Assembly: GCF_026967985.1 (NCBI RefSeq)
Contig: NZ_JAPVBJ010000009.1
Span: forward strand, 186,001-250,000
Direction: 5' to 3'
Length of the DNA stretch: 64,000 bases
Origin: Modestobacter sp. VKM Ac-2984
Lineage (GTDB): Bacteria; Actinomycetota; Actinomycetes; Mycobacteriales; Geodermatophilaceae
This document shows, piece by piece, positions 1 through 64,000 of the stretch (position 1 is its first letter; every line of letters starts with the position of its first letter). Both the position numbers and the translations under genes were made by a program. The notes below the pieces were generated by a model. That model did no database searches. It was not told where the DNA came from and saw only the letters and a list, made by a program, of their open reading frames with translations.

Positions 1-733
1 CGTTGGCACCGATGCCCAGCTTCGTGTGCAGGGTGGTGGCGAACGCGGCGTAGCTGTCGTGGGTCTTCAGCCCCGGGAAGGCGGCCTTGAGCGCCTTGGG
101 CACGAAATGCTGGTCACCGGCGCCGATGTGCTCGGCCAGGTCGGCGAAGTCGAGCACGCCGTCGTAGGTGGCCATCCGCATCGTCACCTGACCGCTGACC
201 TGACGTGCTCGGGCGGGCACGTAGTAGACGCGGAACGCGGTGAACCGCCGGCCGTGGTCGTCGATGAACGTCATCCCGATTGCGCCCCACGTGGCGGTGC
301 GCTCTCCGCGCAGCACCTTGGCCGTCTCCCGGCCATCGGCGTCCGCGGTGGTGTCGGTCTGCCCCCGCAGGTAGCTGAGCAGGTTGCGCTGGTCGGCGCT
401 GCGGGCGCGCCCACCGACAGCGTCGTTGGACGCGCCGTTGAAGGAGGTGTCCGAGGGCATCATCAGCGCGATGTAGGCGTCCAGCAGCGTGCTCTTGCCG
501 GTGCCCGATGCGCCGGAGATGAGGGTCGCGCCGGGGTGGAAGTCGAACCGGACGCGACCTTCGAACCCACCCCAGTTGACCAGCTGGAAGGTCTCGGCCT
601 TCCACTGCGTGGTGCCCTCGGTGGCGCCGTCGACGTGGAACAGCAGTCCGGCGTCGGCCACCAGGCCGTCGGATGCCGGCCCGACGGGACGTGGTGCGGG
701 GGCGAGCAGATCGCCGAGTTCACTGGTGGTCAT
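1..733 (-). CDS. jetC: Wadjet JetC-like SMC ATPase, N-terminal fragment (cut by window edge)
   Basis: First 244 codons of an ATP-binding protein read from an ATG at 733. The frame stays open to the window edge. A P-loop (GASGTGKST, residues 74-82, Lys80) follows a strand typical of SMC heads (FQLVNWGGF, about 49-57). This layout matches JetC, the MukB-like SMC subunit of Wadjet, whose ATPase drives extrusion of and action on small circular DNA. The start lies 4 bp after the JetB stop, so it is translated with JetA and JetB. The Walker B, signature and coiled-coil parts lie outside the window. Identity rests on the P-loop together with the DUF3375-DUF4194 neighbours. Confidence 0.85.
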   Translation of the reverse strand, partial: MTTSELGDLLAPAPRPVGPASDGLVADAGLLFHVDGATEGTTQWKAETFQLVNWGGFEGRVRFDFHPGATLISGASGTGKSTLLDAYIALMMPSDTSFNGASNDAVGGRARSADQRNLLSYLRGQTDTTADADGRETAKVLRGERTATWGAIGMTFIDDHGRRFTAFRVYYVPARARQVSGQVTMRMATYDGVLDFADLAEHIGAGDQHFVPKALKAAFPGLKTHDSYAAFATTLHTKLGIGAN

Positions 734-737
734 CGGG

Positions 738-1580
738 TCAGCTCTCGTTCTCGTCGGCCGCGACGCCGCCGGGCTCGGCGGACGTGTCGGCACCGGCACC
801 GGTCCCGGTGTCGGTGTTGGTCGAGCCGTTGTGCTCGCGCAGCCACGTCAGCAGGTGCTGCAGCTTGAACATCGGCAGCAGCACCTCGATGGCGTTGCTG
901 ACCTCGAACCGGTCGGCGTCGCTGCGGCCGACGAGCAGGCCTGCGCTGTAGAGGGTGTCGATGGCCCTGGCGGCGCGGCGGGCGTCACCGGCCTGGTCGG
1001 TGGCGTGCGCGGGCCGGTGCTGAGCGACGTACTCGAGCATGTCGAGGCGGTCGACGAACACCCGGTCGGCGCCGGCGGCCTGCTCGCTACGGAACCGGGT
1101 TCGGAGGAACACCAGCAGGATGGTGTCCTCCCTGCCCCAGGGCGCGTCGTAGAGCAGCGTGGGGAATGGTCGGCCGCCACCTTCGGGGCTCACCTGCCGC
1201 TTGTAGGCGATCTCCCGCTCACGGTCCAGGTGCAGCTCGAGGAACTGGTCGTTGAGCCGGGCCCGGATGGGGCGCGGATTGCGGGTCAGCGCCTGCCACT
1301 CCTTGGGATGGGTCCGCCCGCTGATGAACCGCTGTTTGAGCAGCACGACCAGTGCCTTGCGCTGGTCCAGTTCCAGACCGCCCTCATCGCCCTCGAACAG
1401 CGAGACGCTCGCGGTGCTCTCCCGCTCCGGGTCCTCGACGTCCAGCTCGTCGAGGCCCGGGGTCTCCCCGCCGGGCGCCTCGAGGCGATCGAAGCCGCCC
1501 CCGCGCGCATCGTCCCGGTAGCTGTCGTCGATCGAGACGTCGTCCGGGGCGATGTCGGCGGGCTGGTCGAAGTCGTTCAT
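738..1580 (-). CDS. jetB: Wadjet JetB (DUF4194, MukE-like)
   Basis: A 280-residue protein, acidic at both ends, with a central winged-helix-like core (about residues 65-250: LDQRKALVVLLKQRFISG at the start, FEVSNAIEVLLPMFK near the end). This is the DUF4194 pattern of JetB, the MukE-type subunit that bridges kleisin and SMC heads in Wadjet complexes. Its ATG overlaps the JetA stop by 4 bp (ATGA) and its stop is 4 bp before JetC, giving the canonical A-B-C order. The tail (about 252-280) is low-complexity Thr/Gly/Ala/Asp and probably disordered. Family assignment is by recognition of sequence style and gene order, not by a search. Confidence 0.85.
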   Translation of the reverse strand: MNDFDQPADIAPDDVSIDDSYRDDARGGGFDRLEAPGGETPGLDELDVEDPERESTASVSLFEGDEGGLELDQRKALVVLLKQRFISGRTHPKEWQALTRNPRPIRARLNDQFLELHLDREREIAYKRQVSPEGGGRPFPTLLYDAPWGREDTILLVFLRTRFRSEQAAGADRVFVDRLDMLEYVAQHRPAHATDQAGDARRAARAIDTLYSAGLLVGRSDADRFEVSNAIEVLLPMFKLQHLLTWLREHNGSTNTDTGTGAGADTSAEPGGVAADENES

Positions 1581-3142
1581 CGGAGCTCCTGCGTCCCGGG
1601 CCGGTCGGCCGGAGTGTGGTCGTGGCTGACGTCGGTGTCGGGGTTGTCGGCGGTACCGGGGTCGGGTGTGGCACGTCCGTCGGGGTGCGGTGCCACGCGG
1701 GGCACCGCGAGCTGGCGAGTGGTCCCGTCGGGCCGGATGGTCCGGTAGGTCTCCACCAGCTCGTCGCGATCCATGCCGGGTAGGTTGGTCGCCAGGTGCA
1801 GCAACCCGAAGATCTCCACCGGGCGTCGCAGCGCCGGGTCCAGGCCGTCGAACATCGCACCCAGCGAGGTGAGCGGATCCGGCCCGGTGAGCGCCTGGGT
1901 CAGCTCCTGGCGCAGCGCGTCCAGCGACGGACCGCCCTGGGCCAGCAGGTCGGTCAGCGACACCCCGTCGGGTCGGTGCTCGCTGACGTCAGCCAGTGGC
2001 GGGGGCGCTGCGTCGTTGTCGGTGCTGTAGAACCGCTCCCGCAGGTGGAAGAACTCGGCGCGGTGCGGGAGCAGGTCCAGCGGGACGGTCGCCCGCGGGC
2101 CGGCGGTTTTCATCCAGGTGGCCAGCTCCGCGTCGAGCTGACGCAGGGTGGAGTCCAGCTCCCGGTCGCGGGTGATGTCGTGGGTGACGATGTACTCCCG
2201 CAGGGTCGCCGTCACCCGGCTGCGCCGGGTCAGCACGCGGTCCAGGCCGCCGCGGATGAGGGCGACGGTGCCGCGCAGCTCGCGTCGGTCGACGTCGAGC
2301 AGGATGTCGTTGGCCAGCGGGTGGGCCAGCAGGGCGGCGAGGTCCTCGCGCAGCTGCAGCAGCAGCGCGTCGTCGCTGAGCAATGCCAGCGCTCCTTCGA
2401 ACGCCCGCCCTTCGGCGGTCGCTGTCATCAGCGAGTCAGCGCGCGCCAGGTAGTCGTCGATGACCTCACCAGCCGGCCGCTCCTCGGCGCGAAAGGAAGC
2501 CAGGATGTCGCTGCGCAGACCCGTGTAGGCCTCTTCCACGCGGGCGAAGTCGCTGGGCAGAGCCGCGATGAGGCTGATGAGTTCACCGAAGCCTTCGAGC
2601 AGGTAGTCCGGTGACACCTGCTGCAGCTCTCCGCCAGCCAGCAGCCGGTCTCGTTCAGCGCTCAAGCGGGTGATCTCGCTGTCGAGGATGTCGACGCGGG
2701 CAGCGCGGTCGGGGTTGACGTCGGTGTTGAACCGGCGGACGGCGTTGACGATGGTGGCGATCCGGTGCTCGGACAGGCTGGCCCGCTCACGGGTGAGGCC
2801 GGTGACCAGGGTGAGGGCGTCCTGGGCGTGAGAGGTCAGCGCGTAGACCTCAGTGCCGTCGTCGTCGGTGCTGCGCAGCAGCCACTGCCCGCGCATCCAC
2901 CGCAGGCACAGCTCTCGTCCAGAGCCGGTCGGCAGGTCGGTGACGCCGGCCAGGCGTAGCTCGTCGAGGTAGGTGTCGACCTGGTCGTGCAACCGCGGGG
3001 CGGGGATGCTGCGGACGTCGCGGCCGAAGGAACTGCGGAAGATCGCGATGATCACCGGAGCGAGCTTCTGATGCAGCAGCGTGAGCGTGGGCTGCTCGAA
3101 GGCGCCGCGGACGCGGGCGAGTTCGCCGGCGATGTCGCTCAC
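1577..3142 (-). CDS. jetA: Wadjet JetA (DUF3375, MukF/kleisin-like)
   Basis: A 521-residue protein with the DUF3375 layout: an N-terminal segment with LLHQKLAPVIIAIFRSSFG, a winged-helix part (about 30-125, RELCLRWMRGQWLL), a helical middle with short coiled coils (about 150-380), then a C-terminal winged-helix part (about 430-485, PVEIFGLLHLATNLPG) and a polar tail. JetA is the kleisin-like subunit of Wadjet, which restricts small circular plasmids. The GTG start at 3142 has GAGGAG about 6 bp upstream. It is the first gene of the Jet operon and follows a 312-bp gap, so it may have its own promoter. JetD, the TOPRIM nuclease subunit, would lie beyond the left edge. Confidence 0.88.
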   Translation of the reverse strand: MSDIAGELARVRGAFEQPTLTLLHQKLAPVIIAIFRSSFGRDVRSIPAPRLHDQVDTYLDELRLAGVTDLPTGSGRELCLRWMRGQWLLRSTDDDGTEVYALTSHAQDALTLVTGLTRERASLSEHRIATIVNAVRRFNTDVNPDRAARVDILDSEITRLSAERDRLLAGGELQQVSPDYLLEGFGELISLIAALPSDFARVEEAYTGLRSDILASFRAEERPAGEVIDDYLARADSLMTATAEGRAFEGALALLSDDALLLQLREDLAALLAHPLANDILLDVDRRELRGTVALIRGGLDRVLTRRSRVTATLREYIVTHDITRDRELDSTLRQLDAELATWMKTAGPRATVPLDLLPHRAEFFHLRERFYSTDNDAAPPPLADVSEHRPDGVSLTDLLAQGGPSLDALRQELTQALTGPDPLTSLGAMFDGLDPALRRPVEIFGLLHLATNLPGMDRDELVETYRTIRPDGTTRQLAVPRVAPHPDGRATPDPGTADNPDTDVSHDHTPADRPGTQELR

Positions 3143-3454
3143 GGGTCTCCTCGGCTGTCGGGGTCGGTGGCGTCAGGGCTTGCGCAGGCACGGTGCTTGG
3201 ACGCTGCCGCGCCACAGTCATCCGCGGAGTCGCTACCGACTGCTCACCTCGCCGTTTGCCGGATGGTAGGGGCAGCCGACGACAGTTCCTGGCCATTCGG
3301 AACGGTTTCGGCTCGCCGCCGTCCGCCGGGGGTGCCGCCGCCGTTGTCGGCGATGACCAGCGCCCACGGCTGGCAGCGCGGCAGCTCGACCGGACCCGCT
3401 GATGCCGCAGCCGAAGCCGGGCCGGCGCCCTCGATCGACGAAGAGGTCCGGCGG
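3143..3454. other. Intergenic region upstream of jetA
   Basis: This 312-bp stretch separates the nuclease-like gene stop from the JetA start. No reading frame here has family character. It probably carries the Jet operon promoter. A TANNNT-like hexamer (TACCAT on the minus strand, 3268-3263) is present, but I see no convincing -35, so I do not mark a promoter. Confidence 0.4.
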
Positions 3455-4912
3455 CTACAGCTTGGACGCCGACTGCTTCGGCCGCGCGTCGATGAACCGA
3501 GGGGTGATGGTCCAGCCCGCCTGCGCCGACAGTGTCTCGCACGTCTTCTTGACCCGGTCGAGGCGGAGGGGGTCGAAGTCGTCGTCGGTGTACCCGACGC
3601 ACACGTAGTAGCCGCAGCGGATCTGCTCGCTGCGCTGGTACTGCGGCAGCTGCGCCTCGACCCCCCGGACCAGCTTGGTGCTGTGCATCTGCTTGACCTC
3701 GATGAGGGCCCGGTGCTGCCAGCCGACCGAGAACTTGAAGTCGACCGGCCCCCGGCCGACGTTGGCCTCGCGGCTGATGTCGATGCCGGCGGCACGGCAC
3801 GCCTCGACCCACTGCACACCGGCGACAGCCTGAACGATCTTCTCCTGCCGCGGCTTGGTGTAGTCGTCGTTCCACAGCGCCCGCCACGCGTCGGTGTCCT
3901 CGACAGCGTGCTGGAACCGGTCGACGAGCGTCCCGACCCAGGCGCAGAACTCCTCCTCCGTCGTCGGCTCGGCCAGCGGTCCGGCGTCGGCCGCCAACCG
4001 TTGGGCGATCGCCCGCCCCTGCTCGAACCAGCCCACCTTGAGGGCAGGGTCGGCGCGGACGTCGTAGGGCTGGTGGTCGTCGGCGGCGATCTGGTCGACG
4101 TACTCGAACGCGCTCTCCGGGCTGCGCCGCGCCAGCCGACGACCTGCCTCGACGCGACCCCGATGGTCCAGGGCCTCCGCGAGGTCGATGTTCAGGTCGT
4201 CCCGCAGGTCCTGATCCACGTGAGCGTCCGCCCACGACCAGAACCCATCGGGTGTGACCCGCTGCGGGATGTCCTGCAGGAACCGCTCCGGGGTCAGCAG
4301 CACCGCCCCCTTCGTGACCGGGCTCCGGGGCAGCGACAGCCGGGCATCCGACCACCGGCCCGTGGTCGGCTGCCAGGACGCATTCCGGACCGTCAGCAGT
4401 CCGGTCTTCACACCCCGCTCGGTGCACACAGCCCGCGTGTAGGCGATGAACCGGGCCTTGAGGATGTTGCACAGCATGTCGCTGATCCGGTCGACGCCCA
4501 GGCCCGGCACGAACAGGGCGAAGACGTCGACGTAGTCCACACCGCGCTCTACGGCCCGGGTCATGATCTCCAGCGCCTCGGCCATCGCCACGGCGAAGTC
4601 CGGACCGGTGCCTGAGCCGTTGGGCGAGCCCATCGACATGCCGAGCGCGAACTCCTTCGGCTCGGGGAAGGTCAGCAGCCGCAGCGCCTTCCTCCAGTAC
4701 GGAGAAGCGGTGTTCCCGCCGGCGGTGCGCACTAGGTTGCGGCACAGGGTGAAGAACCCGATGACGTCGTCGTGGGAGCCGGCGAAGATCGGGTCGCTGT
4801 CGTCGAAGACGAGGAACGGGTCGACGTAGAGCGGCGTGTCCTCGGATAGGACCGGGTTGAACCACTCGTCGTCCTCGCGGTGCTCGATGGCGACGAGCTC
4901 GCTGAACCTCAT
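3455..4912 (-). CDS. Putative PD-(D/E)XK nuclease-domain protein of unrecognised defence-like module
   Basis: A 485-residue protein. The ATG at 4912 (MRFSEL) overlaps the stop of the preceding gene as ATGA, which decides this start over one 14 codons upstream. The first 50 residues contain DTPLYVDPFLVFDDSD, and a conserved-looking helix GVDRISDMLCNILKARF lies near residue 140. The last 100 residues carry a PD-(D/E)XK-type site: Asp391, then 13 residues, then Glu405-Val-Lys407 (ALIEVKQ), followed by QLPQYQ, a Q/Y element common in such nucleases. A DNA- or RNA-cleaving activity is inferred. It is the third gene of the XRE/637-residue/485-residue unit and lies immediately upstream of jetA. I do not recognise a named system for it. 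Confidence 0.6.
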   Translation of the reverse strand: MRFSELVAIEHREDDEWFNPVLSEDTPLYVDPFLVFDDSDPIFAGSHDDVIGFFTLCRNLVRTAGGNTASPYWRKALRLLTFPEPKEFALGMSMGSPNGSGTGPDFAVAMAEALEIMTRAVERGVDYVDVFALFVPGLGVDRISDMLCNILKARFIAYTRAVCTERGVKTGLLTVRNASWQPTTGRWSDARLSLPRSPVTKGAVLLTPERFLQDIPQRVTPDGFWSWADAHVDQDLRDDLNIDLAEALDHRGRVEAGRRLARRSPESAFEYVDQIAADDHQPYDVRADPALKVGWFEQGRAIAQRLAADAGPLAEPTTEEEFCAWVGTLVDRFQHAVEDTDAWRALWNDDYTKPRQEKIVQAVAGVQWVEACRAAGIDISREANVGRGPVDFKFSVGWQHRALIEVKQMHSTKLVRGVEAQLPQYQRSEQIRCGYYVCVGYTDDDFDPLRLDRVKKTCETLSAQAGWTITPRFIDARPKQSASKL

Positions 4913-6822
4913 CTCGTGGGCGTCGGACGCAGCGTGTCCAGAGCGGGCTCCCACCCCTTGTCCATCAGCTCCTGCACCCGCTGCGTACGACGGGGACGGA
5001 GCCTTGCGTCCTGGAGCAGGTAGTCCCGCAGGCTCATGCGGTGGAAGACGGCGCGCTCCTTCCCGGCGAGCACATCACGCATGCTGGGCCCGCCCTGCTC
5101 TGCCAGTCCCTCCAGCATGGCGAGTTCCACCGTGTCGACGACCTCGAGCGGGGCCGTGTCGGGATCGGCGAGCAAGCCCTTCTCCCGAACGCGCGAGCGC
5201 AGCAGCTCGGTGGAGACCGGGTTGACGGGGAAGCCCTCCGCGGCGACGAGCAGGGGGTAGAAGCGGCGGACCGCGTGCGGCGGCCGGCCGGTCAGCGAGG
5301 ACTCCTCCGCGCGCAGCGCAACGATCGTCGAGTGGAGCTGCTCGGCCTTCGCCACCAGCTTGTTCAGGTCGCCGCTCAACGCCTCGGGGGACGCTGCCAC
5401 GGAACCGCGCGTCAGCTTGCTGGTGGTGACCTCGACGACCACCCAGGCGTCCCCGTAGTCCACCGCAGCGTCGCAGATCCGACGCCCCGGCCTGCCGAAC
5501 GCCCCACGCAGTTCGATGTCACCGAACACCCGAGTGCTGCCGGGCCCCGTGCCGACCAGGGAGGTGAGCACTTCGAGCGCAAGCATCTCGGCCAGGTGTC
5601 GGACGCAGTCCAGGACCTGGTTCTTCAGCTTTCGGTGGGTGTGGTCAGGGCTCTGGTCTAGCGCGTCGACGAGGTCGAGCAGTGTCAAGCCACCGAAGAC
5701 GTGCCGGAGGAGCAGGTTCGAGTCCAGCAGGAGCACCGACCCGTCCTCTAGGCGGACAACGGGGTACCGCTCCAGGGTGTCGAACGCCCAGACGAAAGCG
5801 GGATCGGCTTCTCCCAGCAGTCCGGTACGCAGCGTCTGCACGTCGGTCGCGAAGAGCCGCAGCGTCGCCTCCAGCCGCTCCGAGGACCAGTGCATCGTCT
5901 CTCGGAGTACGTCCCACGACACGTGCGGTGTGCCGTTCTGACCGAGGGTCCACAACCACATGGTGAGGGCCTGCAGGTCGTTGAGTGTGACACCGGTGAC
6001 GTCGCGGAAGGTCTGCTCGAGGTTGATCACCTTCTTGTCGTGCGCGCGCTCGACGGGCAGTTCGACCCACAGACGCACGAAGCGCGCCATCAGCTGGTCG
6101 ACGTCCACAGGCTGGTTCAGGTGGTGGTTGGCGACCAGGTAGCTGCTGAGCTCGGTGACCCGCGTGTCGACGATCTCGTCGTCATCGGCCGGCTGGGCAC
6201 GGGGTCTCTCCAAGACCTCGACCGCGCCGAACAGGGCCCCGGGGACCTGTCCGGCCTCGACCTCCGGCGCGACCGTATCGGGGCTGTGCGCGGCAGCCAG
6301 CTTGGCCAGCACGTACAGCGCTTGTGGAACCACCAACCGACGCGCCGGGCTACGCAGCAGGTTCTTGGCTCGCTGGAGCGCGTCCCCGTCCAGCCACCTG
6401 TCCGCGAACTGCAGGTCCGCATCCCGGTCCGAGACTTCCAGGTCGCGGTAGGGCACGAGGGTGGAGGCCACGAAGAACAGCACCTCGGCGAACGGGAGGC
6501 GCTTCAGCTGGTCCACGGTGTAGGCCAGTCCCGGCGCGACCCCGAACAGCTCCCGACCGGTGATGTACACGGCGGCCATGTCGAAAGGCCTGGGTGCGGC
6601 ACCCGCCGGAACGAGTAGGCCACTCGACAGCTGAACGAAGTTCCCGTGCACCGCGCGGGCGGTGCTTCCGGGAACCATGACACGGTCCTCCTCGACGGTG
6701 GTCATCCGAGACCGCAGTTCAGCTGGCTCCCGGTCGGTGACGAGTCGCCGTAGACGATGGAGGCCGGTCTGGAGTTCCGCCGGCGTCCGCGGGTTGAAGA
6801 CGGGAGCCTCGTCCGCAGTCAC
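4909..6822 (-). CDS. 637-residue protein with degenerate nuclease-like motif, unknown function
   Basis: Read from GTG 6822, whose codon overlaps the stop of the XRE gene (GTGA). An AGGAGG lies about 10 bp upstream, and the frame upstream of this point is only a shadow of the XRE gene. No named domain is recognised. Residues 50-420 look like a mostly helical globular protein. Near residues 450-470 the text CDAAVDYGDAWVVVEVTTSK resembles a PD-(D/E)XK core: Asp451, Glu464-Val-Thr466, with the usual Lys replaced by Thr and a Lys only at 469. A downstream KLVAKAEQL helix fits that fold. It may be an inactive or altered nuclease-fold subunit partnering the next gene, with which it overlaps by 4 bp. 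Confidence 0.5.
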   Translation of the reverse strand: MTADEAPVFNPRTPAELQTGLHRLRRLVTDREPAELRSRMTTVEEDRVMVPGSTARAVHGNFVQLSSGLLVPAGAAPRPFDMAAVYITGRELFGVAPGLAYTVDQLKRLPFAEVLFFVASTLVPYRDLEVSDRDADLQFADRWLDGDALQRAKNLLRSPARRLVVPQALYVLAKLAAAHSPDTVAPEVEAGQVPGALFGAVEVLERPRAQPADDDEIVDTRVTELSSYLVANHHLNQPVDVDQLMARFVRLWVELPVERAHDKKVINLEQTFRDVTGVTLNDLQALTMWLWTLGQNGTPHVSWDVLRETMHWSSERLEATLRLFATDVQTLRTGLLGEADPAFVWAFDTLERYPVVRLEDGSVLLLDSNLLLRHVFGGLTLLDLVDALDQSPDHTHRKLKNQVLDCVRHLAEMLALEVLTSLVGTGPGSTRVFGDIELRGAFGRPGRRICDAAVDYGDAWVVVEVTTSKLTRGSVAASPEALSGDLNKLVAKAEQLHSTIVALRAEESSLTGRPPHAVRRFYPLLVAAEGFPVNPVSTELLRSRVREKGLLADPDTAPLEVVDTVELAMLEGLAEQGGPSMRDVLAGKERAVFHRMSLRDYLLQDARLRPRRTQRVQELMDKGWEPALDTLRPTPTR

Positions 6823-7529
6823 AGGAGTTCCGCCTCCTGCCGGTTGGCCTCCCCCTGGTCGGCGGAGACGTTCACCCACACGCCCAACGTCTGCGCGAGC
6901 ACGGTGGAGAACCGCCAGAGCGGACTGAAGTCGCCGGTCCGGGCGGCGCGGACGTAGACGGTGCCGTTGAGGTCGACGCGCGGCTCGGTGAGCTCGTGGT
7001 GGCGCGCCAGCGCCGACAGCACCGCCCGGCCGGCGAGGACCTCCTCGCGCGTCGCGACGCGGTCGTGGGTGGCGGGCCGGGCCAGCCCACGGCGGGCGGC
7101 GCGGTCCGTCGGCGAGGGCGGGCGGGGGTCGGCGACCTCGACGATCTGCTCGATGCGCAGGCCGAGGACGGAGCAGACGAGGAACAGGTTGTGGGCGGCG
7201 ACCCACTCCCCCCTTTCGATGCGCTGGACAGTGTTGAGCGCTACCCCTGCAGCGTCGGCGACATCGCCCTGCTCCCAGCGACGTGCCCGCCGCCGGTCGG
7301 CCACATCCCGGGCGATCGCCTGCCACCACTGGTAGGCCTCGCGCAGCGGCCGTGGCTCAACGCCGCTGTAGTCGCGGAACGGCCAGGCGTACCCCGAGCC
7401 CGCCGTCGCCGGCGCCGGCGGGGCGTAGGCCTGTCCGGCCACGCGGCCGCCGGTGCGAGGCCGCTGTGCGACCTGGTCGCCGCTGGTGAGCCCGTCGTTG
7501 CCGTCGTGCTGCCGCGGGGCCTGGCTCAC
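6819..7529 (-). CDS. XRE-family helix-turn-helix regulator (first gene of the unknown module)
   Basis: A 236-residue protein from a GTG start with GGAGGAG 7 bp upstream. The first 60 residues are Gly/Pro/Ala-rich and probably disordered. An HTH_XRE domain occupies about 77-132, with the recognition helix around ALNTVQRIERGEW. The C-terminal part (about 150-236) is a small domain of unknown type ending in VWVNVSADQ. It probably controls its own operon: a strong inverted repeat (7604-7641) lies 75 bp upstream. The stop overlaps the start of the next gene, so the three proteins are translationally coupled. This is the usual arrangement for regulated restriction or abortive-infection operons. Confidence 0.7.
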   Translation of the reverse strand: MSQAPRQHDGNDGLTSGDQVAQRPRTGGRVAGQAYAPPAPATAGSGYAWPFRDYSGVEPRPLREAYQWWQAIARDVADRRRARRWEQGDVADAAGVALNTVQRIERGEWVAAHNLFLVCSVLGLRIEQIVEVADPRPPSPTDRAARRGLARPATHDRVATREEVLAGRAVLSALARHHELTEPRVDLNGTVYVRAARTGDFSPLWRFSTVLAQTLGVWVNVSADQGEANRQEAELL

Positions 7530-7561
7530 CGGGCACTCCTCCGTGTCGGGACCATGCAGGA

Positions 7562-7593
7562 CCGCCCCGGCCCTCGGAAGAGGGCCGGGGCGG
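7562..7593 (-). terminator. Perfect 14-bp GC hairpin between nrdJ and the defence island
   Basis: Arms 7562-7575 and 7580-7593 are perfectly complementary around the loop GGAA. The hairpin lies downstream of the nrdJ stop (7729) on the minus strand and has no T-tract, as is usual for GC-rich actinobacterial terminators. It ends 33 bp before the XRE gene start, so the island promoter must lie in the few bases after it, or read-through occurs. Confidence 0.7.
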
Positions 7594-7603
7594 CTGGAGA
7601 GCG

Positions 7604-7641
7604 ATGTATCAAGATCGCTTCGTTAGGCGAGCTTGATACAT
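7604..7641. promoter_or_regulatory. 15-bp inverted repeat, candidate XRE operator or island boundary
   Basis: Arms 7604-7618 (ATGTATCAAGATCGC) and 7627-7641 pair with one mismatch across an 8-bp spacer. The half-sites are centred about 23 bp apart, roughly two helical turns. The element is clearly AT-richer than its surroundings. It sits between nrdJ and the XRE gene and could be the regulator's operator, a second terminator, or a relic of island insertion. Confidence 0.5.
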
Positions 7642-7728
7642 AACGTCACTGCAAGCCGCGGTGACATTTGGACGAGCCCGCCGGGACATTCCGCGAGAAT
7701 CCGCAGGACATCCCGGCGAGCCTCGCCA

Positions 7729-10614
<2,886 letters not shown>

Positions 10615-10744
10615 CGTGCGAGGGCTCCCTGGGTCGGACTGGTGCGGTGGTGCGGGCGGAGCGGCTGGGGAAGCCGGCGGGTGCCGGAGCCGGGTGGTGC
10701 GGTCTCCTCGTCGAGACCTGTGTAGCGGAGGGGTCGGACAGTTC

Positions 10745-11338
10745 TCACGGGCCGGCGGCGCTGCCGGCGTCGGCCGGCCGCGGTCGCTCGGCGGCCCGCC
10801 GGCGGGGGGTCCCGCCCGCGGGGATCTCCTGGTCGTCACCGACTGCGCCGCGTTCGCCGGGCGGTCCGTCGCCGGCGCTGCCCGCGCCTCGGGCCGGCGC
10901 CGCGCGGAGCTCGGCGATCTCCTTCTCGAAGTCGGCGACCGAGGAGAAGCTGCGGTAGACGCTGGCGAAGCGCAGGTACGCCACCTCGTCGAGGTCGCGC
11001 AGCGGTCCGAGGATGGCGAGACCGACCTCGTTGCTGGGGATCTCGGCGCAGCCGGTGGCCCGCACCGCGTCCTCGACCTGCTGAGCCAGCAGCGCCAACT
11101 GGTCCTCGTCCACGGGGCGCCCCTGACAGGCCCGCCGCACACCGGCGACGACCTTCCCCCGGGCGAAGGGCTCGCTGACGCCGCTGCGCTTGACGACGGC
11201 GAGGACGGCCTCCTCCACGGTGGTGAAGCGTCGCCCACATCCCGGGCAGGAGCGTCGACGACGGGTGGTCGCGCCTTCGTCGGTCTCCCGCGAGTCGATC
11301 ACCCGGCTGTCCGGGTTGTGGCAGAAGGGGCAGCGCAT
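10745..11338 (-). CDS. nrdR: Transcriptional regulator NrdR
   Basis: A 197-residue repressor of ribonucleotide reductase genes that senses ATP/dATP. The N-terminal zinc ribbon is [13 protein letters not shown]...CPGCGRRF (Cys3, Cys6, Cys31, Cys34), followed by the ATP-cone (about 46-136) with [16 protein letters not shown]. The last 45 residues are a Gly/Ala/Arg-rich extension beyond the usual 150-160 residue length. ATG 11338 is supported by AAGGAGGAG upstream; an in-frame longer start would add non-conserved sequence. It heads the nrdR-nrdJ operon. An NrdR box lies about 170 bp upstream. Confidence 0.95.
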
Positions 11339-11506
11339 GCCGATCTCCTCCTTCCCGAGGTGTCGCGAGGGTCCTCGTCGCGGCGTCGTGACACCGTGAC
11401 CGGATCCCGACCCGATGGCCGTGCTGTGTACTGCGCCGGGGACATCCGGTGGATGCGCCGGGGACAACGTGTGGAACGGCTGTGGATGAGGCTTACAGCT
11501 CTGTAA

Positions 11507-11522
11507 CTACTAGATGTTGTGG
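11507..11522 (-). promoter_or_regulatory. NrdR box upstream of nrdR
   Basis: On the minus strand the site reads CCACAACATCTAGTAG. It keeps the conserved core of the NrdR box (C-w-A-n-A-T-n-T-w-G). The gene downstream encodes NrdR, so autoregulation of the nrdR-nrdJ operon is expected. The usual second box about 30 bp away was not found. Confidence 0.7.
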
Positions 11523-11621
11523 TGGAACCGTACGACCACCCCCACAGGTGTGCAAGCCCCGGGGTGCGTGTCGTCTTCCGCAACCGCCCCGAACGCCCCT
11601 CGGGACCCCTCTCGCCACAGC

Positions 11622-11646
11622 GCTGACCACCGGAGCGGTGGTCAGC
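11622..11646 (-). terminator. 10-bp hairpin downstream of the LysM gene
   Basis: Arms 11622-11631 (GCTGACCACC) and 11637-11646 are perfectly complementary around a 5-nt loop, about 120 bp past the LysM stop. Confidence 0.5.
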
Positions 11647-11765
11647 CACGCCCGACACACGGGCGCACCCCGTGACCGAGCCGGAGTCGGGATCCCCACG
11701 GGACGACGGGCGGCCGCCACCCCCACCACCCGCCGCGGTGCGCACCAACACCGCCAGCAGTCAGG

Positions 11766-12350
11766 TCAGGGCAGTTCGAGCACCTGGCCGGGGACGAGGT
11801 CGACGCCGGAGAGGCCGTTCACGTCCAGGAGCGCGTCGACGACGGCGCGCCGGTCCTCCTCCGGGGCGATCTCGCCCGCGATCGACCACAGGGTGTCCCC
11901 GGACTGGACGACGATCGTCGCCGAGCCGGCCAGTTCCAGACCCCCGCCGGCCTCCCCGGACTCGATCGCGACCGTCGCCGCGGCGACGGACATCCCGAAG
12001 GCGATGGACAGCCCGGCGATCACCCGGCGCCCTCGCCGGGTGAGGCGCAGCGGCACCTGCCCACCCGACTCCGCCGACGCCGCCCTGCCCGCGTGCCGCA
12101 CACGACCGGCACCACCCGCCGAGCCACCGTCCACGACACCGACCGAGCAGCCGGGGTGACCGTCCGTGCTGCCGAGCTCACGCCGGACCACCACCGACAG
12201 CGCCGGGCGCGGCGCCCGCGACAGCCGCACGGGCGGACGCTGACCCTCGGGCCGGGACGAAGGTGCCACCGGCCCCGCCCCTGGGAACGGGAGCACGACC
12301 GCCATCGAGGCCGGGGCGGCGACGGGGCGCTCGAGCTGCGGAATGGCCAT
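11766..12350 (-). CDS. SOS-linked LysM protein, probable cell-division inhibitor
   Basis: A 194-residue protein with a basic, Pro-rich N-terminal half, one membrane segment (about residues 110-130, RVIAGLSIAFGMSVAAATVAI) and a C-terminal LysM domain (about 145-194: ATIVVQSGDTLWSIAGEI...LVPGQVLELP) that binds peptidoglycan outside the membrane. It is divergent from lexA and has LexA boxes in its promoter. This is the arrangement of the SOS-induced division suppressors YneA of Bacillus and its actinobacterial counterparts. The role of pausing division during DNA damage is inferred from that context and the membrane/LysM architecture. Confidence 0.75.
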   Translation of the reverse strand: MAIPQLERPVAAPASMAVVLPFPGAGPVAPSSRPEGQRPPVRLSRAPRPALSVVVRRELGSTDGHPGCSVGVVDGGSAGGAGRVRHAGRAASAESGGQVPLRLTRRGRRVIAGLSIAFGMSVAAATVAIESGEAGGGLELAGSATIVVQSGDTLWSIAGEIAPEEDRRAVVDALLDVNGLSGVDLVPGQVLELP

Positions 12351-12383
12351 CGGGTGCTCCAGGGGTCTCGGTGCCGGGCTCGG

Positions 12384-12416
12384 TCGAACGCACGTTCGAT
12401 TCGAACGTGTGTGCGA
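12384..12416 (-). promoter_or_regulatory. Two adjacent LexA boxes in front of the LysM gene
   Basis: TCGAACGCACGTTCGA (12384-12399) fits the actinobacterial SOS box TCGAAC-N4-GTTCGA. A second copy, TCGAACGTGTGTGCGA (12401-12416), has one mismatch. They lie 34-66 bp upstream of the LysM start. Confidence 0.85.
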
Positions 12417-12463
12417 TGTCTACCGCACACCACCGACAAGAACACCCCGACACGACGGGTTCT

Positions 12464-12479
12464 TCGAACACCTGTTTGA
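12464..12479 (+). promoter_or_regulatory. LexA box in front of lexA
   Basis: TCGAACACCTGTTTGA matches TCGAAC-N4-GTTYGA and lies 139 bp upstream of the lexA start, supporting autorepression. Confidence 0.88.
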
Positions 12480-12617
12480 ACGAAGGCGTCCGGGGCGATA
12501 CGGTTCCCAAGCGATCGAGGACGGCGTCCACGGTCCGGCTCGCCGTGGTGACACGGCGGTCGGCACGGCAGGGCGCCACCGGGAACTGCTGCCCAGGCAG
12601 CCGGACGAGGAGGACAC

Positions 12618-13445
12618 ATGGCGGTCGACGGCCCGAAGGCGCGCGGCGGCAAGAGCCCTTCGCGGCGTGGAGCGGCCGCGTCGGTATCCGCCGACGGTGC
12701 AGCGCCGACGACCGCCGCGGGAGCGGGCGCCGCGGTGCGCGAGTTCCCCGACCGGGCCGCGGACGGCGACGGTCTGACCCAGCGGCAGCGGCGGGTGCTC
12801 GAGGTCATCCGCGACTCCATCGAGCGCCGTGGCTATCCGCCCTCGGTGCGCGAGATCGGGGAGGCGGTCGGCCTCTCCTCCGCTTCGTCGGTGGCCCACC
12901 AGCTGTCCGTGCTGCAGCGCAAGGGGTGGCTGCGCCGTGACCCGAACCGGCCCCGCGCCCTCGACGTGCGCTTGCCCGGCGACAGCTCCGCATCGACGAC
13001 GAACGAGGCCGCCGCCGAGGCACTGGCCGGGTCCGGTGCGGGCAGTGGTGTCGACGACGCCTCGGCTCCCCGACCCACGTACGTGCCCCTCGTCGGGCGG
13101 ATCGCCGCCGGTGGCCCGGTGCTGGCCGAGCAGGCGGTCGAGGACGTCTTCCCGCTCCCCCGGGAACTGGTCGGTGACGGCACCCTCTTCATGCTGAAGG
13201 TCGCGGGTGACTCGATGGTCGATGCGGCGATCTGCGACGGCGACTGGGTCGTCGTCCGGCAGCAGCCGACCGCGGAGAACGGCGAGATCGTCGCCGCGAT
13301 GATCGATGGCGAGGCGACGGTGAAGACCTACAAGCGGCGCGACGGGCACGTGTGGCTGCTGCCGCACAACGCCGCCTACGAGCCGATCCCCGGCGATGAC
13401 GCCACGGTCCTCGGCCGGGTCGTCACCGTGCTCCGCCGGGTCTGA
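12618..13445 (+). CDS. lexA: LexA repressor, SOS regulator
   Basis: A 275-residue repressor that undergoes RecA-stimulated self-cleavage. The first 50 residues are a Gly/Ala-rich extension common in actinobacteria. The winged HTH is at about 52-118 ([37 protein letters not shown]). The cleavage site is the Ala164-Gly165 bond in VGRIAAGGP, and the catalytic dyad is Ser199 (VAGDSMVDA) and Lys236 (EATVKTYKR). GAGG precedes the ATG at 12618. It is divergent from the LysM gene, and both promoters carry LexA boxes. A hairpin terminator follows the gene. Confidence 0.97.
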
Positions 13446-13457
13446 CCTCCGCCGGGA

Positions 13458-13484
13458 GCGCCGGGCCGCCGTGCGGCCCGGCGC
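13458..13484 (+). terminator. 12-bp hairpin downstream of lexA
   Basis: Arms 13458-13469 and 13473-13484 are perfectly complementary around the loop CGT, starting 13 bp after the lexA stop. Confidence 0.7.
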
Positions 13485-13555
13485 GCATCGGGTGCCGCTC
13501 GGCCCTCAGGTCCGAGTCGTCATCCGCTCCGGTTCGTGGGCGAGCCAGGCGCTGA

Positions 13556-14620
13556 TCAGGCCGGGCGCCGCCGGATCTTGCCGCCGATCCACACCGACAC
13601 GGTGGCCACGACTGCGGCGATGACGCCGGCCGTGAGCGGGGGTACCCCACCGGCGGTCGCCAGCGACCCGGCGGCGGCCTCGGTGGCCGGCGGCGGCGCC
13701 GGCGCCGTCGGGGTACCGGCAGCGGGCACCAGGGTCACCGCCCCGGGCAGCCCCTCCCCGGCGACGAGCAGGTCCCGGTCGTTGGCCGCGAAGGCAATGG
13801 CCTCGCCCTGGGGCGCCTCCGGCAGCGGCACGCGCACCGGGGGTCCGGCCAGCGCCCCGGCGACGTCCGAGCCGCTCAGCGGCCAGACGTAGGCGTCGGT
13901 ATAGGTGCGCAGGGCGATCCGCGAGCCGTCGGCGGACACCGCGCCACCGGTGACCAGCAACTGGCCGGCCCGGCCCACGGGACCGCCAGGCGTGCCGGTC
14001 AACGTGAACCCGAGCCCGGTCACCTTGCTCATCGGCACGGTGGCCCCGTCGGTGAGGGGTGCATCGGGGCGGTACACGGAGCTGGCGCCGAGCACCTCCT
14101 TGGTCACCAGGTACGGGGTGCCGTCGGGCGCGAGCAGCAGCGCCTCTGCGTCGTGCGGGCCGTCGGGGTAGGTCAACCTGCTCAGCAGGGTGGTCCCGTC
14201 GGGGCGAAGGCCGATCAGCGCGACCGTCTCGCGGCTCTGCGCGTTGTCGCCGATGTCGGCCAACCAGATGGTGCCGTCCGCGGCGAGGGCGAGGTCCTCG
14301 GGGTCGTAGGGGTCGACCTCTGCGGTGCGCACCTCCCCCACCGCGCAGGCACCGTCGAGCACGAGCACCTCGGCGCGGTCGCCGCCGTCGTTCATGGCGA
14401 GCATCGCCTCGCCGGCGCTGGCCAGGCCGGAGATCTCCGGGAGCCGCGGGTCGGTGATCTCGCACCGGGTCACGGGCTCGCCGAACGAGGTGACAGTGTC
14501 ATCGGCGGCCGCCGACCCGGCGGGCAGCAAGACCAGCAGGCCGACGGGCGCGCCGAGGACGGCGCCGACCGCCCTGCGGCGGATGGCGCGACTACGCCTG
14601 GGATCGGCCGACTCTGGCAC
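13556..14620 (-). CDS. Secreted/membrane-anchored beta-propeller-like protein
   Basis: A 354-residue protein read from GTG 14620 (VPESADPRRSRAIRRR), a basic N-terminus followed by a hydrophobic signal segment ending AAADDT. The body has repeated blade-like strands (EDLALAADGTIWLADIGDNAQSR, DAEALLLAPDGTPYLVTKE, AVSADGSRIALRTYTDAYVWPL) as in six-bladed propellers. The C-terminus is a Pro/Ala/Thr linker, then one membrane helix (GVIAAVVATVSVWIGG) and RRRP, so it is anchored with the propeller outside. The specific function is unknown. The start overlaps the end of the PAP2 gene by 29 bp, suggesting co-translation. Confidence 0.7.
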   Translation of the reverse strand: MPESADPRRSRAIRRRAVGAVLGAPVGLLVLLPAGSAAADDTVTSFGEPVTRCEITDPRLPEISGLASAGEAMLAMNDGGDRAEVLVLDGACAVGEVRTAEVDPYDPEDLALAADGTIWLADIGDNAQSRETVALIGLRPDGTTLLSRLTYPDGPHDAEALLLAPDGTPYLVTKEVLGASSVYRPDAPLTDGATVPMSKVTGLGFTLTGTPGGPVGRAGQLLVTGGAVSADGSRIALRTYTDAYVWPLSGSDVAGALAGPPVRVPLPEAPQGEAIAFAANDRDLLVAGEGLPGAVTLVPAAGTPTAPAPPPATEAAAGSLATAGGVPPLTAGVIAAVVATVSVWIGGKIRRRPA

Positions 14621-15320
14621 GAACCCAGCGTGACATTCCGAGGGCGTCGAGTCCGTGAACCACGCCCAGCAGCAGCAGCCCGACCGACAGCCCGACCACG
14701 GCATCGGTGACCCAGTGGAAGTCCAGCGCCACCATGGCCACACCTGTCGCCACCGGCCCCAGCACGCTCAGCACCCAGGTGGCACGCTGCACGGCCGGTG
14801 GCAGGCCGAACTCCACGGCCTGCCACCGGGCCACCCCCCACATCAGGACCGCGTTCGCCACGTGCCCCGAGGGGTAGCTGGCCCCGTCCAGGTGGAAGAA
14901 CGACCCGGGGAACGCCGGGGCCGTGCGACCGGTGCCCCACTTGAACGCGTAGACCACGGTGGTGAGCAGGGCGAGCGCGACGACCACCCGGACCAGGGGC
15001 ACCAGCGTCCGCTGCCGCACGGCCAGCCAGCCGACCAGGCCGGCGAGCACGACGAGGATCGTCACCCGCCCGCCGATCTGGGTGACGACCCAGATCGGCC
15101 AGTAGGCCCAGGAGTCCCGAAGCGCCCAGACGCTGGTCACCTCGGACACCCGCAGGTCCAGCCGCTCCAGCCACCCGCGGCTGAGCAGGTTGGCGGTCAC
15201 CCCGACGGTGACGAGGGCGGCGAGGACGAGCAGCCACCACGGCGGCCGACCCACCCCGATGACGGGTGCAGCCGGTCGGCCACCGGTGGCCGCGTCCCGG
15301 TCCACCGCTCCCCTGGTCAC
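14592..15320 (-). CDS. PAP2-family membrane protein with atypical catalytic motifs
   Basis: A 242-residue integral membrane protein with about six hydrophobic segments and PAP2 phosphatase motifs: KWGTGRTAP (motif 1), YPSGH (motif 2) and DFHWVTD (motif 3). PAP2 enzymes dephosphorylate lipid phosphates such as undecaprenyl pyrophosphate or phosphatidic acid. The central His of PSGH and the His-x3-Asp are present. The Arg of K-x6-RP is Ala here (K-x6-AP), and the SR of SR-x5-H is replaced by AM, so activity is uncertain. GTG 15320 starts the frame. The following propeller gene overlaps it. Confidence 0.82.
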   Translation of the reverse strand: MTRGAVDRDAATGGRPAAPVIGVGRPPWWLLVLAALVTVGVTANLLSRGWLERLDLRVSEVTSVWALRDSWAYWPIWVVTQIGGRVTILVVLAGLVGWLAVRQRTLVPLVRVVVALALLTTVVYAFKWGTGRTAPAFPGSFFHLDGASYPSGHVANAVLMWGVARWQAVEFGLPPAVQRATWVLSVLGPVATGVAMVALDFHWVTDAVVGLSVGLLLLGVVHGLDALGMSRWVRARVGRSQA

Positions 15321-15421
15321 CGCCTCACGGTACCGGGGCGCCGTGACCTGCTCGTGATCCGACGGGCCTGCTCAGAGGTCCGACGAGCACGGTCACCCGG
15401 CGGGGAGCGGCAGGGCCTCGG

Positions 15422-16918
15422 TCAGACCTCGGCGGCAGGTGCGGTGAAACCGTCCAGCTGGGCGGCCAGGCCGGCGTCGACGCGCGCGGTCAACCGGGTC
15501 CCGGTGGCCTCGTGCGCCTCCTCGACGACCTCGCCGTCGCGGTGCACCCGAGCGACCAGGTCACCCCGGTCGTAGGGCACGAGGACCTCGACGTCGATGT
15601 GCGGGTGCGGGAGCCGCTGGGCGATCACGTCGCGGAGCGCCTCGATGCCCTCACCGGTCCGGGCCGAGACCCACATCGCCCCGGGGAGGGCCTGGCGAAG
15701 CGCCAGCATGTCCTCCTCGGTCATGGCGTCGACCTTGTTCACGACGATCAGCTCCGGGACGGCGGACGCGTCGATCTCGTTGAGCACCGTGTGCACGGCG
15801 TCGATCTGGCCCAGCGGGTCGGAGTCGGAACCGTCGACGACGTGCACGAGCAGGTCGGCGTCGGCCACCTCCTCCAGCGTGGAGCGGAACGCGTCGACCA
15901 ACTGGTGCGGCAGGTGGCGCACGAAGCCGACGGTGTCGGTCATCGTGTACTCGCGCCCCTCGGGGGTGTGCGCGCGGCGGACCGTCGGGTCCAGGGTGGC
16001 GAACAGCGCGTCCTGGACCAGCACGCCGGCCCCGGTGAGCTGGTTGAGCAGGCTGGACTTGCCGGCGTTGGTGTAACCGGCGATCGCCACGCTCGGCGTC
16101 GCGTTGCGGTCGCGGGAGTTCCGCTGCGTCGTGCGGGCGGTCGCCATGCCGGCGATCTCCTTGCGCAGCTTGCTCACCCGGGAACGGATCCGGCGCCGGT
16201 CGGTCTCGATCTTCGTCTCACCCGGACCACGGGTGCCGATGCCGCCACCGCCGGCGACCCGGCCACCGGCCTGCCGGCTCAGCGACTCACCCCAGCCGCG
16301 CAGCCGGGGCAGCATGTACTGCATCTGGGCCAGCTCGACCTGGGCCTTGCCCTCCCGGCTGGTTGCGTGCTGGGCGAAGATGTCCAGGATCAGGGCGGTC
16401 CGGTCGACCACCTTGACCTTGAGCACCTTCTCCAGCTGGTTGAGCTGACCCGGGGCCAGCTCCCCGTCGCAGATCACGGTGTCCGCGCCGGTCGCGGCGA
16501 CCACCTCGCGCAGCTCGGCTGCCTTGCCCGAGCCGACGTAGGTGGCCGGGTCCGGCTTGTCCCGGCGCTGCATCAGCGCATCGAGCACCTGGGAACCGGC
16601 GGTCTCGGCCAGTGCGGCGAGCTCGGTCAGCGAACGCTGCGCGTCGGCCGCCGTGCCCTCGGTCCAGACGCCCACCAGGACGACCCGCTCCAGGCGGAGC
16701 TGCCGGTACTCGACCTCCGTGACGTCGGTGAGCTCGGTGCCGAGACCCGCGACGCGGCGGAGGGCACCCCGCTCCTCCTTGACGTAGGAGCCGGTGGTGT
16801 CACCATCGGCGTCCCACTGACCCGACGGCGCCGGCCGGGTGTCGGGCAGGCTGGCGCGGGCCTTGTCGGCCCGGGCCTCTGCATCGTCGAGGATCGCGCG
16901 GTTCTGGGCTGTCGTCAT
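15422..16918 (-). CDS. hflX: GTPase HflX
   Basis: A 498-residue ribosome-binding GTPase involved in rescue or splitting of stalled ribosomes under stress. The N-terminal HflX domain (about 75-240: DPATYVGSGKAAEL, LNQLEKVLKVKVVDRTALILDIFAQHA) is followed by a Gly-rich segment (GGGGIGTRGPGETKIETDRRRI) and the G domain, with G1 GYTNAGKSS, G3 DTVGF and G4 NKVD. The C-terminal domain includes YDRGDLVARVHRDG. ATG 16918 (MTTAQNR) is chosen over upstream in-frame starts that run into intergenic sequence. It is monocistronic on the minus strand. Confidence 0.96.
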   Translation of the reverse strand: MTTAQNRAILDDAEARADKARASLPDTRPAPSGQWDADGDTTGSYVKEERGALRRVAGLGTELTDVTEVEYRQLRLERVVLVGVWTEGTAADAQRSLTELAALAETAGSQVLDALMQRRDKPDPATYVGSGKAAELREVVAATGADTVICDGELAPGQLNQLEKVLKVKVVDRTALILDIFAQHATSREGKAQVELAQMQYMLPRLRGWGESLSRQAGGRVAGGGGIGTRGPGETKIETDRRRIRSRVSKLRKEIAGMATARTTQRNSRDRNATPSVAIAGYTNAGKSSLLNQLTGAGVLVQDALFATLDPTVRRAHTPEGREYTMTDTVGFVRHLPHQLVDAFRSTLEEVADADLLVHVVDGSDSDPLGQIDAVHTVLNEIDASAVPELIVVNKVDAMTEEDMLALRQALPGAMWVSARTGEGIEALRDVIAQRLPHPHIDVEVLVPYDRGDLVARVHRDGEVVEEAHEATGTRLTARVDAGLAAQLDGFTAPAAEV

Positions 16919-16967
16919 CGTCTCCAGCGTGGCATGCCCCTGCGCGTGGGGCGAGCGACTTGTCACA

Positions 16968-17537
16968 TCACCTGTTGTCATCGCCGGGTACAACACCGGA
17001 GACCTCCGGATGCATCCCCAGGTAGAGCGACCAGCGCTCGGCGCCCGGGTCCGCCGGCCGGGTGGCGTACTCGTCCAGCAGCCGGTGCAGCCGCTCCCGG
17101 AACTCGGCCAGGTCCGCCGCGCCCAGTCGCAGGCCCAGCCGGGTGCTCTCCAGCCGGCTCTCCCCCACGGCGGCGACCTCCTCCAGGAAGGCGGCGAGCG
17201 CGGCGTCCCGGGCGGCCCCCGAGGCACCGGCGCCGTCCATCAGCCAGCTCTTCCCGGTCGCCCGGTACGGCACCTCCCGGGCTCCACGGGCGCCGCGCCG
17301 CACCTCCTCGGCGGCGAGGAAACCGGTGTCGACCAGGGTCCGGACGTGGTGCAGCACCGTGGCGGGGTTGCGGCCCAGCCGGGCGGCGATCTCCTTGTTG
17401 GTCAGCGCCTCGTCCAGGCACAGCCGCAGGATCCGCAACCGGACGGCGGAGGCCAGGGCGCGCGCCTCGGCATCGGTGGCCGGACGGTGTTCGCCGGCGA
17501 TCCGTCGTGCTCCCGCGCCGGCCTCCGCCTCACCCAT
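16968..17537 (-). CDS. ArsR-type winged-helix regulator
   Basis: A 189-residue regulator read from ATG 17537 (MGEAEAG). The wHTH is at about 30-90 (ASAVRLRILRLCLDEALTNKEIAARLGRNPATVLHHVRTLVDTGF, here split by description). It is followed by an arm with a conserved REVPYRATGKSW and a helical C-terminal part with a Leu-rich dimerisation segment. The last residues include SLYLGMHPE. It is divergent from an MFS transporter starting 70 bp away, which it probably represses. The ligand is unknown. A GATTG-N8-CAATC inverted repeat (17570-17587) lies in the shared promoter region and could be its operator. Confidence 0.85.
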   Translation of the reverse strand: MGEAEAGAGARRIAGEHRPATDAEARALASAVRLRILRLCLDEALTNKEIAARLGRNPATVLHHVRTLVDTGFLAAEEVRRGARGAREVPYRATGKSWLMDGAGASGAARDAALAAFLEEVAAVGESRLESTRLGLRLGAADLAEFRERLHRLLDEYATRPADPGAERWSLYLGMHPEVSGVVPGDDNR

Positions 17538-17569
17538 CCCGGCAGCGTAGGCCGTCGGCCCGAGACAGT

Positions 17570-17587
17570 GATTGACATCCCCCAATC
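17570..17587. promoter_or_regulatory. Candidate operator between ArsR-type gene and MFS gene
   Basis: Inverted repeat GATTG-ACATCCCC-CAATC within the 69-bp divergent promoter region. It contains a TTGACA hexamer, but no good -10 follows it on the plus strand. Confidence 0.35.
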
Positions 17588-17606
17588 GGTACGTGAGGCT
17601 GCGCCG

Positions 17607-18920
17607 GTGACCCGCGACCGGAACCTGCTGCGGCACCGCGACTTCCGTCAGCTGTGGGCCGCCGAGACGGTCAGCCAGCTCGGCACCCAGGTCACCCTGC
17701 TCGCCCTGCCCGTGCTGGCGGTCTCGCTGCTGGACGCGACGCCGCTGGAGATGGGCGTGCTGACCGCGCTGGAGACCGCCGCCTTCCTGCTCATCGGCCT
17801 CCCGGCCGGTGCGTGGGTCGACCGCTGGCGACGGCGCCGGGTGCTGGTCACCGCCGACCTGGCGCGGGCCGCCGTGCTGGCGACCCTGCCGATCGCCTAC
17901 GTCCTCGACGTCCTCACCCTGGGGCAGCTGTTCGTCGTCGCAGCGGCCACCGGCACGGCCACGGTCTTCTTCGACGTCGCCTACCAGAGCTACCTGCCCG
18001 AGCTGGTCGACCGCGACCAGCTCGTCGACGGCAACGGCAAGCTGGAGGCGAGCCGGGCCGTCGCCCAGGTGGCCGGTCCGGGCATCACCGGCGTGCTGCT
18101 GCGGGTGCTGGGCGCCCCCCTGCTGATCGCCGTCGACGCGGCGTCCTTCCTGCTCTCGGCGTTCTTCATCGGGCGGATCCAGCGCCCGGACACCGTCCCC
18201 GACCGGGCCGGGCGGCGGTCGTTGCGCGCCGAGATCGGCGAGGGGCTGTCCTTCGTCGTCCACCAGCCGCTGCTCCGCCGGATCGTCGCCTGCACCGGCA
18301 CGTCGAACCTCTTCTCCACGATCACCACGACCCTGCTGGTGCTCTACGCACTGCGCCGGCTGGAGCTGTCCGAGAGCGTGCTCGGGCTGGTCTTCTCCGC
18401 CGGCGCCGTGGGTGGCCTGGTCGGCGCGGCGACGGCGGCGCGCTTCGCCCGCAGCGTCGGGGAGGGCCGGGCGATCCCGCTGGCGATCATGGTGCTGGTG
18501 CCGTTCGCCGCGCTCACGCCACTGGCCGCCGTCGGCGCCCCGCTGGTGTTCCTGACGCTCGGGCAGTTCGGCTTCAGCTGGGCGGTGGTGGTCTACAACA
18601 TCACCCAGGTCAGCTTCCGGCAGCGGCTGTGCCCGCCGGCGCTGCTGGGCCGGATGAACGCCTCGGTGCGCTTCATCGTGTTCGGCACCATGCCGCTCGG
18701 CGGGCTGCTCGGCGGTGTCCTGGGCACGTGGCTCGGGGTGCTGCCCGCGCTGTGGATCGCCGCCGGCGGTCAGGTCCTGGCGGCCGGCTGGGTGGTGCTG
18801 AGCCCCCTGATCCGGATGCGCGACCTGCCCGAGGGGCCGGACCTCCCGGCGTCCGCCGTGACGACCGTGCCCGAGGCCCGGGCACCCACCGCCGGCAGCG
18901 ACCCCGAACGCTCCGGCTGA
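17607..18920 (+). CDS. MFS transporter (enterobactin-exporter/macrolide-efflux type)
   Basis: A 437-residue membrane protein from GTG 17607 (VTRDRNLLRHRDFRQLWAAETVSQLG), the typical start of the DHA3 group of MFS exporters. About twelve hydrophobic segments are visible, with the cytoplasmic loop GAWVDRWRRRRVL after helix 2 and a basic loop around residue 205. An alternative GTG 13 codons upstream (17568) is possible but would overlap the putative operator. Drug or siderophore efflux is the family role; the substrate is unknown. It is divergent from the ArsR-type regulator and ends at a hairpin that begins right after the stop. Confidence 0.88.
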   Translation: MTRDRNLLRHRDFRQLWAAETVSQLGTQVTLLALPVLAVSLLDATPLEMGVLTALETAAFLLIGLPAGAWVDRWRRRRVLVTADLARAAVLATLPIAYVLDVLTLGQLFVVAAATGTATVFFDVAYQSYLPELVDRDQLVDGNGKLEASRAVAQVAGPGITGVLLRVLGAPLLIAVDAASFLLSAFFIGRIQRPDTVPDRAGRRSLRAEIGEGLSFVVHQPLLRRIVACTGTSNLFSTITTTLLVLYALRRLELSESVLGLVFSAGAVGGLVGAATAARFARSVGEGRAIPLAIMVLVPFAALTPLAAVGAPLVFLTLGQFGFSWAVVVYNITQVSFRQRLCPPALLGRMNASVRFIVFGTMPLGGLLGGVLGTWLGVLPALWIAAGGQVLAAGWVVLSPLIRMRDLPEGPDLPASAVTTVPEARAPTAGSDPERSG

Positions 18921-18948
18921 GCACCCGGCCGGTTGGCCGGCCGGGTGC
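18921..18948 (+). terminator. 12-bp hairpin directly after the MFS stop
   Basis: Arms 18921-18932 and 18937-18948 are perfectly complementary around TTGG, adjacent to the TGA at 18918-18920. Confidence 0.65.
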
Positions 18949-18992
18949 CGGGTAGGGCGGCGTGGCACGGTCCACCGCTCGAGAGGACGACG

Positions 18993-19193
18993 ATGACCAG
19001 CCCTGACGAGGAGCTCGACGACCCCGGCCGCGACCCCGCCGGCCTCGACCCGCCGCGCAACGTCTTCGGCGGCGCCGACCAGGACACCGGCCGCGGCGCT
19101 CCCCGCGGCACCGGGAACGTCGGGCCCGGCGACAAGCCCGAGGCGCCCACCGACGACCCGGAGACGCGGGCCGACGAGCCCGACCGACCCTGA
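18993..19193 (+). CDS. Small acidic disordered protein
   Basis: A 66-residue open frame from ATG 18993 with GAGAGG upstream. It is rich in Asp, Glu, Gly and Pro (MTSPDEELDDPGRDPAGLDP start) with no hydrophobic core, so it should be intrinsically disordered. It lies between the MFS terminator and the convergent dapF. Codon bias and a plausible ribosome-binding site support expression, but no family is recognised. Confidence 0.5.
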   Translation: MTSPDEELDDPGRDPAGLDPPRNVFGGADQDTGRGAPRGTGNVGPGDKPEAPTDDPETRADEPDRP

Positions 19194-19218
19194 CCCGCGT
19201 CCGGCATGGCCGGGACCC

Positions 19219-20127
19219 TCAGCCGGCGAGCCACTCCCGGGTGAGGGTCCCGCCGGCGACGACGACGGCCGGGCCGGAGAGCACCGTCGTCACCCCGTCG
19301 AACTGCACCGACAGCCGGCCGCCCGGCACGTCGACGGCGACCGTCCCGGTGCTGCGCCCGCCGGCCTCCAGCGCCGCGTAGGCCGCGGCACAGGCGCCGG
19401 TGCCGCACGAGCGGGTCTCCCCCACGCCGCGCTCGTAGACCCGCAGCCGGACGTGCGCGCAGGCGCCCGCCGGGGCGTCCCCGGCGGCCAGCACGTTCAC
19501 CAGCTCGACGTTGACCCCCTCGGGGAACATCGCGGCGTCGACCCCGGGCAGCACGGAGAGGTCCAGGGTGTCGACCTCGACGTCGGTCAGGCAGGCCAGG
19601 TGCGGGTTGCCCATCGACACCCCGAGCCCCGGGTGCGCCACCCCGGCGACCCGCGCCTCGCTGCGGCCCAGCGGCACCGCCGCACCCATGTCGACCCAGT
19701 AGCCGCCGTCGGGTCGGGCACCCACCCGGCGAGGACCGCCCCGGGTGCCGACCAGCACACCGGCCTCGGCCGCGGACCGCTCCAGCAGCCCCTCGGCCAT
19801 CAGCACGTGCAGGAAGAGCCGGATGCCGTTGCCGCACATCTCCGCGTACGAGCCGTCGGCGTTGCGGTGGTCCATGAACCACTCGCAGTCGGCCAGCGCC
19901 GCACCCAGGACACCGGGGGCGTCGGGCACGTGCCGACTGCGGACCACGCGCAGCACGCCGTCCCCACCCAGGCCCGCCCGGCGGTCGCAGAGGCGGCGCA
20001 CCAGGTCGGGGTCCAGCCGCGCCTCCGGCCACACGTCCCCGTCGGGGTCGGGCAGGACGACGAAGTCGTTCTCGGTGCCGTGGCCCAGGAGGACCCGCGG
20101 GCCGGCGTCGCCGTGGCTGTCGATCAC
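19219..20127 (-). CDS. dapF: Diaminopimelate epimerase
   Basis: A 302-residue enzyme converting LL- to meso-diaminopimelate for lysine and peptidoglycan synthesis. The two catalytic cysteines are in AEMCGNGIR (Cys98) and ETRSCGTGACA (Cys241), and the N-terminal GHGTENDFVVL and GLGGDG motifs are typical of the actinobacterial form. The GTG start at 20127 overlaps the miaA stop by 4 bp, so dapF is translated after the dioxygenase-like gene and miaA. This miaA-dapF pairing is common in actinobacteria. Confidence 0.95.
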   Translation of the reverse strand: MIDSHGDAGPRVLLGHGTENDFVVLPDPDGDVWPEARLDPDLVRRLCDRRAGLGGDGVLRVVRSRHVPDAPGVLGAALADCEWFMDHRNADGSYAEMCGNGIRLFLHVLMAEGLLERSAAEAGVLVGTRGGPRRVGARPDGGYWVDMGAAVPLGRSEARVAGVAHPGLGVSMGNPHLACLTDVEVDTLDLSVLPGVDAAMFPEGVNVELVNVLAAGDAPAGACAHVRLRVYERGVGETRSCGTGACAAAYAALEAGGRSTGTVAVDVPGGRLSVQFDGVTTVLSGPAVVVAGGTLTREWLAG

Positions 20128-21077
20128 CGGTCGATCCTACGGTCGGCGACCAGGGCGAGGACGCCGTCGAGCAGGTCCGGGCGGGCGGCGTCGAACCACA
20201 CCGTGCCGGCGTCGCGGCGGAACCAGGACCGCTGCCGGCGCACGAACCGGCGGGTGGTGACCACCGTCCGCTCCCGGGCCTCCTGCTCGGTCAGCACCCC
20301 GTCGAACTGCTGGAGCACCTGCGCGTACCCCAGTGCCCGGGAGGCCGTCGGTCCCTCGCGCAGCCCGTCGCCGGCGAGCGCGGCGACCTCGTCGACGAAG
20401 CCGGCGGCCCACATCACGTCGACCCGGCGGGCCACCCGGTCGTCCAGCTCCTCGGGCGCACGGTCCAGCCCGATCGTGACCGCCGGGTAGTGCGGGCGTG
20501 GGGCGGGCAGCGTCGCGGTGAACGGCTGGCCGGTCACCGCGATCACCTCCAGCGCCCGCACCACCCGCCGGCTGTTGGTCGGCGCGATCGCCGTCGCGGC
20601 GGCCGGGTCGAGCGCCGCCAGCCGGTCGTGCATCGCCGTGGCGCCCTCGACCGCCAGCTCGTCGGTCAGCCGGGCCCGCACCACCGGATCGGTGCCCGGG
20701 AAGTCCAGCTCGTCCAACACGGCACGCACGTACAGCCCGGAACCGCCGACCAGCAGCGGGACGACGCCTGCGGCCCGGAGCCGGTCGACCTCGGCCCGCG
20801 CGCGCTGCCGGTACTCGGCCACCGAGGCCGGCTCCCGCACGTGCCAGAGGTCCAGCAGGTGGTGCGGCACGCCGTCGCGTTCGGCCTCCGTGGGCTTGGC
20901 CGTGCCGATGTCCATCCCGCGGTAGAGCTGCATGGAGTCGGCGTTGACCACCTCTCCCCCCGCACCGGAGCCGGCCAGCCGGTGCGCCAGCGCGACCGCG
21001 AGCGCCGTCTTCCCGGTGGCGGTCGGCCCCACGACGGCGATCACCGGAGGCCCGGCGTCCTCCGCAGCGGCGGTCAC
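20124..21077 (-). CDS. miaA: tRNA dimethylallyltransferase
   Basis: A 317-residue enzyme adding the dimethylallyl group to A37 of tRNAs that read UNN codons, the step before MiaB. The P-loop is GPTATGKT (residues 16-23), followed by NADSMQLYRGMDIGTAK and LVGGSGLYVRAVLDELDFP. The C-terminal part has QRSWFRRD. The GTG start at 21077 overlaps the stop of the preceding gene as GTGA. miaB, the next enzyme of the pathway, is also in this window (26.5-28.0 kb). Confidence 0.96.
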   Translation of the reverse strand: MTAAAEDAGPPVIAVVGPTATGKTALAVALAHRLAGSGAGGEVVNADSMQLYRGMDIGTAKPTEAERDGVPHHLLDLWHVREPASVAEYRQRARAEVDRLRAAGVVPLLVGGSGLYVRAVLDELDFPGTDPVVRARLTDELAVEGATAMHDRLAALDPAAATAIAPTNSRRVVRALEVIAVTGQPFTATLPAPRPHYPAVTIGLDRAPEELDDRVARRVDVMWAAGFVDEVAALAGDGLREGPTASRALGYAQVLQQFDGVLTEQEARERTVVTTRRFVRRQRSWFRRDAGTVWFDAARPDLLDGVLALVADRRIDR

Positions 21078-21766
21078 CGGGCGTGCCAGGTGGCGACGAG
21101 GTAGCCGACGCCGAACGGGGCGCCGTCGTGGTGCAGCTCGGCGGAGAGGGCGCGTCCACCCAGCGCGGCACCGACCGCCCGCCACACCGGGACGCCGGCG
21201 GCGAGCAGCCGCCGGCCCGCGACGGGGTCCAGGGCGGCCAGCGCCACGCTGTCCCCGGCCCCGAGGGCAGCGGCGACCGCGGCGTCGAAGGGGCCGGCCG
21301 CAGGGTCGAGTGCACCGGGCGCCTTCGCGGTGCGCCGGGCCGACCCGTCCCCCATCGCGAGCACCCCCACCGGTACGGGGAGGTCCGCCAGCGCCGCCGC
21401 GAGGTCGGCCGGCCCCACCCCGAGCCGGCTCCCGGTGTGCCCGGCCTCGTCCAGCAGCCAGGCGGCCAGCAGGTGCGGCAGCGGGACCCGGTGGCCGCCG
21501 GGACGGACCCGGCCGGCGAACGGGACCTCCAGGTCGATCCCGAACCCGCGCAGGTCTCCGGCGTCCCCGGGGCCGAACCGGAGCCCGTCGGCGCCCTCGC
21601 CCACGACGACCACCACCTCCGGCCGGTCCGCCAGCACGGTCTGCACGGCGGCGGAGACCGCGGTGCGCAGCGCGGACAGGTCGGGGCTCGGCGCACCGGC
21701 GACCACGGGCAGCACGAGGGGTGACTGCGGGCAGAACGCCACCGTCACCGGAGGAGGAGGGCTCAC
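21074..21766 (-). CDS. Class III extradiol dioxygenase-like protein
   Basis: A 230-residue protein of the type often annotated as class III extradiol ring-cleavage dioxygenase-like upstream of actinobacterial miaA. FCPQSPLVLP and VVVVVGEGADG at the start, and VLAMGDGSARRTAKAPGALDP in the middle, fit that fold. The His residues expected for iron binding are not all apparent (no His in the N-terminal FCPQSP). A true dioxygenase reaction is therefore doubtful. It is the first gene of an overlapping operon with miaA and dapF. It starts at GTG 21766, 40 bp from the divergent DUF349 gene. Confidence 0.7.
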   Translation of the reverse strand: MSPPPPVTVAFCPQSPLVLPVVAGAPSPDLSALRTAVSAAVQTVLADRPEVVVVVGEGADGLRFGPGDAGDLRGFGIDLEVPFAGRVRPGGHRVPLPHLLAAWLLDEAGHTGSRLGVGPADLAAALADLPVPVGVLAMGDGSARRTAKAPGALDPAAGPFDAAVAAALGAGDSVALAALDPVAGRRLLAAGVPVWRAVGAALGGRALSAELHHDGAPFGVGYLVATWHAR

Positions 21767-21806
21767 GCCAGGGAGTGTCGCGGATGCATCGTGGGAGACT
21801 GCTCAC

Positions 21807-23522
21807 GTGTCGAGCACGGAGAACACCGGAGACCGGGCCCAGCAGGCCACCGCGACCCCCGAGGAGCGCCCTGAGGGAGCGGTCATCGAGGCGACGCCGG
21901 TCGACGAGGGGGCACTGACCGCGACCCCGGACGCCGCCGTCCCGGAGGTCGCCCAGCCCGCCGACGGCGGCCCCGTCGTCGACGACCCGGGGGCCGCTGT
22001 GCCCCCGGCCGCCGAGCCCCCGGCCGCCGAGCCCCCGGCTGCCGAGGCGCCCGCCGCCGAGGCGCCGCCCGCTGAGGCGCCCGCCACAACTCTCCCGGCC
22101 GCAGAGTCCCCGGCTCCGGCGGGCGGTGACACCGCCTCCGCGGCCGTCACCCCCGAGGCAGGCACTCCCGCCGCCGCCGACCCCGCCGACGCGGCGGTCG
22201 CCGACCCCACCAGCGGCAGCGGCGCCCCCACCGCAGCGCCCCGACCTGCCCCCGCCGGCCCGTCCAGCGGCCACGCACCCGCCGACGTGCCCAGCGTCGT
22301 CCCGGCCATGCCCGCCTCCGACCCGTCCGCCTGGGGCCGGGTCGACGAGGAGGGCACGGTCTACGTGCGCACCGCCACCGGGGAGCGCTCGGTCGGCTCC
22401 TGGCAGGCCGGCGCCCCGGCCGAGGGGCTGGCCCACTACGGCCGCCGCTTCGACGACCTGGCCACCGAGGTCACCCTGCTCGAAGCCCGACTGGCCGCCC
22501 ACACCGGCAACCCGGGCGAGATCCGCACCAAGGCCCAGGAGCTCGCCGACTCCATCCCGCTGGCCCAGGCGGTCGGCGACCTGGACAGCCTGTCCGCCCG
22601 CGCCCGGGCGATGGTCAGCATGGCCGACACCGCCGTCGCGGCGAACCGGGCCGAGAAGGCGGCGCAGCGCGCCGTGCAGGTCCAGCGCAAGGAGGCGCTC
22701 GCCGCCGAGGCCGAGCAGATCGCCGCGGACTCCACGCAGTGGAAGGCCGCCGGTGACCGGCTGAAGGCGATCGTCGAGGAGTGGAAGACGATCAAGGGCA
22801 TCGACCGCAAGACCGACGAGGCGCTGTGGCAGCGCTTCGCGGCCGCGCGGGACGCCTTCGGCCGCCGCCGTGGCGCGCACTTCGCCGAGCTGGACAAGCA
22901 GCGGGGCGAGTCGCGGGCGGCCAAGAGCGAGCTGATCGCCGAGGCCGAGCGGCTGTCGACCTCCACCGAGTGGGGCCCGACCAGCGCAGCGATGCGTGGG
23001 CTGATGGACCGCTGGAAGGCCGTGCCGCGGGTCGGCCGGGACACCGACGACGACCTGTGGAAGAAGTTCCGCGCCGCCCAGGACGTGTTCTTCGCCGCCC
23101 GCACCGCCAACGACCAGGCGCGCAGCAGCGACGAGGTGGCCAACCAGAAGGCCAAGGAGGAGCTGCTCGCCGAGGCGGAGAAGCTCGACCCGGCCAACAA
23201 GGGCAACCAGAACGCGCTCCGCAAGATCCAGGAGCGCTACGACGCGATCGGGCACGTGCCCCGCGGTGCCATGCGCGAGCTCGAGGACCGGATGCGCACC
23301 GTGGAGGAGAAGTTCCGCGGTGCCAGCGAGTCCTCCCGCCCCCGGGTCCAGCCGGAGAACCCGCTGCTGACCTCGATGCGAGCGGCGGTGACCAAGGCCG
23401 AGGACCAGCTGGCCAAGGCGCAGGCCGCGGGCAACGCGAAGCGGATCAGCGAGGCCGAGGCTGCCCTGGCCACCCGCCGGGAGTGGCTGGCCGAGGCGGA
23501 GAAGGCCTCCTCCCGCCGCTGA
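21807..23522 (+). CDS. DUF349 domain protein
   Basis: A 571-residue protein from GTG 21807. Residues 1-165 are Ala/Pro/Glu-rich, with tandem PAAE-type repeats (about 70-100), and are disordered. After a linker (WGRVDEEGTVYVRTATGERSVGSWQAG) the rest is long charged helices containing DUF349 repeats (WKAAGDRLKAIVEEWKTI, ALWQRFAAARDAF, LWKKFRAAQDVFF, RYDAIGHVPR) and a C-terminal coiled coil. DUF349 proteins are widespread in actinobacteria and of uncertain role. It is divergent from the miaA operon and ends at a strong hairpin. Confidence 0.85.
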   Translation: MSSTENTGDRAQQATATPEERPEGAVIEATPVDEGALTATPDAAVPEVAQPADGGPVVDDPGAAVPPAAEPPAAEPPAAEAPAAEAPPAEAPATTLPAAESPAPAGGDTASAAVTPEAGTPAAADPADAAVADPTSGSGAPTAAPRPAPAGPSSGHAPADVPSVVPAMPASDPSAWGRVDEEGTVYVRTATGERSVGSWQAGAPAEGLAHYGRRFDDLATEVTLLEARLAAHTGNPGEIRTKAQELADSIPLAQAVGDLDSLSARARAMVSMADTAVAANRAEKAAQRAVQVQRKEALAAEAEQIAADSTQWKAAGDRLKAIVEEWKTIKGIDRKTDEALWQRFAAARDAFGRRRGAHFAELDKQRGESRAAKSELIAEAERLSTSTEWGPTSAAMRGLMDRWKAVPRVGRDTDDDLWKKFRAAQDVFFAARTANDQARSSDEVANQKAKEELLAEAEKLDPANKGNQNALRKIQERYDAIGHVPRGAMRELEDRMRTVEEKFRGASESSRPRVQPENPLLTSMRAAVTKAEDQLAKAQAAGNAKRISEAEAALATRREWLAEAEKASSRR

Positions 23523-23553
23523 GGCACCGTCGCCGGGTCCGCCACGGCGCAGA

Positions 23554-23594
23554 ACACCGAGGGCCCGTCCGTTCACCGGACGGGCCCTCGGTGT
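23554..23594 (+). terminator. Perfect 18-bp hairpin downstream of the DUF349 gene
   Basis: Arms 23554-23571 and 23577-23594 pair without mismatch around TTCAC, 32 bp after the stop and followed by ATT. Confidence 0.85.
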
Positions 23595-23701
23595 ATTCCG
23601 GAACGGTCGTGTAGCTCCGGGGACGACGGGTAGGTCGTGGACAACGGAATGCGCAACGCCGCATGCGTGCGTGCCAGACGCCGACCCGGAAGGAGCCCGC
23701 C

Positions 23702-25255
23702 GTGGCCCTGTCCTACCCCACCCAGCCCGGTGACATCGACCACCTGATCGCCGACGACCACGCGATCGTCGACCGGCAGTTCCAGCACCTGGAGGCCGGC
23801 CGCGGCAACCGTCGCGTGCTGGTCGACCAGATCTCCTTCGAGCTCGCCGCACACGCCTTCGCCGAGGAGGTCGTGCTGTACCCGATCTGGCCGGAGATCG
23901 GGATGACCGACGAGCACGACGACGCCGAGCACGAGCACCAGCAGATCAAGGAGCTCCTCGTCGTCCTCGGGAAGACCGAGCCCGGGGAGCCGGAGTTCGA
24001 GGAGTCGCTCACCACGCTGATCCAGGTCACCCGGCACCACGTCGACGACGAGGAGAACGACGAGCTGCCCCAGTTCCGCGCCAAGGCCGGTGCGGAGCGG
24101 ATGGCCGAGCTGGGCAAGGACTTCCTGACCAACAAGCGCGAGGCACCCACCCGGCCGCACCCGCACGCACCCAGCGAGGGCTTCGCGGAGAAGGTCGCCG
24201 GCATGCTGGGCAAGCCGCTGGACATGGTCCGCGACATGGCGTCCGGCCGGCAGAAGGAGCTGGCCACCGACGCCTCCGGTCTGCTCAACCCGCAGGCCCA
24301 GGCGATCGTCGACGCCCTCTCCTCGTTCGGCCCGCTGCCGTTCGAGGTGCTCAAGCCCGAGCAGGCGCGCAAGCAGCCCGGCCCGGACGACGCGGTGAAG
24401 AAGGTCATGGCCGACCGCGGCATCTCCGGCCCCGAGCCGGTCGGTTCGGTGCAGGACCTGAAGATCCCGAACGGCGCCGACGGCGAGCAGACCCTGCGCG
24501 TCTACACCCCCAGCAACGCCGGGGACGGTCCGCTGCCGATCGTCATGTGGGTGCACGGCGGCGGCTGGGTGCTGTTCGACATCGACACCTATGACGCCTC
24601 CTGCCGCGGCCTGTGCAACAAGACCAACGCGATCGTCGTCTCCCCGGACTACCGGCGGGCGCCGGAGGCGGTCTTCCCCGCCTCGCACGACGACGTGCTG
24701 ACCGCCTGGACCTGGGTCCGGGAGAACGCCGGGCAGCTCGGCGGCGACCCCGACCGGATGGCCATCGGCGGGGAGTCCGTCGGCGGGACGATGGCCGCGG
24801 CCACCTCCCTCCAGCTGGCCGCGAACGGCCAGCCGACGCCGGTGGCGCAGGTCTGCGTCTACCCGTTGACCACCGCCGAGCAGTTCGGGGAGTCGATGGA
24901 GGACGCCGCCGACGGCCGTCCGCTGAACCGGGCGCTGCTGTCCTGGATGGCGATGCACGCCTTCCAGGGCAAGCCCGAGGCGGCCACCGACCCGCGGATC
25001 GCCCTGCTGGACTGGACCCCCGCCCAGCGCGCGAGCATGCCGCCCACGCTGGTGATCACCGACGAGCGCGACGTGCTGCGCAGCCAGGGGCAGCAGTTCG
25101 CCCGCGACCTCGAGGCCGCCGGGGCACCGACCACCCACCGCTACTTCGCCGGCGTCATGCACGAGTTCTTCGGCGCCGCCGCCGTCCTGGACGAGGCCGA
25201 GCAGGCCCAGCAGGACGCCGCCGCACACCTCACCCGGGCGTTCAGCACCCGCTGA
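23702..25255 (+). CDS. Hemerythrin-HHE / alpha-beta hydrolase (HSL-type esterase) fusion
   Basis: A 517-residue protein from GTG 23702 with AAGGAG upstream. Residues 10-130 form a hemerythrin-like four-helix bundle with di-iron ligand candidates His20, His51-x3-Glu55, His77/79 and His112/113-x3-Glu117. A linker (about 130-255) leads to an alpha/beta hydrolase of the hormone-sensitive-lipase type: HGGGW oxyanion motif 285-289, nucleophile Ser359 in GGESVGG (GESVG replacing the usual GDSAG), Asp457 and His487. An oxygen-, iron- or NO-sensing ester hydrolase is a reasonable inference. It is followed 28 bp later by a formaldehyde-dehydrogenase-like gene, probably one operon. Confidence 0.85.
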   Translation: MALSYPTQPGDIDHLIADDHAIVDRQFQHLEAGRGNRRVLVDQISFELAAHAFAEEVVLYPIWPEIGMTDEHDDAEHEHQQIKELLVVLGKTEPGEPEFEESLTTLIQVTRHHVDDEENDELPQFRAKAGAERMAELGKDFLTNKREAPTRPHPHAPSEGFAEKVAGMLGKPLDMVRDMASGRQKELATDASGLLNPQAQAIVDALSSFGPLPFEVLKPEQARKQPGPDDAVKKVMADRGISGPEPVGSVQDLKIPNGADGEQTLRVYTPSNAGDGPLPIVMWVHGGGWVLFDIDTYDASCRGLCNKTNAIVVSPDYRRAPEAVFPASHDDVLTAWTWVRENAGQLGGDPDRMAIGGESVGGTMAAATSLQLAANGQPTPVAQVCVYPLTTAEQFGESMEDAADGRPLNRALLSWMAMHAFQGKPEAATDPRIALLDWTPAQRASMPPTLVITDERDVLRSQGQQFARDLEAAGAPTTHRYFAGVMHEFFGAAAVLDEAEQAQQDAAAHLTRAFSTR

Positions 25256-25283
25256 TCGCCGTCCTCAGGGAAGGAGCACCACC

Positions 25284-26426
25284 ATGAAGGCCATCGTCTA
25301 CCGAGGCCCCAAGAACGTCGCCGTCGAGGAGGTGCCGGACGCCACGATCCAGGCGCCCACCGACGCGGTCATCCGGATCACGACCACCAACATCTGCGGG
25401 TCGGACCTGCACATGTACGAGGGCCGCACCTCCGTGGAGGAGGGCAAGGTCCTCGGCCACGAGAACATGGGCGTCGTCGAGGCCGTCGGCGACGGTGTCG
25501 ACCGGATCAAGGTCGGCGACCGGGTGTCGGTCCCGTTCAACATCGCCTGCGGCACCTGCCGCAACTGCACCGACGGCTGGACGTCGTTCTGCCTGCGCGC
25601 CAACCCCACCGAGGGGATGGACGGCGCGGCCTACGGCTACGCCAACATGGGCCCCTACGACGGCGGGCAGGCCGAGTACCTGCGCGTGCCGTGGGCGGAC
25701 TTCAACCTGCTCCACCTGCCCGAGGGCACCGAGCACGAGAACGACTTCACGATGCTCTCGGACATCTTCCCGACCGGCTGGCACGGGGTGGAGCTGTCCG
25801 GCTTCCAGGTCGGCGACCGGGTCGCGGTGTTCGGCGGTGGCCCGGTCGGGCTGATGGCCGCGCACAGCGCCATGATCCGGGGCGCGTCCGAGGTCTTCGT
25901 CGTGGACAAGGAGACCGACCGCCTGGCCCTGGCGGAGAAGTACGGGGCCACCGCGATCGACTTCAGCGCCGGTGACCCGGTGGAGCAGCTGCTGGAGGCC
26001 ACCGGTGGGCGCGGTGTCGACCGCGGCGTCGAGGCGGTCGGCTACCAGGCGCACGACTCCGGTGGCGAGGAGCACCCCGAGCTGGTGCTGGACAACCTCG
26101 TCCAGGTGGTCCGGTCCACCGGTGGGATCGGCGTCGTCGGCGTCTACGTGCCGCAGGACCCGGGCGCGACCAGCGACCTGGCCAAGGAGGGCCGGATCCC
26201 CTGGCAGTTCGGCACCTTCTTCACGAAGGGCCAGTCGATGGGCACCGGGCAGGCGCCGGTCAAGCGCTACAACCGGCAGCTGCGGGACCTGATCATCGAC
26301 GGCAAGGCCAACCCGGGCCTGATCACCAGCCACGAGCTGGGCCTGGACCAGGCCGTGGAGGGCTACCAGCGCTTCGACGACCGGGACCAGGGCTGGACCA
26401 AGGTGCTGCTGCACCCGGGCAGCTGA
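25284..26426 (+). CDS. Zinc-dependent alcohol dehydrogenase, glutathione-independent formaldehyde dehydrogenase type
   Basis: A 380-residue medium-chain dehydrogenase. The catalytic zinc site is at CGSD (Cys38) and GHENMG (His, Glu). Structural zinc cysteines lie in CGTCRNCTDGWTSFC, and the NAD-binding Rossmann motif is VFGGGPVGLMAA. The long insert AVGYQAHDSGGEEHPELVLD is typical of the PFDH-like group, which oxidises formaldehyde or other aldehydes/alcohols with bound NAD. The RBS is GGAAGGAG before ATG 25284. It follows the hemerythrin-esterase gene closely, so the two may act in one detoxification route (inference). A bidirectional terminator follows. Confidence 0.88.
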   Translation: MKAIVYRGPKNVAVEEVPDATIQAPTDAVIRITTTNICGSDLHMYEGRTSVEEGKVLGHENMGVVEAVGDGVDRIKVGDRVSVPFNIACGTCRNCTDGWTSFCLRANPTEGMDGAAYGYANMGPYDGGQAEYLRVPWADFNLLHLPEGTEHENDFTMLSDIFPTGWHGVELSGFQVGDRVAVFGGGPVGLMAAHSAMIRGASEVFVVDKETDRLALAEKYGATAIDFSAGDPVEQLLEATGGRGVDRGVEAVGYQAHDSGGEEHPELVLDNLVQVVRSTGGIGVVGVYVPQDPGATSDLAKEGRIPWQFGTFFTKGQSMGTGQAPVKRYNRQLRDLIIDGKANPGLITSHELGLDQAVEGYQRFDDRDQGWTKVLLHPGS

Positions 26427-26464
26427 CCCACCCCACCGGGACGTCCCACCCGGTGACCTGATCG

Positions 26465-26508
26465 AGGACCGTCCCCCTGCACCGATACCGGTGCAGGGGG
26501 ACGGTCCT
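26465..26508. terminator. Perfect 20-bp bidirectional hairpin between convergent genes
   Basis: Arms 26465-26484 and 26489-26508 are perfectly complementary around ATAC. It lies between the dehydrogenase stop and the convergent miaB stop and can serve both. Confidence 0.88.
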
Positions 26509-26541
26509 TCGTCCGTCCGGGACCTCGCGGGCCCGGTGGTG

Positions 26542-28008
26542 TCAGCTGCAGGCCGGGACGGCTGCCGGCAGCGGCGGCGGGACACCGATCCCGGGCATGC
26601 CCAGCGTGACGCCGGGCGTGGTCGGGCGGGTGCCGGCCTCGCTGGCGTCGCCGGCCCGGGTCCGCCGATGGGAGAGCAGCGCGCCGTCGGCGACCAGGAA
26701 GTGCGGCTTCGCGGCGGTCACGACCGTCTCCACGACGTCCCCGGCCCGGACGCCGTCGGCGGCGGTGAAGTGCACCAGCCGACCGTCCCGGGCCCGGCCG
26801 GAGAGCCGGCCGCGGGCGGCGTCCTTGCTGCCCTCCCCCGCGGCGACCAGCAGCTCGACCGGCCGGCCGACGAGCGCCCGGTTCTCGGCCCAGCTGATCT
26901 CCTCCTGCAGCGCGGTCAGCCGCAGGTAGCGCTCCTGGACGACGTCCTTGGGCAGCTGCCCGTCCATCTCCGCGGCTGGGGTGCCCGGGCGCTTGGAGTA
27001 CTGGAAGGTGAAGGCGCTGGCGAAGCGCGCCTGCCGGACGACCTCCAGGGTCTGCTCGAAGTCCGCCTCGGTCTCGCCCGGGAACCCGACGATGATGTCG
27101 GTGGTGATCGCGGCGTCGGGCATCGCGGCCCGCACCCGGTCGATGATCCCGAGGTAGCGGTCCTGCCGGTAGCCGCGGCGCATCCGGCGCAGCACGTCGT
27201 CCGACCCGCTCTGCAGCGGCATGTGCAGCTGGTGGCAGACCGCAGGGGTCTCCGCCATCGCCGCGATGACGTCGTCGGTGAACTCCCGCGGGTGCGGGCT
27301 GGTGAAGCGCACCCGCTCCAGGCCCTCGATCCGCCCCGTCGCGCGCAGCAGGTCGGCGAACGCGCCGCGCTCGCGGAACTCGACGCCGTAGGCGTTCACG
27401 TTCTGGCCGAGCAGGGTCACCTCGAGCACGCCCTGGTCGACCAGGGCCTGCACCTCGGCCAGGATCTCGCCGGGACGGCGGTCCTTCTCCTTGCCGCGCA
27501 GCGCCGGGACGATGCAGAACGTGCAGGTGTTGTTGCACCCGACGCTGATCGACACCCAGCCGGAGTACGCGGAGTCCCGCTTGGCCGGCAGCGTGGAGGG
27601 GAAGACCTCCAGCGACTCGACGATCTCCACCTGGGCCTCGGCGTTGTGCCGGGCCCGCTCGAGCAGCACCGGCAGCGACCCGACGTTGTGGGTGCCGAAG
27701 ACGACGTCGACCCAGGGCGCGCGCCGGACGATCTCGCCGCGGTCCTTCTGCGCCAGGCAGCCGCCAACGGCGATCTGCATGCCGGGGTGGGCGTCCTTGA
27801 CCGGGCGCAGGTGCCCCAGGTTGCCGTAGAGCCGGTTGTCGGCGTTCTCCCGGACGGCGCAGGTGTTGAGCACGACGACGTCGGCGTCGGTGCCCTCGGG
27901 AGCTGCCGAGTACCCGGCCGACTCGAGCAGGCCGGAGAGCCGCTCGGAGTCGTGCACGTTCATCTGACAGCCGTAGGTGCGCACGAGGTAGGTCTTGCCG
28001 TTCACCAC
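26542..28008 (-). CDS. miaB: tRNA-2-methylthio-N6-dimethylallyladenosine synthase
   Basis: A 488-residue radical-SAM methylthiotransferase that adds the methylthio group to i6A37 made by MiaA. The N-terminal UPF0004 domain has its three cluster cysteines ([23 protein letters not shown]). The radical SAM CxxxCxxC is CNNTCTFC, followed by HMPLQSGSD, and a TRAM domain lies near 385-455. The last 35 residues are a Pro/Gly-rich extension. GTG 28008 starts the frame. It is divergent from gluA and convergent with the dehydrogenase. Confidence 0.96.
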
Positions 28009-28107
28009 CGGGATCGTACGGGGGCGCCAGCCGCACCCGGTGCACGCCGACGACTCCGGTTGGTGACCGGCAGGACCTCGACCGGGTGAACTCAGGGCTC
28101 ATCCGGA

Positions 28108-28135
28108 GCTTCGTTACAGCTTCGTGATGGCTTCG
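28108..28135 (+). promoter_or_regulatory. Three GCTTCG direct repeats with 11-bp period upstream of gluA
   Basis: GCTTCG occurs at 28108-28113, 28119-28124 and 28130-28135, exactly 11 bp apart, so on one face of the helix. The array ends 25 bp before the -10-like hexamer of gluA. It lies in the miaB-gluA divergent promoter region and is probably a regulator-binding site. Confidence 0.5.
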
Positions 28136-28160
28136 CGACGTTACTGGGGCGGGAGCCACC

Positions 28161-28166
28161 TAGGGT
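28161..28166 (+). promoter_or_regulatory. Probable -10 element of gluA, leaderless start
   Basis: TAGGGT fits TANNNT and ends 8 bp before GTG 28175, the spacing of leaderless actinobacterial genes. No Shine-Dalgarno precedes that GTG and no good -35 is seen. Confidence 0.45.
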
Positions 28167-28174
28167 CACCCGCT

Positions 28175-28930
28175 GTGACCGAACGTCCGACCGGAGAGCC
28201 TCTCGTCCGCATGTCCGGCGTCGACAAGTGGTTCGGCGAACTGCACGTCCTACAGGACATCGACCTGTCGATCGACCGGGGCGAGGTGGTCGTCGTCATC
28301 GGGCCGTCCGGCTCGGGCAAGTCGACGCTGTGCCGCACGATCAACCGTCTCGAGTCGATCGAGAACGGTGAGATCACCATCGACGGGCAGCAGCTGCCTG
28401 CCGAGGGCAAGGAGCTGGCCAAGCTGCGCGCCGACGTCGGCATGGTGTTCCAGAGCTTCAACCTCTTCGCCCACAAGACGGTGCTCGAGAACGTGACCCT
28501 CGGCCCGATCAAGGTGCGCAAGCAGTCCAAGGCCGACGCCGAGAAGCGGGCCCGCGAGCTGCTGGACCGGGTCGGCGTCGGCGCCCAGGCCGACAAGGTG
28601 CCCGCCCAGCTCTCCGGTGGTCAGCAGCAACGCGTCGCGATCGCCCGCGCGCTGGCCATGGACCCGAAGGTGATGCTCTTCGACGAGCCCACCTCGGCGC
28701 TCGACCCGGAGATGATCAACGAGGTCCTCGAGGTGATGGTGGGCCTGGCCCGGGACGGCATGACGATGGTCGTGGTCACCCACGAGATGGGCTTCGCCCG
28801 CAAGGCGGCCAACCGCGTCGTGTTCATGGACGGCGGCCGCATCGTCGAGTCCTCCACCCCGGAGGAGTTCTTCACCAACCCGAGCTCCGACCGGGCCAAG
28901 GACTTCCTCTCCAAGATCTTGAACCACTGA
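28175..28930 (+). CDS. gluA: Glutamate-type ABC transporter ATP-binding protein
   Basis: A 251-residue cytoplasmic ATPase of a polar amino acid importer. Walker A is [10 protein letters not shown]-loop VFQSFNLF, signature LSGGQQQR, Walker B VMLFDEP, and switch His VTHEMGF. GTG 28175 ([13 protein letters not shown]) is preferred as a leaderless start; an upstream ATG adds non-conserved residues. It is the first gene of a four-gene operon, ATPase-binding protein-permease-permease, the order of gluABCD in corynebacteria and relatives, so glutamate is the likely substrate. Confidence 0.9.
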
Positions 28931-28959
28931 CCACCCGCACACCCACGAGAGGACCCTCC

Positions 28960-29847
28960 ATGCGCATCACCCGCTACGCGGCCGCCGTCGCGGCCGCCGG
29001 CATCCTCATGACCGCCTGCTCCAGCGAGGCCGGCGACACCGTCGAAGAGGCCGCCGAGGCCCCCGAGCTCGCCGAGGAGGTCGACTTCGAGGCCGGGACG
29101 ACGATGGCCGAGCTCGCCGAGGCCGGCTCCATGACCGTCGGCACCAAGTTCGACCAGCCCGGGTTCGGGCTGCGCAACCCGTCCGGGGTGCCGGAGGGCT
29201 TCGACGTCGAGATCGCCAAGATCATCGCTGCCGAGCTCGGCATCGCGGCCGAGGACATCACCTGGACCGAGACCGTGTCGGCCAACCGTGAGCAGTTCAT
29301 CGAGAACGACAACGTGGACATGGTCGTGGCCACCTACACGATCAACGACGACCGCAAGCAGCGGATCGACTTCGCCGGCCCGTACTACGAGGCCGGGCAG
29401 GACATCATGGTCGCCGAGGGCAACCCGCTGGGCATCGAAGGTCCCGAGGACCTCGCGGGCAAGAACGTCTGCTCGGTGGAGGGCTCCACGCCCGCGGAGG
29501 AGATCCGCACCAACTACCCCGAGGCGCAGCTGACGCTGTTCGACGTCTACTCCAAGTGCGCCGACGCACTGGCCAACGGCCAGGTCGACGCCGTGACCAC
29601 GGACAACGTCATCCTCACCGGGATCGTCGCCGGCAGCCCGGACGAGTTCGACCTGGTCGGCAACCCCTTCACCCAGGAGCCCTACGGCATCGGCATCCCC
29701 AAGGGCGACGACGAGTTCCGGGCCTTCATCAACGACACCCTGGAAGAGGCCTACGAGTCCGGCGCCTGGGCGGAGGCGTGGGACGAGACCGCTGGTGCGA
29801 TCAGCGGCACCGACGCCCCCGAGCCGCCGGCCGTCGACCGCTACTGA
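28960..29847 (+). CDS. gluB: Glutamate-binding lipoprotein of ABC transporter
   Basis: A 295-residue extracytoplasmic binding protein. The signal peptide ends in the lipobox MTAC (Cys20), giving a lipid anchor. A Glu/Ala-rich spacer (21-45) is followed by the SBP family 3 fold: MTVGTKFDQPGFG, PEGFDVEIAKIIAAELG, ANREQFIENDNVDMVVATYTI, and GPYYEAGQDIMV. It has AGAGG upstream and lies 29 bp after gluA. A 15-bp hairpin follows the stop, which probably keeps binding-protein mRNA more abundant than that of the permeases. Confidence 0.92.
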   Translation: MRITRYAAAVAAAGILMTACSSEAGDTVEEAAEAPELAEEVDFEAGTTMAELAEAGSMTVGTKFDQPGFGLRNPSGVPEGFDVEIAKIIAAELGIAAEDITWTETVSANREQFIENDNVDMVVATYTINDDRKQRIDFAGPYYEAGQDIMVAEGNPLGIEGPEDLAGKNVCSVEGSTPAEEIRTNYPEAQLTLFDVYSKCADALANGQVDAVTTDNVILTGIVAGSPDEFDLVGNPFTQEPYGIGIPKGDDEFRAFINDTLEEAYESGAWAEAWDETAGAISGTDAPEPPAVDRY

Positions 29848-29858
29848 TCGTCCCGTGA

Positions 29859-29893
29859 GGGCTGCCGGGCGGGTCGACCCCGCCCGGCAGCCC
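29859..29893 (+). terminator. Intercistronic 15-bp hairpin between gluB and gluC
   Basis: Arms 29859-29873 and 29879-29893 are perfectly complementary around TCGAC. It lies inside the operon, 31 bp before the gluC start, and fits a partial terminator or mRNA 3'-end stabiliser. Confidence 0.65.
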
Positions 29894-29924
29894 CGCACCA
29901 CCCCCGGCCTCGAGAGGAGGCGCA

Positions 29925-30572
29925 GTGCAGTTCCTGATCGACAACTTCCCGCTGCTGTGGGACGCCTTCCTCACGACGCTGAGCCTGTCCCTGCTCGCCG
30001 GCGTGCTGGCCCTGGTGCTGGGCACCGCGCTGGCGGCCTTCCGGGTCAGCCCCATCCCCCCGCTGCGCGGGCTGTCCACCTTCTACGTCGAGACCTTCCG
30101 CAACACCCCGTTGACGGTGGTCTTCTTCTTCATCATCTTCGGGCTGCCGCAGATCGACTTCTCGGTCGGCTTCTTCACCGGCTCGGTGCTCGCCGTCGGC
30201 CTCTACACCGCCGCGTTCGTCTGTGAGGCGGTCCGTTCGGGCATCAACGCCGTCTCGGCCGGCCAGGCCGAGGCCTCACGCGCCATCGGGCTCACCTTCG
30301 GCCAGTCGCTGCGCGAGGTGGTGCTGCCGCAGGCCTTCCGGTCGGTCGTCCCGCCGCTGGGCAACGTCTGGATCGCCATGGTGAAGAACACCTCGATCGC
30401 CGCGGGCTTCGCGGTCTCGGAGCTGACCGCGTCCATGCAGCGTCTGTCCAACGCCAACGCCGGGGAGCTGGTGCTGGTCCTGGTGGCCGTCGTCGTCGGC
30501 TACATGCTGATCACGCTGCCCTCGGCCTACGCGATCAGCCGGGTGGAGCGACGGGTGGCGATCCTGCGATGA
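29925..30572 (+). CDS. gluC: Glutamate-type ABC transporter permease
   Basis: A 215-residue HisM-type inner-membrane permease with about five helices. The EAA loop for contact with the ATPase is EASRAIGLTFGQSLREVVLPQAFR, described here as residues about 110-135. The GTG start at 29925 has GAGAGGAGG upstream. The stop overlaps the start of gluD as ATGA. Confidence 0.92.
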   Translation: MQFLIDNFPLLWDAFLTTLSLSLLAGVLALVLGTALAAFRVSPIPPLRGLSTFYVETFRNTPLTVVFFFIIFGLPQIDFSVGFFTGSVLAVGLYTAAFVCEAVRSGINAVSAGQAEASRAIGLTFGQSLREVVLPQAFRSVVPPLGNVWIAMVKNTSIAAGFAVSELTASMQRLSNANAGELVLVLVAVVVGYMLITLPSAYAISRVERRVAILR

Positions 30573-31456
30573 GCGCTCCGGTCCTGTTCGACGTGCCCGG
30601 CCCCAAGGCCCAGGCCCGGATCCGCATCGGCTCCGCCGTCGGCGCGCTGGTGGTGCTGGCGATCGTCGGCTTCGTCCTGCTCCGCCTGGCAGGCAACGAC
30701 CAGCTCGACCCGCAGCGCTGGGCCGTGCTCTTCGACCCCGCCAGCGGCGTGCCCCAGGCGCTCGGTGAGGCGCTGCTGCGCACGTTGCAGGTCGCCCTCG
30801 TCGGGATGGTCTTCGCGACCCTCCTGGGGCTGCTGCTGGCAGCGGGCCGCCTGTCGGACCACAGCTGGGTCCGGATCCCGGTCACCACGGTCATCGAGTT
30901 CTTCCGCGCGATCCCACTGCTCGTGGTGATCTTCGCGCTGTTCTTCATCCTGCCGAGCTTCGGCATCCGGCTCAGCGCCTACGCCGCGCTCACCGGCGGA
31001 CTGGTGCTCTACAACATGGCGGTGCTGGCCGAGATCTTCCGGGCCGGGATCATGTCGATCGACAAGGGGCAGCGGGAGGCAGCCTTCGGCATCGGGCTGC
31101 GCAAGTCCCAGGTGATGACCTTGGTGCTGCTCCCCCAGGCCGTGCGCCGGATGCTCCCGGTGCTCATCGCCCAACTGGTGGTGCTGCTCAAGGACAGCTC
31201 GCTGGGCTTCATCATCGGCTACTTCGAGCTGCTGCGGCAGGCCCGCAGCCTGGTCGAGTTCTTCATCCCGCGGTTCGGCGACCAGTACACCTTCCAGCTG
31301 TACGTGGGCGCCGGGCTGATCTACATCATCGTCAACGTGCTCCTCTCCCAGCTGGCCAAGTACGTCGAACGACGCGGGCGCCGGCAGAAGGCCACCGTCG
31401 CGACCGAGCCGATCCGGATGCCGGACGAGAACGCGCCCACCACCACCGGCATCTAG
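30569..31456 (+). CDS. gluD: Glutamate-type ABC transporter permease
   Basis: A 295-residue permease, partner of gluC. A hydrophobic N-terminal helix (about 28-45) precedes the HisM-type core (about 65-270), with EAAFGIGLRKSQVMTLVLLP as the ATPase-contact loop. The last 30 residues are polar and basic (RRGRRQKATVATEPIRMP). ATG 30569 overlaps the gluC stop. No clear hairpin follows. Confidence 0.92.
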   Translation: MSAPVLFDVPGPKAQARIRIGSAVGALVVLAIVGFVLLRLAGNDQLDPQRWAVLFDPASGVPQALGEALLRTLQVALVGMVFATLLGLLLAAGRLSDHSWVRIPVTTVIEFFRAIPLLVVIFALFFILPSFGIRLSAYAALTGGLVLYNMAVLAEIFRAGIMSIDKGQREAAFGIGLRKSQVMTLVLLPQAVRRMLPVLIAQLVVLLKDSSLGFIIGYFELLRQARSLVEFFIPRFGDQYTFQLYVGAGLIYIIVNVLLSQLAKYVERRGRRQKATVATEPIRMPDENAPTTTGI

Positions 31457-31823
31457 CGTTCGACCCGGTCCCGCTGCGCGCCGGACCGTCGGGGCGCCGG
31501 CGGGTGGGACCGACCCCGGCTCCGATGCCACCCCCATGAGGGCGTGCAGGACGCGCCGGGCAGCCGTACTGTCGACCGGCGGTGTCCGGCCCCGTGCGTC
31601 GTACGGCGGGCGGGTGGCCGGTGCGACGCCCGGGACCGGCTCCAACCGTCGCACGATGCGGCGGCTGAGCAGGCCCGGGCGTGGGCCGGGCCGGCGCGTC
31701 GGGTGCCGTCGGGGTGCCCAAGTCCCGGGCGTGCCCCGGTCCTCCTCGGCGGGCAGGTCTGCCCTGGTGCGGCACGGCGCTTGGCACCTTCAGCCGGTTC
31801 GTTCCCGCCCGCCGGCTGCCGAG
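31457..31823. other. Gene-free region downstream of gluD
   Basis: This 367-bp stretch has open frames only by GC bias. They are Arg/Pro-rich and look like shadow coding. No hairpin, promoter or known motif was recognised. Confidence 0.5.
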
Positions 31824-32243
31824 ATGAGAAGCGTGACCTCCACCGCCGCTGCTCCCCGCCACATGCACCTGGACCTCGACGAGGACGACGACCTGGCCAC
31901 CACCACCCAGATCTTCGTGAGCAAGCTGCGTGCCAGCGCACGCCGGTTCGCCGCCGCCGCCGGCGCGGACTCGGCGATCGTCCGAGAGGCCGTGCCACCG
32001 GCCCGGCACCGTCGCTCTCGCTGCCGCGTGGTGCTGCTGTACGTCGGTGGACAGGAGACCGACGTGACCTTCCTGGGCCCGTCCAGCTCGCTCGCGGGCA
32101 AGGAGGTCACCATGTCGCAGTTCGACACCGCGATCGAGCTGTGGCTGCGGGCCGGGCAGGAGCGCAGCCGGCGTTGGCTGATGCCGGACGAGGAGGCCGC
32201 CGACGGCGTGGCCATCGACATCTCCGCCTGGTTGAACCGCTGA
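31824..32243 (+). CDS. Hypothetical 139-residue protein
   Basis: Probable gene of unknown function. The likely start is ATG 31824; a GTG at 31833, with GAGAAG just upstream, is an alternative. After an acidic stretch (HLDLDEDDD) comes a compact domain with helix IFVSKLRASARRFAAAAGA, a basic segment PARHRRSRCRVVLLYVGG and a C-terminal region FDTAIELWLRAGQERSRRWLMPDEEAADG. The regular codon pattern and the terminator that follows support it. No family was recognised. Upstream sequence in this frame is Arg-rich and unlikely to be coding. Confidence 0.6.
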   Translation: MRSVTSTAAAPRHMHLDLDEDDDLATTTQIFVSKLRASARRFAAAAGADSAIVREAVPPARHRRSRCRVVLLYVGGQETDVTFLGPSSSLAGKEVTMSQFDTAIELWLRAGQERSRRWLMPDEEAADGVAIDISAWLNR

Positions 32244-32332
32244 GCGACCATCCGGGGCACTGATCGTCCGGCTCACCCCACCCACGAGGCGCCGACCGGT
32301 CCACCCTGCCCCGGGGCGGGACCGAGATCCCC

Positions 32333-32382
32333 GAACGCAGATCAGCCGATGCGAAGATCGTCGCATCGGCTGATCTGCGTTC
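32333..32382. terminator. Perfect 22-bp bidirectional hairpin between convergent genes
   Basis: Arms 32333-32354 and 32361-32382 pair without mismatch around AGATCG. It separates the 139-residue gene from the convergent recA-recX operon. It is the longest perfect stem I found in the window and is less GC-rich than the others. Confidence 0.88.
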
Positions 32383-32422
32383 TGCGGACAGCGGCGGCCG
32401 GGTGGACACCCGGCTCAGGCTC

Positions 32423-33421
32423 TCAGGGCAGGTCGTCGACCGGCAGTGAGTCCGGTGGCGGTCGCAACCGGCCGATCGACCGGGCCAGCCCCTCCCCCAC
32501 CTCGCCGCCCACGTCGGCCTCCTCGCCACCGGTGGCGCGAGCGCGGGCAGCAGCACGGGCAGCCGAGCGCTCGCGTGACCACGGCACCGGTGCGACGAGG
32601 TCCGGGTCCGGTTCGCTGGACGTCTCGATCGGCGCAGGCTGGCCTCCCGGGCCGGCAGCTGGCAGTGCCCCCGGCGGGTCGTCGGAGAGCTCGTCGTCGA
32701 GGCCGTCGAGGGCCTCCCGGACCACGTAGCCGGCCAGCCCGCCGCCGTAGCCCTTGCGGGCGAGCATGCCGACCAGGCGCCGCTCCGCCGTCACCCGGTC
32801 GAGTCGGCGCATCGAGGGCAGCTTGCGCTCGACCAGCCGCCGGGCGGAGTCCCACTCGTCCTGCGGGTCGACCTCGGCCACGGCGGCCGCGGCGACCTCG
32901 CCGTCGACGCCCTTGGCCCGCAGTTCCGACGCCAGTGCCCGCCGGGCCAGGCCGCGACCGGACTGCCGGGTGGAGACCCAGGCGGCCGCGAACGCCGCGT
33001 CGTCGATGAGCCCGACCTCGGTGAAGCGGTCGAGCACCGCGGCCGCGGCCTCGTCGGGCACGTCCTTCTTGGCCAGCAGGTCGGCCAGTTGCTTGCGGGT
33101 CTTGGGGGTTCCGGTCAGCGCCCGAAGACAGATCCCCCGGGCGACCGCCTCGGGGTCCTCCATCTCGGCCGGCCCATCGGACTCGTCGGCGTCCGCCGAC
33201 GTACGGCTCCACTGGGGACCCGAGCTGCGACCGCCACGCTTACGGCGGCCACCGGACTCGGACCGGTCGGATGGATCTCCACCAGTCCGGGCACCGCCGA
33301 TCCCGGCACTGCCCGGACCGGGACGACGCCGACCGGACCGGCGACCTCCGTCACCGGCCGGTCCGGCGTCGTCCCCGAAGCCGTCGCTGCCCGGCCCGCC
33401 ATCGGTCAGCGCATCGGACAC
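32423..33421 (-). CDS. recX: RecX, RecA modulator, with long disordered extensions
   Basis: A 332-residue protein with a RecX core at about 85-245: EAVARGICLRALTGTPKTRKQL, three-helix repeats with GLIDDAAFAAAWV, and RRLVGMLARKGYGGGLAGYVVREAL. RecX binds RecA filaments and limits recombinase and coprotease activity. The first 80 residues (Gly/Arg/Asp/Ser) and the last 85 (Pro/Ala/Glu) are low-complexity, making it roughly twice the usual 150-200 residues. The GTG start is 8 bp after the recA stop, so it is co-transcribed from the SOS-controlled recA promoter. Confidence 0.93.
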   Translation of the reverse strand: MSDALTDGGPGSDGFGDDAGPAGDGGRRSGRRRPGPGSAGIGGARTGGDPSDRSESGGRRKRGGRSSGPQWSRTSADADESDGPAEMEDPEAVARGICLRALTGTPKTRKQLADLLAKKDVPDEAAAAVLDRFTEVGLIDDAAFAAAWVSTRQSGRGLARRALASELRAKGVDGEVAAAAVAEVDPQDEWDSARRLVERKLPSMRRLDRVTAERRLVGMLARKGYGGGLAGYVVREALDGLDDELSDDPPGALPAAGPGGQPAPIETSSEPDPDLVAPVPWSRERSAARAAARARATGGEEADVGGEVGEGLARSIGRLRPPPDSLPVDDLP

Positions 33422-33429
33422 CGGCGGGA

Positions 33430-34464
33430 TCAGAAGTCAGCCGGTGCGTCCGCCGGGGCCGCAGCGGCCACGACCCCGATGCCGAGCTTCTCCTTGATCT
33501 TCTTCTCGATCTCGTCGGCGAGGTCGGGGTTGTCCCGCAGGAAGGTGCGGGCGTTCTCCTTGCCCTGGCCGAGCTGGTCGCCCTCGTAGGTGTACCAAGC
33601 GCCGGACTTGCGGACGAAGCCCTGCTCGACGCCCATGTCGATGAGCCCACCCTCGCGGCTGAAGCCATGACCCCAGATGAGGTCGAGCTCGGCCTGCTTG
33701 AACGGGGCGGCCACCTTGTTCTTGACGACCTTCACCCGCACCCGGCTGCCGACCGCGTCGGTGCCCTGCTTGAGGGTCTCGATCCGGCGGATGTCCAGCC
33801 GCACCGAGGCGTAGAACTTCAGCGCCCGGCCACCGGTGGTGACCTCGGGCGAGCCGTAGACCACGCCGACCTTCTCGCGCAGCTGGTTGATGAAGATGCA
33901 GGTGGTGCCGGAGTTGCTGAGCGCACCGGTGATCTTGCGCAGCGCCTGGCTCATCAGCCGGGCCTGCAGACCGACGTGACTGTCGCCCATCTCGCCCTCG
34001 ATCTCGGCGCGGGGCACCAGGGCCGCCACCGAGTCGACGACGATGAGGTCGAGCGCCCCGGAGCGGATCAGCATGTCGGCGATCTCCAGCGCCTGCTCAC
34101 CGGTGTCGGGCTGGCTGATCAGCAGGGCGTCGGTGTCGACGCCGATCGCCCGGGCGTAGTCGGGGTCGAGGGCGTGCTCGGCGTCGATGAAGGCGACGAT
34201 GCCGCCGGCCGCCTGGGCGTTGGCCACCGCGTGCAGGGCGACCGTCGTCTTGCCGGAGGCCTCGGGGCCGTACACCTCGACGACGCGGCCGCGGGGCAGG
34301 CCGCCGACACCGAGGGCGATGTCGAGGGCGACGGAGCCGGTGGGGATGACCTTCATGGCGACCTCGGGCGAGTCGCCCAGGCGCATGACGGAGCCCTTGC
34401 CGAACTGCTTGTCGATCTGGGCGAGGGCCATGTCGAGGGCCTTGTCGCGGTCGAGCGTTGCCAT
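33430..34464 (-). CDS. recA: Recombinase RecA
   Basis: A 344-residue recombinase, central to homologous recombination and LexA self-cleavage. Walker A is GPEASGKTT (about 67-75), Walker [11 protein letters not shown], loop L1 [22 protein letters not shown]2 [21 protein letters not shown]. No intein is present. ATG 34464 (MATLDRDK) is the conserved start. A LexA box lies 121 bp upstream. The C-terminus is Ala-rich. Co-transcribed with recX. Confidence 0.98.
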
Positions 34465-34584
34465 GGTGGCCACCTTCGGATGTCGCTGTAGCGGGTCGTT
34501 GCCGACGCTAGGGCCGGGGTCTGACACTTTCCGCGGACCGGGCACATCTGTGGAGAGACACCGGACCTGTGGAGCCACGGTATG

Positions 34585-34600
34585 CCGAACACCTGTTCGA
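34585..34600 (-). promoter_or_regulatory. LexA box in front of recA
   Basis: CCGAACACCTGTTCGA on the plus strand (TCGAACAGGTGTTCGG on the minus strand) fits TCGAAC-N4-GTTCG. It lies in the 228-bp region between recA and the HxlR gene and places recA-recX in the SOS regulon. Confidence 0.88.
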
Positions 34601-34692
34601 ATCCAGTGACACGCCGGTTCGGCGCGTCACGCCGACCCGCACCCTCCGGCAACGCCCTCGACCGGCACCGCAGACCGCCCGGGGCGACGGGG

Positions 34693-35130
34693 TCAACGCG
34701 GCGGGCGGACCTCGTCGACCGCGGCCCGGGACGCGTGGACGGCGGGCATCCGGCCCTCGACGAAGGTGATGAGCGCCAGCAGGTGCGGCACGAGGGCGGC
34801 ACCGTCCTCGGTCAGTCGGTACTCCACGTGCGGGGGGATCGCCGACCGGACCTCGCGGTGCACCCAGCCGTCCCGCTCCAGGGTCTGCAGGCTCTGCGCC
34901 AGCATCCGCTCGCTCACGCCCTCGATCCGGCGACGCAGCTCACCGAACCGGTGCGGCGACTCGGCCAGGGCGGACAGCGCCAGGAGGGACCACTTGCCGG
35001 TCACGTGCTCCAGCGCCTCGCGGGAGGTGCAGGCGCGCCGGAAGACGTCGGCCACCAGCTCCTCGACCGTCTGCTCCACCACACCCTCGCCTGCGTCGCG
35101 CACGCCACCAGAGTACCGTCCGGACGGCAT
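34693..35130 (-). CDS. HxlR-family redox-type regulator (QorR/YtfH-like)
   Basis: A 145-residue winged-helix protein of the HxlR (DUF24) family: VTGKWSLLALSALAESPHRFGELRRRIEGVSERMLAQSLQTLERDGWV (about 44-92), then REVRSAIPPHVEYRLTEDG. A conserved N-terminal Cys34 (RRACTSREALEHV) matches the thiol switch of QorR/YodB-type members that respond to quinones, diamide or peroxide. It is divergent from a QOR2-like reductase, exactly the ytfH-ytfG arrangement of E. coli, and shares an operator with it. ATG 35130 abuts the operator; a GTG at 35103 is another possible start. Confidence 0.87.
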   Translation of the reverse strand: MPSGRYSGGVRDAGEGVVEQTVEELVADVFRRACTSREALEHVTGKWSLLALSALAESPHRFGELRRRIEGVSERMLAQSLQTLERDGWVHREVRSAIPPHVEYRLTEDGAALVPHLLALITFVEGRMPAVHASRAAVDEVRPPR

Positions 35131-35131
35131 G

Positions 35132-35150
35132 CACTTACTGTTCGTAAGTG
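35132..35150. promoter_or_regulatory. HxlR operator in divergent promoter
   Basis: CACTTAC-TGTTC-GTAAGTG is a perfect 7-5-7 inverted repeat, the ACTTAC-N5-GTAAGT type bound by HxlR/DUF24 repressors. It lies between the regulator and reductase genes. Confidence 0.82.
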
Positions 35151-35183
35151 CCAGTCATGCAGGAAGCACTCGGAGGAGTCCCC

Positions 35184-36041
35184 TTGATCACCGTCACCGG
35201 AGCCACCGGCCAGCTCGGCCGGCTCGTCGTCACCGGACTGCTCGACGCCGGGGTGCCCGCCGGCGAGGTCGTCGCCGTCGTCCGCGACCCGGAGAAGGCC
35301 GGCGACCTCGCCGCGCGCGGGGTCCAGGTCCGTCGGGCGGAGTACGGCGACCGGGCGAGCCTCGAGTCCGCCCTGCAGGGCAGCGACCGACTGCTGCTGG
35401 TCTCCGGCAACGAGGTCGGCCAGCGGGTGGCCCAGCACGGCAACGTGCTGCGGGCCGCGAAAGCCGCCGGCGTCGGGCTGGTCGCTTACACCAGCGCACC
35501 GAAGGTCGACGACACCCCGCTGCCGCTGGCCCCGGAGCACGCCGCCACCGAGCGGCTGATCGCCGACGTCGGCCTGCCGGCGGTGGTGCTGCGGAACAAC
35601 TGGTACCTGGAGAACTACGACCAGCAGATCCGCACCGCCGCCGAGACCGGCGAGGTCGTCGGCAGCTCGGGCGCGGGGAAGATCGCGGCGGCGACGCGGG
35701 CCGACTTCGCGGCGGGGGCGGTCGCCGTCCTGACCGCGGCGGAGCCCGAGCCGGGCGTCGTCGAGCTGGGTGGCGACCAGGCGTTCACGCTCGCCGACCT
35801 CGCTGCCGCCGTCGCCGCCGAGACCGGCCGGGAGGTCACCTACCGCGACCTCTCCGCGGAGGAGCACGTGCAGTTCCTGCTCGGGCAGGGTCTGCCGCAG
35901 GAGACCGCCGAGTTCGTCGTCGGCCTCGACCAGTCGATCGCCCAGGGCGCCCTGGACACCGGGAGCACCGCGCTGTCCGGGCTCATCCGCCGGCCGACCA
36001 CGCCGCTCGCCGACCACGTCCGCTCGGTCCTGAGGGGCTGA
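35184..36041 (+). CDS. qorB: NAD(P)H:quinone oxidoreductase type 2-like (NmrA/SDR family)
   Basis: A 285-residue atypical short-chain reductase. The Rossmann motif is TGATGQLGRLV (about 4-14), followed by AVVRDPEKAGDL, LLLVSGNEVGQR and YTSAPKVDDTPLPLAPEH, which match the QOR2/YtfG group that reduces quinones with NADPH. The start is placed at TTG 35184 because GGAGGAG lies 7 bp before it. A GTG at 35148 is in frame but falls in the operator and adds no conserved residues. It is divergent from the HxlR regulator, which probably represses it until a quinone or oxidant oxidises Cys34. Confidence 0.87.
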   Translation: MITVTGATGQLGRLVVTGLLDAGVPAGEVVAVVRDPEKAGDLAARGVQVRRAEYGDRASLESALQGSDRLLLVSGNEVGQRVAQHGNVLRAAKAAGVGLVAYTSAPKVDDTPLPLAPEHAATERLIADVGLPAVVLRNNWYLENYDQQIRTAAETGEVVGSSGAGKIAAATRADFAAGAVAVLTAAEPEPGVVELGGDQAFTLADLAAAVAAETGREVTYRDLSAEEHVQFLLGQGLPQETAEFVVGLDQSIAQGALDTGSTALSGLIRRPTTPLADHVRSVLRG

Positions 36042-36077
36042 GCCCGCGTCCCGCCGGAGGAGGGCCCGGAGGAGAGC

Positions 36078-36272
36078 TCAGCGCTCCTTCGGCGGGACGT
36101 CGTACTCCTTGCAGATCTCCAGCCAGACGGTGCGCACCGGCACGCCGGCCTCGATCGCCTGGGCGGGCGTGCGCCCACCCAGCGGGCCGAAGACGTGGTC
36201 GCTGGCCACGCTCTGCGCGCGGATCGCACCGAACTGGCGCTCCATCCGGGACCGGAACTCCTGCAACCGCAC
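36078..36272 (-). CDS. DUF3046 protein
   Basis: A 64-residue protein from GTG 36272: MRLQEFRSRMERQFG start, HVFGPLGGRTPAQAIEAGV centre, WLEICKEYDVPPKER end. This is the short DUF3046 family found near recA in many actinobacteria. Function is unknown. It is convergent with the QOR2 gene. Confidence 0.88.
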   Translation of the reverse strand: MRLQEFRSRMERQFGAIRAQSVASDHVFGPLGGRTPAQAIEAGVPVRTVWLEICKEYDVPPKER

Positions 36273-36338
36273 GCCCCGACGGTACCCACCGGGCGGTGAC
36301 CTGTGCGCCGGGCACCACCGGCGTCCTACGCTCGGCGC

Positions 36339-36452
36339 ATGGTCCCCAGCACCGGTTCGCCCACCTGGGACGTCATCCTGCAGATCGGCATCGTCCTCGC
36401 CCTGGTCACGCTGCTGGTCCTGTTGGGGCGGGACTACCTCAACCGGCGCTGA
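36339..36452 (+). CDS. Candidate 37-residue single-span membrane protein
   Basis: ATG 36339 opens a 37-residue frame: a short polar N-terminus (MVPSTGSPTWD), one hydrophobic helix (about 12-31, VILQIGIVLALVTLLVLLG) and a basic end RDYLNRR, giving N-out, C-in topology. TACGCT (36327-36332) ends 6 bp before the ATG, consistent with a leaderless transcript. It overlaps the last 19 bp of the convergent MFS gene. It is too short for most gene finders. Support is compositional and positional only. Confidence 0.5.
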   Translation: MVPSTGSPTWDVILQIGIVLALVTLLVLLGRDYLNRR

Positions 36453-37726
36453 GCCGCCAGCGGCCCGCGGGTCACCGCCCAGACGACGGCCAGCGGGCCG
36501 ATGAGGACCGCGGACACCGCAGCCACCAGCCCGAAGCCGCCGAGCGCGAGCAACGGGCCACCCACCGCGCCGGCGACGGCCGCCCCCAGCCCCATGAGCA
36601 GGTCAGTGGCGCCCTGGGCGGCCGGGCGGACCTCGGTGGAGACGGCCTCGGTGACCAGGGTCGACCCGGCCACCAGGCCGCACGACCAGCCCAGCCCGAG
36701 CAGGAACAGCCCGGTGCCGAGCTGGAGGGCGGCCCCCGGCGGCGCCGTGCCGGCGACCACGGCGGCGAGCAGGAGCAGCACCCCGCCCAGGGCGACCGTC
36801 GCGGTGCGACCGGCCCGGTCGGCGAGCCAGCCGACGACCGGGGAGAACAGGTACATCCCGGCCACGTGCACGCTGATGACCAGGCCGATCACCTGCAATG
36901 TCGTCCCGTCGGCGTCGGAGTGGCCGGCCCCCATGTGCACCGGGGTCATCACCATCAGCCCGACCATCACCGCGTGCGAGACGACGACGGCGGTCAGCCC
37001 CAGCCGCCCACCAGGGGTCGCCCACACCGCGCGCAGCGCCGCCGCCGAGCCCGATCGCAGCGGCGCCGGACCAGCCGGACGGTCGGCCGCGGTGAGCTGC
37101 CGGGCCAGCAGCAGCGGGTCGGGGCGGAGCAGCACCAGCACCCCGAGGACGACGACCCCGAACACCGCGATCGACAGCACGAACGCCCCGCCGAGTGCGG
37201 GCAGCCCGAGAGCGCGCCCCAGGTCGTCGGCCGGATCGGCCAGGTTGGGCCCGAGCACCGAGCCGATCGTGGTCGCCCAGACCACCAGGGACAGCGAGCG
37301 GCCGCGGTGCTCGGGTTCGGCCAGGTCGGCGGCGGCGTAGCGGGCCTGCAGGCCACTGGTGGTGGCGGCCCCGAACAGGAAGAGGCCGACGAGCAGGAGC
37401 AGCAGGGAGGACAGCGCCGCGGCCGCGACGACGACCAGGGAGCCGACGACCGCGATCCCGTAGCCCAGGGACAGGCCGGCGCGCCGGCCGTACCGGTCGC
37501 TGACCTGCGCCAGCGGGACGGCGATCAGCGCGGCGCCCAGCACGCTCGCCGTCTGCCCCAGCCCGGCCGCGGCGTCGCTCCCGGCGACGTCCCGGGCGAG
37601 CAGCCCGCCGACGGTGATGCCGATCGTCACCCCCAGCCCCCCGAGGGCCACCCCGGCCGACAGCACCGACAGCGTGCGGCGCTGGACGACAGCCTGGTCG
37701 GGCGGAGCGAGCGACGGTCGGGTCAC
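36434..37726 (-). CDS. MFS transporter
   Basis: A 430-residue membrane protein with twelve predicted helices, the loop QVSDRYGRRAGLSLGYG after helix 2, GWLADRAGRTATVALGG in the second half, and a central polar loop (about 205-230). The Ala/Leu/Val-rich sequence is typical of actinobacterial DHA1-type exporters. The substrate is unknown. GTG 37726 starts the frame. It stands alone after the GH3 gene, separated from it by a hairpin. Confidence 0.85.
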   Translation of the reverse strand: MTRPSLAPPDQAVVQRRTLSVLSAGVALGGLGVTIGITVGGLLARDVAGSDAAAGLGQTASVLGAALIAVPLAQVSDRYGRRAGLSLGYGIAVVGSLVVVAAAALSSLLLLLVGLFLFGAATTSGLQARYAAADLAEPEHRGRSLSLVVWATTIGSVLGPNLADPADDLGRALGLPALGGAFVLSIAVFGVVVLGVLVLLRPDPLLLARQLTAADRPAGPAPLRSGSAAALRAVWATPGGRLGLTAVVVSHAVMVGLMVMTPVHMGAGHSDADGTTLQVIGLVISVHVAGMYLFSPVVGWLADRAGRTATVALGGVLLLLAAVVAGTAPPGAALQLGTGLFLLGLGWSCGLVAGSTLVTEAVSTEVRPAAQGATDLLMGLGAAVAGAVGGPLLALGGFGLVAAVSAVLIGPLAVVWAVTRGPLAAQRRLR

Positions 37727-37768
37727 CGGGTGAGTGTGCCCGACCGTCGCCGCTGACCGGCCGGTCGA

Positions 37769-37801
37769 CGGCCCGCCGGTGAGGTGGTCACCGGCGGGCC
37801 G
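37769..37801 (-). terminator. 14-bp hairpin downstream of the GH3 gene
   Basis: Arms 37769-37782 and 37788-37801 are perfectly complementary around GGTGG, beginning 6 bp after the GH3 stop on the minus strand. Confidence 0.72.
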
Positions 37802-37807
37802 GCCGGC

Positions 37808-40384
37808 TCAGCGGACGCGCACCGAGTCCGTCAGCCGCACGTCGTCCGAGGCCGCGCCGACGAAGACCGGACGGACGCCGCAGGCGCGCTCCCACCGGTC
37901 GTCCTCGGCGTCCCACACCGAGAGCTGGCGCTCGTCGACCTCGATCGTCACCCGCTGCCGCTCGCCCGGCTCCAGCGTCACCCGGTCGAAGCCGGCGAGC
38001 TGGAGCGTCGGCGTGCCGGCCGCGGTGCCGGCGCCCAGGTAGACCTGCGGCACCTCGGTGCCGGTCCGGGACCCGGTGTTGGTGAGCACGAAGGACACCT
38101 CCGCATTGTCCTTGCCGGTATGGGTGCGCAGCTCGGAGTAGTCGAAGGACGTGTACGACAGTCCGTGCCCGAAGGCGAACAACGGGTCGGTCCCGGTGGC
38201 CGCGTACCAGCGGTACCCGACGTCCGTGCCCTCCGTGTACGTCTGCTGGTCGGGCACCCCGTCACCGTCGAGGTCGACGCCCGGGTAGTTCGCCGGGTCG
38301 CTGACCGGCGTCCGGGCCGGGTCGGCCGGGTAGGTCTGCGGGAGCTTGCCGCCCGGGGTGGCCGTACCGGTGAGCAGGTCGACGGTGGCCTCGGCGCCCT
38401 CCTGACCCGGGTACCACATCTGCAGCACCGCCGAGACGTCCTCCAGCCACGGCATGAGCACCGGGTCGCCGGTGTTCAGCACGACGACCGTGCGCGGGTT
38501 CGCCGCCGCCACGGCGGCGATGACCTCGTCCTGGAACCCGGGCAGCGCCAACGACGCCCGGTCCTCTCCCTCGGTGCCCTCGTTGTAGCCGAAGACCACC
38601 GCGGTGTGCGCCGCCTCGGCTGCGGAGACGGCCTCGTCGATCCGCTGCTGACGCAGCTGCGGGGTCGTCCAGTGCAGGCGGAGCTGCACCGGCGCCTCGA
38701 CCGTCCCGGTGCCGCTCACCGTGGAGGAGACCTGCTCGCCGGCCGCCAGCTCGACGGTCCAGCTGTCGTTGATGAAGCCGTCGGCGGTGGGGATGAGGCT
38801 GCCGCCCAGCGCACCGAACCGGTTCTGGGTGGAGGCCACCTGCTCCTCGCCCAGGGTCACCTCGGCACCGGGGCCGGTGGTCTGCAGGTGGAAGGTGTAC
38901 GTGCCGGCCTCGGGGGCGGTGACGGTGACGTCCTCGCTGAACTCCCCGGTGAGGGCGGCCTCGCCGGTGAGTTCCAACGGGCTGCCGCTGCCCAGCACTG
39001 CGCCGGGCACCAGTTCGCCCTCGAGGTCCTCACCGGTCGCCCAGGTGACCTCGGCGCCGCCGGCCTCGAGCACCTCGGCGGTGCTGTCGACCGCGCCGGC
39101 GTCGGGGTTGACCCGGGCGCTGCCACCGCCGCCGTTCAACGGGGTGGCCGCCGTGGGCCCGACCACCGCGAGACTGCCCAGAGCCTCGTCGGACAGCGGG
39201 AGCGCACGCTGCTCGTTGCGCAGCAGGACGGCGCCCTCCGTCGCCACCCGCCGGGCCACCGCGGCGTTCTCCTCGACCGCACGCTCGGGGTCCTCGCCCA
39301 CGCCGTCGAGCAGCCCGACCTCGGCCATCGCGGTCAGCACGCCGGTGACCGCCCGGTCCAGTGCGGCCGCGACCGGCTCGGACAGGTCGCGCTCGGTCAC
39401 CTGCCCGTCGCCGTCGACGTCCTGGGCCAGCTCGGGGAACGCCATCGGCCGGGGCATCTCGACGTCCAGCCCGGCCACCAGGGCCTCGGGCCCGTGGATG
39501 GCGAACCAGTCGGTCATGACGAAGCCGTCGAAGCCCCACTGCTCGCGCAGCACCTCGGTGAGGAGCTCGGAGTTCTGGCACGCCTGGACGGACTCGACCT
39601 GGTTGTAGGCGCACATGACCGCGCCGATCCCGGCATCGACGACCGCCTCGAAGCCGGCCAGCTCCGTCTCGTGCAGGGTCTTCTCGTCGACCAGGACGTC
39701 CAGGCCGGCGCGGCCCAGTTCCTGGTTGTTCGCCGCGAAGTGCTTGGCCGTGGCGATGACGCCGTGGTCCTGGATCCCGGAGACCTGCGGGGCCGCGAGG
39801 GAGGCGGTGAGGAGCGGGTCCTCGCTCAGCGTCTCGAAGTTCCGGCCGGCGTAGGGGGTGCGTACCAGGTTCATCATCGGGCCGAGCAGCACCTCCATGC
39901 CCAGCGCATCGGCCTCCTGGCCGAGCACCCCGCCGTAGGCGGCGGCCAGCTCCGGGGAGAAGGTGGCCCCGAGGGCCACCGGGGCCGGCAGGGCGGTCGC
40001 CGGCTCCGCGGCGCGGACACCCGAGGGGCCGTCGGCCATGTCGAGGGTCGGGATGCCCAGCCGCGGGACCCCGCCCAGGGCGCCGGCGGCACCGTTGCTG
40101 CCGGTGGTCCCCCCGAGCAGCCCGAACTTCTCCGGGACGGTCAGCTGGGCCACCAGGGCGGCCACCTGCCGCGCCACCCGGTCGTGGTCGCCACGGTCGT
40201 GGCCGTGGCCGTTCCCGTCGCGGTGCCCGTTCCCCTTGCCGTGGCCGTGGCCGTTGCCGTTGCCGTCCGCGTGCCGGTCCGTGCCCGGCGAGGCGAGCGC
40301 CGGGGTGGCCCCGCCGGTGACGACCGCCGCCGCGGCGACGAGGGCGACGCCGGCACGCAGGCGTCGAGTGCGGTGCGGTCTCAT
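37808..40384 (-). CDS. Secreted GH3 glycoside hydrolase (beta-glucosidase type) with His/Gly-rich linker and Ca-binding-like loops
   Basis: An 858-residue secreted enzyme. The signal peptide ends near ALAS (about 32). Residues 37-69 are a Gly/Asn/His/Asp linker with seven His. The GH3 N-terminal barrel follows: PTLDMADGPSGVR, RNFETLSEDP, AKHFAANNQE (Lys214-His215), nucleophile Asp292 in VMTDWFAIHG. The C-terminal GH3 domain has LLRNEQRALPL, a PA14-like insert (about 470-570) and a final fibronectin-III-like domain. An EF-hand-like loop D322-x-D324-x-D326...D333 and a DLDGDGVPD loop suggest calcium binding. It releases terminal beta-linked sugars; the exact substrate is unknown. Confidence 0.92.
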   Translation of the reverse strand: MRPHRTRRLRAGVALVAAAAVVTGGATPALASPGTDRHADGNGNGHGHGKGNGHRDGNGHGHDRGDHDRVARQVAALVAQLTVPEKFGLLGGTTGSNGAAGALGGVPRLGIPTLDMADGPSGVRAAEPATALPAPVALGATFSPELAAAYGGVLGQEADALGMEVLLGPMMNLVRTPYAGRNFETLSEDPLLTASLAAPQVSGIQDHGVIATAKHFAANNQELGRAGLDVLVDEKTLHETELAGFEAVVDAGIGAVMCAYNQVESVQACQNSELLTEVLREQWGFDGFVMTDWFAIHGPEALVAGLDVEMPRPMAFPELAQDVDGDGQVTERDLSEPVAAALDRAVTGVLTAMAEVGLLDGVGEDPERAVEENAAVARRVATEGAVLLRNEQRALPLSDEALGSLAVVGPTAATPLNGGGGSARVNPDAGAVDSTAEVLEAGGAEVTWATGEDLEGELVPGAVLGSGSPLELTGEAALTGEFSEDVTVTAPEAGTYTFHLQTTGPGAEVTLGEEQVASTQNRFGALGGSLIPTADGFINDSWTVELAAGEQVSSTVSGTGTVEAPVQLRLHWTTPQLRQQRIDEAVSAAEAAHTAVVFGYNEGTEGEDRASLALPGFQDEVIAAVAAANPRTVVVLNTGDPVLMPWLEDVSAVLQMWYPGQEGAEATVDLLTGTATPGGKLPQTYPADPARTPVSDPANYPGVDLDGDGVPDQQTYTEGTDVGYRWYAATGTDPLFAFGHGLSYTSFDYSELRTHTGKDNAEVSFVLTNTGSRTGTEVPQVYLGAGTAAGTPTLQLAGFDRVTLEPGERQRVTIEVDERQLSVWDAEDDRWERACGVRPVFVGAASDDVRLTDSVRVR

Positions 40385-40496
40385 GAACGACTCCTGTGTC
40401 GCACTCGAGGTGACCCCGATGTCCCCCGAGACCCGCCGAACCTAGAGACCGGCTCAGCCGCCCCACAACCAGGCCTTCCGGTGGGCGGCAACCACG

Positions 40497-41642
<1,146 letters not shown>

Positions 41643-41657
41643 GCCACGCAGTGTGGC

Positions 41658-41882
41658 TCAGCCCCAGCGCCGACCGACAGCCCGGTGACCGAAGGCCGGC
41701 TTGATCTCGGCGTTGAAGAAGCGGCCCTTGCTCTCGGCCCGGAGCAGCGACAGCACCCGTTCCGGTGGCACCTCGAGGAAGTGGTAGACGCGGCCGTCGC
41801 AGAACACGATCTCCAGGACCTGCTCCTCCTCGTCGTAGCCGACGGTGGCGATGCTGGAGGACTGCACTGCTGCTCGCTGCAT
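41658..41882 (-). CDS. KTSC domain protein
   Basis: A 74-residue protein: MQRAAVQSSSIATVGYDEEEQVLEI at the start and YHFLEVPPERVLSLLRAESKGRFFNAEIKP at the end, the KTSC fold (named after LysRS C-terminal-like). ATG 41882 with an AGGGGG ribosome-binding site is chosen over an upstream ATG at 41942 that lacks one. It lies just upstream of the acyl-CoA dehydrogenase on the same strand. Function is unknown. Confidence 0.8.
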   Translation of the reverse strand: MQRAAVQSSSIATVGYDEEEQVLEIVFCDGRVYHFLEVPPERVLSLLRAESKGRFFNAEIKPAFGHRAVGRRWG

Positions 41883-41940
41883 GGCTGCCCCCTGGGGGAC
41901 GACGGTGGAGATGACACCAGTGTGATTCGCCCGGGTCCGC

Positions 41941-42756
41941 ATGTCGACGAATCCGCTTGTCGGCTCGTCACCGGGTCGTCAGGCTGCCGCGGTGCGCGCA
42001 TTCGATGAGCTGATCGCCGAAGGCGCAGCCGTGTCCACCGAGGGCTGGGACTTCTCCTGGTTCGCCGGCCGGGCCACCGAGGAGCGGCCTCCCTGGGGTT
42101 GGTGCGGGTTGCTGGCCGATCGGCTCGGCCGCGCCACCAGGTCCCTCGACCTGCAGACCGGAGGCGGCGAGGTGTACGCCGAGGCGCTGACCCGGGCCGC
42201 GCGGGCACCCGGGCGGGTGGCGGCCACCGAGTCGTGGCCACCGAACCTGCTCCTGGCCAGGGAGCGCCTGGGGGGCTGGGGCGGCGAGGTGGCCGAGGTC
42301 GCGGACGACGGTCCGCTGCCCTTCTCGGATGCGACCTTCGACCTGGTGAGCAGCCGGCACCCCACCGTCCAGCGATGGGACGAGATGGCGCGTGTCCTGG
42401 CCCCCGGCGGCACCCACCTGTGCCAGGGCGTCGGGTCAGGCACCCACCGGGTGCTGGCCGAGGCGCTGGTGGGTCCCCGGCACGATGCCGATGAACCCAC
42501 CGCCGAACGGACCGCCGAGGCCGCCCGGTCGGCAGGCTTGCTGGTGGTCGCCGTGCGGTCCCACCGATGCCGAGTCGAGTTCGGCGACATCGGCGCGGTC
42601 GTGCACTTCCTGCGGAAGGTCGTCTGGACGGTGCCGGGCTTCTCGGTCGAGCGGTACAGGTCACAGCTCGCGGAGGTGCACCGGCAGATCGAGCGGGACG
42701 GCACCTTCGTCTCGTGGTCGCAGCGCTACCTGATCGAGGTCCGCCAACCGCGCTGA
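41941..42756 (+). CDS. Class I SAM-dependent methyltransferase
   Basis: A 271-residue protein with a Rossmann methyltransferase core: motif I degenerate as SLDLQTGGGEV (about 69-79), AATESWPPNL, LPFSDATFDLVSSRHP (motif IV-like), and MARVLAPGGTHLCQGVG. The C-terminal part (about 195-270) is typical of uncharacterised actinobacterial methyltransferases. The start at 41941 is immediately divergent from the KTSC gene. The substrate is unknown. Confidence 0.82.
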   Translation: MSTNPLVGSSPGRQAAAVRAFDELIAEGAAVSTEGWDFSWFAGRATEERPPWGWCGLLADRLGRATRSLDLQTGGGEVYAEALTRAARAPGRVAATESWPPNLLLARERLGGWGGEVAEVADDGPLPFSDATFDLVSSRHPTVQRWDEMARVLAPGGTHLCQGVGSGTHRVLAEALVGPRHDADEPTAERTAEAARSAGLLVVAVRSHRCRVEFGDIGAVVHFLRKVVWTVPGFSVERYRSQLAEVHRQIERDGTFVSWSQRYLIEVRQPR

Positions 42757-42824
42757 ACCGCGCTGACCTCGATCGCACCGGGACGGCCCCGGCGAACTGT
42801 CGTACCCGCGTGGACACTGGTCGC

Positions 42825-45800
42825 GTGTCCGCTCTCGACCGGTTCTCCGCGCCCACCCAGGCGTGGTTCACCGGCGCATTCGAGCAGCCGACCCCGGCCC
42901 AGGAGGGCGCCTGGACGGCGATCAGCAGCGGCGAGCACGCGCTGGTCGTGGCCCCGACCGGGTCGGGCAAGACGCTGGCGGCCTTCCTCTGGTCCCTGGA
43001 CCGGCTGGCCGCCACGCCCCCGCCGGGGGACCCGCTGCGCCGCTGCCGGGTCCTCTACGTCTCCCCGCTCAAGGCGCTGGCCGTCGACGTCGAGCGCAAC
43101 CTGCGCGCACCGCTCACCGGGATCGGCCAGGCCGCCGCCCGGCTGGGTCAGGAACGGCCGGAGATCAGCGTCGGCATCCGCTCGGGTGACACCCCGGCCG
43201 ACGAGCGACGGCTGTTCGCCAAGCGCCCGCCGGACATCCTGATCACCACCCCGGAGTCGCTCTTCCTGCTGCTCACCAGCCAGGCGCGGGAGTCGCTGCG
43301 CGGGGTGGAGACGGTGATCCTCGACGAGGTGCACGCCGTCTGCGGCAGCAAGCGTGGGGCCCACCTGGCGGTCTCCCTCGACCGGCTCGACGAGCTGCTG
43401 GAACGGCCCGCCCAGCGGATCGGGCTGTCGGCGACGGTGCGACCGATCGAGGAGGTGTCGACCTTCCTGGCCGGGGGCCGTCCGGTGCAGGTGGTGGCCC
43501 CGCCGTCGCAGAAGCAGTGGGACCTCTCCGTCGTCGTCCCGGTCGAGGACATGAGCCAGCTGGGGCAGCCCACCGGGGAGCTGGAGGGGTCGGCGGCGGG
43601 CAACCAGCCGCGGACGTCGATCTGGCCGGCGGTCGAGGAGCGGGTGCTCGACCTGATCGAGACCCACCGCAGCACCATCGTCTTCGCCAACTCCCGCCGG
43701 CTGGCCGAGCGGCTGACCAGCCGGCTCAACGAGCTGGCGTACGAACGGGCGACCGGAGAGCCGCTGCCGCACGGCGCGAACCCGGCCGAGCTGATGGCCC
43801 AGGCCGGCTCCGGCGGCGGGCTGCCCCCGGAGGCCAAGCCGGTCGCCTCGGCGCACCACGGCTCGGTCTCCCGGGAGCAGCGCGCGGTGGTCGAGGAGGC
43901 GCTCAAGTCCGGGCAGCTGCCCGCCGTCGTGGCCACCTCATCGCTGGAGCTGGGCATCGACATGGGCGCGGTCGACCTGGTCATCCAGGTCGAGTCACCG
44001 CCGAACGTCGCCGCCGGGCTGCAGCGGGTCGGGCGGGCCGGCCACCAGGTCGGTGCGGTCAGCGAGGGCGTGATCTTCCCGAAGTTCCGCGGCGACCTGG
44101 TGCAGAGCGCCGTCGTCGCCGAGCGGATGCGCGCCGGGGCCATCGAGTCGACCCGCTATCTGCGCAACCCGCTCGACGTGCTGGCCCAGCAGATCGTGGC
44201 GATGGTCTCCGAGCGGCCGCGCACCGTCGACGAGGTCGCCGCCGTGCTGCGCCGCTCGGCCGCCTTCGCCTCGCTGCCCGACTCCGCGCTGCACGCGGTG
44301 CTGGACATGCTGGCCGGCCGCTACCCCTCCGACGCCTTCGCCGAGCTGCGCCCGCGGCTGACCTGGGACCGGGTCACCGACACGCTCACCGCCCGCGCCG
44401 GTGCCCAACGGCTGGCGGTGACCAGCGGCGGCACCATCCCCGACCGCGGGCTGTTCGGCGTCTTCCTGGTCTCCGGGGCCGGTGAGAACGGCGGACGCCG
44501 GGTCGGCGAGCTGGACGAGGAGATGGTCTACGAGTCCCGGGTGGGCGACGTGTTCCTGCTCGGGTCGTCGTCCTGGCGGATCGAGGAGATCACCCACGAC
44601 CGGGTGCTGGTCAGCCCCGCCCCCGGCCTGCCCGGGAAGATGCCCTTCTGGCACGGCGACACCCTGGGCCGGCCACTGGAGCTGGGCCGGGCGCTGGGCG
44701 CCTTCCTCCGTGAGGTCGGCTCCGCGACACCGGAGGCCGGCACCGAGCGGGCCCGGGCCGCCGGCCTCGACGAGTGGGGCGCGGCCAACCTGTTCGCCTA
44801 CCTGGCCGAGCAGAAGCAGGCCACCGGCCACCTGCCCGACGACCGCACGCTGCTCGTCGAGCGGTTCCGGGACGAGCTCGGCGACTGGCGACTGGTCGTG
44901 CACTCCCCCTTCGGCGCACAGGTCAACGCGCCCTGGGCGCTGGTGCTGGCCGCACGGCTGCGTGAGCGGTACGGGGTGGACGTCGCGTCGATGCACTCCG
45001 ACGACGGCATCGTGCTCCGGCTGCCCGACACCACCGGGGAGGCGCCCGAGGCCGACCTGGCCCTCCTCGACCCGGACGACGTCGAACGTGAGGTCACCGC
45101 CGAGGTCGGCAACTCCGCGCTCTTCGCCAGCCGGTTCCGCGAGTGCGCCGCCCGGGCGCTGCTGCTCCCCCGCCGCGACCCGCGCCGGCGCACCCCGCTG
45201 TGGCAGCAGCGGCAGCGCGCGGCCCAGCTGCTCTCGGTGGCCAGCGAGTTCTCCTCCTTCCCGATCACCCTCGAGGCGGTCCGGGAGGTGCTGCAGGACG
45301 TCTACGACGTGCCGGGGCTGGTCGAGCTGATGCGCGACGTCCGGGCCCGCCGGGTCCGGCTCGTCGACGTGCAGACCCAGACCGCCTCACCGTTCGCCCA
45401 GTCCCTGCTGTTCGGCTACGTCGGACAGTTCATCTACGAGGGCGACGCCCCGCTGGCCGAGCGCCGCGCCCAGGCGCTCGCGTTGGACACCGGGCTGCTG
45501 GCCGAGCTGCTGGGCCGCTCGGAGCTGCGCGAGCTGCTCGACGCCGACGCGATGGGCGAGGTCGAGGCGGAGCTGCAACGGCTGCCCGAGCAGCGGCACC
45601 CGCGCGACGTCGACGGTGCCAGCGACCTGCTCCGCGGCGTCGGCGACCTGACGGTCGCAGAAGCGGCCGCCCGGGGTGTGCCCGCCGACTGGCTCCAGGA
45701 GCTGGTCGTCTCCCGCCGGGCGCTGGTGGTCCGGATCGCCGGGGAGGAGCGGCACGTCGCCATCGAGGACGCCGGCCGGCTCCGCGACGCCCTGGGCACG

Positions 45801-47432
45801 GCACTGCCGGTCGGGGTGCCCGAGGTGTTCACCGAACCGGTGGCCGACCCGCTCGGTGACCTGATCGGCCGCTACGCCCGCACCCACGGCCCGTTCGCGC
45901 CCCCGGAGGTCGCCGCCCGGCTCGGCCTGGGCGTCGCCGTCGTCACCGCCACGGTGCAGCGGCTGGTCGGCACCGGCCGGCTGGTCACCGGCGAGTTCCG
46001 GCCCGGCGGCATCGGCCAGGAGTGGTGCGACGCCGAGGTGCTGCGCTCGATCCGGCGGCGGTCGCTGGCCAAGCTGCGCCAGGAGGTCGAGCCGGTCCCG
46101 ATCGACACGCTGGCCCGGTTCACGCCCTCCTGGCAGTCGGTGGGCGGCCGGATGCGCGGGGTCGACGGCGTCCTGGCGGTGGTCGAGCAGCTGGCCGGTG
46201 CCCTGGTGCCCGCCTCGGCGCTGGAGTCGCTGGTGCTGCCGTCCCGGGTGCAGGGCTACTCGCCCGCGATGCTCGACGAGCTCACCAGCGCCGGAGAGGT
46301 GCTCTGGGCCGGTGCGGGCGGACTGTCCGGCGGCGACGGCTGGGTCTCCCTGGTGCCCGCCGACCTGGCCCCGCTGCTGCTCCCCGAGCCGCCCGGTGGC
46401 GCCACCACCGAGGGCGGCGTCGGGCAGCTGCTGCTCGACGAGCTCGCCGGCGGGCAGGCGCTGTTCTTCCGGGCACTGTCCGACCGGGTGGGCGCCACCG
46501 ACGACACCGCGCTGGCCGAGGAGATCTGGGACCTGGTCTGGGCCGGCGCGTTGACCAACGACACCCTCGCCCCGCTGCGGGTGCGGCTGTCCGGCGGCGG
46601 CACCCACAAGCGGCAGCCCGCCGCACCCCGCGCCCGGCTCGACCGCAGCCGCTACGGCCGCACCCGGCTGGGCCGGCCGGCGATGCCCAGTCGCACCGGT
46701 CCCCCGGCGATGGCCGGGCGCTGGTCGCGCCTGCCCGAGCTGGAGGGCAACGCCACCAAGCGCACCACCGCACGGGCGGAGGCGCTGCTGGAGCGGCACG
46801 GCGTGCTCACCCGCGGGGCGGTGCAGGCCGAGCAGGTGACAGGTGGGTTCTCCGCGGTCTACCCGGTTCTGCGAGCGTTCGAGGAGAACGGCCGGGCCCG
46901 CCGGGGCTACTTCGTCGAGACCCTCGGCGCAGCGCAGTTCGGCACCCCGGGCTCGGTCGACCGGCTGCGCAGCTTCGCCAGCCCGGACCGTGCGCCCGCC
47001 GGGCCGGTCGTGCTCGCCGCCACCGACCCGGCGAACGTCTACGGGGCCGCTCTCCCCTGGCCGGAGCGGGTCGTGGGCTCGGCCGACGGTGCCCCCGACG
47101 GCCCGGCGGTCGACCTCGGCGAGGGCACCGGCACCCGGCGGACGGGGCACCGGGCGGGGCGCAAGGCCGGCGCGCTGGTCGTGCTGGTCGACGGCGAGCT
47201 GGTGCTCTACGTCGAGCGTGGCGGGAAGACGCTGCTGTCCTGGACCGAGGACGAGACCGTGCTCAAGGAGGCGGCCACCGCGCTGTCCGGCGCGGTCGCC
47301 TCGGGGGCGCTGGGCCGGATGATCGTGCAGAAGGCCGACGGGGCGTCAGTGCACGAGTCCGGCCCGCTCACCGCCGCGCTGCAGGCGGCCGGGTTCGCCG
47401 CCACCCCGCGGGGGCTGCGGCTGCGGAGCTGA
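42825..47432 (+). CDS. lhr: Lhr-family ATP-dependent DNA helicase
   Basis: A 1535-residue superfamily 2 helicase. RecA-like domain 1 has the Q motif PTPAQEGAW, Walker A APTGSGKT (43-50) and DEVH (167-170). Domain 2 has VFANSRRLAERL, ATSSLELGIDMGAVD and QRVGRAGHQ. The winged-helix and beta-barrel Lhr core follow (to about 860), then the long C-terminal region (Lhr-CTD) found in actinobacterial Lhr-Large. It unwinds DNA and RNA:DNA hybrids 3'-5' in a mitomycin-responsive repair role. GTG 42825 (VSALDRFSAPTQAWF) matches the conserved N-terminus. Nei glycosylase genes lie downstream, as in mycobacteria. Confidence 0.95.
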   Translation: MSALDRFSAPTQAWFTGAFEQPTPAQEGAWTAISSGEHALVVAPTGSGKTLAAFLWSLDRLAATPPPGDPLRRCRVLYVSPLKALAVDVERNLRAPLTGIGQAAARLGQERPEISVGIRSGDTPADERRLFAKRPPDILITTPESLFLLLTSQARESLRGVETVILDEVHAVCGSKRGAHLAVSLDRLDELLERPAQRIGLSATVRPIEEVSTFLAGGRPVQVVAPPSQKQWDLSVVVPVEDMSQLGQPTGELEGSAAGNQPRTSIWPAVEERVLDLIETHRSTIVFANSRRLAERLTSRLNELAYERATGEPLPHGANPAELMAQAGSGGGLPPEAKPVASAHHGSVSREQRAVVEEALKSGQLPAVVATSSLELGIDMGAVDLVIQVESPPNVAAGLQRVGRAGHQVGAVSEGVIFPKFRGDLVQSAVVAERMRAGAIESTRYLRNPLDVLAQQIVAMVSERPRTVDEVAAVLRRSAAFASLPDSALHAVLDMLAGRYPSDAFAELRPRLTWDRVTDTLTARAGAQRLAVTSGGTIPDRGLFGVFLVSGAGENGGRRVGELDEEMVYESRVGDVFLLGSSSWRIEEITHDRVLVSPAPGLPGKMPFWHGDTLGRPLELGRALGAFLREVGSATPEAGTERARAAGLDEWGAANLFAYLAEQKQATGHLPDDRTLLVERFRDELGDWRLVVHSPFGAQVNAPWALVLAARLRERYGVDVASMHSDDGIVLRLPDTTGEAPEADLALLDPDDVEREVTAEVGNSALFASRFRECAARALLLPRRDPRRRTPLWQQRQRAAQLLSVASEFSSFPITLEAVREVLQDVYDVPGLVELMRDVRARRVRLVDVQTQTASPFAQSLLFGYVGQFIYEGDAPLAERRAQALALDTGLLAELLGRSELRELLDADAMGEVEAELQRLPEQRHPRDVDGASDLLRGVGDLTVAEAAARGVPADWLQELVVSRRALVVRIAGEERHVAIEDAGRLRDALGTALPVGVPEVFTEPVADPLGDLIGRYARTHGPFAPPEVAARLGLGVAVVTATVQRLVGTGRLVTGEFRPGGIGQEWCDAEVLRSIRRRSLAKLRQEVEPVPIDTLARFTPSWQSVGGRMRGVDGVLAVVEQLAGALVPASALESLVLPSRVQGYSPAMLDELTSAGEVLWAGAGGLSGGDGWVSLVPADLAPLLLPEPPGGATTEGGVGQLLLDELAGGQALFFRALSDRVGATDDTALAEEIWDLVWAGALTNDTLAPLRVRLSGGGTHKRQPAAPRARLDRSRYGRTRLGRPAMPSRTGPPAMAGRWSRLPELEGNATKRTTARAEALLERHGVLTRGAVQAEQVTGGFSAVYPVLRAFEENGRARRGYFVETLGAAQFGTPGSVDRLRSFASPDRAPAGPVVLAATDPANVYGAALPWPERVVGSADGAPDGPAVDLGEGTGTRRTGHRAGRKAGALVVLVDGELVLYVERGGKTLLSWTEDETVLKEAATALSGAVASGALGRMIVQKADGASVHESGPLTAALQAAGFAATPRGLRLRS

Positions 47433-47497
47433 TCGGGCGGGCCCTGCCGAGCGCCACCCGCGCGCGGCCGACGTGGCTCAGCGGGCGCGACGACGCA

Positions 47498-48103
47498 TCA
47501 GGAGCGGCGGGAGCCCTGCAGCCAGGGACCGAGCCAGCGGCTGAGCCGGGGCATGGACAGCCGCAGCGCCGTCACCACGTAGGCCGCCGACAGCAGCAGC
47601 CGCAGCGGCCACGGCCACTCCCCGACGAAGGGCATGGCCAGGAGCTGGAAGGTCGAGGTGAACAGCAGGACGACGGCCACGGTGAGCAGCCAGCTGCGCC
47701 ACGCCGGACCGGGCCGGGCGGGCACCGCGAAGAAGCTCTGCAGGCCCACGGCCCGGGCCACCCGCTCGTCCTCCACCAGCTGGTGCACCCGGTCCAGCGC
47801 CTCGCGCCGCTCCGGCGAGCGCTCCCAGGCGGCGAGGGAATCGTCGTCCCGGAAGCGGTAGACCAGGTGGTACTCGTCGCTGCCCGGGCCGGGGCGCAGC
47901 AGCGAGGACCCGAGGTGGCCGGGGAAGGTCGCGACCAGCTCCTGCACGTCGGCTGCCCACCGCTCGAAGGCGTTCTGCTGCTCCGGGCGCACCACCCGGG
48001 CGACCGTGACGGTGACCGGCTCGGCCGCCGGGGCGGGCTGCCGGGCGGCGATGTTGCCGGCCAGGCGGTCCGGCAGGCTGCGGAGGCGGGTCGTCACGGT
48101 CAC
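47498..48103 (-). CDS. Antibiotic-biosynthesis-monooxygenase-like domain with C-terminal membrane helices
   Basis: A 201-residue protein. Residues 30-115 form an ABM-type ferredoxin-like domain (VTVARVVRPEQQNAFERWAADVQELV, HLGSSLLRPGPGSDEYHLVYRF, AWERSPERREALDRV). Two hydrophobic helices follow (about 136-157 and 167-183), with a basic tail. This ABM-plus-TM type is common in bacteria and its reaction is unknown. It is convergent with lhr. GTG 48103 starts the frame. Confidence 0.78.
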   Translation of the reverse strand: MTVTTRLRSLPDRLAGNIAARQPAPAAEPVTVTVARVVRPEQQNAFERWAADVQELVATFPGHLGSSLLRPGPGSDEYHLVYRFRDDDSLAAWERSPERREALDRVHQLVEDERVARAVGLQSFFAVPARPGPAWRSWLLTVAVVLLFTSTFQLLAMPFVGEWPWPLRLLLSAAYVVTALRLSMPRLSRWLGPWLQGSRRS

Positions 48104-48288
48104 AGGATCCCTCAGCGCTGAAGGAACGCAGGCTGTTCCCGCTTGTCGCCCCCCTCACACGAGGCCACCCGACCGAGGGAGGGGGCACACCGTCGGCGCC
48201 GCCGAGGTCACCCGTCCGCTCCGGCGACGGCGTCGGCCCCGTCAGCGATCCCGAGCACCAGTCCCGTCCGCCGGGGACCATGGGCGGC

Positions 48289-49140
48289 GTGCCCGAGGGA
48301 GACACCGTCTGGCTGGCCGCCCAGCGGATGGACACGGCGCTGGGCGGCGCCACGCTCCGCCGCGGCGAGCTCCGGGTGCCCCAACTGGCCGCCACGGACC
48401 TCGCCGGTGCCACCGTCACCGAGGTCGTCCCCCGCGGGAAGCACATGCTCATCCGGCTGGCCGACGGCCGCACCCTGCGCACCCACTACCGGATGGACGG
48501 CAGCTGGCACGTCTACCGGCCGGGCTCCCGGTGGCGGGGCGGACCCGGGCACAGCGTCCGGGCCGTGCTGGCCACCGACGAGTGGGAGTGCGTCGGGTAC
48601 CGGCTGCACGACGTGCGGCTTGTCCCCACCAGCCAGGAGGCGGAGCTGGTCGGCCATCTCGGCCCCGACGTGCTCGGCCCGGACTGGGACCTCGAGGAGG
48701 CCCTGCGCCGGCTCCACGCGCACCCCGACGAACAGGTCGGCGTCGCCCTCCTCGACCAGCGCAACCTGGCCGGCATCGGCAACCTCTACAAGGTCGAGTC
48801 GCTGTTCCTCACCGGCGTGCACCCGTGGGCCCGGGTCGCCGACGTCCCGGACCTGCCCGGGCTGGTCGAGCGGGCCCGCACCCTGATGCTGGCCAACCGA
48901 GACCGCCCCTCGCAGAGCACCACCGGGGAGACCCGCCGGGGCCAGGACCACTGGGTCGCCGGCCGGAAGGGCCGCCCGTGCCGCCGCTGCCGGACGCCGA
49001 TCCTGCTCGGCGACCAGGGACCGGACCTGCAGGAACGGGTCACCTGGTGGTGCCCGCGCTGCCAGGCCACGCCGGCGCCGGTCGATCCACGGGCCCGCAC
49101 CGGTGAGCCCGGCACCGAGGCCCGCCGCGCCCGGTACTGA
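48289..49140 (+). CDS. nei: Nei/Fpg-family DNA glycosylase, copy 1
   Basis: A 283-residue base-excision repair glycosylase/AP lyase for oxidised bases. The start is fixed at GTG 48289 so that Pro2-Glu3 (VPEGDT) becomes the catalytic N-terminus; an ATG three codons upstream would block it. The beta-hairpin Lys is in VVPRGKHMLIRL, and the H2TH region has DQRNLAGIGNLYKVE. A C4 zinc finger (CRRCRTPILLGDQGP...WWCPRC) closes the protein. It is followed 73 bp later by a near-identical paralogue. Confidence 0.94.
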   Translation: MPEGDTVWLAAQRMDTALGGATLRRGELRVPQLAATDLAGATVTEVVPRGKHMLIRLADGRTLRTHYRMDGSWHVYRPGSRWRGGPGHSVRAVLATDEWECVGYRLHDVRLVPTSQEAELVGHLGPDVLGPDWDLEEALRRLHAHPDEQVGVALLDQRNLAGIGNLYKVESLFLTGVHPWARVADVPDLPGLVERARTLMLANRDRPSQSTTGETRRGQDHWVAGRKGRPCRRCRTPILLGDQGPDLQERVTWWCPRCQATPAPVDPRARTGEPGTEARRARY

Positions 49141-49213
49141 CGACGTCGTCCCACGTGGCCACCCGACCGCCGCCAGCTCGGCGGGAGTCGGTGCGGACGA
49201 GGATCATGGCGGG

Positions 49214-50065
49214 ATGCCCGAGGGAGACACGGTCTGGCTGGCCGCGCAGCGGATGAACACCGCGCTGGCCGGGGCGACGCTGACCACGGGTGAGCTCCGG
49301 GTGCCGCAGCTGGCCACCACGGACCTGGGCGGTGCCACCGTCACCGAGGTCGTCCCCCGCGGGAAGCACATGCTGATCAGGCTGGCCGACGGCCGCACGC
49401 TGCGCACCCATTACCGGATGGACGGCAGCTGGCACATCTACCGGAAGGGCAGCCCGTGGAAGGGCGGGCCGGCGCACAGCATCCGGGCGGTCCTGGCCAC
49501 AGCCGAGTGGGACTGCGTCGGCTACCGGCTGCACGACCTGCGGATCGTGCCGACCAGCGCCGAGGACGAACTGGTCGGCCACCTCGGCCCCGACGTGCTC
49601 GGCCCCGACTGGGACCTGGACGAGGCGCTCCGCCGGCTCCGCGCGCACCCCGACGAGCAGATCGGTGTCGCCATCCTGGACCAGCGCAGCCTGGCCGGCA
49701 TCGGCAACCTCTACAAGGTCGAGACGCTGTTCATGACCCGCACCCACCCGTGGACCCGGGTCGCCGACGTCGCGGACCTCCCTGGCCTCGTCACCCGCGC
49801 CCGCACCCTGATGCAGGCCAACCGAGACCATCCCGAGCAGAGCACCACCGGCTCCACCCGGCGCGGAGAGGACCACTGGGTGTTCGGCCGCAAGGGCCGT
49901 CCGTGCCGGCGCTGCCGCACCCCGATCCTGCTCGGTGACCAGGGGCCGCACACGCAGGAACGGGTGACCTACTGGTGCCCCTCGTGCCAGGCCGCACGCA
50001 GCCCGATCGACCCGCTGGCCCGCACCGGGGAGCCCGGCCACCCGGCGTCCATCGCTGCCACCTGA
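49214..50065 (+). CDS. Nei/Fpg-family DNA glycosylase, copy 2
   Basis: A 283-residue paralogue of copy 1, the same length and mostly identical along its whole length. ATG 49214 places Pro2-Glu3 at the N-terminus. Hairpin Lys, H2TH (DQRSLAGIGNLYKVE) and zinc-finger cysteines (CRRCRTPILLGDQGP...YWCPSC) are all kept, so both copies should be active. Differences are scattered substitutions (such as GGATLRR/GATLTT and WHVYRPGSRW/WHIYRKGSPW), showing an older tandem duplication. It ends at a hairpin. Confidence 0.93.
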   Translation: MPEGDTVWLAAQRMNTALAGATLTTGELRVPQLATTDLGGATVTEVVPRGKHMLIRLADGRTLRTHYRMDGSWHIYRKGSPWKGGPAHSIRAVLATAEWDCVGYRLHDLRIVPTSAEDELVGHLGPDVLGPDWDLDEALRRLRAHPDEQIGVAILDQRSLAGIGNLYKVETLFMTRTHPWTRVADVADLPGLVTRARTLMQANRDHPEQSTTGSTRRGEDHWVFGRKGRPCRRCRTPILLGDQGPHTQERVTYWCPSCQAARSPIDPLARTGEPGHPASIAAT

Positions 50066-50071
50066 TCGCCA

Positions 50072-50103
50072 GAGCCCCGCCGTCCAGCAGGACGACGGGG
50101 CTC
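50072..50103. terminator. 14-bp hairpin between nei copy 2 and pspA
   Basis: Arms 50072-50085 and 50090-50103 pair with one mismatch around AGCA, between the convergent nei and pspA stops. Confidence 0.7.
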
Positions 50104-50153
50104 CGGGTCGGGTCCGCCCCTGCGTCGGCGCGAGCCGGCGGGGGCTGGTCCGG

Positions 50154-51005
50154 CTACTGCTCCGGGCGCTCGGCCGGCTGCGCGGCGCGCTGCTCGGCGT
50201 TCGAACCGAGGTCGCCGGTGGCACCCTGCCCGGCCTCGATCGCACCGGCGGCCTGGTTGCCCTCGACCGCCTGGGGACCGGTGGCACCGCCCATGCCCGC
50301 ACGGATCTCGGCGAGGCGGGAGGCGCCGGCGACGTCGATGGTCGCCTTCTCCACCTCGAGCATCCGGCCCTCGACCGAGTCCTGCGCCAGCTCCGCCTGA
50401 CCCAGCGCGGTGGCGTAGCGGGCCTCGATCTTGTCCCGCACCTCGCCCAGGTTGGGGGTGTTGCCCGGTGCGGACAGCTCGTTGACCGACCGCAGCGAGG
50501 CCGAGACCTGCTCCTGCATCTTGGCCTGCTCCAGCTGCGACATCAGCTTGGTGCGCTCGGCCAGCGTCGACTGCAGCCGCATCCGGCTGGTCTCGACCGC
50601 GCCCTTGGCCTGCTCGGCGGCCTGCAGCGCCTCGTCGTGGCTGCGCTTGAGGTCCTCGACCGACTGCTCGGCGCCGACCAGCTGGGTGGCGAAGGCCTGG
50701 GCAGCCTGCTCGTAGTCGGCGGCCTTGGCGGCGTCCCCGGCGGCGCGGGTCTGGTCGGCGAGGGTCAGCGCCTGCCGGGCGGAGGCCTGCAGCTTCTCGA
50801 TCTCACCCAGCTGCCGGCTGAGCCGCATCTCCAGCTGCCGCTGGTTGCCCAGCACGGCGGCGGCCTGGTTGGCCAGGGCCTGGTGCCGCTGCTGCTCCGC
50901 CTCGATCGCCTGCTGGATCTGGATCTTCGGGTCAGCCCGCTGGTCGATCTGGTTGTTGGCCGAGGCCGTCAGGTACTTCCACAGCTTCACGAACGGGTTC
51001 GGCAT
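50154..51005 (-). CDS. pspA: PspA/IM30-family envelope stress protein
   Basis: A 283-residue, largely coiled-coil protein (about 25-220): [39 protein letters not shown], and [27 protein letters not shown]. PspA oligomerises on stressed membranes and limits leakage. The N-terminal amphipathic helix [12 protein letters not shown] fits membrane binding. The last 45 residues are Gly/Ala/Gln-rich and probably disordered. GGAGGAG precedes ATG 51005. No pspBC or lia genes are adjacent. Confidence 0.9.
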
Positions 51006-51136
51006 GGCTCCTCCTGGTCCGGTGCTCCAGCCCCGCCGGGCGGCGGGCGGTGCGACACGGATGACACTGTCCCGATCATCGTCCCAGGCGGCGTCCTCGG
51101 CCAGCCACCGCACACGCTCCGGTGCACTGCGCGCAC

Positions 51137-51168
51137 GTCCCCCCGCACCAACGCTGGTGCGGGGGGAC
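51137..51168 (-). terminator. Perfect 14-bp hairpin downstream of pgi
   Basis: Arms 51137-51150 and 51155-51168 are perfectly complementary around ACGC. It lies between pgi and pspA, both on the minus strand, and probably ends the pgi transcript. Confidence 0.75.
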
Positions 51169-51172
51169 AGTC

Positions 51173-51195
51173 GGTGATCAGGTCACCTGATCACC
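51173..51195. repeat. Perfect 23-bp palindrome between pgi and its terminator
   Basis: Eleven-base arms 51173-51183 (GGTGATCAGGT) and 51185-51195 flank a single C. It is 22 bp downstream of the pgi stop and next to the hairpin at 51137-51168. A one-base loop does not suit an RNA hairpin, so it looks more like a dimeric protein-binding site. Confidence 0.6.
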
Positions 51196-51216
51196 GCTGG
51201 GGACCGCGGGGCGGGT

Positions 51217-52860
51217 TCAGACCGGGCGGCCGCGGAGGCGCCGGTAGTGCGCGACCAGGGCGGCGGTGGAGGCGTCCGCGTCGATCTCGGGGCTGTCCAT
51301 CTCCGGCGCGGCCTCGCTGGTCAGGGCCGGGGCGAGCTGGCGGGCCATCACCTTGCCGAGCTCCACGCCCCACTGGTCGAAGGAGTCGATCTGCCAGATC
51401 GCGCCCTGGGTGAAGACGGTGTGCTCGTAGAAGGCGATCAGCTGCCCCAGCGTCGCCGGGGTCAGCTTCGGCGCGAGGATCGTCGTCGAGGGCCGGTTGC
51501 CGGGCATCACCTTGTGCGGGACGACGTCGGCCGGCGTCCCGTCGGCGGCGACCTCCTCCGCCGTCTTGCCGAACGCCAGGGCAGCGCTCTGCGCGAACAT
51601 GTTGGCCATCAGCAGGTCGTGCATCTCGCCGATGTCGTGGTTCGGCTCGCCGAACCCGATGAAGTCGGCCGGGATGAGCGAGGTGCCCTGGTGCAGCAGC
51701 TGGTGGAAGGCGTGCTGGCCGTTGGTGCCGGGCTCGCCCCAGTACACCTCGCCGGTCGCCGTCGTCACCGGCTGCCCGTCGGCCTGCACGGACTTGCCGT
51801 TGCTCTCCATCGTCAGCTGCTGCAGGTAGGCCGGCAGCCGGGACAGGTACTGGCTGTAGGGCAGGACGGCGTGGCTCTGGGCACCGAAGAAGTCGGTGTA
51901 CCAGACGTTGAGCAGCCCCTGCAGCAGCGGCATGTTCTCCGCCAGGGGTGCGGTGCGGAAGTGCTCGTCGACGGCGTGGAAGCCGGCGAGCATCTCGGCG
52001 TAGGCGTCCGGACCGATCGCGACCATGAGCGAGAGCCCGATCGCCGAGGTGAAGGAGTAGCGGCCGCCCACCCAGTCCCAGAACTCGAACATGTTCGCGG
52101 TGTCGATGCCGAACTCGGCCACCGCGTCGGTGTTGGTCGACACCGCGACGAAGTGCTTCGCCACCGCCGACGCGTCGGCGCCGGAGGCCAGCAGCCAGTC
52201 CCGGGCGACGGTGGCGTTGGTGAGCGTCTCCAGGGTGGTGAACGTCTTGGAGCAGATCACGAACAGCGTCGTCGCCGGGTCGAGGTCGCGGGTCTTCTCG
52301 GCGAAGTCGGTGGGGTCGATGTTGGAGACGAAGCGGGCGGTGATCCCACGGTCGCTGTAGTCGGCGAGGGCGGTGTAGGCCATCGCCGGGCCGAGGTCGG
52401 AGCCACCGATGCCGATGTTCACCACGGCCCGGATCCGCTCCCCGGTGTGCCCCTTCCACTCCCCCGACCGCACGCGGTCGGCGAAGGTGCGCATCGTGGC
52501 CAGCACCGCGTGGACGTCGGCGCTCACGTCCTGGCCGTCGACGGTGAGCGGCACCGACTCGGGTGCGCGCAGCGCCACGTGCAGGACGGCGCGGCCCTCG
52601 GTGGTGTTGATGTGCTCACCGCGGAACATCGCCGCGATCCGGTCCGGCACGCCGGCCCGCTCGGCCAGCGCGACCAGCAGTTGCAGCGTCTCATCAGTGA
52701 CCCGGTGCTTGGCGAGGTCGACGTGCAGGTCGCCGGCGGTGCCGGTCAGCCGCTCACCGCGGCCGGGGTCCTCGGCGAACAGCTCGCGCAGCGTCCGGGC
52801 GCCGACTGCGCGGTGGTGCTCGGCAAGGGCTGCCCACTCGTCGGTCGCGGTGATGTCCAT
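51217..52860 (-). CDS. pgi: Glucose-6-phosphate isomerase
   Basis: A 547-residue glycolytic enzyme interconverting glucose 6-phosphate and fructose 6-phosphate. The signatures are [50 protein letters not shown] and QWGVELGK. The catalytic Glu is in [10 protein letters not shown] and the base/His in the PNHDIGEMH segment. ATG 52860 (MDITATDEW) is chosen; longer starts enter intergenic sequence. It lies next to a sugar ABC operon but is separated from it by a terminator. Confidence 0.96.
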
Positions 52861-52991
52861 GCTGCTGCCTCCAGTGTCCGGCCAGGGTCTCTCGGGACAG
52901 GTGCGCAGCGATGCCGCAGCACAAACCCCGGGCATGATCATGCCCGCGCCGGACCGCAGCCCGGCGCGGCCCCTCCCCGCGGCGGGCAGCA

Positions 52992-53023
52992 CGGGGTCGG
53001 CCGCGGACCGGCGGCCGACCCCG
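52992..53023 (-). terminator. 13-bp hairpin at the end of the sugar ABC operon
   Basis: Arms 52992-53004 and 53011-53023 are perfectly complementary around GGACCG, 8 bp after the ATPase gene stop on the minus strand. Confidence 0.75.
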
Positions 53024-53031
53024 CTACGCCG

Positions 53032-54282
53032 TCAGGCGGCGCTGATCCCCTCCCCCTCCGCCGACTGGACCTGCTCGACCCGGTCCTCGGCCGCCAGCCG
53101 GGTGAGCTCGGCACCGGCCTCGGCGTCGCGGGTGAGGTTGTCACCCGTCGTCGGGTCGAAGACGTGCACCTTGCGGCTGTCCAGCCAGAACTCCGCGTCC
53201 CGCCCCTCCCGGATCCGGCTGGTGGCGTCGATCGAGACGATCGCCTGGGTGCGCAGCTCCTCGGAGTCGAGTTCCTTGGACAGCTCGCGCAGCTGGGCAC
53301 GGATCTCGTCGGGCGCCTCGTAGGGGATGTAGGCGAACTGGGAGTCCCCGAGCCACTCGGTCACGTCCACCCGGGCGGTGAAGACCGAGCCGACCGGCCG
53401 CTTGGCCTCGTCGACCAGGGCCGCGTCCTCGAAGTACTCCGGCCGGATGCCGACCAGCAGCAGGTCGCGGCCGGCGACCGCGGCCGCCCGGCGCTCGTCG
53501 AGATCGATGTCCCCGAACGGCGTGGTCAGCCGGGAGCCGCTGAGGGTGGCCGGGAGGAAGTTCATCGGCGGGGAGCCGATGAAGCCCGCCACGAACAGAT
53601 TGACCGGCTGCTCGTAGAGCTCGCGCGGTGAGGCGACCTGCTGGATCTTCCCCTTGCGCAGGACGCAGACCCGGTCGCCCAGTGTCATCGCCTCGGTCTG
53701 GTCGTGGGTGACGTAGACGGTGGTGATGCCCAGCCGGCGCTGCAGCCGGGAGATCTCCGTGCGCATCTGACCGCGGAGCTTGGCGTCGAGGTTCGACAGC
53801 GGCTCGTCGAAGAGGAACGCCTCGGCCTGGCGCACGATCGCCCGGCCCATCGCCACCCGCTGGCGCTGACCACCGGAGAGGTTGGCCGGCTTGCGCTCCA
53901 GGTGCTCGTGCAGCTCCAGGACGTCGGCCGCCTCGTTCACCCGCCGCTGCACCTCCGCGTCATCGACCTTGGCCAGTCGCAGCGGGAAGGCGATGTTCTC
54001 GTACACGGTGAGGTGCGGGTACAAGGCGTAGTTCTGGAAGACCATCGACAGGTTCCGCTCTCGCGGCGCCTTGTCGTTGACCCGGGTTCCTCCGATCACC
54101 ATGTCGCCGCTGGTGATGTCCTCCAGCCCGACGATCATCCGCAGCAGCGTGGATTTCCCGCAGCCGGACGGGCCGACGAGGATCATGAACTCCCCCTCGT
54201 CGATGTCCAGGCTGACGTCGTTCACCGCCGGGAAGCCGTCTCCGTACTTCTTGACGATGTTCTTCATCTCGATCGAGGCCAT
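53032..54282 (-). CDS. Sugar ABC transporter ATPase (SugC/UgpC/MsmK type)
   Basis: A 416-residue ATPase. Walker A GPSGCGKST, Q-loop VFQNYALYPH, signature LSGGQRQR, Walker B AFLFDEPLSNLDAKLR, His VTHDQTEAM. The C-terminal MalK-type regulatory OB domain (about 245-370) includes VGIRPEYFED. It energises the importer encoded by the three upstream genes, 43 bp after the second permease. The C-terminal 45 residues form an acidic extension. The order binding protein-permease-permease-ATPase is that of LpqY-SugABC. Confidence 0.92.
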   Translation of the reverse strand: MASIEMKNIVKKYGDGFPAVNDVSLDIDEGEFMILVGPSGCGKSTLLRMIVGLEDITSGDMVIGGTRVNDKAPRERNLSMVFQNYALYPHLTVYENIAFPLRLAKVDDAEVQRRVNEAADVLELHEHLERKPANLSGGQRQRVAMGRAIVRQAEAFLFDEPLSNLDAKLRGQMRTEISRLQRRLGITTVYVTHDQTEAMTLGDRVCVLRKGKIQQVASPRELYEQPVNLFVAGFIGSPPMNFLPATLSGSRLTTPFGDIDLDERRAAAVAGRDLLLVGIRPEYFEDAALVDEAKRPVGSVFTARVDVTEWLGDSQFAYIPYEAPDEIRAQLRELSKELDSEELRTQAIVSIDATSRIREGRDAEFWLDSRKVHVFDPTTGDNLTRDAEAGAELTRLAAEDRVEQVQSAEGEGISAA

Positions 54283-54325
54283 CAGTTCGTCCCTTTCGCG
54301 GTCAGCGTGAGTCGGCGGGAGGGCG

Positions 54326-55159
54326 TCAGCCCTTGACGGCGCCGTTGGTGAGGCCGGCGACGATGCGCCGCTGGAAGATCAGGACCAGGACGACGACCGG
54401 GATGGTCACCACGACCGCCGCGGCAGCGATCGCCCCGGTGGGCTCCACGAACTGGGAGGCCCCGGAGAACAACCCGAGGGCCGCCGGTACCGGCCGGGCC
54501 GCCGAGGTCGAGGTCAGCGAGATCCCGTAGATGAAGTCGTTCCAGGCGATGAAGAAGGCGATGATCGCCGTGGTGAAGACGCCGGGGGCGGCCAGCGGGA
54601 CGATCACCTTGCGGAACGCCTGCCAGGTGGTCGCGCCGTCGACCTGGGCCGCCTGCTCCATCTCCCACGGGATCTCCCGGAAGAACGCCGACATGGTCCA
54701 GATGGAGATCGGCAGGGTCAGTGACAGGTACGGGATGATCAGGCCCGGCCAGGTGTCGTACAGGCCGATCTGCCGCCAGAGGTTGAACAGCGGCGTGACG
54801 ATCGAGATCACCGGGAAGATCGCCACGGCCAGGGCGGTCGACAGGATCAGCTTCTTGCCCGGGAAGTCCAGGCGGGCGATGGCGTAGGCGGCGAACATCG
54901 ACAGCACGGAGGAGATCGCCGTCGCGATGAGGACGATGCCGAAGGAGTTGCGCAACGCCGGCAGGAACAGGTCACTCGCCCCGCCGGTGAGGATCAGGCT
55001 GTAGTTCTCCCACGACAGGTCGCTGGGCAGGAACTGGCCGTTGTTCAGGTCAGCGGCCGCCTTCAGCGACAGCGACACGATCCACGCGATCGGGAACAGC
55101 GCGTAGATGACGATGACGATGCCACCGACGATCCACCAGTTCTTCTCCCGGCGTGACAT
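54326..55159 (-). CDS. Sugar ABC transporter permease (SugB/MalG type)
   Basis: A 277-residue permease with six helices. The EAA loop is EMEQAAQVDGATTWQAFRKVIVPLAAPG, given here as about residues 175-202. ATG 55159 (MSRREKNWWIVGG) shares one base with the stop of the first permease. It works with SugA-type permease and the ATPase downstream. Confidence 0.92.
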   Translation of the reverse strand: MSRREKNWWIVGGIVIVIYALFPIAWIVSLSLKAAADLNNGQFLPSDLSWENYSLILTGGASDLFLPALRNSFGIVLIATAISSVLSMFAAYAIARLDFPGKKLILSTALAVAIFPVISIVTPLFNLWRQIGLYDTWPGLIIPYLSLTLPISIWTMSAFFREIPWEMEQAAQVDGATTWQAFRKVIVPLAAPGVFTTAIIAFFIAWNDFIYGISLTSTSAARPVPAALGLFSGASQFVEPTGAIAAAAVVVTIPVVVLVLIFQRRIVAGLTNGAVKG

Positions 55160-56121
55160 CACTGGTCCCCTCTCTGCTGGGACAGGTCGACCTTGAAGAC
55201 CTTGATGAACATGAAGGCGATGAACACCACGACCAGGAACAGCAGCACCGACACCGCCGACCCCAGCCCGATCTCCAGCCGGGCGATCGTCTGCCGGTAG
55301 GCCAGGAAGGACACCGACTCCGTGCCGTTGGCACCGCCGGTCATCACGAAGATGCTGTCGAAGACCCGGAAGGCGTCCAGGGTGCGGAACAGCAGCGCGA
55401 CCATGATGGCCGCCTTCATGTTCGGGATCGTCACCTTCCGCATCCGCTGCCACCAGCTGGCGCCGTCGACCTTCGCTGCCTCCTGGAGCACCTCCGGCAC
55501 CTGCGCCAGCCCGGCGAGCAACAGCAGCGAGATGAACGGCGTGGTCTTCCAGATCTCGGCGATGCAGATGACGAACAACGCCGTCCACCGGTCGCCGAAC
55601 CAGTCCGTGTTCTCCGACACCCCGGGCAGCCAGGCGAACCACGAGTTGACGAAGCCGGAGTTGATGTCGAAGGCGAACTGCCAGGCGAACGCCGACACGA
55701 CGGTGATCACCGCGTACGGGATCAAGATGGCCGCCCGCACCACCGGCCGGATCGCCGACAGCGCCTTGGCCATCACCAGGGCCAGCGCGAACCCGAGCAC
55801 CAGCTCGACCGCCACCGTCACCACCGTGATGAAGACCGTGACCCAGATGGACTGCCACCACAGCGGGTCGGTGAGGATCACCCCGTAGTTGCCCAGCCCG
55901 ACGAAGGACCGGTTCGCCGGGTCGGTGAGCCGGAAGTCGAACAGCGACTCGTAGGTCGCCTGGGCGATCGGGTAGGCCGTGACGAGCAGCATGACGACGA
56001 ACGCCGGTCCGGCGAGCAGCCAGCCCAGCCGTCGTTCACTGCGGGCGCGGTCGGTGAACTCCTGCGGAGGCGCCGACTTGGGTTCGGTCCGTTCCCCAGG
56101 TGGGAGCGTGGTCGTGGTCAC
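55159..56121 (-). CDS. Sugar ABC transporter permease (SugA/MalF type)
   Basis: A 320-residue permease. After a polar N-terminal tail come six helices, with the EAA loop EVLQEAAKVDGASWWQRMRKVTIP near 225-248. The GTG start at 56121 overlaps the stop of the binding-protein gene as GTGA. It is the second gene of the operon. Confidence 0.92.
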   Translation of the reverse strand: MTTTTLPPGERTEPKSAPPQEFTDRARSERRLGWLLAGPAFVVMLLVTAYPIAQATYESLFDFRLTDPANRSFVGLGNYGVILTDPLWWQSIWVTVFITVVTVAVELVLGFALALVMAKALSAIRPVVRAAILIPYAVITVVSAFAWQFAFDINSGFVNSWFAWLPGVSENTDWFGDRWTALFVICIAEIWKTTPFISLLLLAGLAQVPEVLQEAAKVDGASWWQRMRKVTIPNMKAAIMVALLFRTLDAFRVFDSIFVMTGGANGTESVSFLAYRQTIARLEIGLGSAVSVLLFLVVVFIAFMFIKVFKVDLSQQRGDQ

Positions 56122-57443
56122 AGCAGCTGCTCCTTCGCCAGGACTGCGTTGATCAGCGCAGTGGCCCGCTCACCGGTCAGCCCAGGGTCGATCGCGCTCG
56201 GTGGGTGGTAGGAGCGCTGCAGACCGACGGAGATCTCGTTGTAGTAGGGCGTCTGCGGTCGTGGCGCGGCCAGTTCCAGGGAGTCCCGGATGGTCGGTGC
56301 CATCGGGAATGCGTCCAGCACCTCCGGATCGTCGTAGACCGCAGCCGAGGAGGCCGGGTTGCCGTTGGTGACGAAGTAGTACGCCTGGTTCTCGTCGGAG
56401 ACGATGCACTCAGATGCCTCGAAGGCCAGCTCCGGGTACTCGCTGAAGGCCCCGACCCCCAGGTTGATCCCGCCGTAGGGCGGGGCGGCCGGCTCGTCCT
56501 CGTTCACGCGGGGATAAATCGCCCAGCCGTAGTCCTCCGGGACGGAGGCATCCAGCGTGCCGCCCTCGACGGCCGCGAGAGCCCGCGGCCAGACGAAGGG
56601 CCAGTTGACCATGAAGCCCGCCTCGCCGCTCTCGAAGTTCGTGGCCGAGGCGTCCTCGTTCTCGGTGGAGAAGGCCGGGCCGGCGGCGTCCGAGACGGCC
56701 AGGTTCTTCATGACCTCGGCAGCGCGGATCGCAGCCTCGGTGGTCAGTCCCAGCTCGATGTTCTCCGGGTTCTCGGCGTTCTCCTGGATGATCGAGCCCC
56801 CGGCCGACTCGATCAGGGCGTTGAGCCACACCGTCAACGACTCGGCGCGCGTGCCCTGGGCACCGACCAGCACGTCCTCCGACTCGGACGCCTCGATCAG
56901 CTGGTCCCAGGTGACCGGCTGGGACATGTCCAGCCCGGCCGCCTCGGCGACCGACTCGCGGTACCAGAGCAGCTGGGTGTTGGCCCAGAACGGGACGGCG
57001 ACCAGCTCGTCGTCCCAGGTGGAGCCCTCGATGGCGCTCTCGACCACGCCTTCGGTGACCCGATCGGCCACGTCGTCGGGGACGTCGGCCAGGAAGCCCG
57101 CCTCGGCGAACTCCGGGATGAACGGCGGGTCCAGGCTCATCAGGTCGATCGAGGAGTCGTTGGCCGCCAGGCGCCGGATGAGCTGCTCCCGCTGCGAGCT
57201 CGCGTCCCGCGGCAGGAGGCTGGTCTCGATGGTGTAGCGACCCTCGGCCGCCTCGGTGCACCGTTGCGCGATCTCCGCCTGTCCGCCGGAGTCGGGGTTG
57301 ATGTACCAGTTCAGCGTGGGCACGCCCTCGCCGTCGCTGCCACAGGCCGCGAGCACGGAGCTGAGCAGGCCGGCCGCGGCGACACCGGCGACCGCCCGCC
57401 GCCGTCTGCGGGAGTGGGAGGGACCGGCCCGACCGGTCCGCAT
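56118..57443 (-). CDS. Extracellular sugar-binding lipoprotein (LpqY-like)
   Basis: A 441-residue SBP family 1 protein. ATG 57443 (MRTGRAGPSHSRRRRR) with GGAG upstream is chosen over a GTG at 57476. A twin-Arg-rich n-region is followed by a hydrophobic segment and lipobox LAAC. The body has PTLNWYINPDSGGQAEIAQRC, LIRRLAANDSSIDLMSLDPPF and INLGVGAFSEYPEL. The operon plan equals LpqY-SugABC, the trehalose importer of mycobacteria; alpha-glucosides such as trehalose or maltose are the likely cargo, by inference. Confidence 0.86.
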   Translation of the reverse strand: MRTGRAGPSHSRRRRRAVAGVAAAGLLSSVLAACGSDGEGVPTLNWYINPDSGGQAEIAQRCTEAAEGRYTIETSLLPRDASSQREQLIRRLAANDSSIDLMSLDPPFIPEFAEAGFLADVPDDVADRVTEGVVESAIEGSTWDDELVAVPFWANTQLLWYRESVAEAAGLDMSQPVTWDQLIEASESEDVLVGAQGTRAESLTVWLNALIESAGGSIIQENAENPENIELGLTTEAAIRAAEVMKNLAVSDAAGPAFSTENEDASATNFESGEAGFMVNWPFVWPRALAAVEGGTLDASVPEDYGWAIYPRVNEDEPAAPPYGGINLGVGAFSEYPELAFEASECIVSDENQAYYFVTNGNPASSAAVYDDPEVLDAFPMAPTIRDSLELAAPRPQTPYYNEISVGLQRSYHPPSAIDPGLTGERATALINAVLAKEQLL

Positions 57444-57499
57444 GCTGTCGTCTCCGACCCTGCTGACGTCCGGCACCGAGCCACCACCTCCATCGCCTC

Positions 57500-57520
57500 C
57501 AGCGACGTGTGTGGTCGCTG
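57500..57520. promoter_or_regulatory. Inverted repeat upstream of the sugar ABC operon
   Basis: CAGCGAC-N7-GTCGCTG, perfect 7-bp arms, 57 bp upstream of the binding-protein start. The size suits a dimeric repressor such as a LacI or GntR protein. No regulator gene is adjacent. Confidence 0.45.
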
Positions 57521-57610
57521 TGGCTTCGGAGAGTGGCCCTGGTCACAACGACTGTCAACCGGAGCGAGATCTTGTCGTGTCCTCCCGCCGGACGCCCCGG
57601 CGGGATCCCC

Positions 57611-58852
57611 TCACCGGGGGTCGGACCGGTGCGCCATCACCGACGGTGTGGTCAGCTGGACCGGCATGCGGGGCAGCACGTTCTGCACGTAGGAGCGCAC
57701 CGCAGCCCAGGTCCCGACGTCGAAACCGGCCCCCTCGGACAGGAACCAGCGGTGCTCCAGCACCTCGTGGAACACCTCGGCCGGCTCCAGCCGGCCGGCC
57801 AGCTCCTCGGGGACCGCACCCACCACGGGCAGGTACACCTCGGTCAGCCAGCGGTGGCCGGCGACGGTCTCCGGCACCGGGCTGCTGCCCCGCTGCTCCA
57901 GGTACGCGCGATAGGACCACAGGTCGTTGAGCAGCCGCTGCGCCTGGTTCTCCTGCACCTCCAGGCCGGTCAGCCGGACCAGCTCGCGCCGGTGCTGCCC
58001 GGGCTCGGCGACCCGGGTCTCGACCCGCAGCCGAGCCCCGTCCCCGGAGGTGACCAGCTCGATCTCACCGACGTCGAACCCCAGGTCGTTGATCCGCTGC
58101 AGCCGCTCGGCGACCCGGATCGCCTGCTCGTCGGCGCGGAAGACCTCCTCCCGGGTCACCTCCTCCCACAGCGCCTCGTACCGGATCGGCAGGCTGTCGG
58201 CGATCTCGATCGGGTCGATCTCCGGCGGGAGCAGCTCGCCGGACTGCAGGTCCATCAGCTCGGCACCGACCCGCTCCCGGGCCAGGTCGACGTCGTAGGC
58301 CCGCTTCCGCGCCGACAGCGTGGGGTGGCGCTCCGCGGTCTCCGCGTCGACCAGGTAGGCGGTGAAGGTCCCCGCGTCCAGCCGGAAGAGCGTGTTGGAC
58401 AGCGAGCAGTCGCCCCAGTAGACGCCGGCCAGGTGCAGCCGCACCAGCAGCTCCACCAGGGTGTCCAGCAGCTTCATCGGGTCGTCCGCGGCGCGCGGGC
58501 CGGAGAACAGGTACCGGTAGGACATCGAGTACTCGAGGTAGCGGGTGACCAGGACGGCCTGCTGGTCGTCGGGCCGGTCGACGCAGATGCCCAGCACCGA
58601 CACCGACGGCAGCCCCTCCCCCTCGAACTCGGCGAGCAAGGCGTACTCGTGCCGGGCCAGCGGCTCGGCGATCTCCTTGAGGGCGTAGACCCGTCCCTCC
58701 GACACGGTGAACCGGACGACGTGCCGGGAGATGCCCCGCTGCGGCACCTCGAGCAGCAGGGACTCGTCCCACTCCTCCAGCGGCTGGTGCCACGGGAGGG
58801 AGAGCAGGCCGGCAGCCTCGGTGGCCGGGGGCCGGAACAGGTACCGCATCAC
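57611..58852 (-). CDS. DUF4032 kinase-like protein
   Basis: A 413-residue protein. The N-terminal half resembles lipopolysaccharide-kinase-type folds: ALKEIAEPLARHEYALL (possible ATP-binding Lys), LHLAGVYWGDCSLSNTLF (catalytic-loop-like Asp and Asn, about 140-157) and AYLVDAETAE (metal-Asp-like). The C-terminal half is the DUF4032 domain common in actinobacteria (WFLSEGAGFDVGTWAAVRSYV near 375-395). Kinase activity is inferred from the motif pattern; the substrate is unknown. It lies upstream of the sugar importer on the same strand but separated by 134 bp. Confidence 0.82.
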   Translation of the reverse strand: MMRYLFRPPATEAAGLLSLPWHQPLEEWDESLLLEVPQRGISRHVVRFTVSEGRVYALKEIAEPLARHEYALLAEFEGEGLPSVSVLGICVDRPDDQQAVLVTRYLEYSMSYRYLFSGPRAADDPMKLLDTLVELLVRLHLAGVYWGDCSLSNTLFRLDAGTFTAYLVDAETAERHPTLSARKRAYDVDLARERVGAELMDLQSGELLPPEIDPIEIADSLPIRYEALWEEVTREEVFRADEQAIRVAERLQRINDLGFDVGEIELVTSGDGARLRVETRVAEPGQHRRELVRLTGLEVQENQAQRLLNDLWSYRAYLEQRGSSPVPETVAGHRWLTEVYLPVVGAVPEELAGRLEPAEVFHEVLEHRWFLSEGAGFDVGTWAAVRSYVQNVLPRMPVQLTTPSVMAHRSDPR

Positions 58853-58952
58853 GCACTCCGCTGGTGGTCTGGCACGGGGTCCGACTCTGGAGGGCCGCCC
58901 GTCACGATGTCACGTGTCCGGGTCGACGGCCCCCTGTGGCGGCTGGACGGCA

Positions 58953-58990
58953 CACGGCCGTCCCGGTCCGCAGGGACCGGGACGGCCGTG
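58953..58990 (-). terminator. Perfect 17-bp hairpin downstream of the TetR gene
   Basis: Arms 58953-58969 and 58974-58990 are perfectly complementary around GCAG, beginning 16 bp after the TetR stop. Confidence 0.82.
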
Positions 58991-59006
58991 GCGATGCGCG
59001 GGTGAG

Positions 59007-59798
59007 TCAGCCGACGAGCTGCCCGGTGACGACGGCGGCCTGCGCGGCCCGCTCCTGCACCGTGCCCGGCTGCAGCACCAGGCCCAGCAGCCAGCGGCAG
59101 ACCAGTTCGGCCTCGGGACGGGAGATGCGCAGCGCCGAGCCGAGGGTGACGACGACGTCGCCCCAGCGGTCGGCGTCCAGCGCCATCATCTGCACGAGGG
59201 TCTCCGGCTCGGTCTCGGCCAGCCGGCGCAGCACCGGGTGCCCGCCCACCTCCTCGGCCAGCGCGGGGACGGCGACGGTCAACGGCAGCTCGGCGGCGAG
59301 CGCGGCCAGCCGGTCCAGCTCGTAGGCGATGAGCGCGTGCGCCACGTCGTCCTTGGTGCGGAAGTGGTTGTACAGCGTGGCCTTGGCGACCCCGGCGGCG
59401 GCGGCGACGTGCTGCATCGTGGTCTTGCGGACCCCGCGCTCGGCGAAGGCCGCCCGGGCCCCGGTGAGCAGTCCGCGCCGGGTGCGGCTCATCGGCACCC
59501 CGGCACGCGCGGGACGACGGGAGTCCTGGCGCGGCGTGGTGGGGCGCGGGGCCGGGACGGCGACGGCCAGCGAGGGCACCGGCGCGGTCAGGTGGTGGCC
59601 GGGCGCCGGCGGCTGCAGGAGCGCGGCCCCGACCGGCACCGGGGTCGTCAGGTGCTGCCCGCCCGCAGCGGCGGCCTCGGCGGCCGCGGACTCGGCGGCG
59701 TCGGCCTCCAGGACGGTGACCCCGCCCCGACCGGTGACGGTCGGCACCGGGAGCGAGGGGTGCTGCGGCAGCGGAGGGCGGGATGCTGGGGAAGACAT
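59007..59798 (-). CDS. TetR-family regulator with long disordered N-terminus
   Basis: A 263-residue protein from ATG 59798 (MSSPASRPPLP); an in-frame GTG at 59825 is another option, and neither has a strong RBS. The first 100 residues are Pro/Ala/Gly-rich with two similar HLTTPVPVGAALL / HLTAPVPSLAVAV segments. The TetR HTH follows: RGLLTGARAAFAERGVRKTTMQHVAAAAGVAKATLYNHFRTKDDV (about 103-147, described). The ligand domain has WLLGLVLQPG. The target genes are unknown. The long N-terminal extension is unusual for the family. Confidence 0.83.
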   Translation of the reverse strand: MSSPASRPPLPQHPSLPVPTVTGRGGVTVLEADAAESAAAEAAAAGGQHLTTPVPVGAALLQPPAPGHHLTAPVPSLAVAVPAPRPTTPRQDSRRPARAGVPMSRTRRGLLTGARAAFAERGVRKTTMQHVAAAAGVAKATLYNHFRTKDDVAHALIAYELDRLAALAAELPLTVAVPALAEEVGGHPVLRRLAETEPETLVQMMALDADRWGDVVVTLGSALRISRPEAELVCRWLLGLVLQPGTVQERAAQAAVVTGQLVG

Positions 59799-59921
59799 GG
59801 ACACTTTGTGCCCGTTCCGTCGCACTGGGTCAAGCAGGTGGACCCTGAGCGCAGTTCGTGTCGCGTTCGTCGGTCCGGCTGGACGGATCCGGGCCCCGAT
59901 GGACGCCTCGGTGGTTCTCGC

Positions 59922-60362
59922 CTACGCGGCGAGTGAGACAGCCCTGCGAGCGCGGGTGGCCGCGCGGGCCGACTGGCCACTGCCCACGAGGGCCAGGGCC
60001 GGCTCGGCGACCGGCGCCTCGGCAGCCGCCTGCTCGGCCGGCTGGTCGGCAGCCTCCGCGGCTGCGGCCTCCTCGTCCCCGCCTCCCGGACGGGCGACGG
60101 CGACCGGACGGACCGGGCGGCCGGCCGGCTCGGTGAGCCGCATCTCCAGGCTCACCTCGGCCAGCAGGTCGGCCAGCTCCACGTCCAGGGCGTCGCAGAT
60201 GGAGGCCAGCAGCTCCGAGGACGCCTCCTTCTGGCCGCGCTCGACCTCCGAGAGGTACCCCAGGCTCACCCGGGCCGCGCCGGAGACGTCGCGCAGCGTT
60301 CGCCGCTGGCGCAGCCGGTGACCCCGCAGGGTGTTCCCCAGCTGGGTGCGCAGCAGCGTCAT
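59922..60362 (-). CDS. clgR: ClgR, transcriptional activator of clp protease genes
   Basis: A 146-residue XRE-family activator. The first 68 residues (MTLLRTQLGNTLRGHRLRQ, VSLGYLSEVERGQKEASSELL) carry the nearly invariant ClgR HTH. ClgR induces clpP, clpC and other proteostasis genes. The C-terminal half is an Ala/Glu/Pro-rich linker. The very end is SLAA, an ssrA-like tail; in streptomycetes terminal Ala residues make ClgR a Clp substrate, giving feedback. It sits in the conserved ftsK-rimO-pgsA-cinA-clgR block. Confidence 0.93.
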   Translation of the reverse strand: MTLLRTQLGNTLRGHRLRQRRTLRDVSGAARVSLGYLSEVERGQKEASSELLASICDALDVELADLLAEVSLEMRLTEPAGRPVRPVAVARPGGGDEEAAAAEAADQPAEQAAAEAPVAEPALALVGSGQSARAATRARRAVSLAA

Positions 60363-60492
60363 GGCCGTCTCCTGTCCACTCTCACGAGCAGGTCGAACGA
60401 GCAGCGCCGCTGACCCGGTCGGTCGGGAGACGCCGTGTGCTCACCGTACGCGGCCATGACCCGGGTCACCGTGCCGGTGGAGGTCCGTCCGC

Positions 60493-61023
60493 TCATGGCG
60501 TAACGCCCCCGCCGTCCCCCGGCTTCCCGGGGATCGCGTGCTCGGCCAGCCGACCCCGCAGCCGCACCATCGCCTCCTGCACCGCCCCGGCACGCACCGC
60601 GGCGCGGTCGCCGGGGAGGTCCAGCTCGTGGACGACGGTGACGAGCCCGTCGCTGAGGCCGAGGTACACCCGGCCCGGGGCGTGCCCGTCGACCGGGTCG
60701 GGGCCGGCCACCCCGGTGAGGCCGACGCCCCAGGTGGCGGCGCAGCGGCTGCGGATCCCCTCGGCGAGCGCGGCCGCGGTGGGTTCGCTCACCGGCCCCG
60801 AGGCGGCCAGCAGCGCCGGGGCCACCCCGGCCAGCGTGGTCTTCAGGTCGGTGGCGTACACGACGACGCCACCGCGCAGCGTGGCGCTGGCGCCGGGCAC
60901 CGCGGCGAGGGTGGCGCAGAACAGGCCGGCGGTCAGCGACTCGGCGGCCGCGACCGTCTCACCGCGGGCCACCAGCGCCTCGTGCAGCTGCTGCGCGGCC
61001 TCGGCGGGGTCTGGTGTGCTCAT
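60493..61023 (-). CDS. cinA: CinA C-terminal domain / nicotinamide-nucleotide amidohydrolase
   Basis: A 176-residue single-domain CinA-C (PncC-type) protein: GETVAAAESLTAGLFCATLAAVPGAS and VVYATDLKTTLAGV at the start, WGVGLTGVAGPDPVDGHAPGRVY in the middle, EAMVRLRGRL near the end. It deamidates NMN to nicotinic acid mononucleotide in NAD salvage. The N-terminal molybdopterin-binding half of full CinA is absent, as is common in actinobacteria. The ATG overlaps the pgsA stop (ATGA). Confidence 0.93.
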   Translation of the reverse strand: MSTPDPAEAAQQLHEALVARGETVAAAESLTAGLFCATLAAVPGASATLRGGVVVYATDLKTTLAGVAPALLAASGPVSEPTAAALAEGIRSRCAATWGVGLTGVAGPDPVDGHAPGRVYLGLSDGLVTVVHELDLPGDRAAVRAGAVQEAMVRLRGRLAEHAIPGKPGDGGGVTP

Positions 61024-61709
61024 GCCGCGGTGTCCCGGCGACCCTCACCGGTGCCGGGCTCGCCGCCTGCCCCCGGCCGCCGGCTCGCCGCCGCCCGCAT
61101 GGCCCGGGCACTGGTCCGCCGCAGCTTCACGGCCCGGTAGACGTAGTCGACGCCGGTGGCGACGGTCAGCACGAACGCCGCGGCCATGACCCACCAGCGG
61201 GCCGTCCCGAACAGCCCGTCGATCGGCAGGATGTACATCCCGATGGCCAGCGACTGGAGCACGGTCTTGGCCTTGCCCCCGCGGCTGGCGGCGATCACGC
61301 CGTGCCGGATGACCCAGAACCGCAGCAGGGTGACCCCCACCTCGCGGACCACGATGGTCAGCGTCACCCACCACGGGAGCAGCCCCAGCACCGACAGGCC
61401 GATCAGCGCCGTGCCGGTGAGCGCCTTGTCGGCGATCGGATCGGCGAGCTTGCCGAACTCGGTGACCTGGTTCGTGCGCCGGGCGATCATGCCGTCCAGC
61501 TGGTCGGTGACGATCGCCAGGACGAAGAAGAGGGCGGCCCAGCCGCGGCGCACGTCGTCCGCCCCGCCCTCGGACAGCAGCAGCAGCGCGAACAGCGGGA
61601 CGACCGCCAGCCGCAGCATCGTGAGCGCGTTGGGCAGGTTGAGCAGCCGGGCGCTCTGCGGCGGCGTCGCCGCCGGGTCGACCGGCCCTCCTGGTTCCAC
61701 CGCGCCCAT
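61020..61709 (-). CDS. pgsA: CDP-diacylglycerol-glycerol-3-phosphate 3-phosphatidyltransferase
   Basis: A 229-residue membrane enzyme making phosphatidylglycerol phosphate. The CDP-alcohol phosphatidyltransferase motif D-G-x2-A-R-x8-G-x3-D-x3-D is present as DGMIARRTNQVTEFGKLADPIAD. About four to five helices follow, and the C-terminus is basic and polar (about 195-229). ATG 61709 is chosen; it lies 4 bp after the rimO stop. The operon order is rimO-pgsA-cinA. Confidence 0.94.
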   Translation of the reverse strand: MGAVEPGGPVDPAATPPQSARLLNLPNALTMLRLAVVPLFALLLLSEGGADDVRRGWAALFFVLAIVTDQLDGMIARRTNQVTEFGKLADPIADKALTGTALIGLSVLGLLPWWVTLTIVVREVGVTLLRFWVIRHGVIAASRGGKAKTVLQSLAIGMYILPIDGLFGTARWWVMAAAFVLTVATGVDYVYRAVKLRRTSARAMRAAASRRPGAGGEPGTGEGRRDTAA

Positions 61710-61713
61710 CGGG

Positions 61714-63183
61714 TCAGACCCCGGCTGGTGCGGCGAGCGCCGCCACCCCGTGCGCGGGCAGCAGCGCCCGGGCGACCAGGTCGACACCCTCGGTGTCGAC
61801 CACCTCGGCCTGCACCAGCTGGCCGGCGACCGCGCCGGCGGGCACGCCGGAGACCGTCGTCGTGCCGTCGGCGTCCGGGTCCTGGTGCGCGGCGTGACCG
61901 GCCCAGGTGCCGGGCTCCTCGTCGTCGGAGATGTCCTCGGTGAGCAGCACCTCCACGGTGCTGCCGATCCGTTCCTCGGCGCGCTGGGCGGTCAGCTCCT
62001 CGACCAGGTCGGTGATCCGCCGCACCCGGGCGTCGATCTCCACCTGGTCGAGCTTGTCGGGCAGTCCGAGCGCCTCGGTGCCGTCCTCGTCGGAGTAGCC
62101 GAACACGCCGACGGCGTCCAGCCGCCCCTCGGTGAGGAAGCGCTCGAGCTCGGCGACGTCGTCCTCGGTCTCGCCGGGGAACCCGAGGATGACGTTGGTG
62201 CGGAAGCCCGCACCCGGCGCCAGGGCGCGGGCCCGCTCGATGATGCCCAGGAAGTCCTCGGTGCCGCCGAAGCGCCGCATCCGACGCAGCAGCGTCGGCG
62301 AGGAGTGCTGGAAGGACAGGTCGAAGTAGGGGGCGATGCCCGGGGTCGCGGCGATCACCTCGAGCAGCCCGGGCCGCAGCTCGGCCGGCTGCAGGTAGGC
62401 CACCCGCACCCGGACGATCCCGTCGACGGCGGCCAGCTGGGGCAGCAGCTTCTCCAGCGAGCGGAGGTCGCCGGTGTCCTTGCCGTAGGAGGTGGAGTTC
62501 TCGCTCACCAGGACGATCTCGGTGACCCCCTGGGAGGCCAGCCACTGCGCCTCGCCGAGCACCTCACCGGCCGGCCGCGAGACGAAGGAGCCACGGAAGG
62601 TGGGGATGGCGCAGAAGGCGCACCGCCGGTCGCAGCCGGAGGCGATCTTCAACGCCGCGGAGGGTCCGCTGGCCAGTCGCTTGCGACGCAGCCAGTCGTG
62701 GCCGGGGATGGCCGGGGCGTCGGGGGCCTGCGTCGCCGCGCTCCGCTGCACCGGGCTGATCGGCAGCAGCGTCCGCCGGTCCTTCGGGGTGTGCGGGACC
62801 AGCGGCCGGCCGGTGAGCACGTCGTCCAGCCGGTCCCCGATGGCGCCGTAGTCGTCGAAGCCCAGCACGGTGGCCTCGGGCAGCGCCCCGGCCAGCTCGG
62901 CGCCGTACCGCTCGGCCATGCAGCCGACGGCGATCACCTCGGCGCCGGAGTCGGTGGCGGCGAGGATCGCGTCGACCGAGTCCTTCTTCGCGCTCTCGAT
63001 GAACCCGCAGGTGTTCACCAGCACGGCGTCGGCGGCCTCGCCGTCGGCGACCAGTTCGTACCCGTCACCGGCCAGGCGACCGGCGAGCTCCTCGGAGTCC
63101 ACCTCGTTGCGGGCGCAGCCGAGGGTGACGACGGCAACGCGCCGCGGAGCGGGACCGGCGGGCTGCCCTTCGGGTGATGTCAT
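61714..63183 (-). CDS. rimO: Ribosomal protein S12 methylthiotransferase RimO
   Basis: A 489-residue radical-SAM enzyme that methylthiolates Asp88 of ribosomal protein S12, a relative of MiaB. The N-terminal cluster cysteines lie in [32 protein letters not shown] and [10 protein letters not shown]. The radical SAM motif is CDRRCAFC, followed by [12 protein letters not shown], and a TRAM-like C-terminal region follows. ATG 63183 ([10 protein letters not shown]) is preferred over an upstream in-frame start. It precedes pgsA by 4 bp and follows ftsK. Confidence 0.95.
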
Positions 63184-63263
63184 GGGTCTGGGCAGGGCTG
63201 GCACCGCACCATCGTAGGCGCCGCTCGCACCCTCGACCGGCGACACCGGTGCGGGGTCCGCGC

Positions 63264-64000
63264 TCAGCCCTCTCCCCCGCGCAAGGTGAACATGACCGAC
63301 TCCAGTTCATCCGGCTTGACCAGCACGTCCCGGGCCTTGGAGCCCTCCGACGGCCCGACGATGCCGCGGCTCTCCATCAGGTCCATCAGCCGGCCCGCCT
63401 TGGCGAAGCCCACGCGCAGCTTGCGCTGCAGCATCGAGGTGGAGCCGAACTGGCTGGTGACGACGAGTTCGACCGCCTGGACCAGCAGCTCCAGGTCGCT
63501 GCCGATGTCCTCGTCGATCTCCTTCTTCTCCCCCGCCGCGGCGGTGAAGACCTCCTCGCGGTACTCCGGCTCGCCCTGCCGCTTGACGAACTCGACGACC
63601 GCCTCGATCTCGGTGTCGGAGACGTAGGCGCCCTGCACCCGGATCGGCTTGCCCGCACCGATCGGCAGGAAGAGGGCGTCGCCCATGCCGATCAGCTTCT
63701 CCGCGCCGGGCTGGTCGAGGATGACCCGGCTGTCGGTGAGGCTGGAGGTGGAGAACGCCAGCCGCGAGGGCACGTTGGCCTTGATCAGGCCGGTGACGAC
63801 GTCGACCGACGGCCGCTGGGTGGCCAGCACCAGGTGGATCCCGGCGGCGCGGGCCTTCTGGGTGATCCGGACGATCGACTCCTCGACGTCCCGCGGCGCG
63901 ACCATCATCAGGTCGGCGAGCTCGTCGACGATGGTGAGGATGTACGGGTAGGGCTGGTACACGCGCTCGCTGCCGGGCGGAGCGGTGATCTCACCGCGCT
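63264..64000 (-). CDS. ftsK: DNA translocase FtsK, C-terminal fragment (cut by window edge)
   Basis: The last 245 codons of FtsK/SpoIIIE, which pumps chromosomal DNA through the division septum. Visible are the Walker B region [38 protein letters not shown], and the C-terminal gamma winged helix (about the last 70 residues) that reads KOPS-like polar sequences: [31 protein letters not shown]. The Walker A and membrane part lie beyond the right edge. Confidence 0.96.

Follow-up and report, generated by a model that had tools for sequence, protein, structure and literature searches.

Organization of the locus

The window, the whole 64,000-nucleotide stretch of Modestobacter sp. VKM Ac-2984 DNA analysed here, opens within a Wadjet operon. 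All genes given with window coordinates below lie on the minus strand. Positions 1..733 encode the N-terminal part of JetC, an SMC/MukB-like ATPase whose gene runs on to C21:183260 (PADLOC JetC1, 1.2e-87 for the window part and E = 0 for the full protein). The MukE-like JetB (738..1580; JetB1, 1.7e-92; Pfam DUF4194) and JetA (1577..3142; JetA1, 1.1e-177; Pfam DUF3375) overlap by 4 bp, and a possible JetC start at 733 lies 4 bp past the JetB stop. JetD, beyond the window edge (PADLOC JetD1, 6.4e-99), completes a type I Wadjet with jetA-jetB-jetC-jetD in order in one operon, confirming the assignment in the original prediction. Its job as cargo is likely plasmid restriction.

JetA starts 312 bp downstream of the last of three genes, each overlapping the next by 4 bp: P0003, an XRE regulator (6819..7529; Pfam HTH_3), P0002, a 637-aa protein (4909..6822), and P0001, a 485-aa PD-(D/E)XK protein (3455..4912). 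The reading frames and the 4-bp spacing and overlaps in both groups agree with those first described. P0001 matches the PADLOC candidate family PDC-M36A (1.9e-21), but only over residues 16-225 and roughly half the profile length; alignment was used to characterise the nuclease part. Its PD-(D/E)XK residues are D391, E405 and K407, plus Q421/Y425, and the first three occur together in 9 of 11 aligned proteins. P0002 carries a D...ExT nuclease-like motif, with D451/E464/T466 present in all three aligned proteins. It is weakly similar to GapS1 in NCBIfam (E 5.9e-4) and was not filed under that name, as its score of 18.8 bits falls short of the 320-bit cut-off.

The earlier statement that the trio matches no system its author could name holds in part: P0001 belongs to a listed candidate family, and no paper on that family, nor one naming PDC-M36, was found in the open-licence literature. 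PDB sequence searches with P0001, P0002, P0008 and P0009 gave no match, a single-sequence search of genome contigs with P0001 returned 27 pattern matches and no relative, and neither P0001 in phages nor P0002 in viral contigs was found. The predicted defence character of these genes is supported by the PDC-M36A match and by restriction, SIR2 or Abi-type genes near four of the eight plasmid homologues opened. P0001 is likely, and P0002 perhaps, a nuclease-based phage or plasmid defence protein.

A comparison of loci speaks against one conserved, regulated XRE/637/485 system, as had been proposed, and we rejected that grouping. Outside this genome, none of 10 loci with a P0001 homologue has a P0002 homologue, and none of four with a P0002 homologue has one of P0001. 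The XRE gene, for its part, belongs to the surrounding element. Homologues lie near nrdJ in G305, G508 and G509; an 81% homologue occupies the same element position in another Modestobacter ahead of a kinase gene, and in two further genomes homologues precede CBASS genes, with a 413-aa gene intervening in one.

Ends of a Tn7-like transposon at nrdJ

Both gene groups end at a transposon terminus, position 7728, which abuts nrdJ (7729..10614; start codon not settled), encoding a class II (B12-dependent) ribonucleotide reductase and serving as the attachment-site gene. The XRE gene is the first inside this nrdJ-proximal end. The right end (7641..7728) consists of ~22-bp repeats with a GGACAT/GTGACA core and terminates in ...AGCCTCGCCA. 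Immediately beyond it lies the 5-bp target-site duplication TCAGC (7729..7733), which includes the nrdJ stop codon and has its second copy at C21:158867-158871. The two copies delimit a Tn7-like transposon of 34,857 bp, from window position -27,128 to 7,728. The original prediction missed it, as the greater part falls beyond the window. The compact defence island described there is borne out, and this transposon at nrdJ is its unifying feature.

The element ends are matched and inverted (5'-TG...CA-3'), with 10-bp terminal inverted repeats, TGGCGAGGCT, and subterminal repeats. TGGCGAGGCT/AGCCTCGCCA termini with TCAGC at both ends also bound a 29,195-bp element in Modestobacter excelsi (G305), so that both elements show the TG..CA ends, subterminal arrays of TnsB sites and 5-bp duplication of Tn7-like transposons. 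Inside the right end are a subterminal palindrome, TGTATCAAG...CTTGATACA (7605..7640), with a related copy inside the left end from C21:158927 onwards, and a terminator-like G+C-rich hairpin (7562..7592) seen in the sequence and in related sequences (alignment, flanks). The palindrome was rejected as the right terminus, since the repeats extend as far as 7728, where comparison with the matching left end places the terminus. The hairpin was at one point assigned to the core genome on account of similar sequences in G296, G300, G301 and G302; these are now read as relic ends.

Matched end pairs were recognised in these two elements only. The right ends of G487 and G336 finish in TA, not CA, and in nine genomes (G509, G508, G487, G500, G336, G498, G502, G541 and G226) the stretches examined showed no recognisable left end. 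G118 and L120 have facing ends with TCAGC between them, the pairing of which is inferred; the inner end of G118 has little in common with its nrdJ-side end beyond TGTG. A repeat-periodicity statistic was dropped as evidence of ends: it was weak for our element (48/500 shuffles) and G508 (78/500) and non-specific, as the cassette-free sites of G308 (1/500) and G298 (2/500) scored as periodic as well.

Transposition proteins and a candidate selector

The element encodes a tnsA-tnsB-tnsC-selector cassette. Its TnsB has a Mu-transpos_C domain (3.5e-9), and an 11-sequence TnsB profile matched PDB entry 7svw, which we take to be ShCAST TnsB, at 4.6e-31 and Tn7 TnsB at 9.8e-8. The presumed catalytic residues D154/D233/E269 are present in all 11 aligned sequences, as expected of the TnsB-type DDE transposase of a Tn7-like transposon. 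The adjoining gene encodes the second such hallmark, a TnsC-type AAA+ ATPase (AAA_22, 6.8e-10), whose Walker A residues G41, G46 and K47 are invariant (12/12). Eight of 12 aligned TnsA-like proteins carry a PD-(D/E)XK motif; those lacking it are from G305, G508, G509 and our element, whose protein had no match in Pfam. No TnsB was found in viral contigs. A DrmD label on an L027 protein was judged false, the Pfam match being IstB_IS21.

TniQ (PF06527) was not matched in any of 13 genomes, in a search equally silent in all 14 controls. At E <= 0.001, neither P0010 nor the two selector proteins of G305 matched TniQ. The proposed selector instead comprises sel1 (388-411 aa) and the HTH protein sel2 (190-240 aa), which are fused in the clade of our element. 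These are the sole additional genes seen in common among complete cassettes at nrdJ, from which we infer that they select the target. Six TnsB loci elsewhere were compared: both genes are present in L120 and L123 and missing from L121 and L122, the L118 sequence breaks off inside sel1, and L124 has a weak sel1 only. A sel1 profile gave two chance-level matches in the PDB; our impression is that the protein resembles a tyrosine-recombinase core. Relative to G305, our selector gene has a 1-nt insertion that shifts the frame. With this frameshift and a TnsA without the PD-(D/E)XK residues, the element may be immobile.

Recurrence at nrdJ and variable cargo

An nrdJ query matched 24 of 24 genomes, weakly in G050, and Pfam class II reductase domains were found in two of the homologues (G226 and G118). 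Related cassettes, in a single orientation and of three families, lie at nrdJ in 12 genomes including our own, with remnants in a 13th. The family search, covering 112 genomes, gave 19 places and 18 genes. For 11 family genes nrdJ is on the same contig, ~3-18 kb away, and all face its 3' end, as does the cassette of another family near nrdJ in G226. Behind a 12th family gene, G503:C192, come an array, ATCAGCTG and a second end, an arrangement that looks like a displaced insertion. TnsB relatives also occur away from nrdJ (G497:C11, G538:C19, G487:C4 and G298:C63), the first of them with sel1 and sel2. G308, G313 and G303 are read as having empty sites: sequence homologous to C21:147-150 kb is found 120-320 bp from nrdJ, and no cassette is present.

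Cargo at nrdJ varies by element and includes CBASS, reverse transcriptase with kinase, TIR, OLD-like, type III restriction and Wadjet genes, or none. G305 holds different cargo in the same slot between ends of the same kind. Four junctions (our genome, G305, G118 and L120) have insertions stacked at nrdJ, and such stacking would build a defence island.

Proposed mechanism and alternatives

We are confident that a 34.9-kb Tn7-like transposon is inserted at the nrdJ stop codon, that window positions 1-7728 comprise its right end and the cargo nearest nrdJ, and that its relatives at this site in other actinobacteria carry other defence genes. In the mechanism we envisage, a one- or two-protein selector would recruit TnsC after binding the conserved 3' end of the nrdJ coding sequence; TnsB would then join the ends across TCAGC, thereby regenerating the TGA stop and leaving nrdJ intact. 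With the site rebuilt in this way, later elements could land between nrdJ and an older insertion, and islands would grow by stacking. The element-encoded XRE protein at the nrdJ-proximal end would control the defence cassette that a given element carries downstream of it. In ours these are the nuclease-like P0002 and P0001, and Wadjet follows farther along.

A broader proposal, to which we give somewhat less than even confidence, is that these elements form a TniQ-free actinobacterial branch of Tn7-like transposons in which a new kind of two-part selector, sel1 with the HTH protein sel2, reads the conserved nrdJ 3' end and directs insertion to the stop codon. Since insertion would restore the site and would not bar later elements, nrdJ would become a ratchet on which defence cargo piles up, and the fixed XRE protein, whose C-terminal domain also occurs in a selector-associated protein, would be a common switch for interchangeable cassettes. 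Alternatively, sel1 and sel2 could be accessory regulators, with targeting by a divergent TniQ or by TnsC itself. The chance-level structural matches of sel1 and a TniQ search that missed its own controls leave room for this, yet we consider it unlikely given that both genes are shared by the complete nrdJ cassettes and that two of the six TnsB loci elsewhere lack them.

It is more doubtful still that Wadjet and P0002-P0001 arrived by other means, such as homologous recombination or a second mobile element, beside a Tn7-like cassette that is a bystander relic. The frameshifted selector and degenerate TnsA would suit such a relic, as would the right ends in G296, G300 and G301 that look like relics and have no TnsB match; however, all of the cargo is enclosed by inverted ends that match each other, as do the duplications flanking them, and G305 has different cargo in the same slot between ends of this kind. 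A resident island, with XRE, P0002 and P0001 as one dedicated restriction or abortive-infection system, an independent Wadjet and nrdJ a chance neighbour, is very improbable: the 4-bp overlaps do suggest translational coupling, and the candidate family of P0001 and the weak GapS1 match of P0002 fit defence, but P0001 and P0002 homologues part company in the other compared loci, XRE homologues head other cargo, and transposon ends, a duplication and recurrent related cassettes mark nrdJ.

On the preferred transposon reading, a seemingly ad hoc defence island would have been assembled by a definable machine whose ends and target are known and whose cargo can be swapped. Tn7-type insertion in high-GC actinobacteria would gain a new chromosomal landing site and perhaps also a target selector of a new class. 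The growth of defence islands becomes testable, as stacked junctions are directly visible, and the nrdJ 3' flank offers a search key for new defence systems, of which the P0001 family is an example.

Comparison with known systems

In the open-licence literature examined, including the portions consulted of PMC10293859, PMC8649781, PMC11406308 and PMC12915292, nrdJ is not named as a Tn7 attachment site, and none of the papers listed links nrdJ or ribonucleotide reductase with Tn7-like elements, TnsB or islands; both absences are weak evidence. A survey of the cargo of 6,549 Tn7-like transposons (Benler et al. 2021, PMC8649781) records, in the portions consulted, defence cargo including Wadjet, with JetD in 34, and an Actinobacteria-dominated clade without a characterised member; neither 'ribonucleotide' nor 'nrdJ' occurs in the main text consulted. 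Tn7706, as described in the consulted part of PMC12915292, has tniQ and resides mostly on plasmids. A related case is Tn6022, which is directed to comM; according to the consulted part of Faure et al. (2023, PMC10293859), its TnsF acts together with a short TniQ. The two share a non-TnsD protein proposed as sequence-specific selector in a Tn7-like element; they differ in that comM and a short TniQ are used there, whereas here nrdJ is left intact and TniQ was not recognised.

With Tn7 itself (TnsABCD, attTn7 at glmS), our element shares a TnsA/B/C cassette (its TnsA being TnsA-like), a TnsB-type transposase, TG...CA ends, ~22-bp subterminal repeats and a 5-bp duplication; both insert next to the 3' end of a conserved gene and leave it intact. 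Tn7 inserts some 25 bp downstream of its gene, with the tnsA-side end facing it; our element is inserted at the stop codon itself, and its selector-side end faces the gene. It also differs in its attachment gene, nrdJ, and in its proposed selector, sel1 with sel2, TnsD/TniQ not being recognised in a search without a working control. The TnsA active site is lost in four of the nrdJ elements, including ours. Compared with other type I Wadjet systems, the JetABCD set is complete, in order and strongly matched in PADLOC, and is unusual only as transposon cargo.

A Tn7-like element inserted at the nrdJ stop codon

The defence genes at the left of the window belong to a 34,857-bp Tn7-like element (window −27,128 to 7,728) inserted at the stop codon of nrdJ, the gene for class II ribonucleotide reductase. 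On the source contig C21, where the window spans 186001–250000, its left end is at position 158872 and matches its right end. The element starts with TGGCGAGGCT and ends with AGCCTCGCCA, and TCAGC, containing the nrdJ stop codon, is present on both flanks. The 29,195-bp element of Modestobacter excelsi (G305) has the same end and flank pattern. Between the XRE regulator gene and nrdJ lie a terminator-like hairpin, a palindrome and repeats of about 22 bp that run up to the nrdJ stop codon. Subterminal palindromes, TGTATCAAG...CTTGATACA, are found inside both ends of these two elements (source genome, C21:158927–158965 and window 7605–7640), and variant forms occur at the right ends in G508 and G509. 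The left ends of nine other elements were not recognised in the stretches fetched.

The transposition cassette, left of Wadjet, is composed of four overlapping plus-strand genes: first a 205-aa gene called tnsA, then a 569-aa tnsB (Mu-transpos_C), a 258-aa tnsC (AAA domain) and a 1116-aa selector (HTH). A TnsB profile of 11 proteins of the 569-aa type matched solved TnsB proteins at 4.6e-31 at best (Tn7 TnsB, 9.8e-8), and the presumed DDE triad of acidic residues is kept in all 11. In most relatives the selector is split into two genes, sel1 (388–411 aa by gene calls) and sel2 (about 190–240 aa, with HTH). The counterparts of the 1116-aa frame in G305 are genes of 738 and 397 aa, and a 1-nt insertion in the source genome shifts the frame between the regions corresponding to them. 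The TnsA catalytic motif is missing in the source genome, G305, G508 and G509 and is kept in eight others. Tn7 TnsA mutants undergo replicative transposition, and the same is therefore expected of the motif-less elements, if they still move. No TniQ was recognised, in a dedicated search that had no working control.

Recurrence at nrdJ

A TnsB search across 112 genomes of the taxonomic family gave matches at 19 places in 16 genomes, two of these being halves of one gene; the position of nrdJ was determined in 24 genomes. At 11 of the 18 family TnsB loci (source genome, G305, G509, G508, G487:C5, G500, G336, G498, G502, G503:C79 and G541), nrdJ lies on the same contig, about 3–18 kb away and always convergent. 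Among the others, G503:C192 resembles a displaced insertion, G316:C66 ends with its contig inside sel1, the G332 match is a weak fragment, and four loci lie away from nrdJ (G497:C11, G538:C19, G487:C4 and G298:C63). A phylum sample of 396 genomes held 15 TnsB places, with those of the source genome and G226 at nrdJ and the remaining 13 at E 4.7e-20 or weaker. Eleven of these 13, in seven genomes, were tested and none is at nrdJ (the nrdJ match in G050 is weak); G164 and G460 fell outside the test. G118 carries selector remnants and P0001, the 485-aa protein, at nrdJ. The TnsB profile, run against species genomes, picked up 11 loci, eight of them in genomes counted before; of two MAG contigs with such loci, L132 contains the 3′ part of nrdJ and L134 has no nrdJ within its 5.4 kb. 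In the remaining one, Phycicoccus sp. Soil802 (L137), a repeat array follows nrdJ and contigs break there.

The nrdJ of G118 (L030:3607–8901) forms a frame of 1764 aa that includes domains of the intein-splicing and LAGLIDADG kinds, and a right-end-like array still stands at its 3′ end. At G497:C11 (locus L123, about 2154–8946 of the reversed locus), a related TnsABC–sel1–sel2 cassette lies near a convergent helicase-like gene. By eye, this gene reads as a replicative DNA helicase (dnaB), with GTGACA repeats near its 3′ end; no target duplication was found in L123. This cassette is possibly a sister family using another attachment gene.

Stacked insertions, empty sites and relics

The left flank of the element, in both the source genome and G305, is a right-end-like array of another element. 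The source array (C21:158770–158866, window about −27,230 to −27,134) resembles the G500/G502 type; among the genes called over the next 8.8 kb leftwards, we noticed none of the tns type. In G118, two facing ends with TCAGC between them lie some 5 kb from nrdJ. On contig C192 of Blastococcus sp. MG754426 (G503), an array stands next after an element, then come ATCAGCTG and the end of another element, one that resembles the nrdJ-side end on C79 of that genome; we infer which ends pair up in G118 and G503. From the flanking arrays and facing-end junctions, newer elements therefore appear to insert between nrdJ and earlier insertions. Among 14 same-genus regions fetched, three (G308, G313 and G303) are read as empty sites, with homology to C21:147–150 kb within 120–320 bp of nrdJ. 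End-like sequence is still present beside nrdJ in G296, G300 and G301, with no TnsB match.

Cargo and the XRE gene

Cargo, the genes between selector and nrdJ, is exchanged among elements. It comprises a CBASS-type cyclase in G508, a cyclase and 2TM effector in G509, an AAA/HEC-04-like protein in G502, an OLD-like protein in G503, DUF1883-TIR in G541 and type III restriction-modification in G500 (these six calls rest on ten chosen proteins), as well as a reverse transcriptase and Ser/Thr kinase in G305, P0001 homologues in G226 and G118, and Wadjet with P0002–P0001 in the source genome. G487, G336 and G498 have no called gene in this interval. A defence-type gene is thus present in 10 of 13 elements, with G226 and G118 counted on the P0001 candidate alone. 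An XRE gene lies near nrdJ in the source genome, G305, G508 and G509, with different cargo downstream in each; in G305 the reverse transcriptase gene sits between it and nrdJ. The C-terminal stretch of XRE, 80 or so residues long, is similar to the 397-aa protein associated with the selector (38% over 79 residues). Left of tnsA, the source element also carries a fusion of an RNase_T exonuclease with an Lsr2 DNA-binding domain (C21:167567–169105) and a HIRAN protein (C21:169529–170155). In Blastococcus sp. KM273128, a JetC-like protein (L131:272–3814; 25% identity to the source JetC) is encoded about 5–6 kb beyond tnsA of its nrdJ element.

All six genes named in the original prediction are present as minus-strand ORFs. 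The first three, counted outward from nrdJ, are XRE (P0003, 6819–7529), the 637-aa P0002 (4909–6822) and P0001 (3455–4912), with a 4-bp overlap at both of their junctions. After them come JetA (1577–3142), JetB (738–1580) and JetC (from 733), called by PADLOC as JetA1, JetB1 and JetC1. The remainder of JetC and then JetD follow past the window edge on C21, so the predicted Wadjet holds, as a complete type I system.

P0001 residues 16–225 match the PADLOC candidate PDC-M36A (1.9e-21), and P0001 has no Pfam match. From D391, E405, K407, Q421 and Y425 in its C-terminal part, it is read as a putative PD-(D/E)XK nuclease with a QxxxY motif. D391, E405 and K407 are all kept in 9 of 11 aligned proteins of genomic or plasmid origin (the exceptions are those of Calothrix and Legionella, where they are missing) and in 8 of 10 in an alignment including viral-contig relatives. 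At the extreme C-terminus (window 3458–3475), distant from the catalytic residues, S[AG]S[KN] occurs in 9 of the 11. P0001 matches occur in 8 of 296 phylum-wide genomes (source included; several are fragments), on 20 plasmid records and in 10 viral contigs. The expected defence neighbourhood held in part. A homologue was present in 8 of 9 plasmid regions opened, and restriction- or defence-type genes lie nearby in four: SIR2 and DUF3427 in Rhodobacter; a single run of methyltransferase–helicase–GIY-YIG genes in Paenarthrobacter; an Eco57I-type methylase, helicase and AbiE in Legionella adelaidensis; and an XRE/M78 protein, RmrA by PADLOC, in Roseomonas. The other four adjoin recombinases, transposases, toxin-antitoxin-type or unannotated genes.

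P0002 has a D451...E464-x-T466 motif, kept in all three aligned proteins, and a GapS1 match below threshold. It is matched in 4 of 97 relative genomes (the source, one full-length at 50% identity and two with fragments) and on one plasmid record. P0001 is absent from all P0002-matching loci compared with flanks (L027, L023, L034 and L035), and P0002 from all ten P0001 loci so compared. The trio is therefore an assembly seen once and no recurring system, contrary to its prediction as one regulated unit.

Proposed mechanism and relation to known systems

The ends, site, orientation, duplications, stacked junctions and cargo exchange are observed. We propose that sel1/sel2 would recognise nrdJ by binding its conserved 3′ coding end, and would recruit TnsC and TnsB. 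These may then join the element ends across TCAGC, which would rebuild the nrdJ stop codon. The roles of sel1/sel2 and XRE, and present-day mobility, are ones we infer.

By its transposase, ATPase, ends and duplication, the element is a Tn7-like transposon. It differs from others in its attachment gene, nrdJ, and in having no TniQ recognised by the uncontrolled search. Attachment sites named in the published passages include glmS, tRNA genes, parE, guaC, yciA, ffs, rsmJ and comM; nrdJ is not named in the best-ranked entries and passages of the open-licence literature searched. Excerpts of Benler et al. 2021 (PMC8649781) report Wadjet on 34 Tn7-like transposons, so defence cargo on such elements is as such already known, and describe an uncharacterised Tn7-like clade dominated by Actinobacteria.
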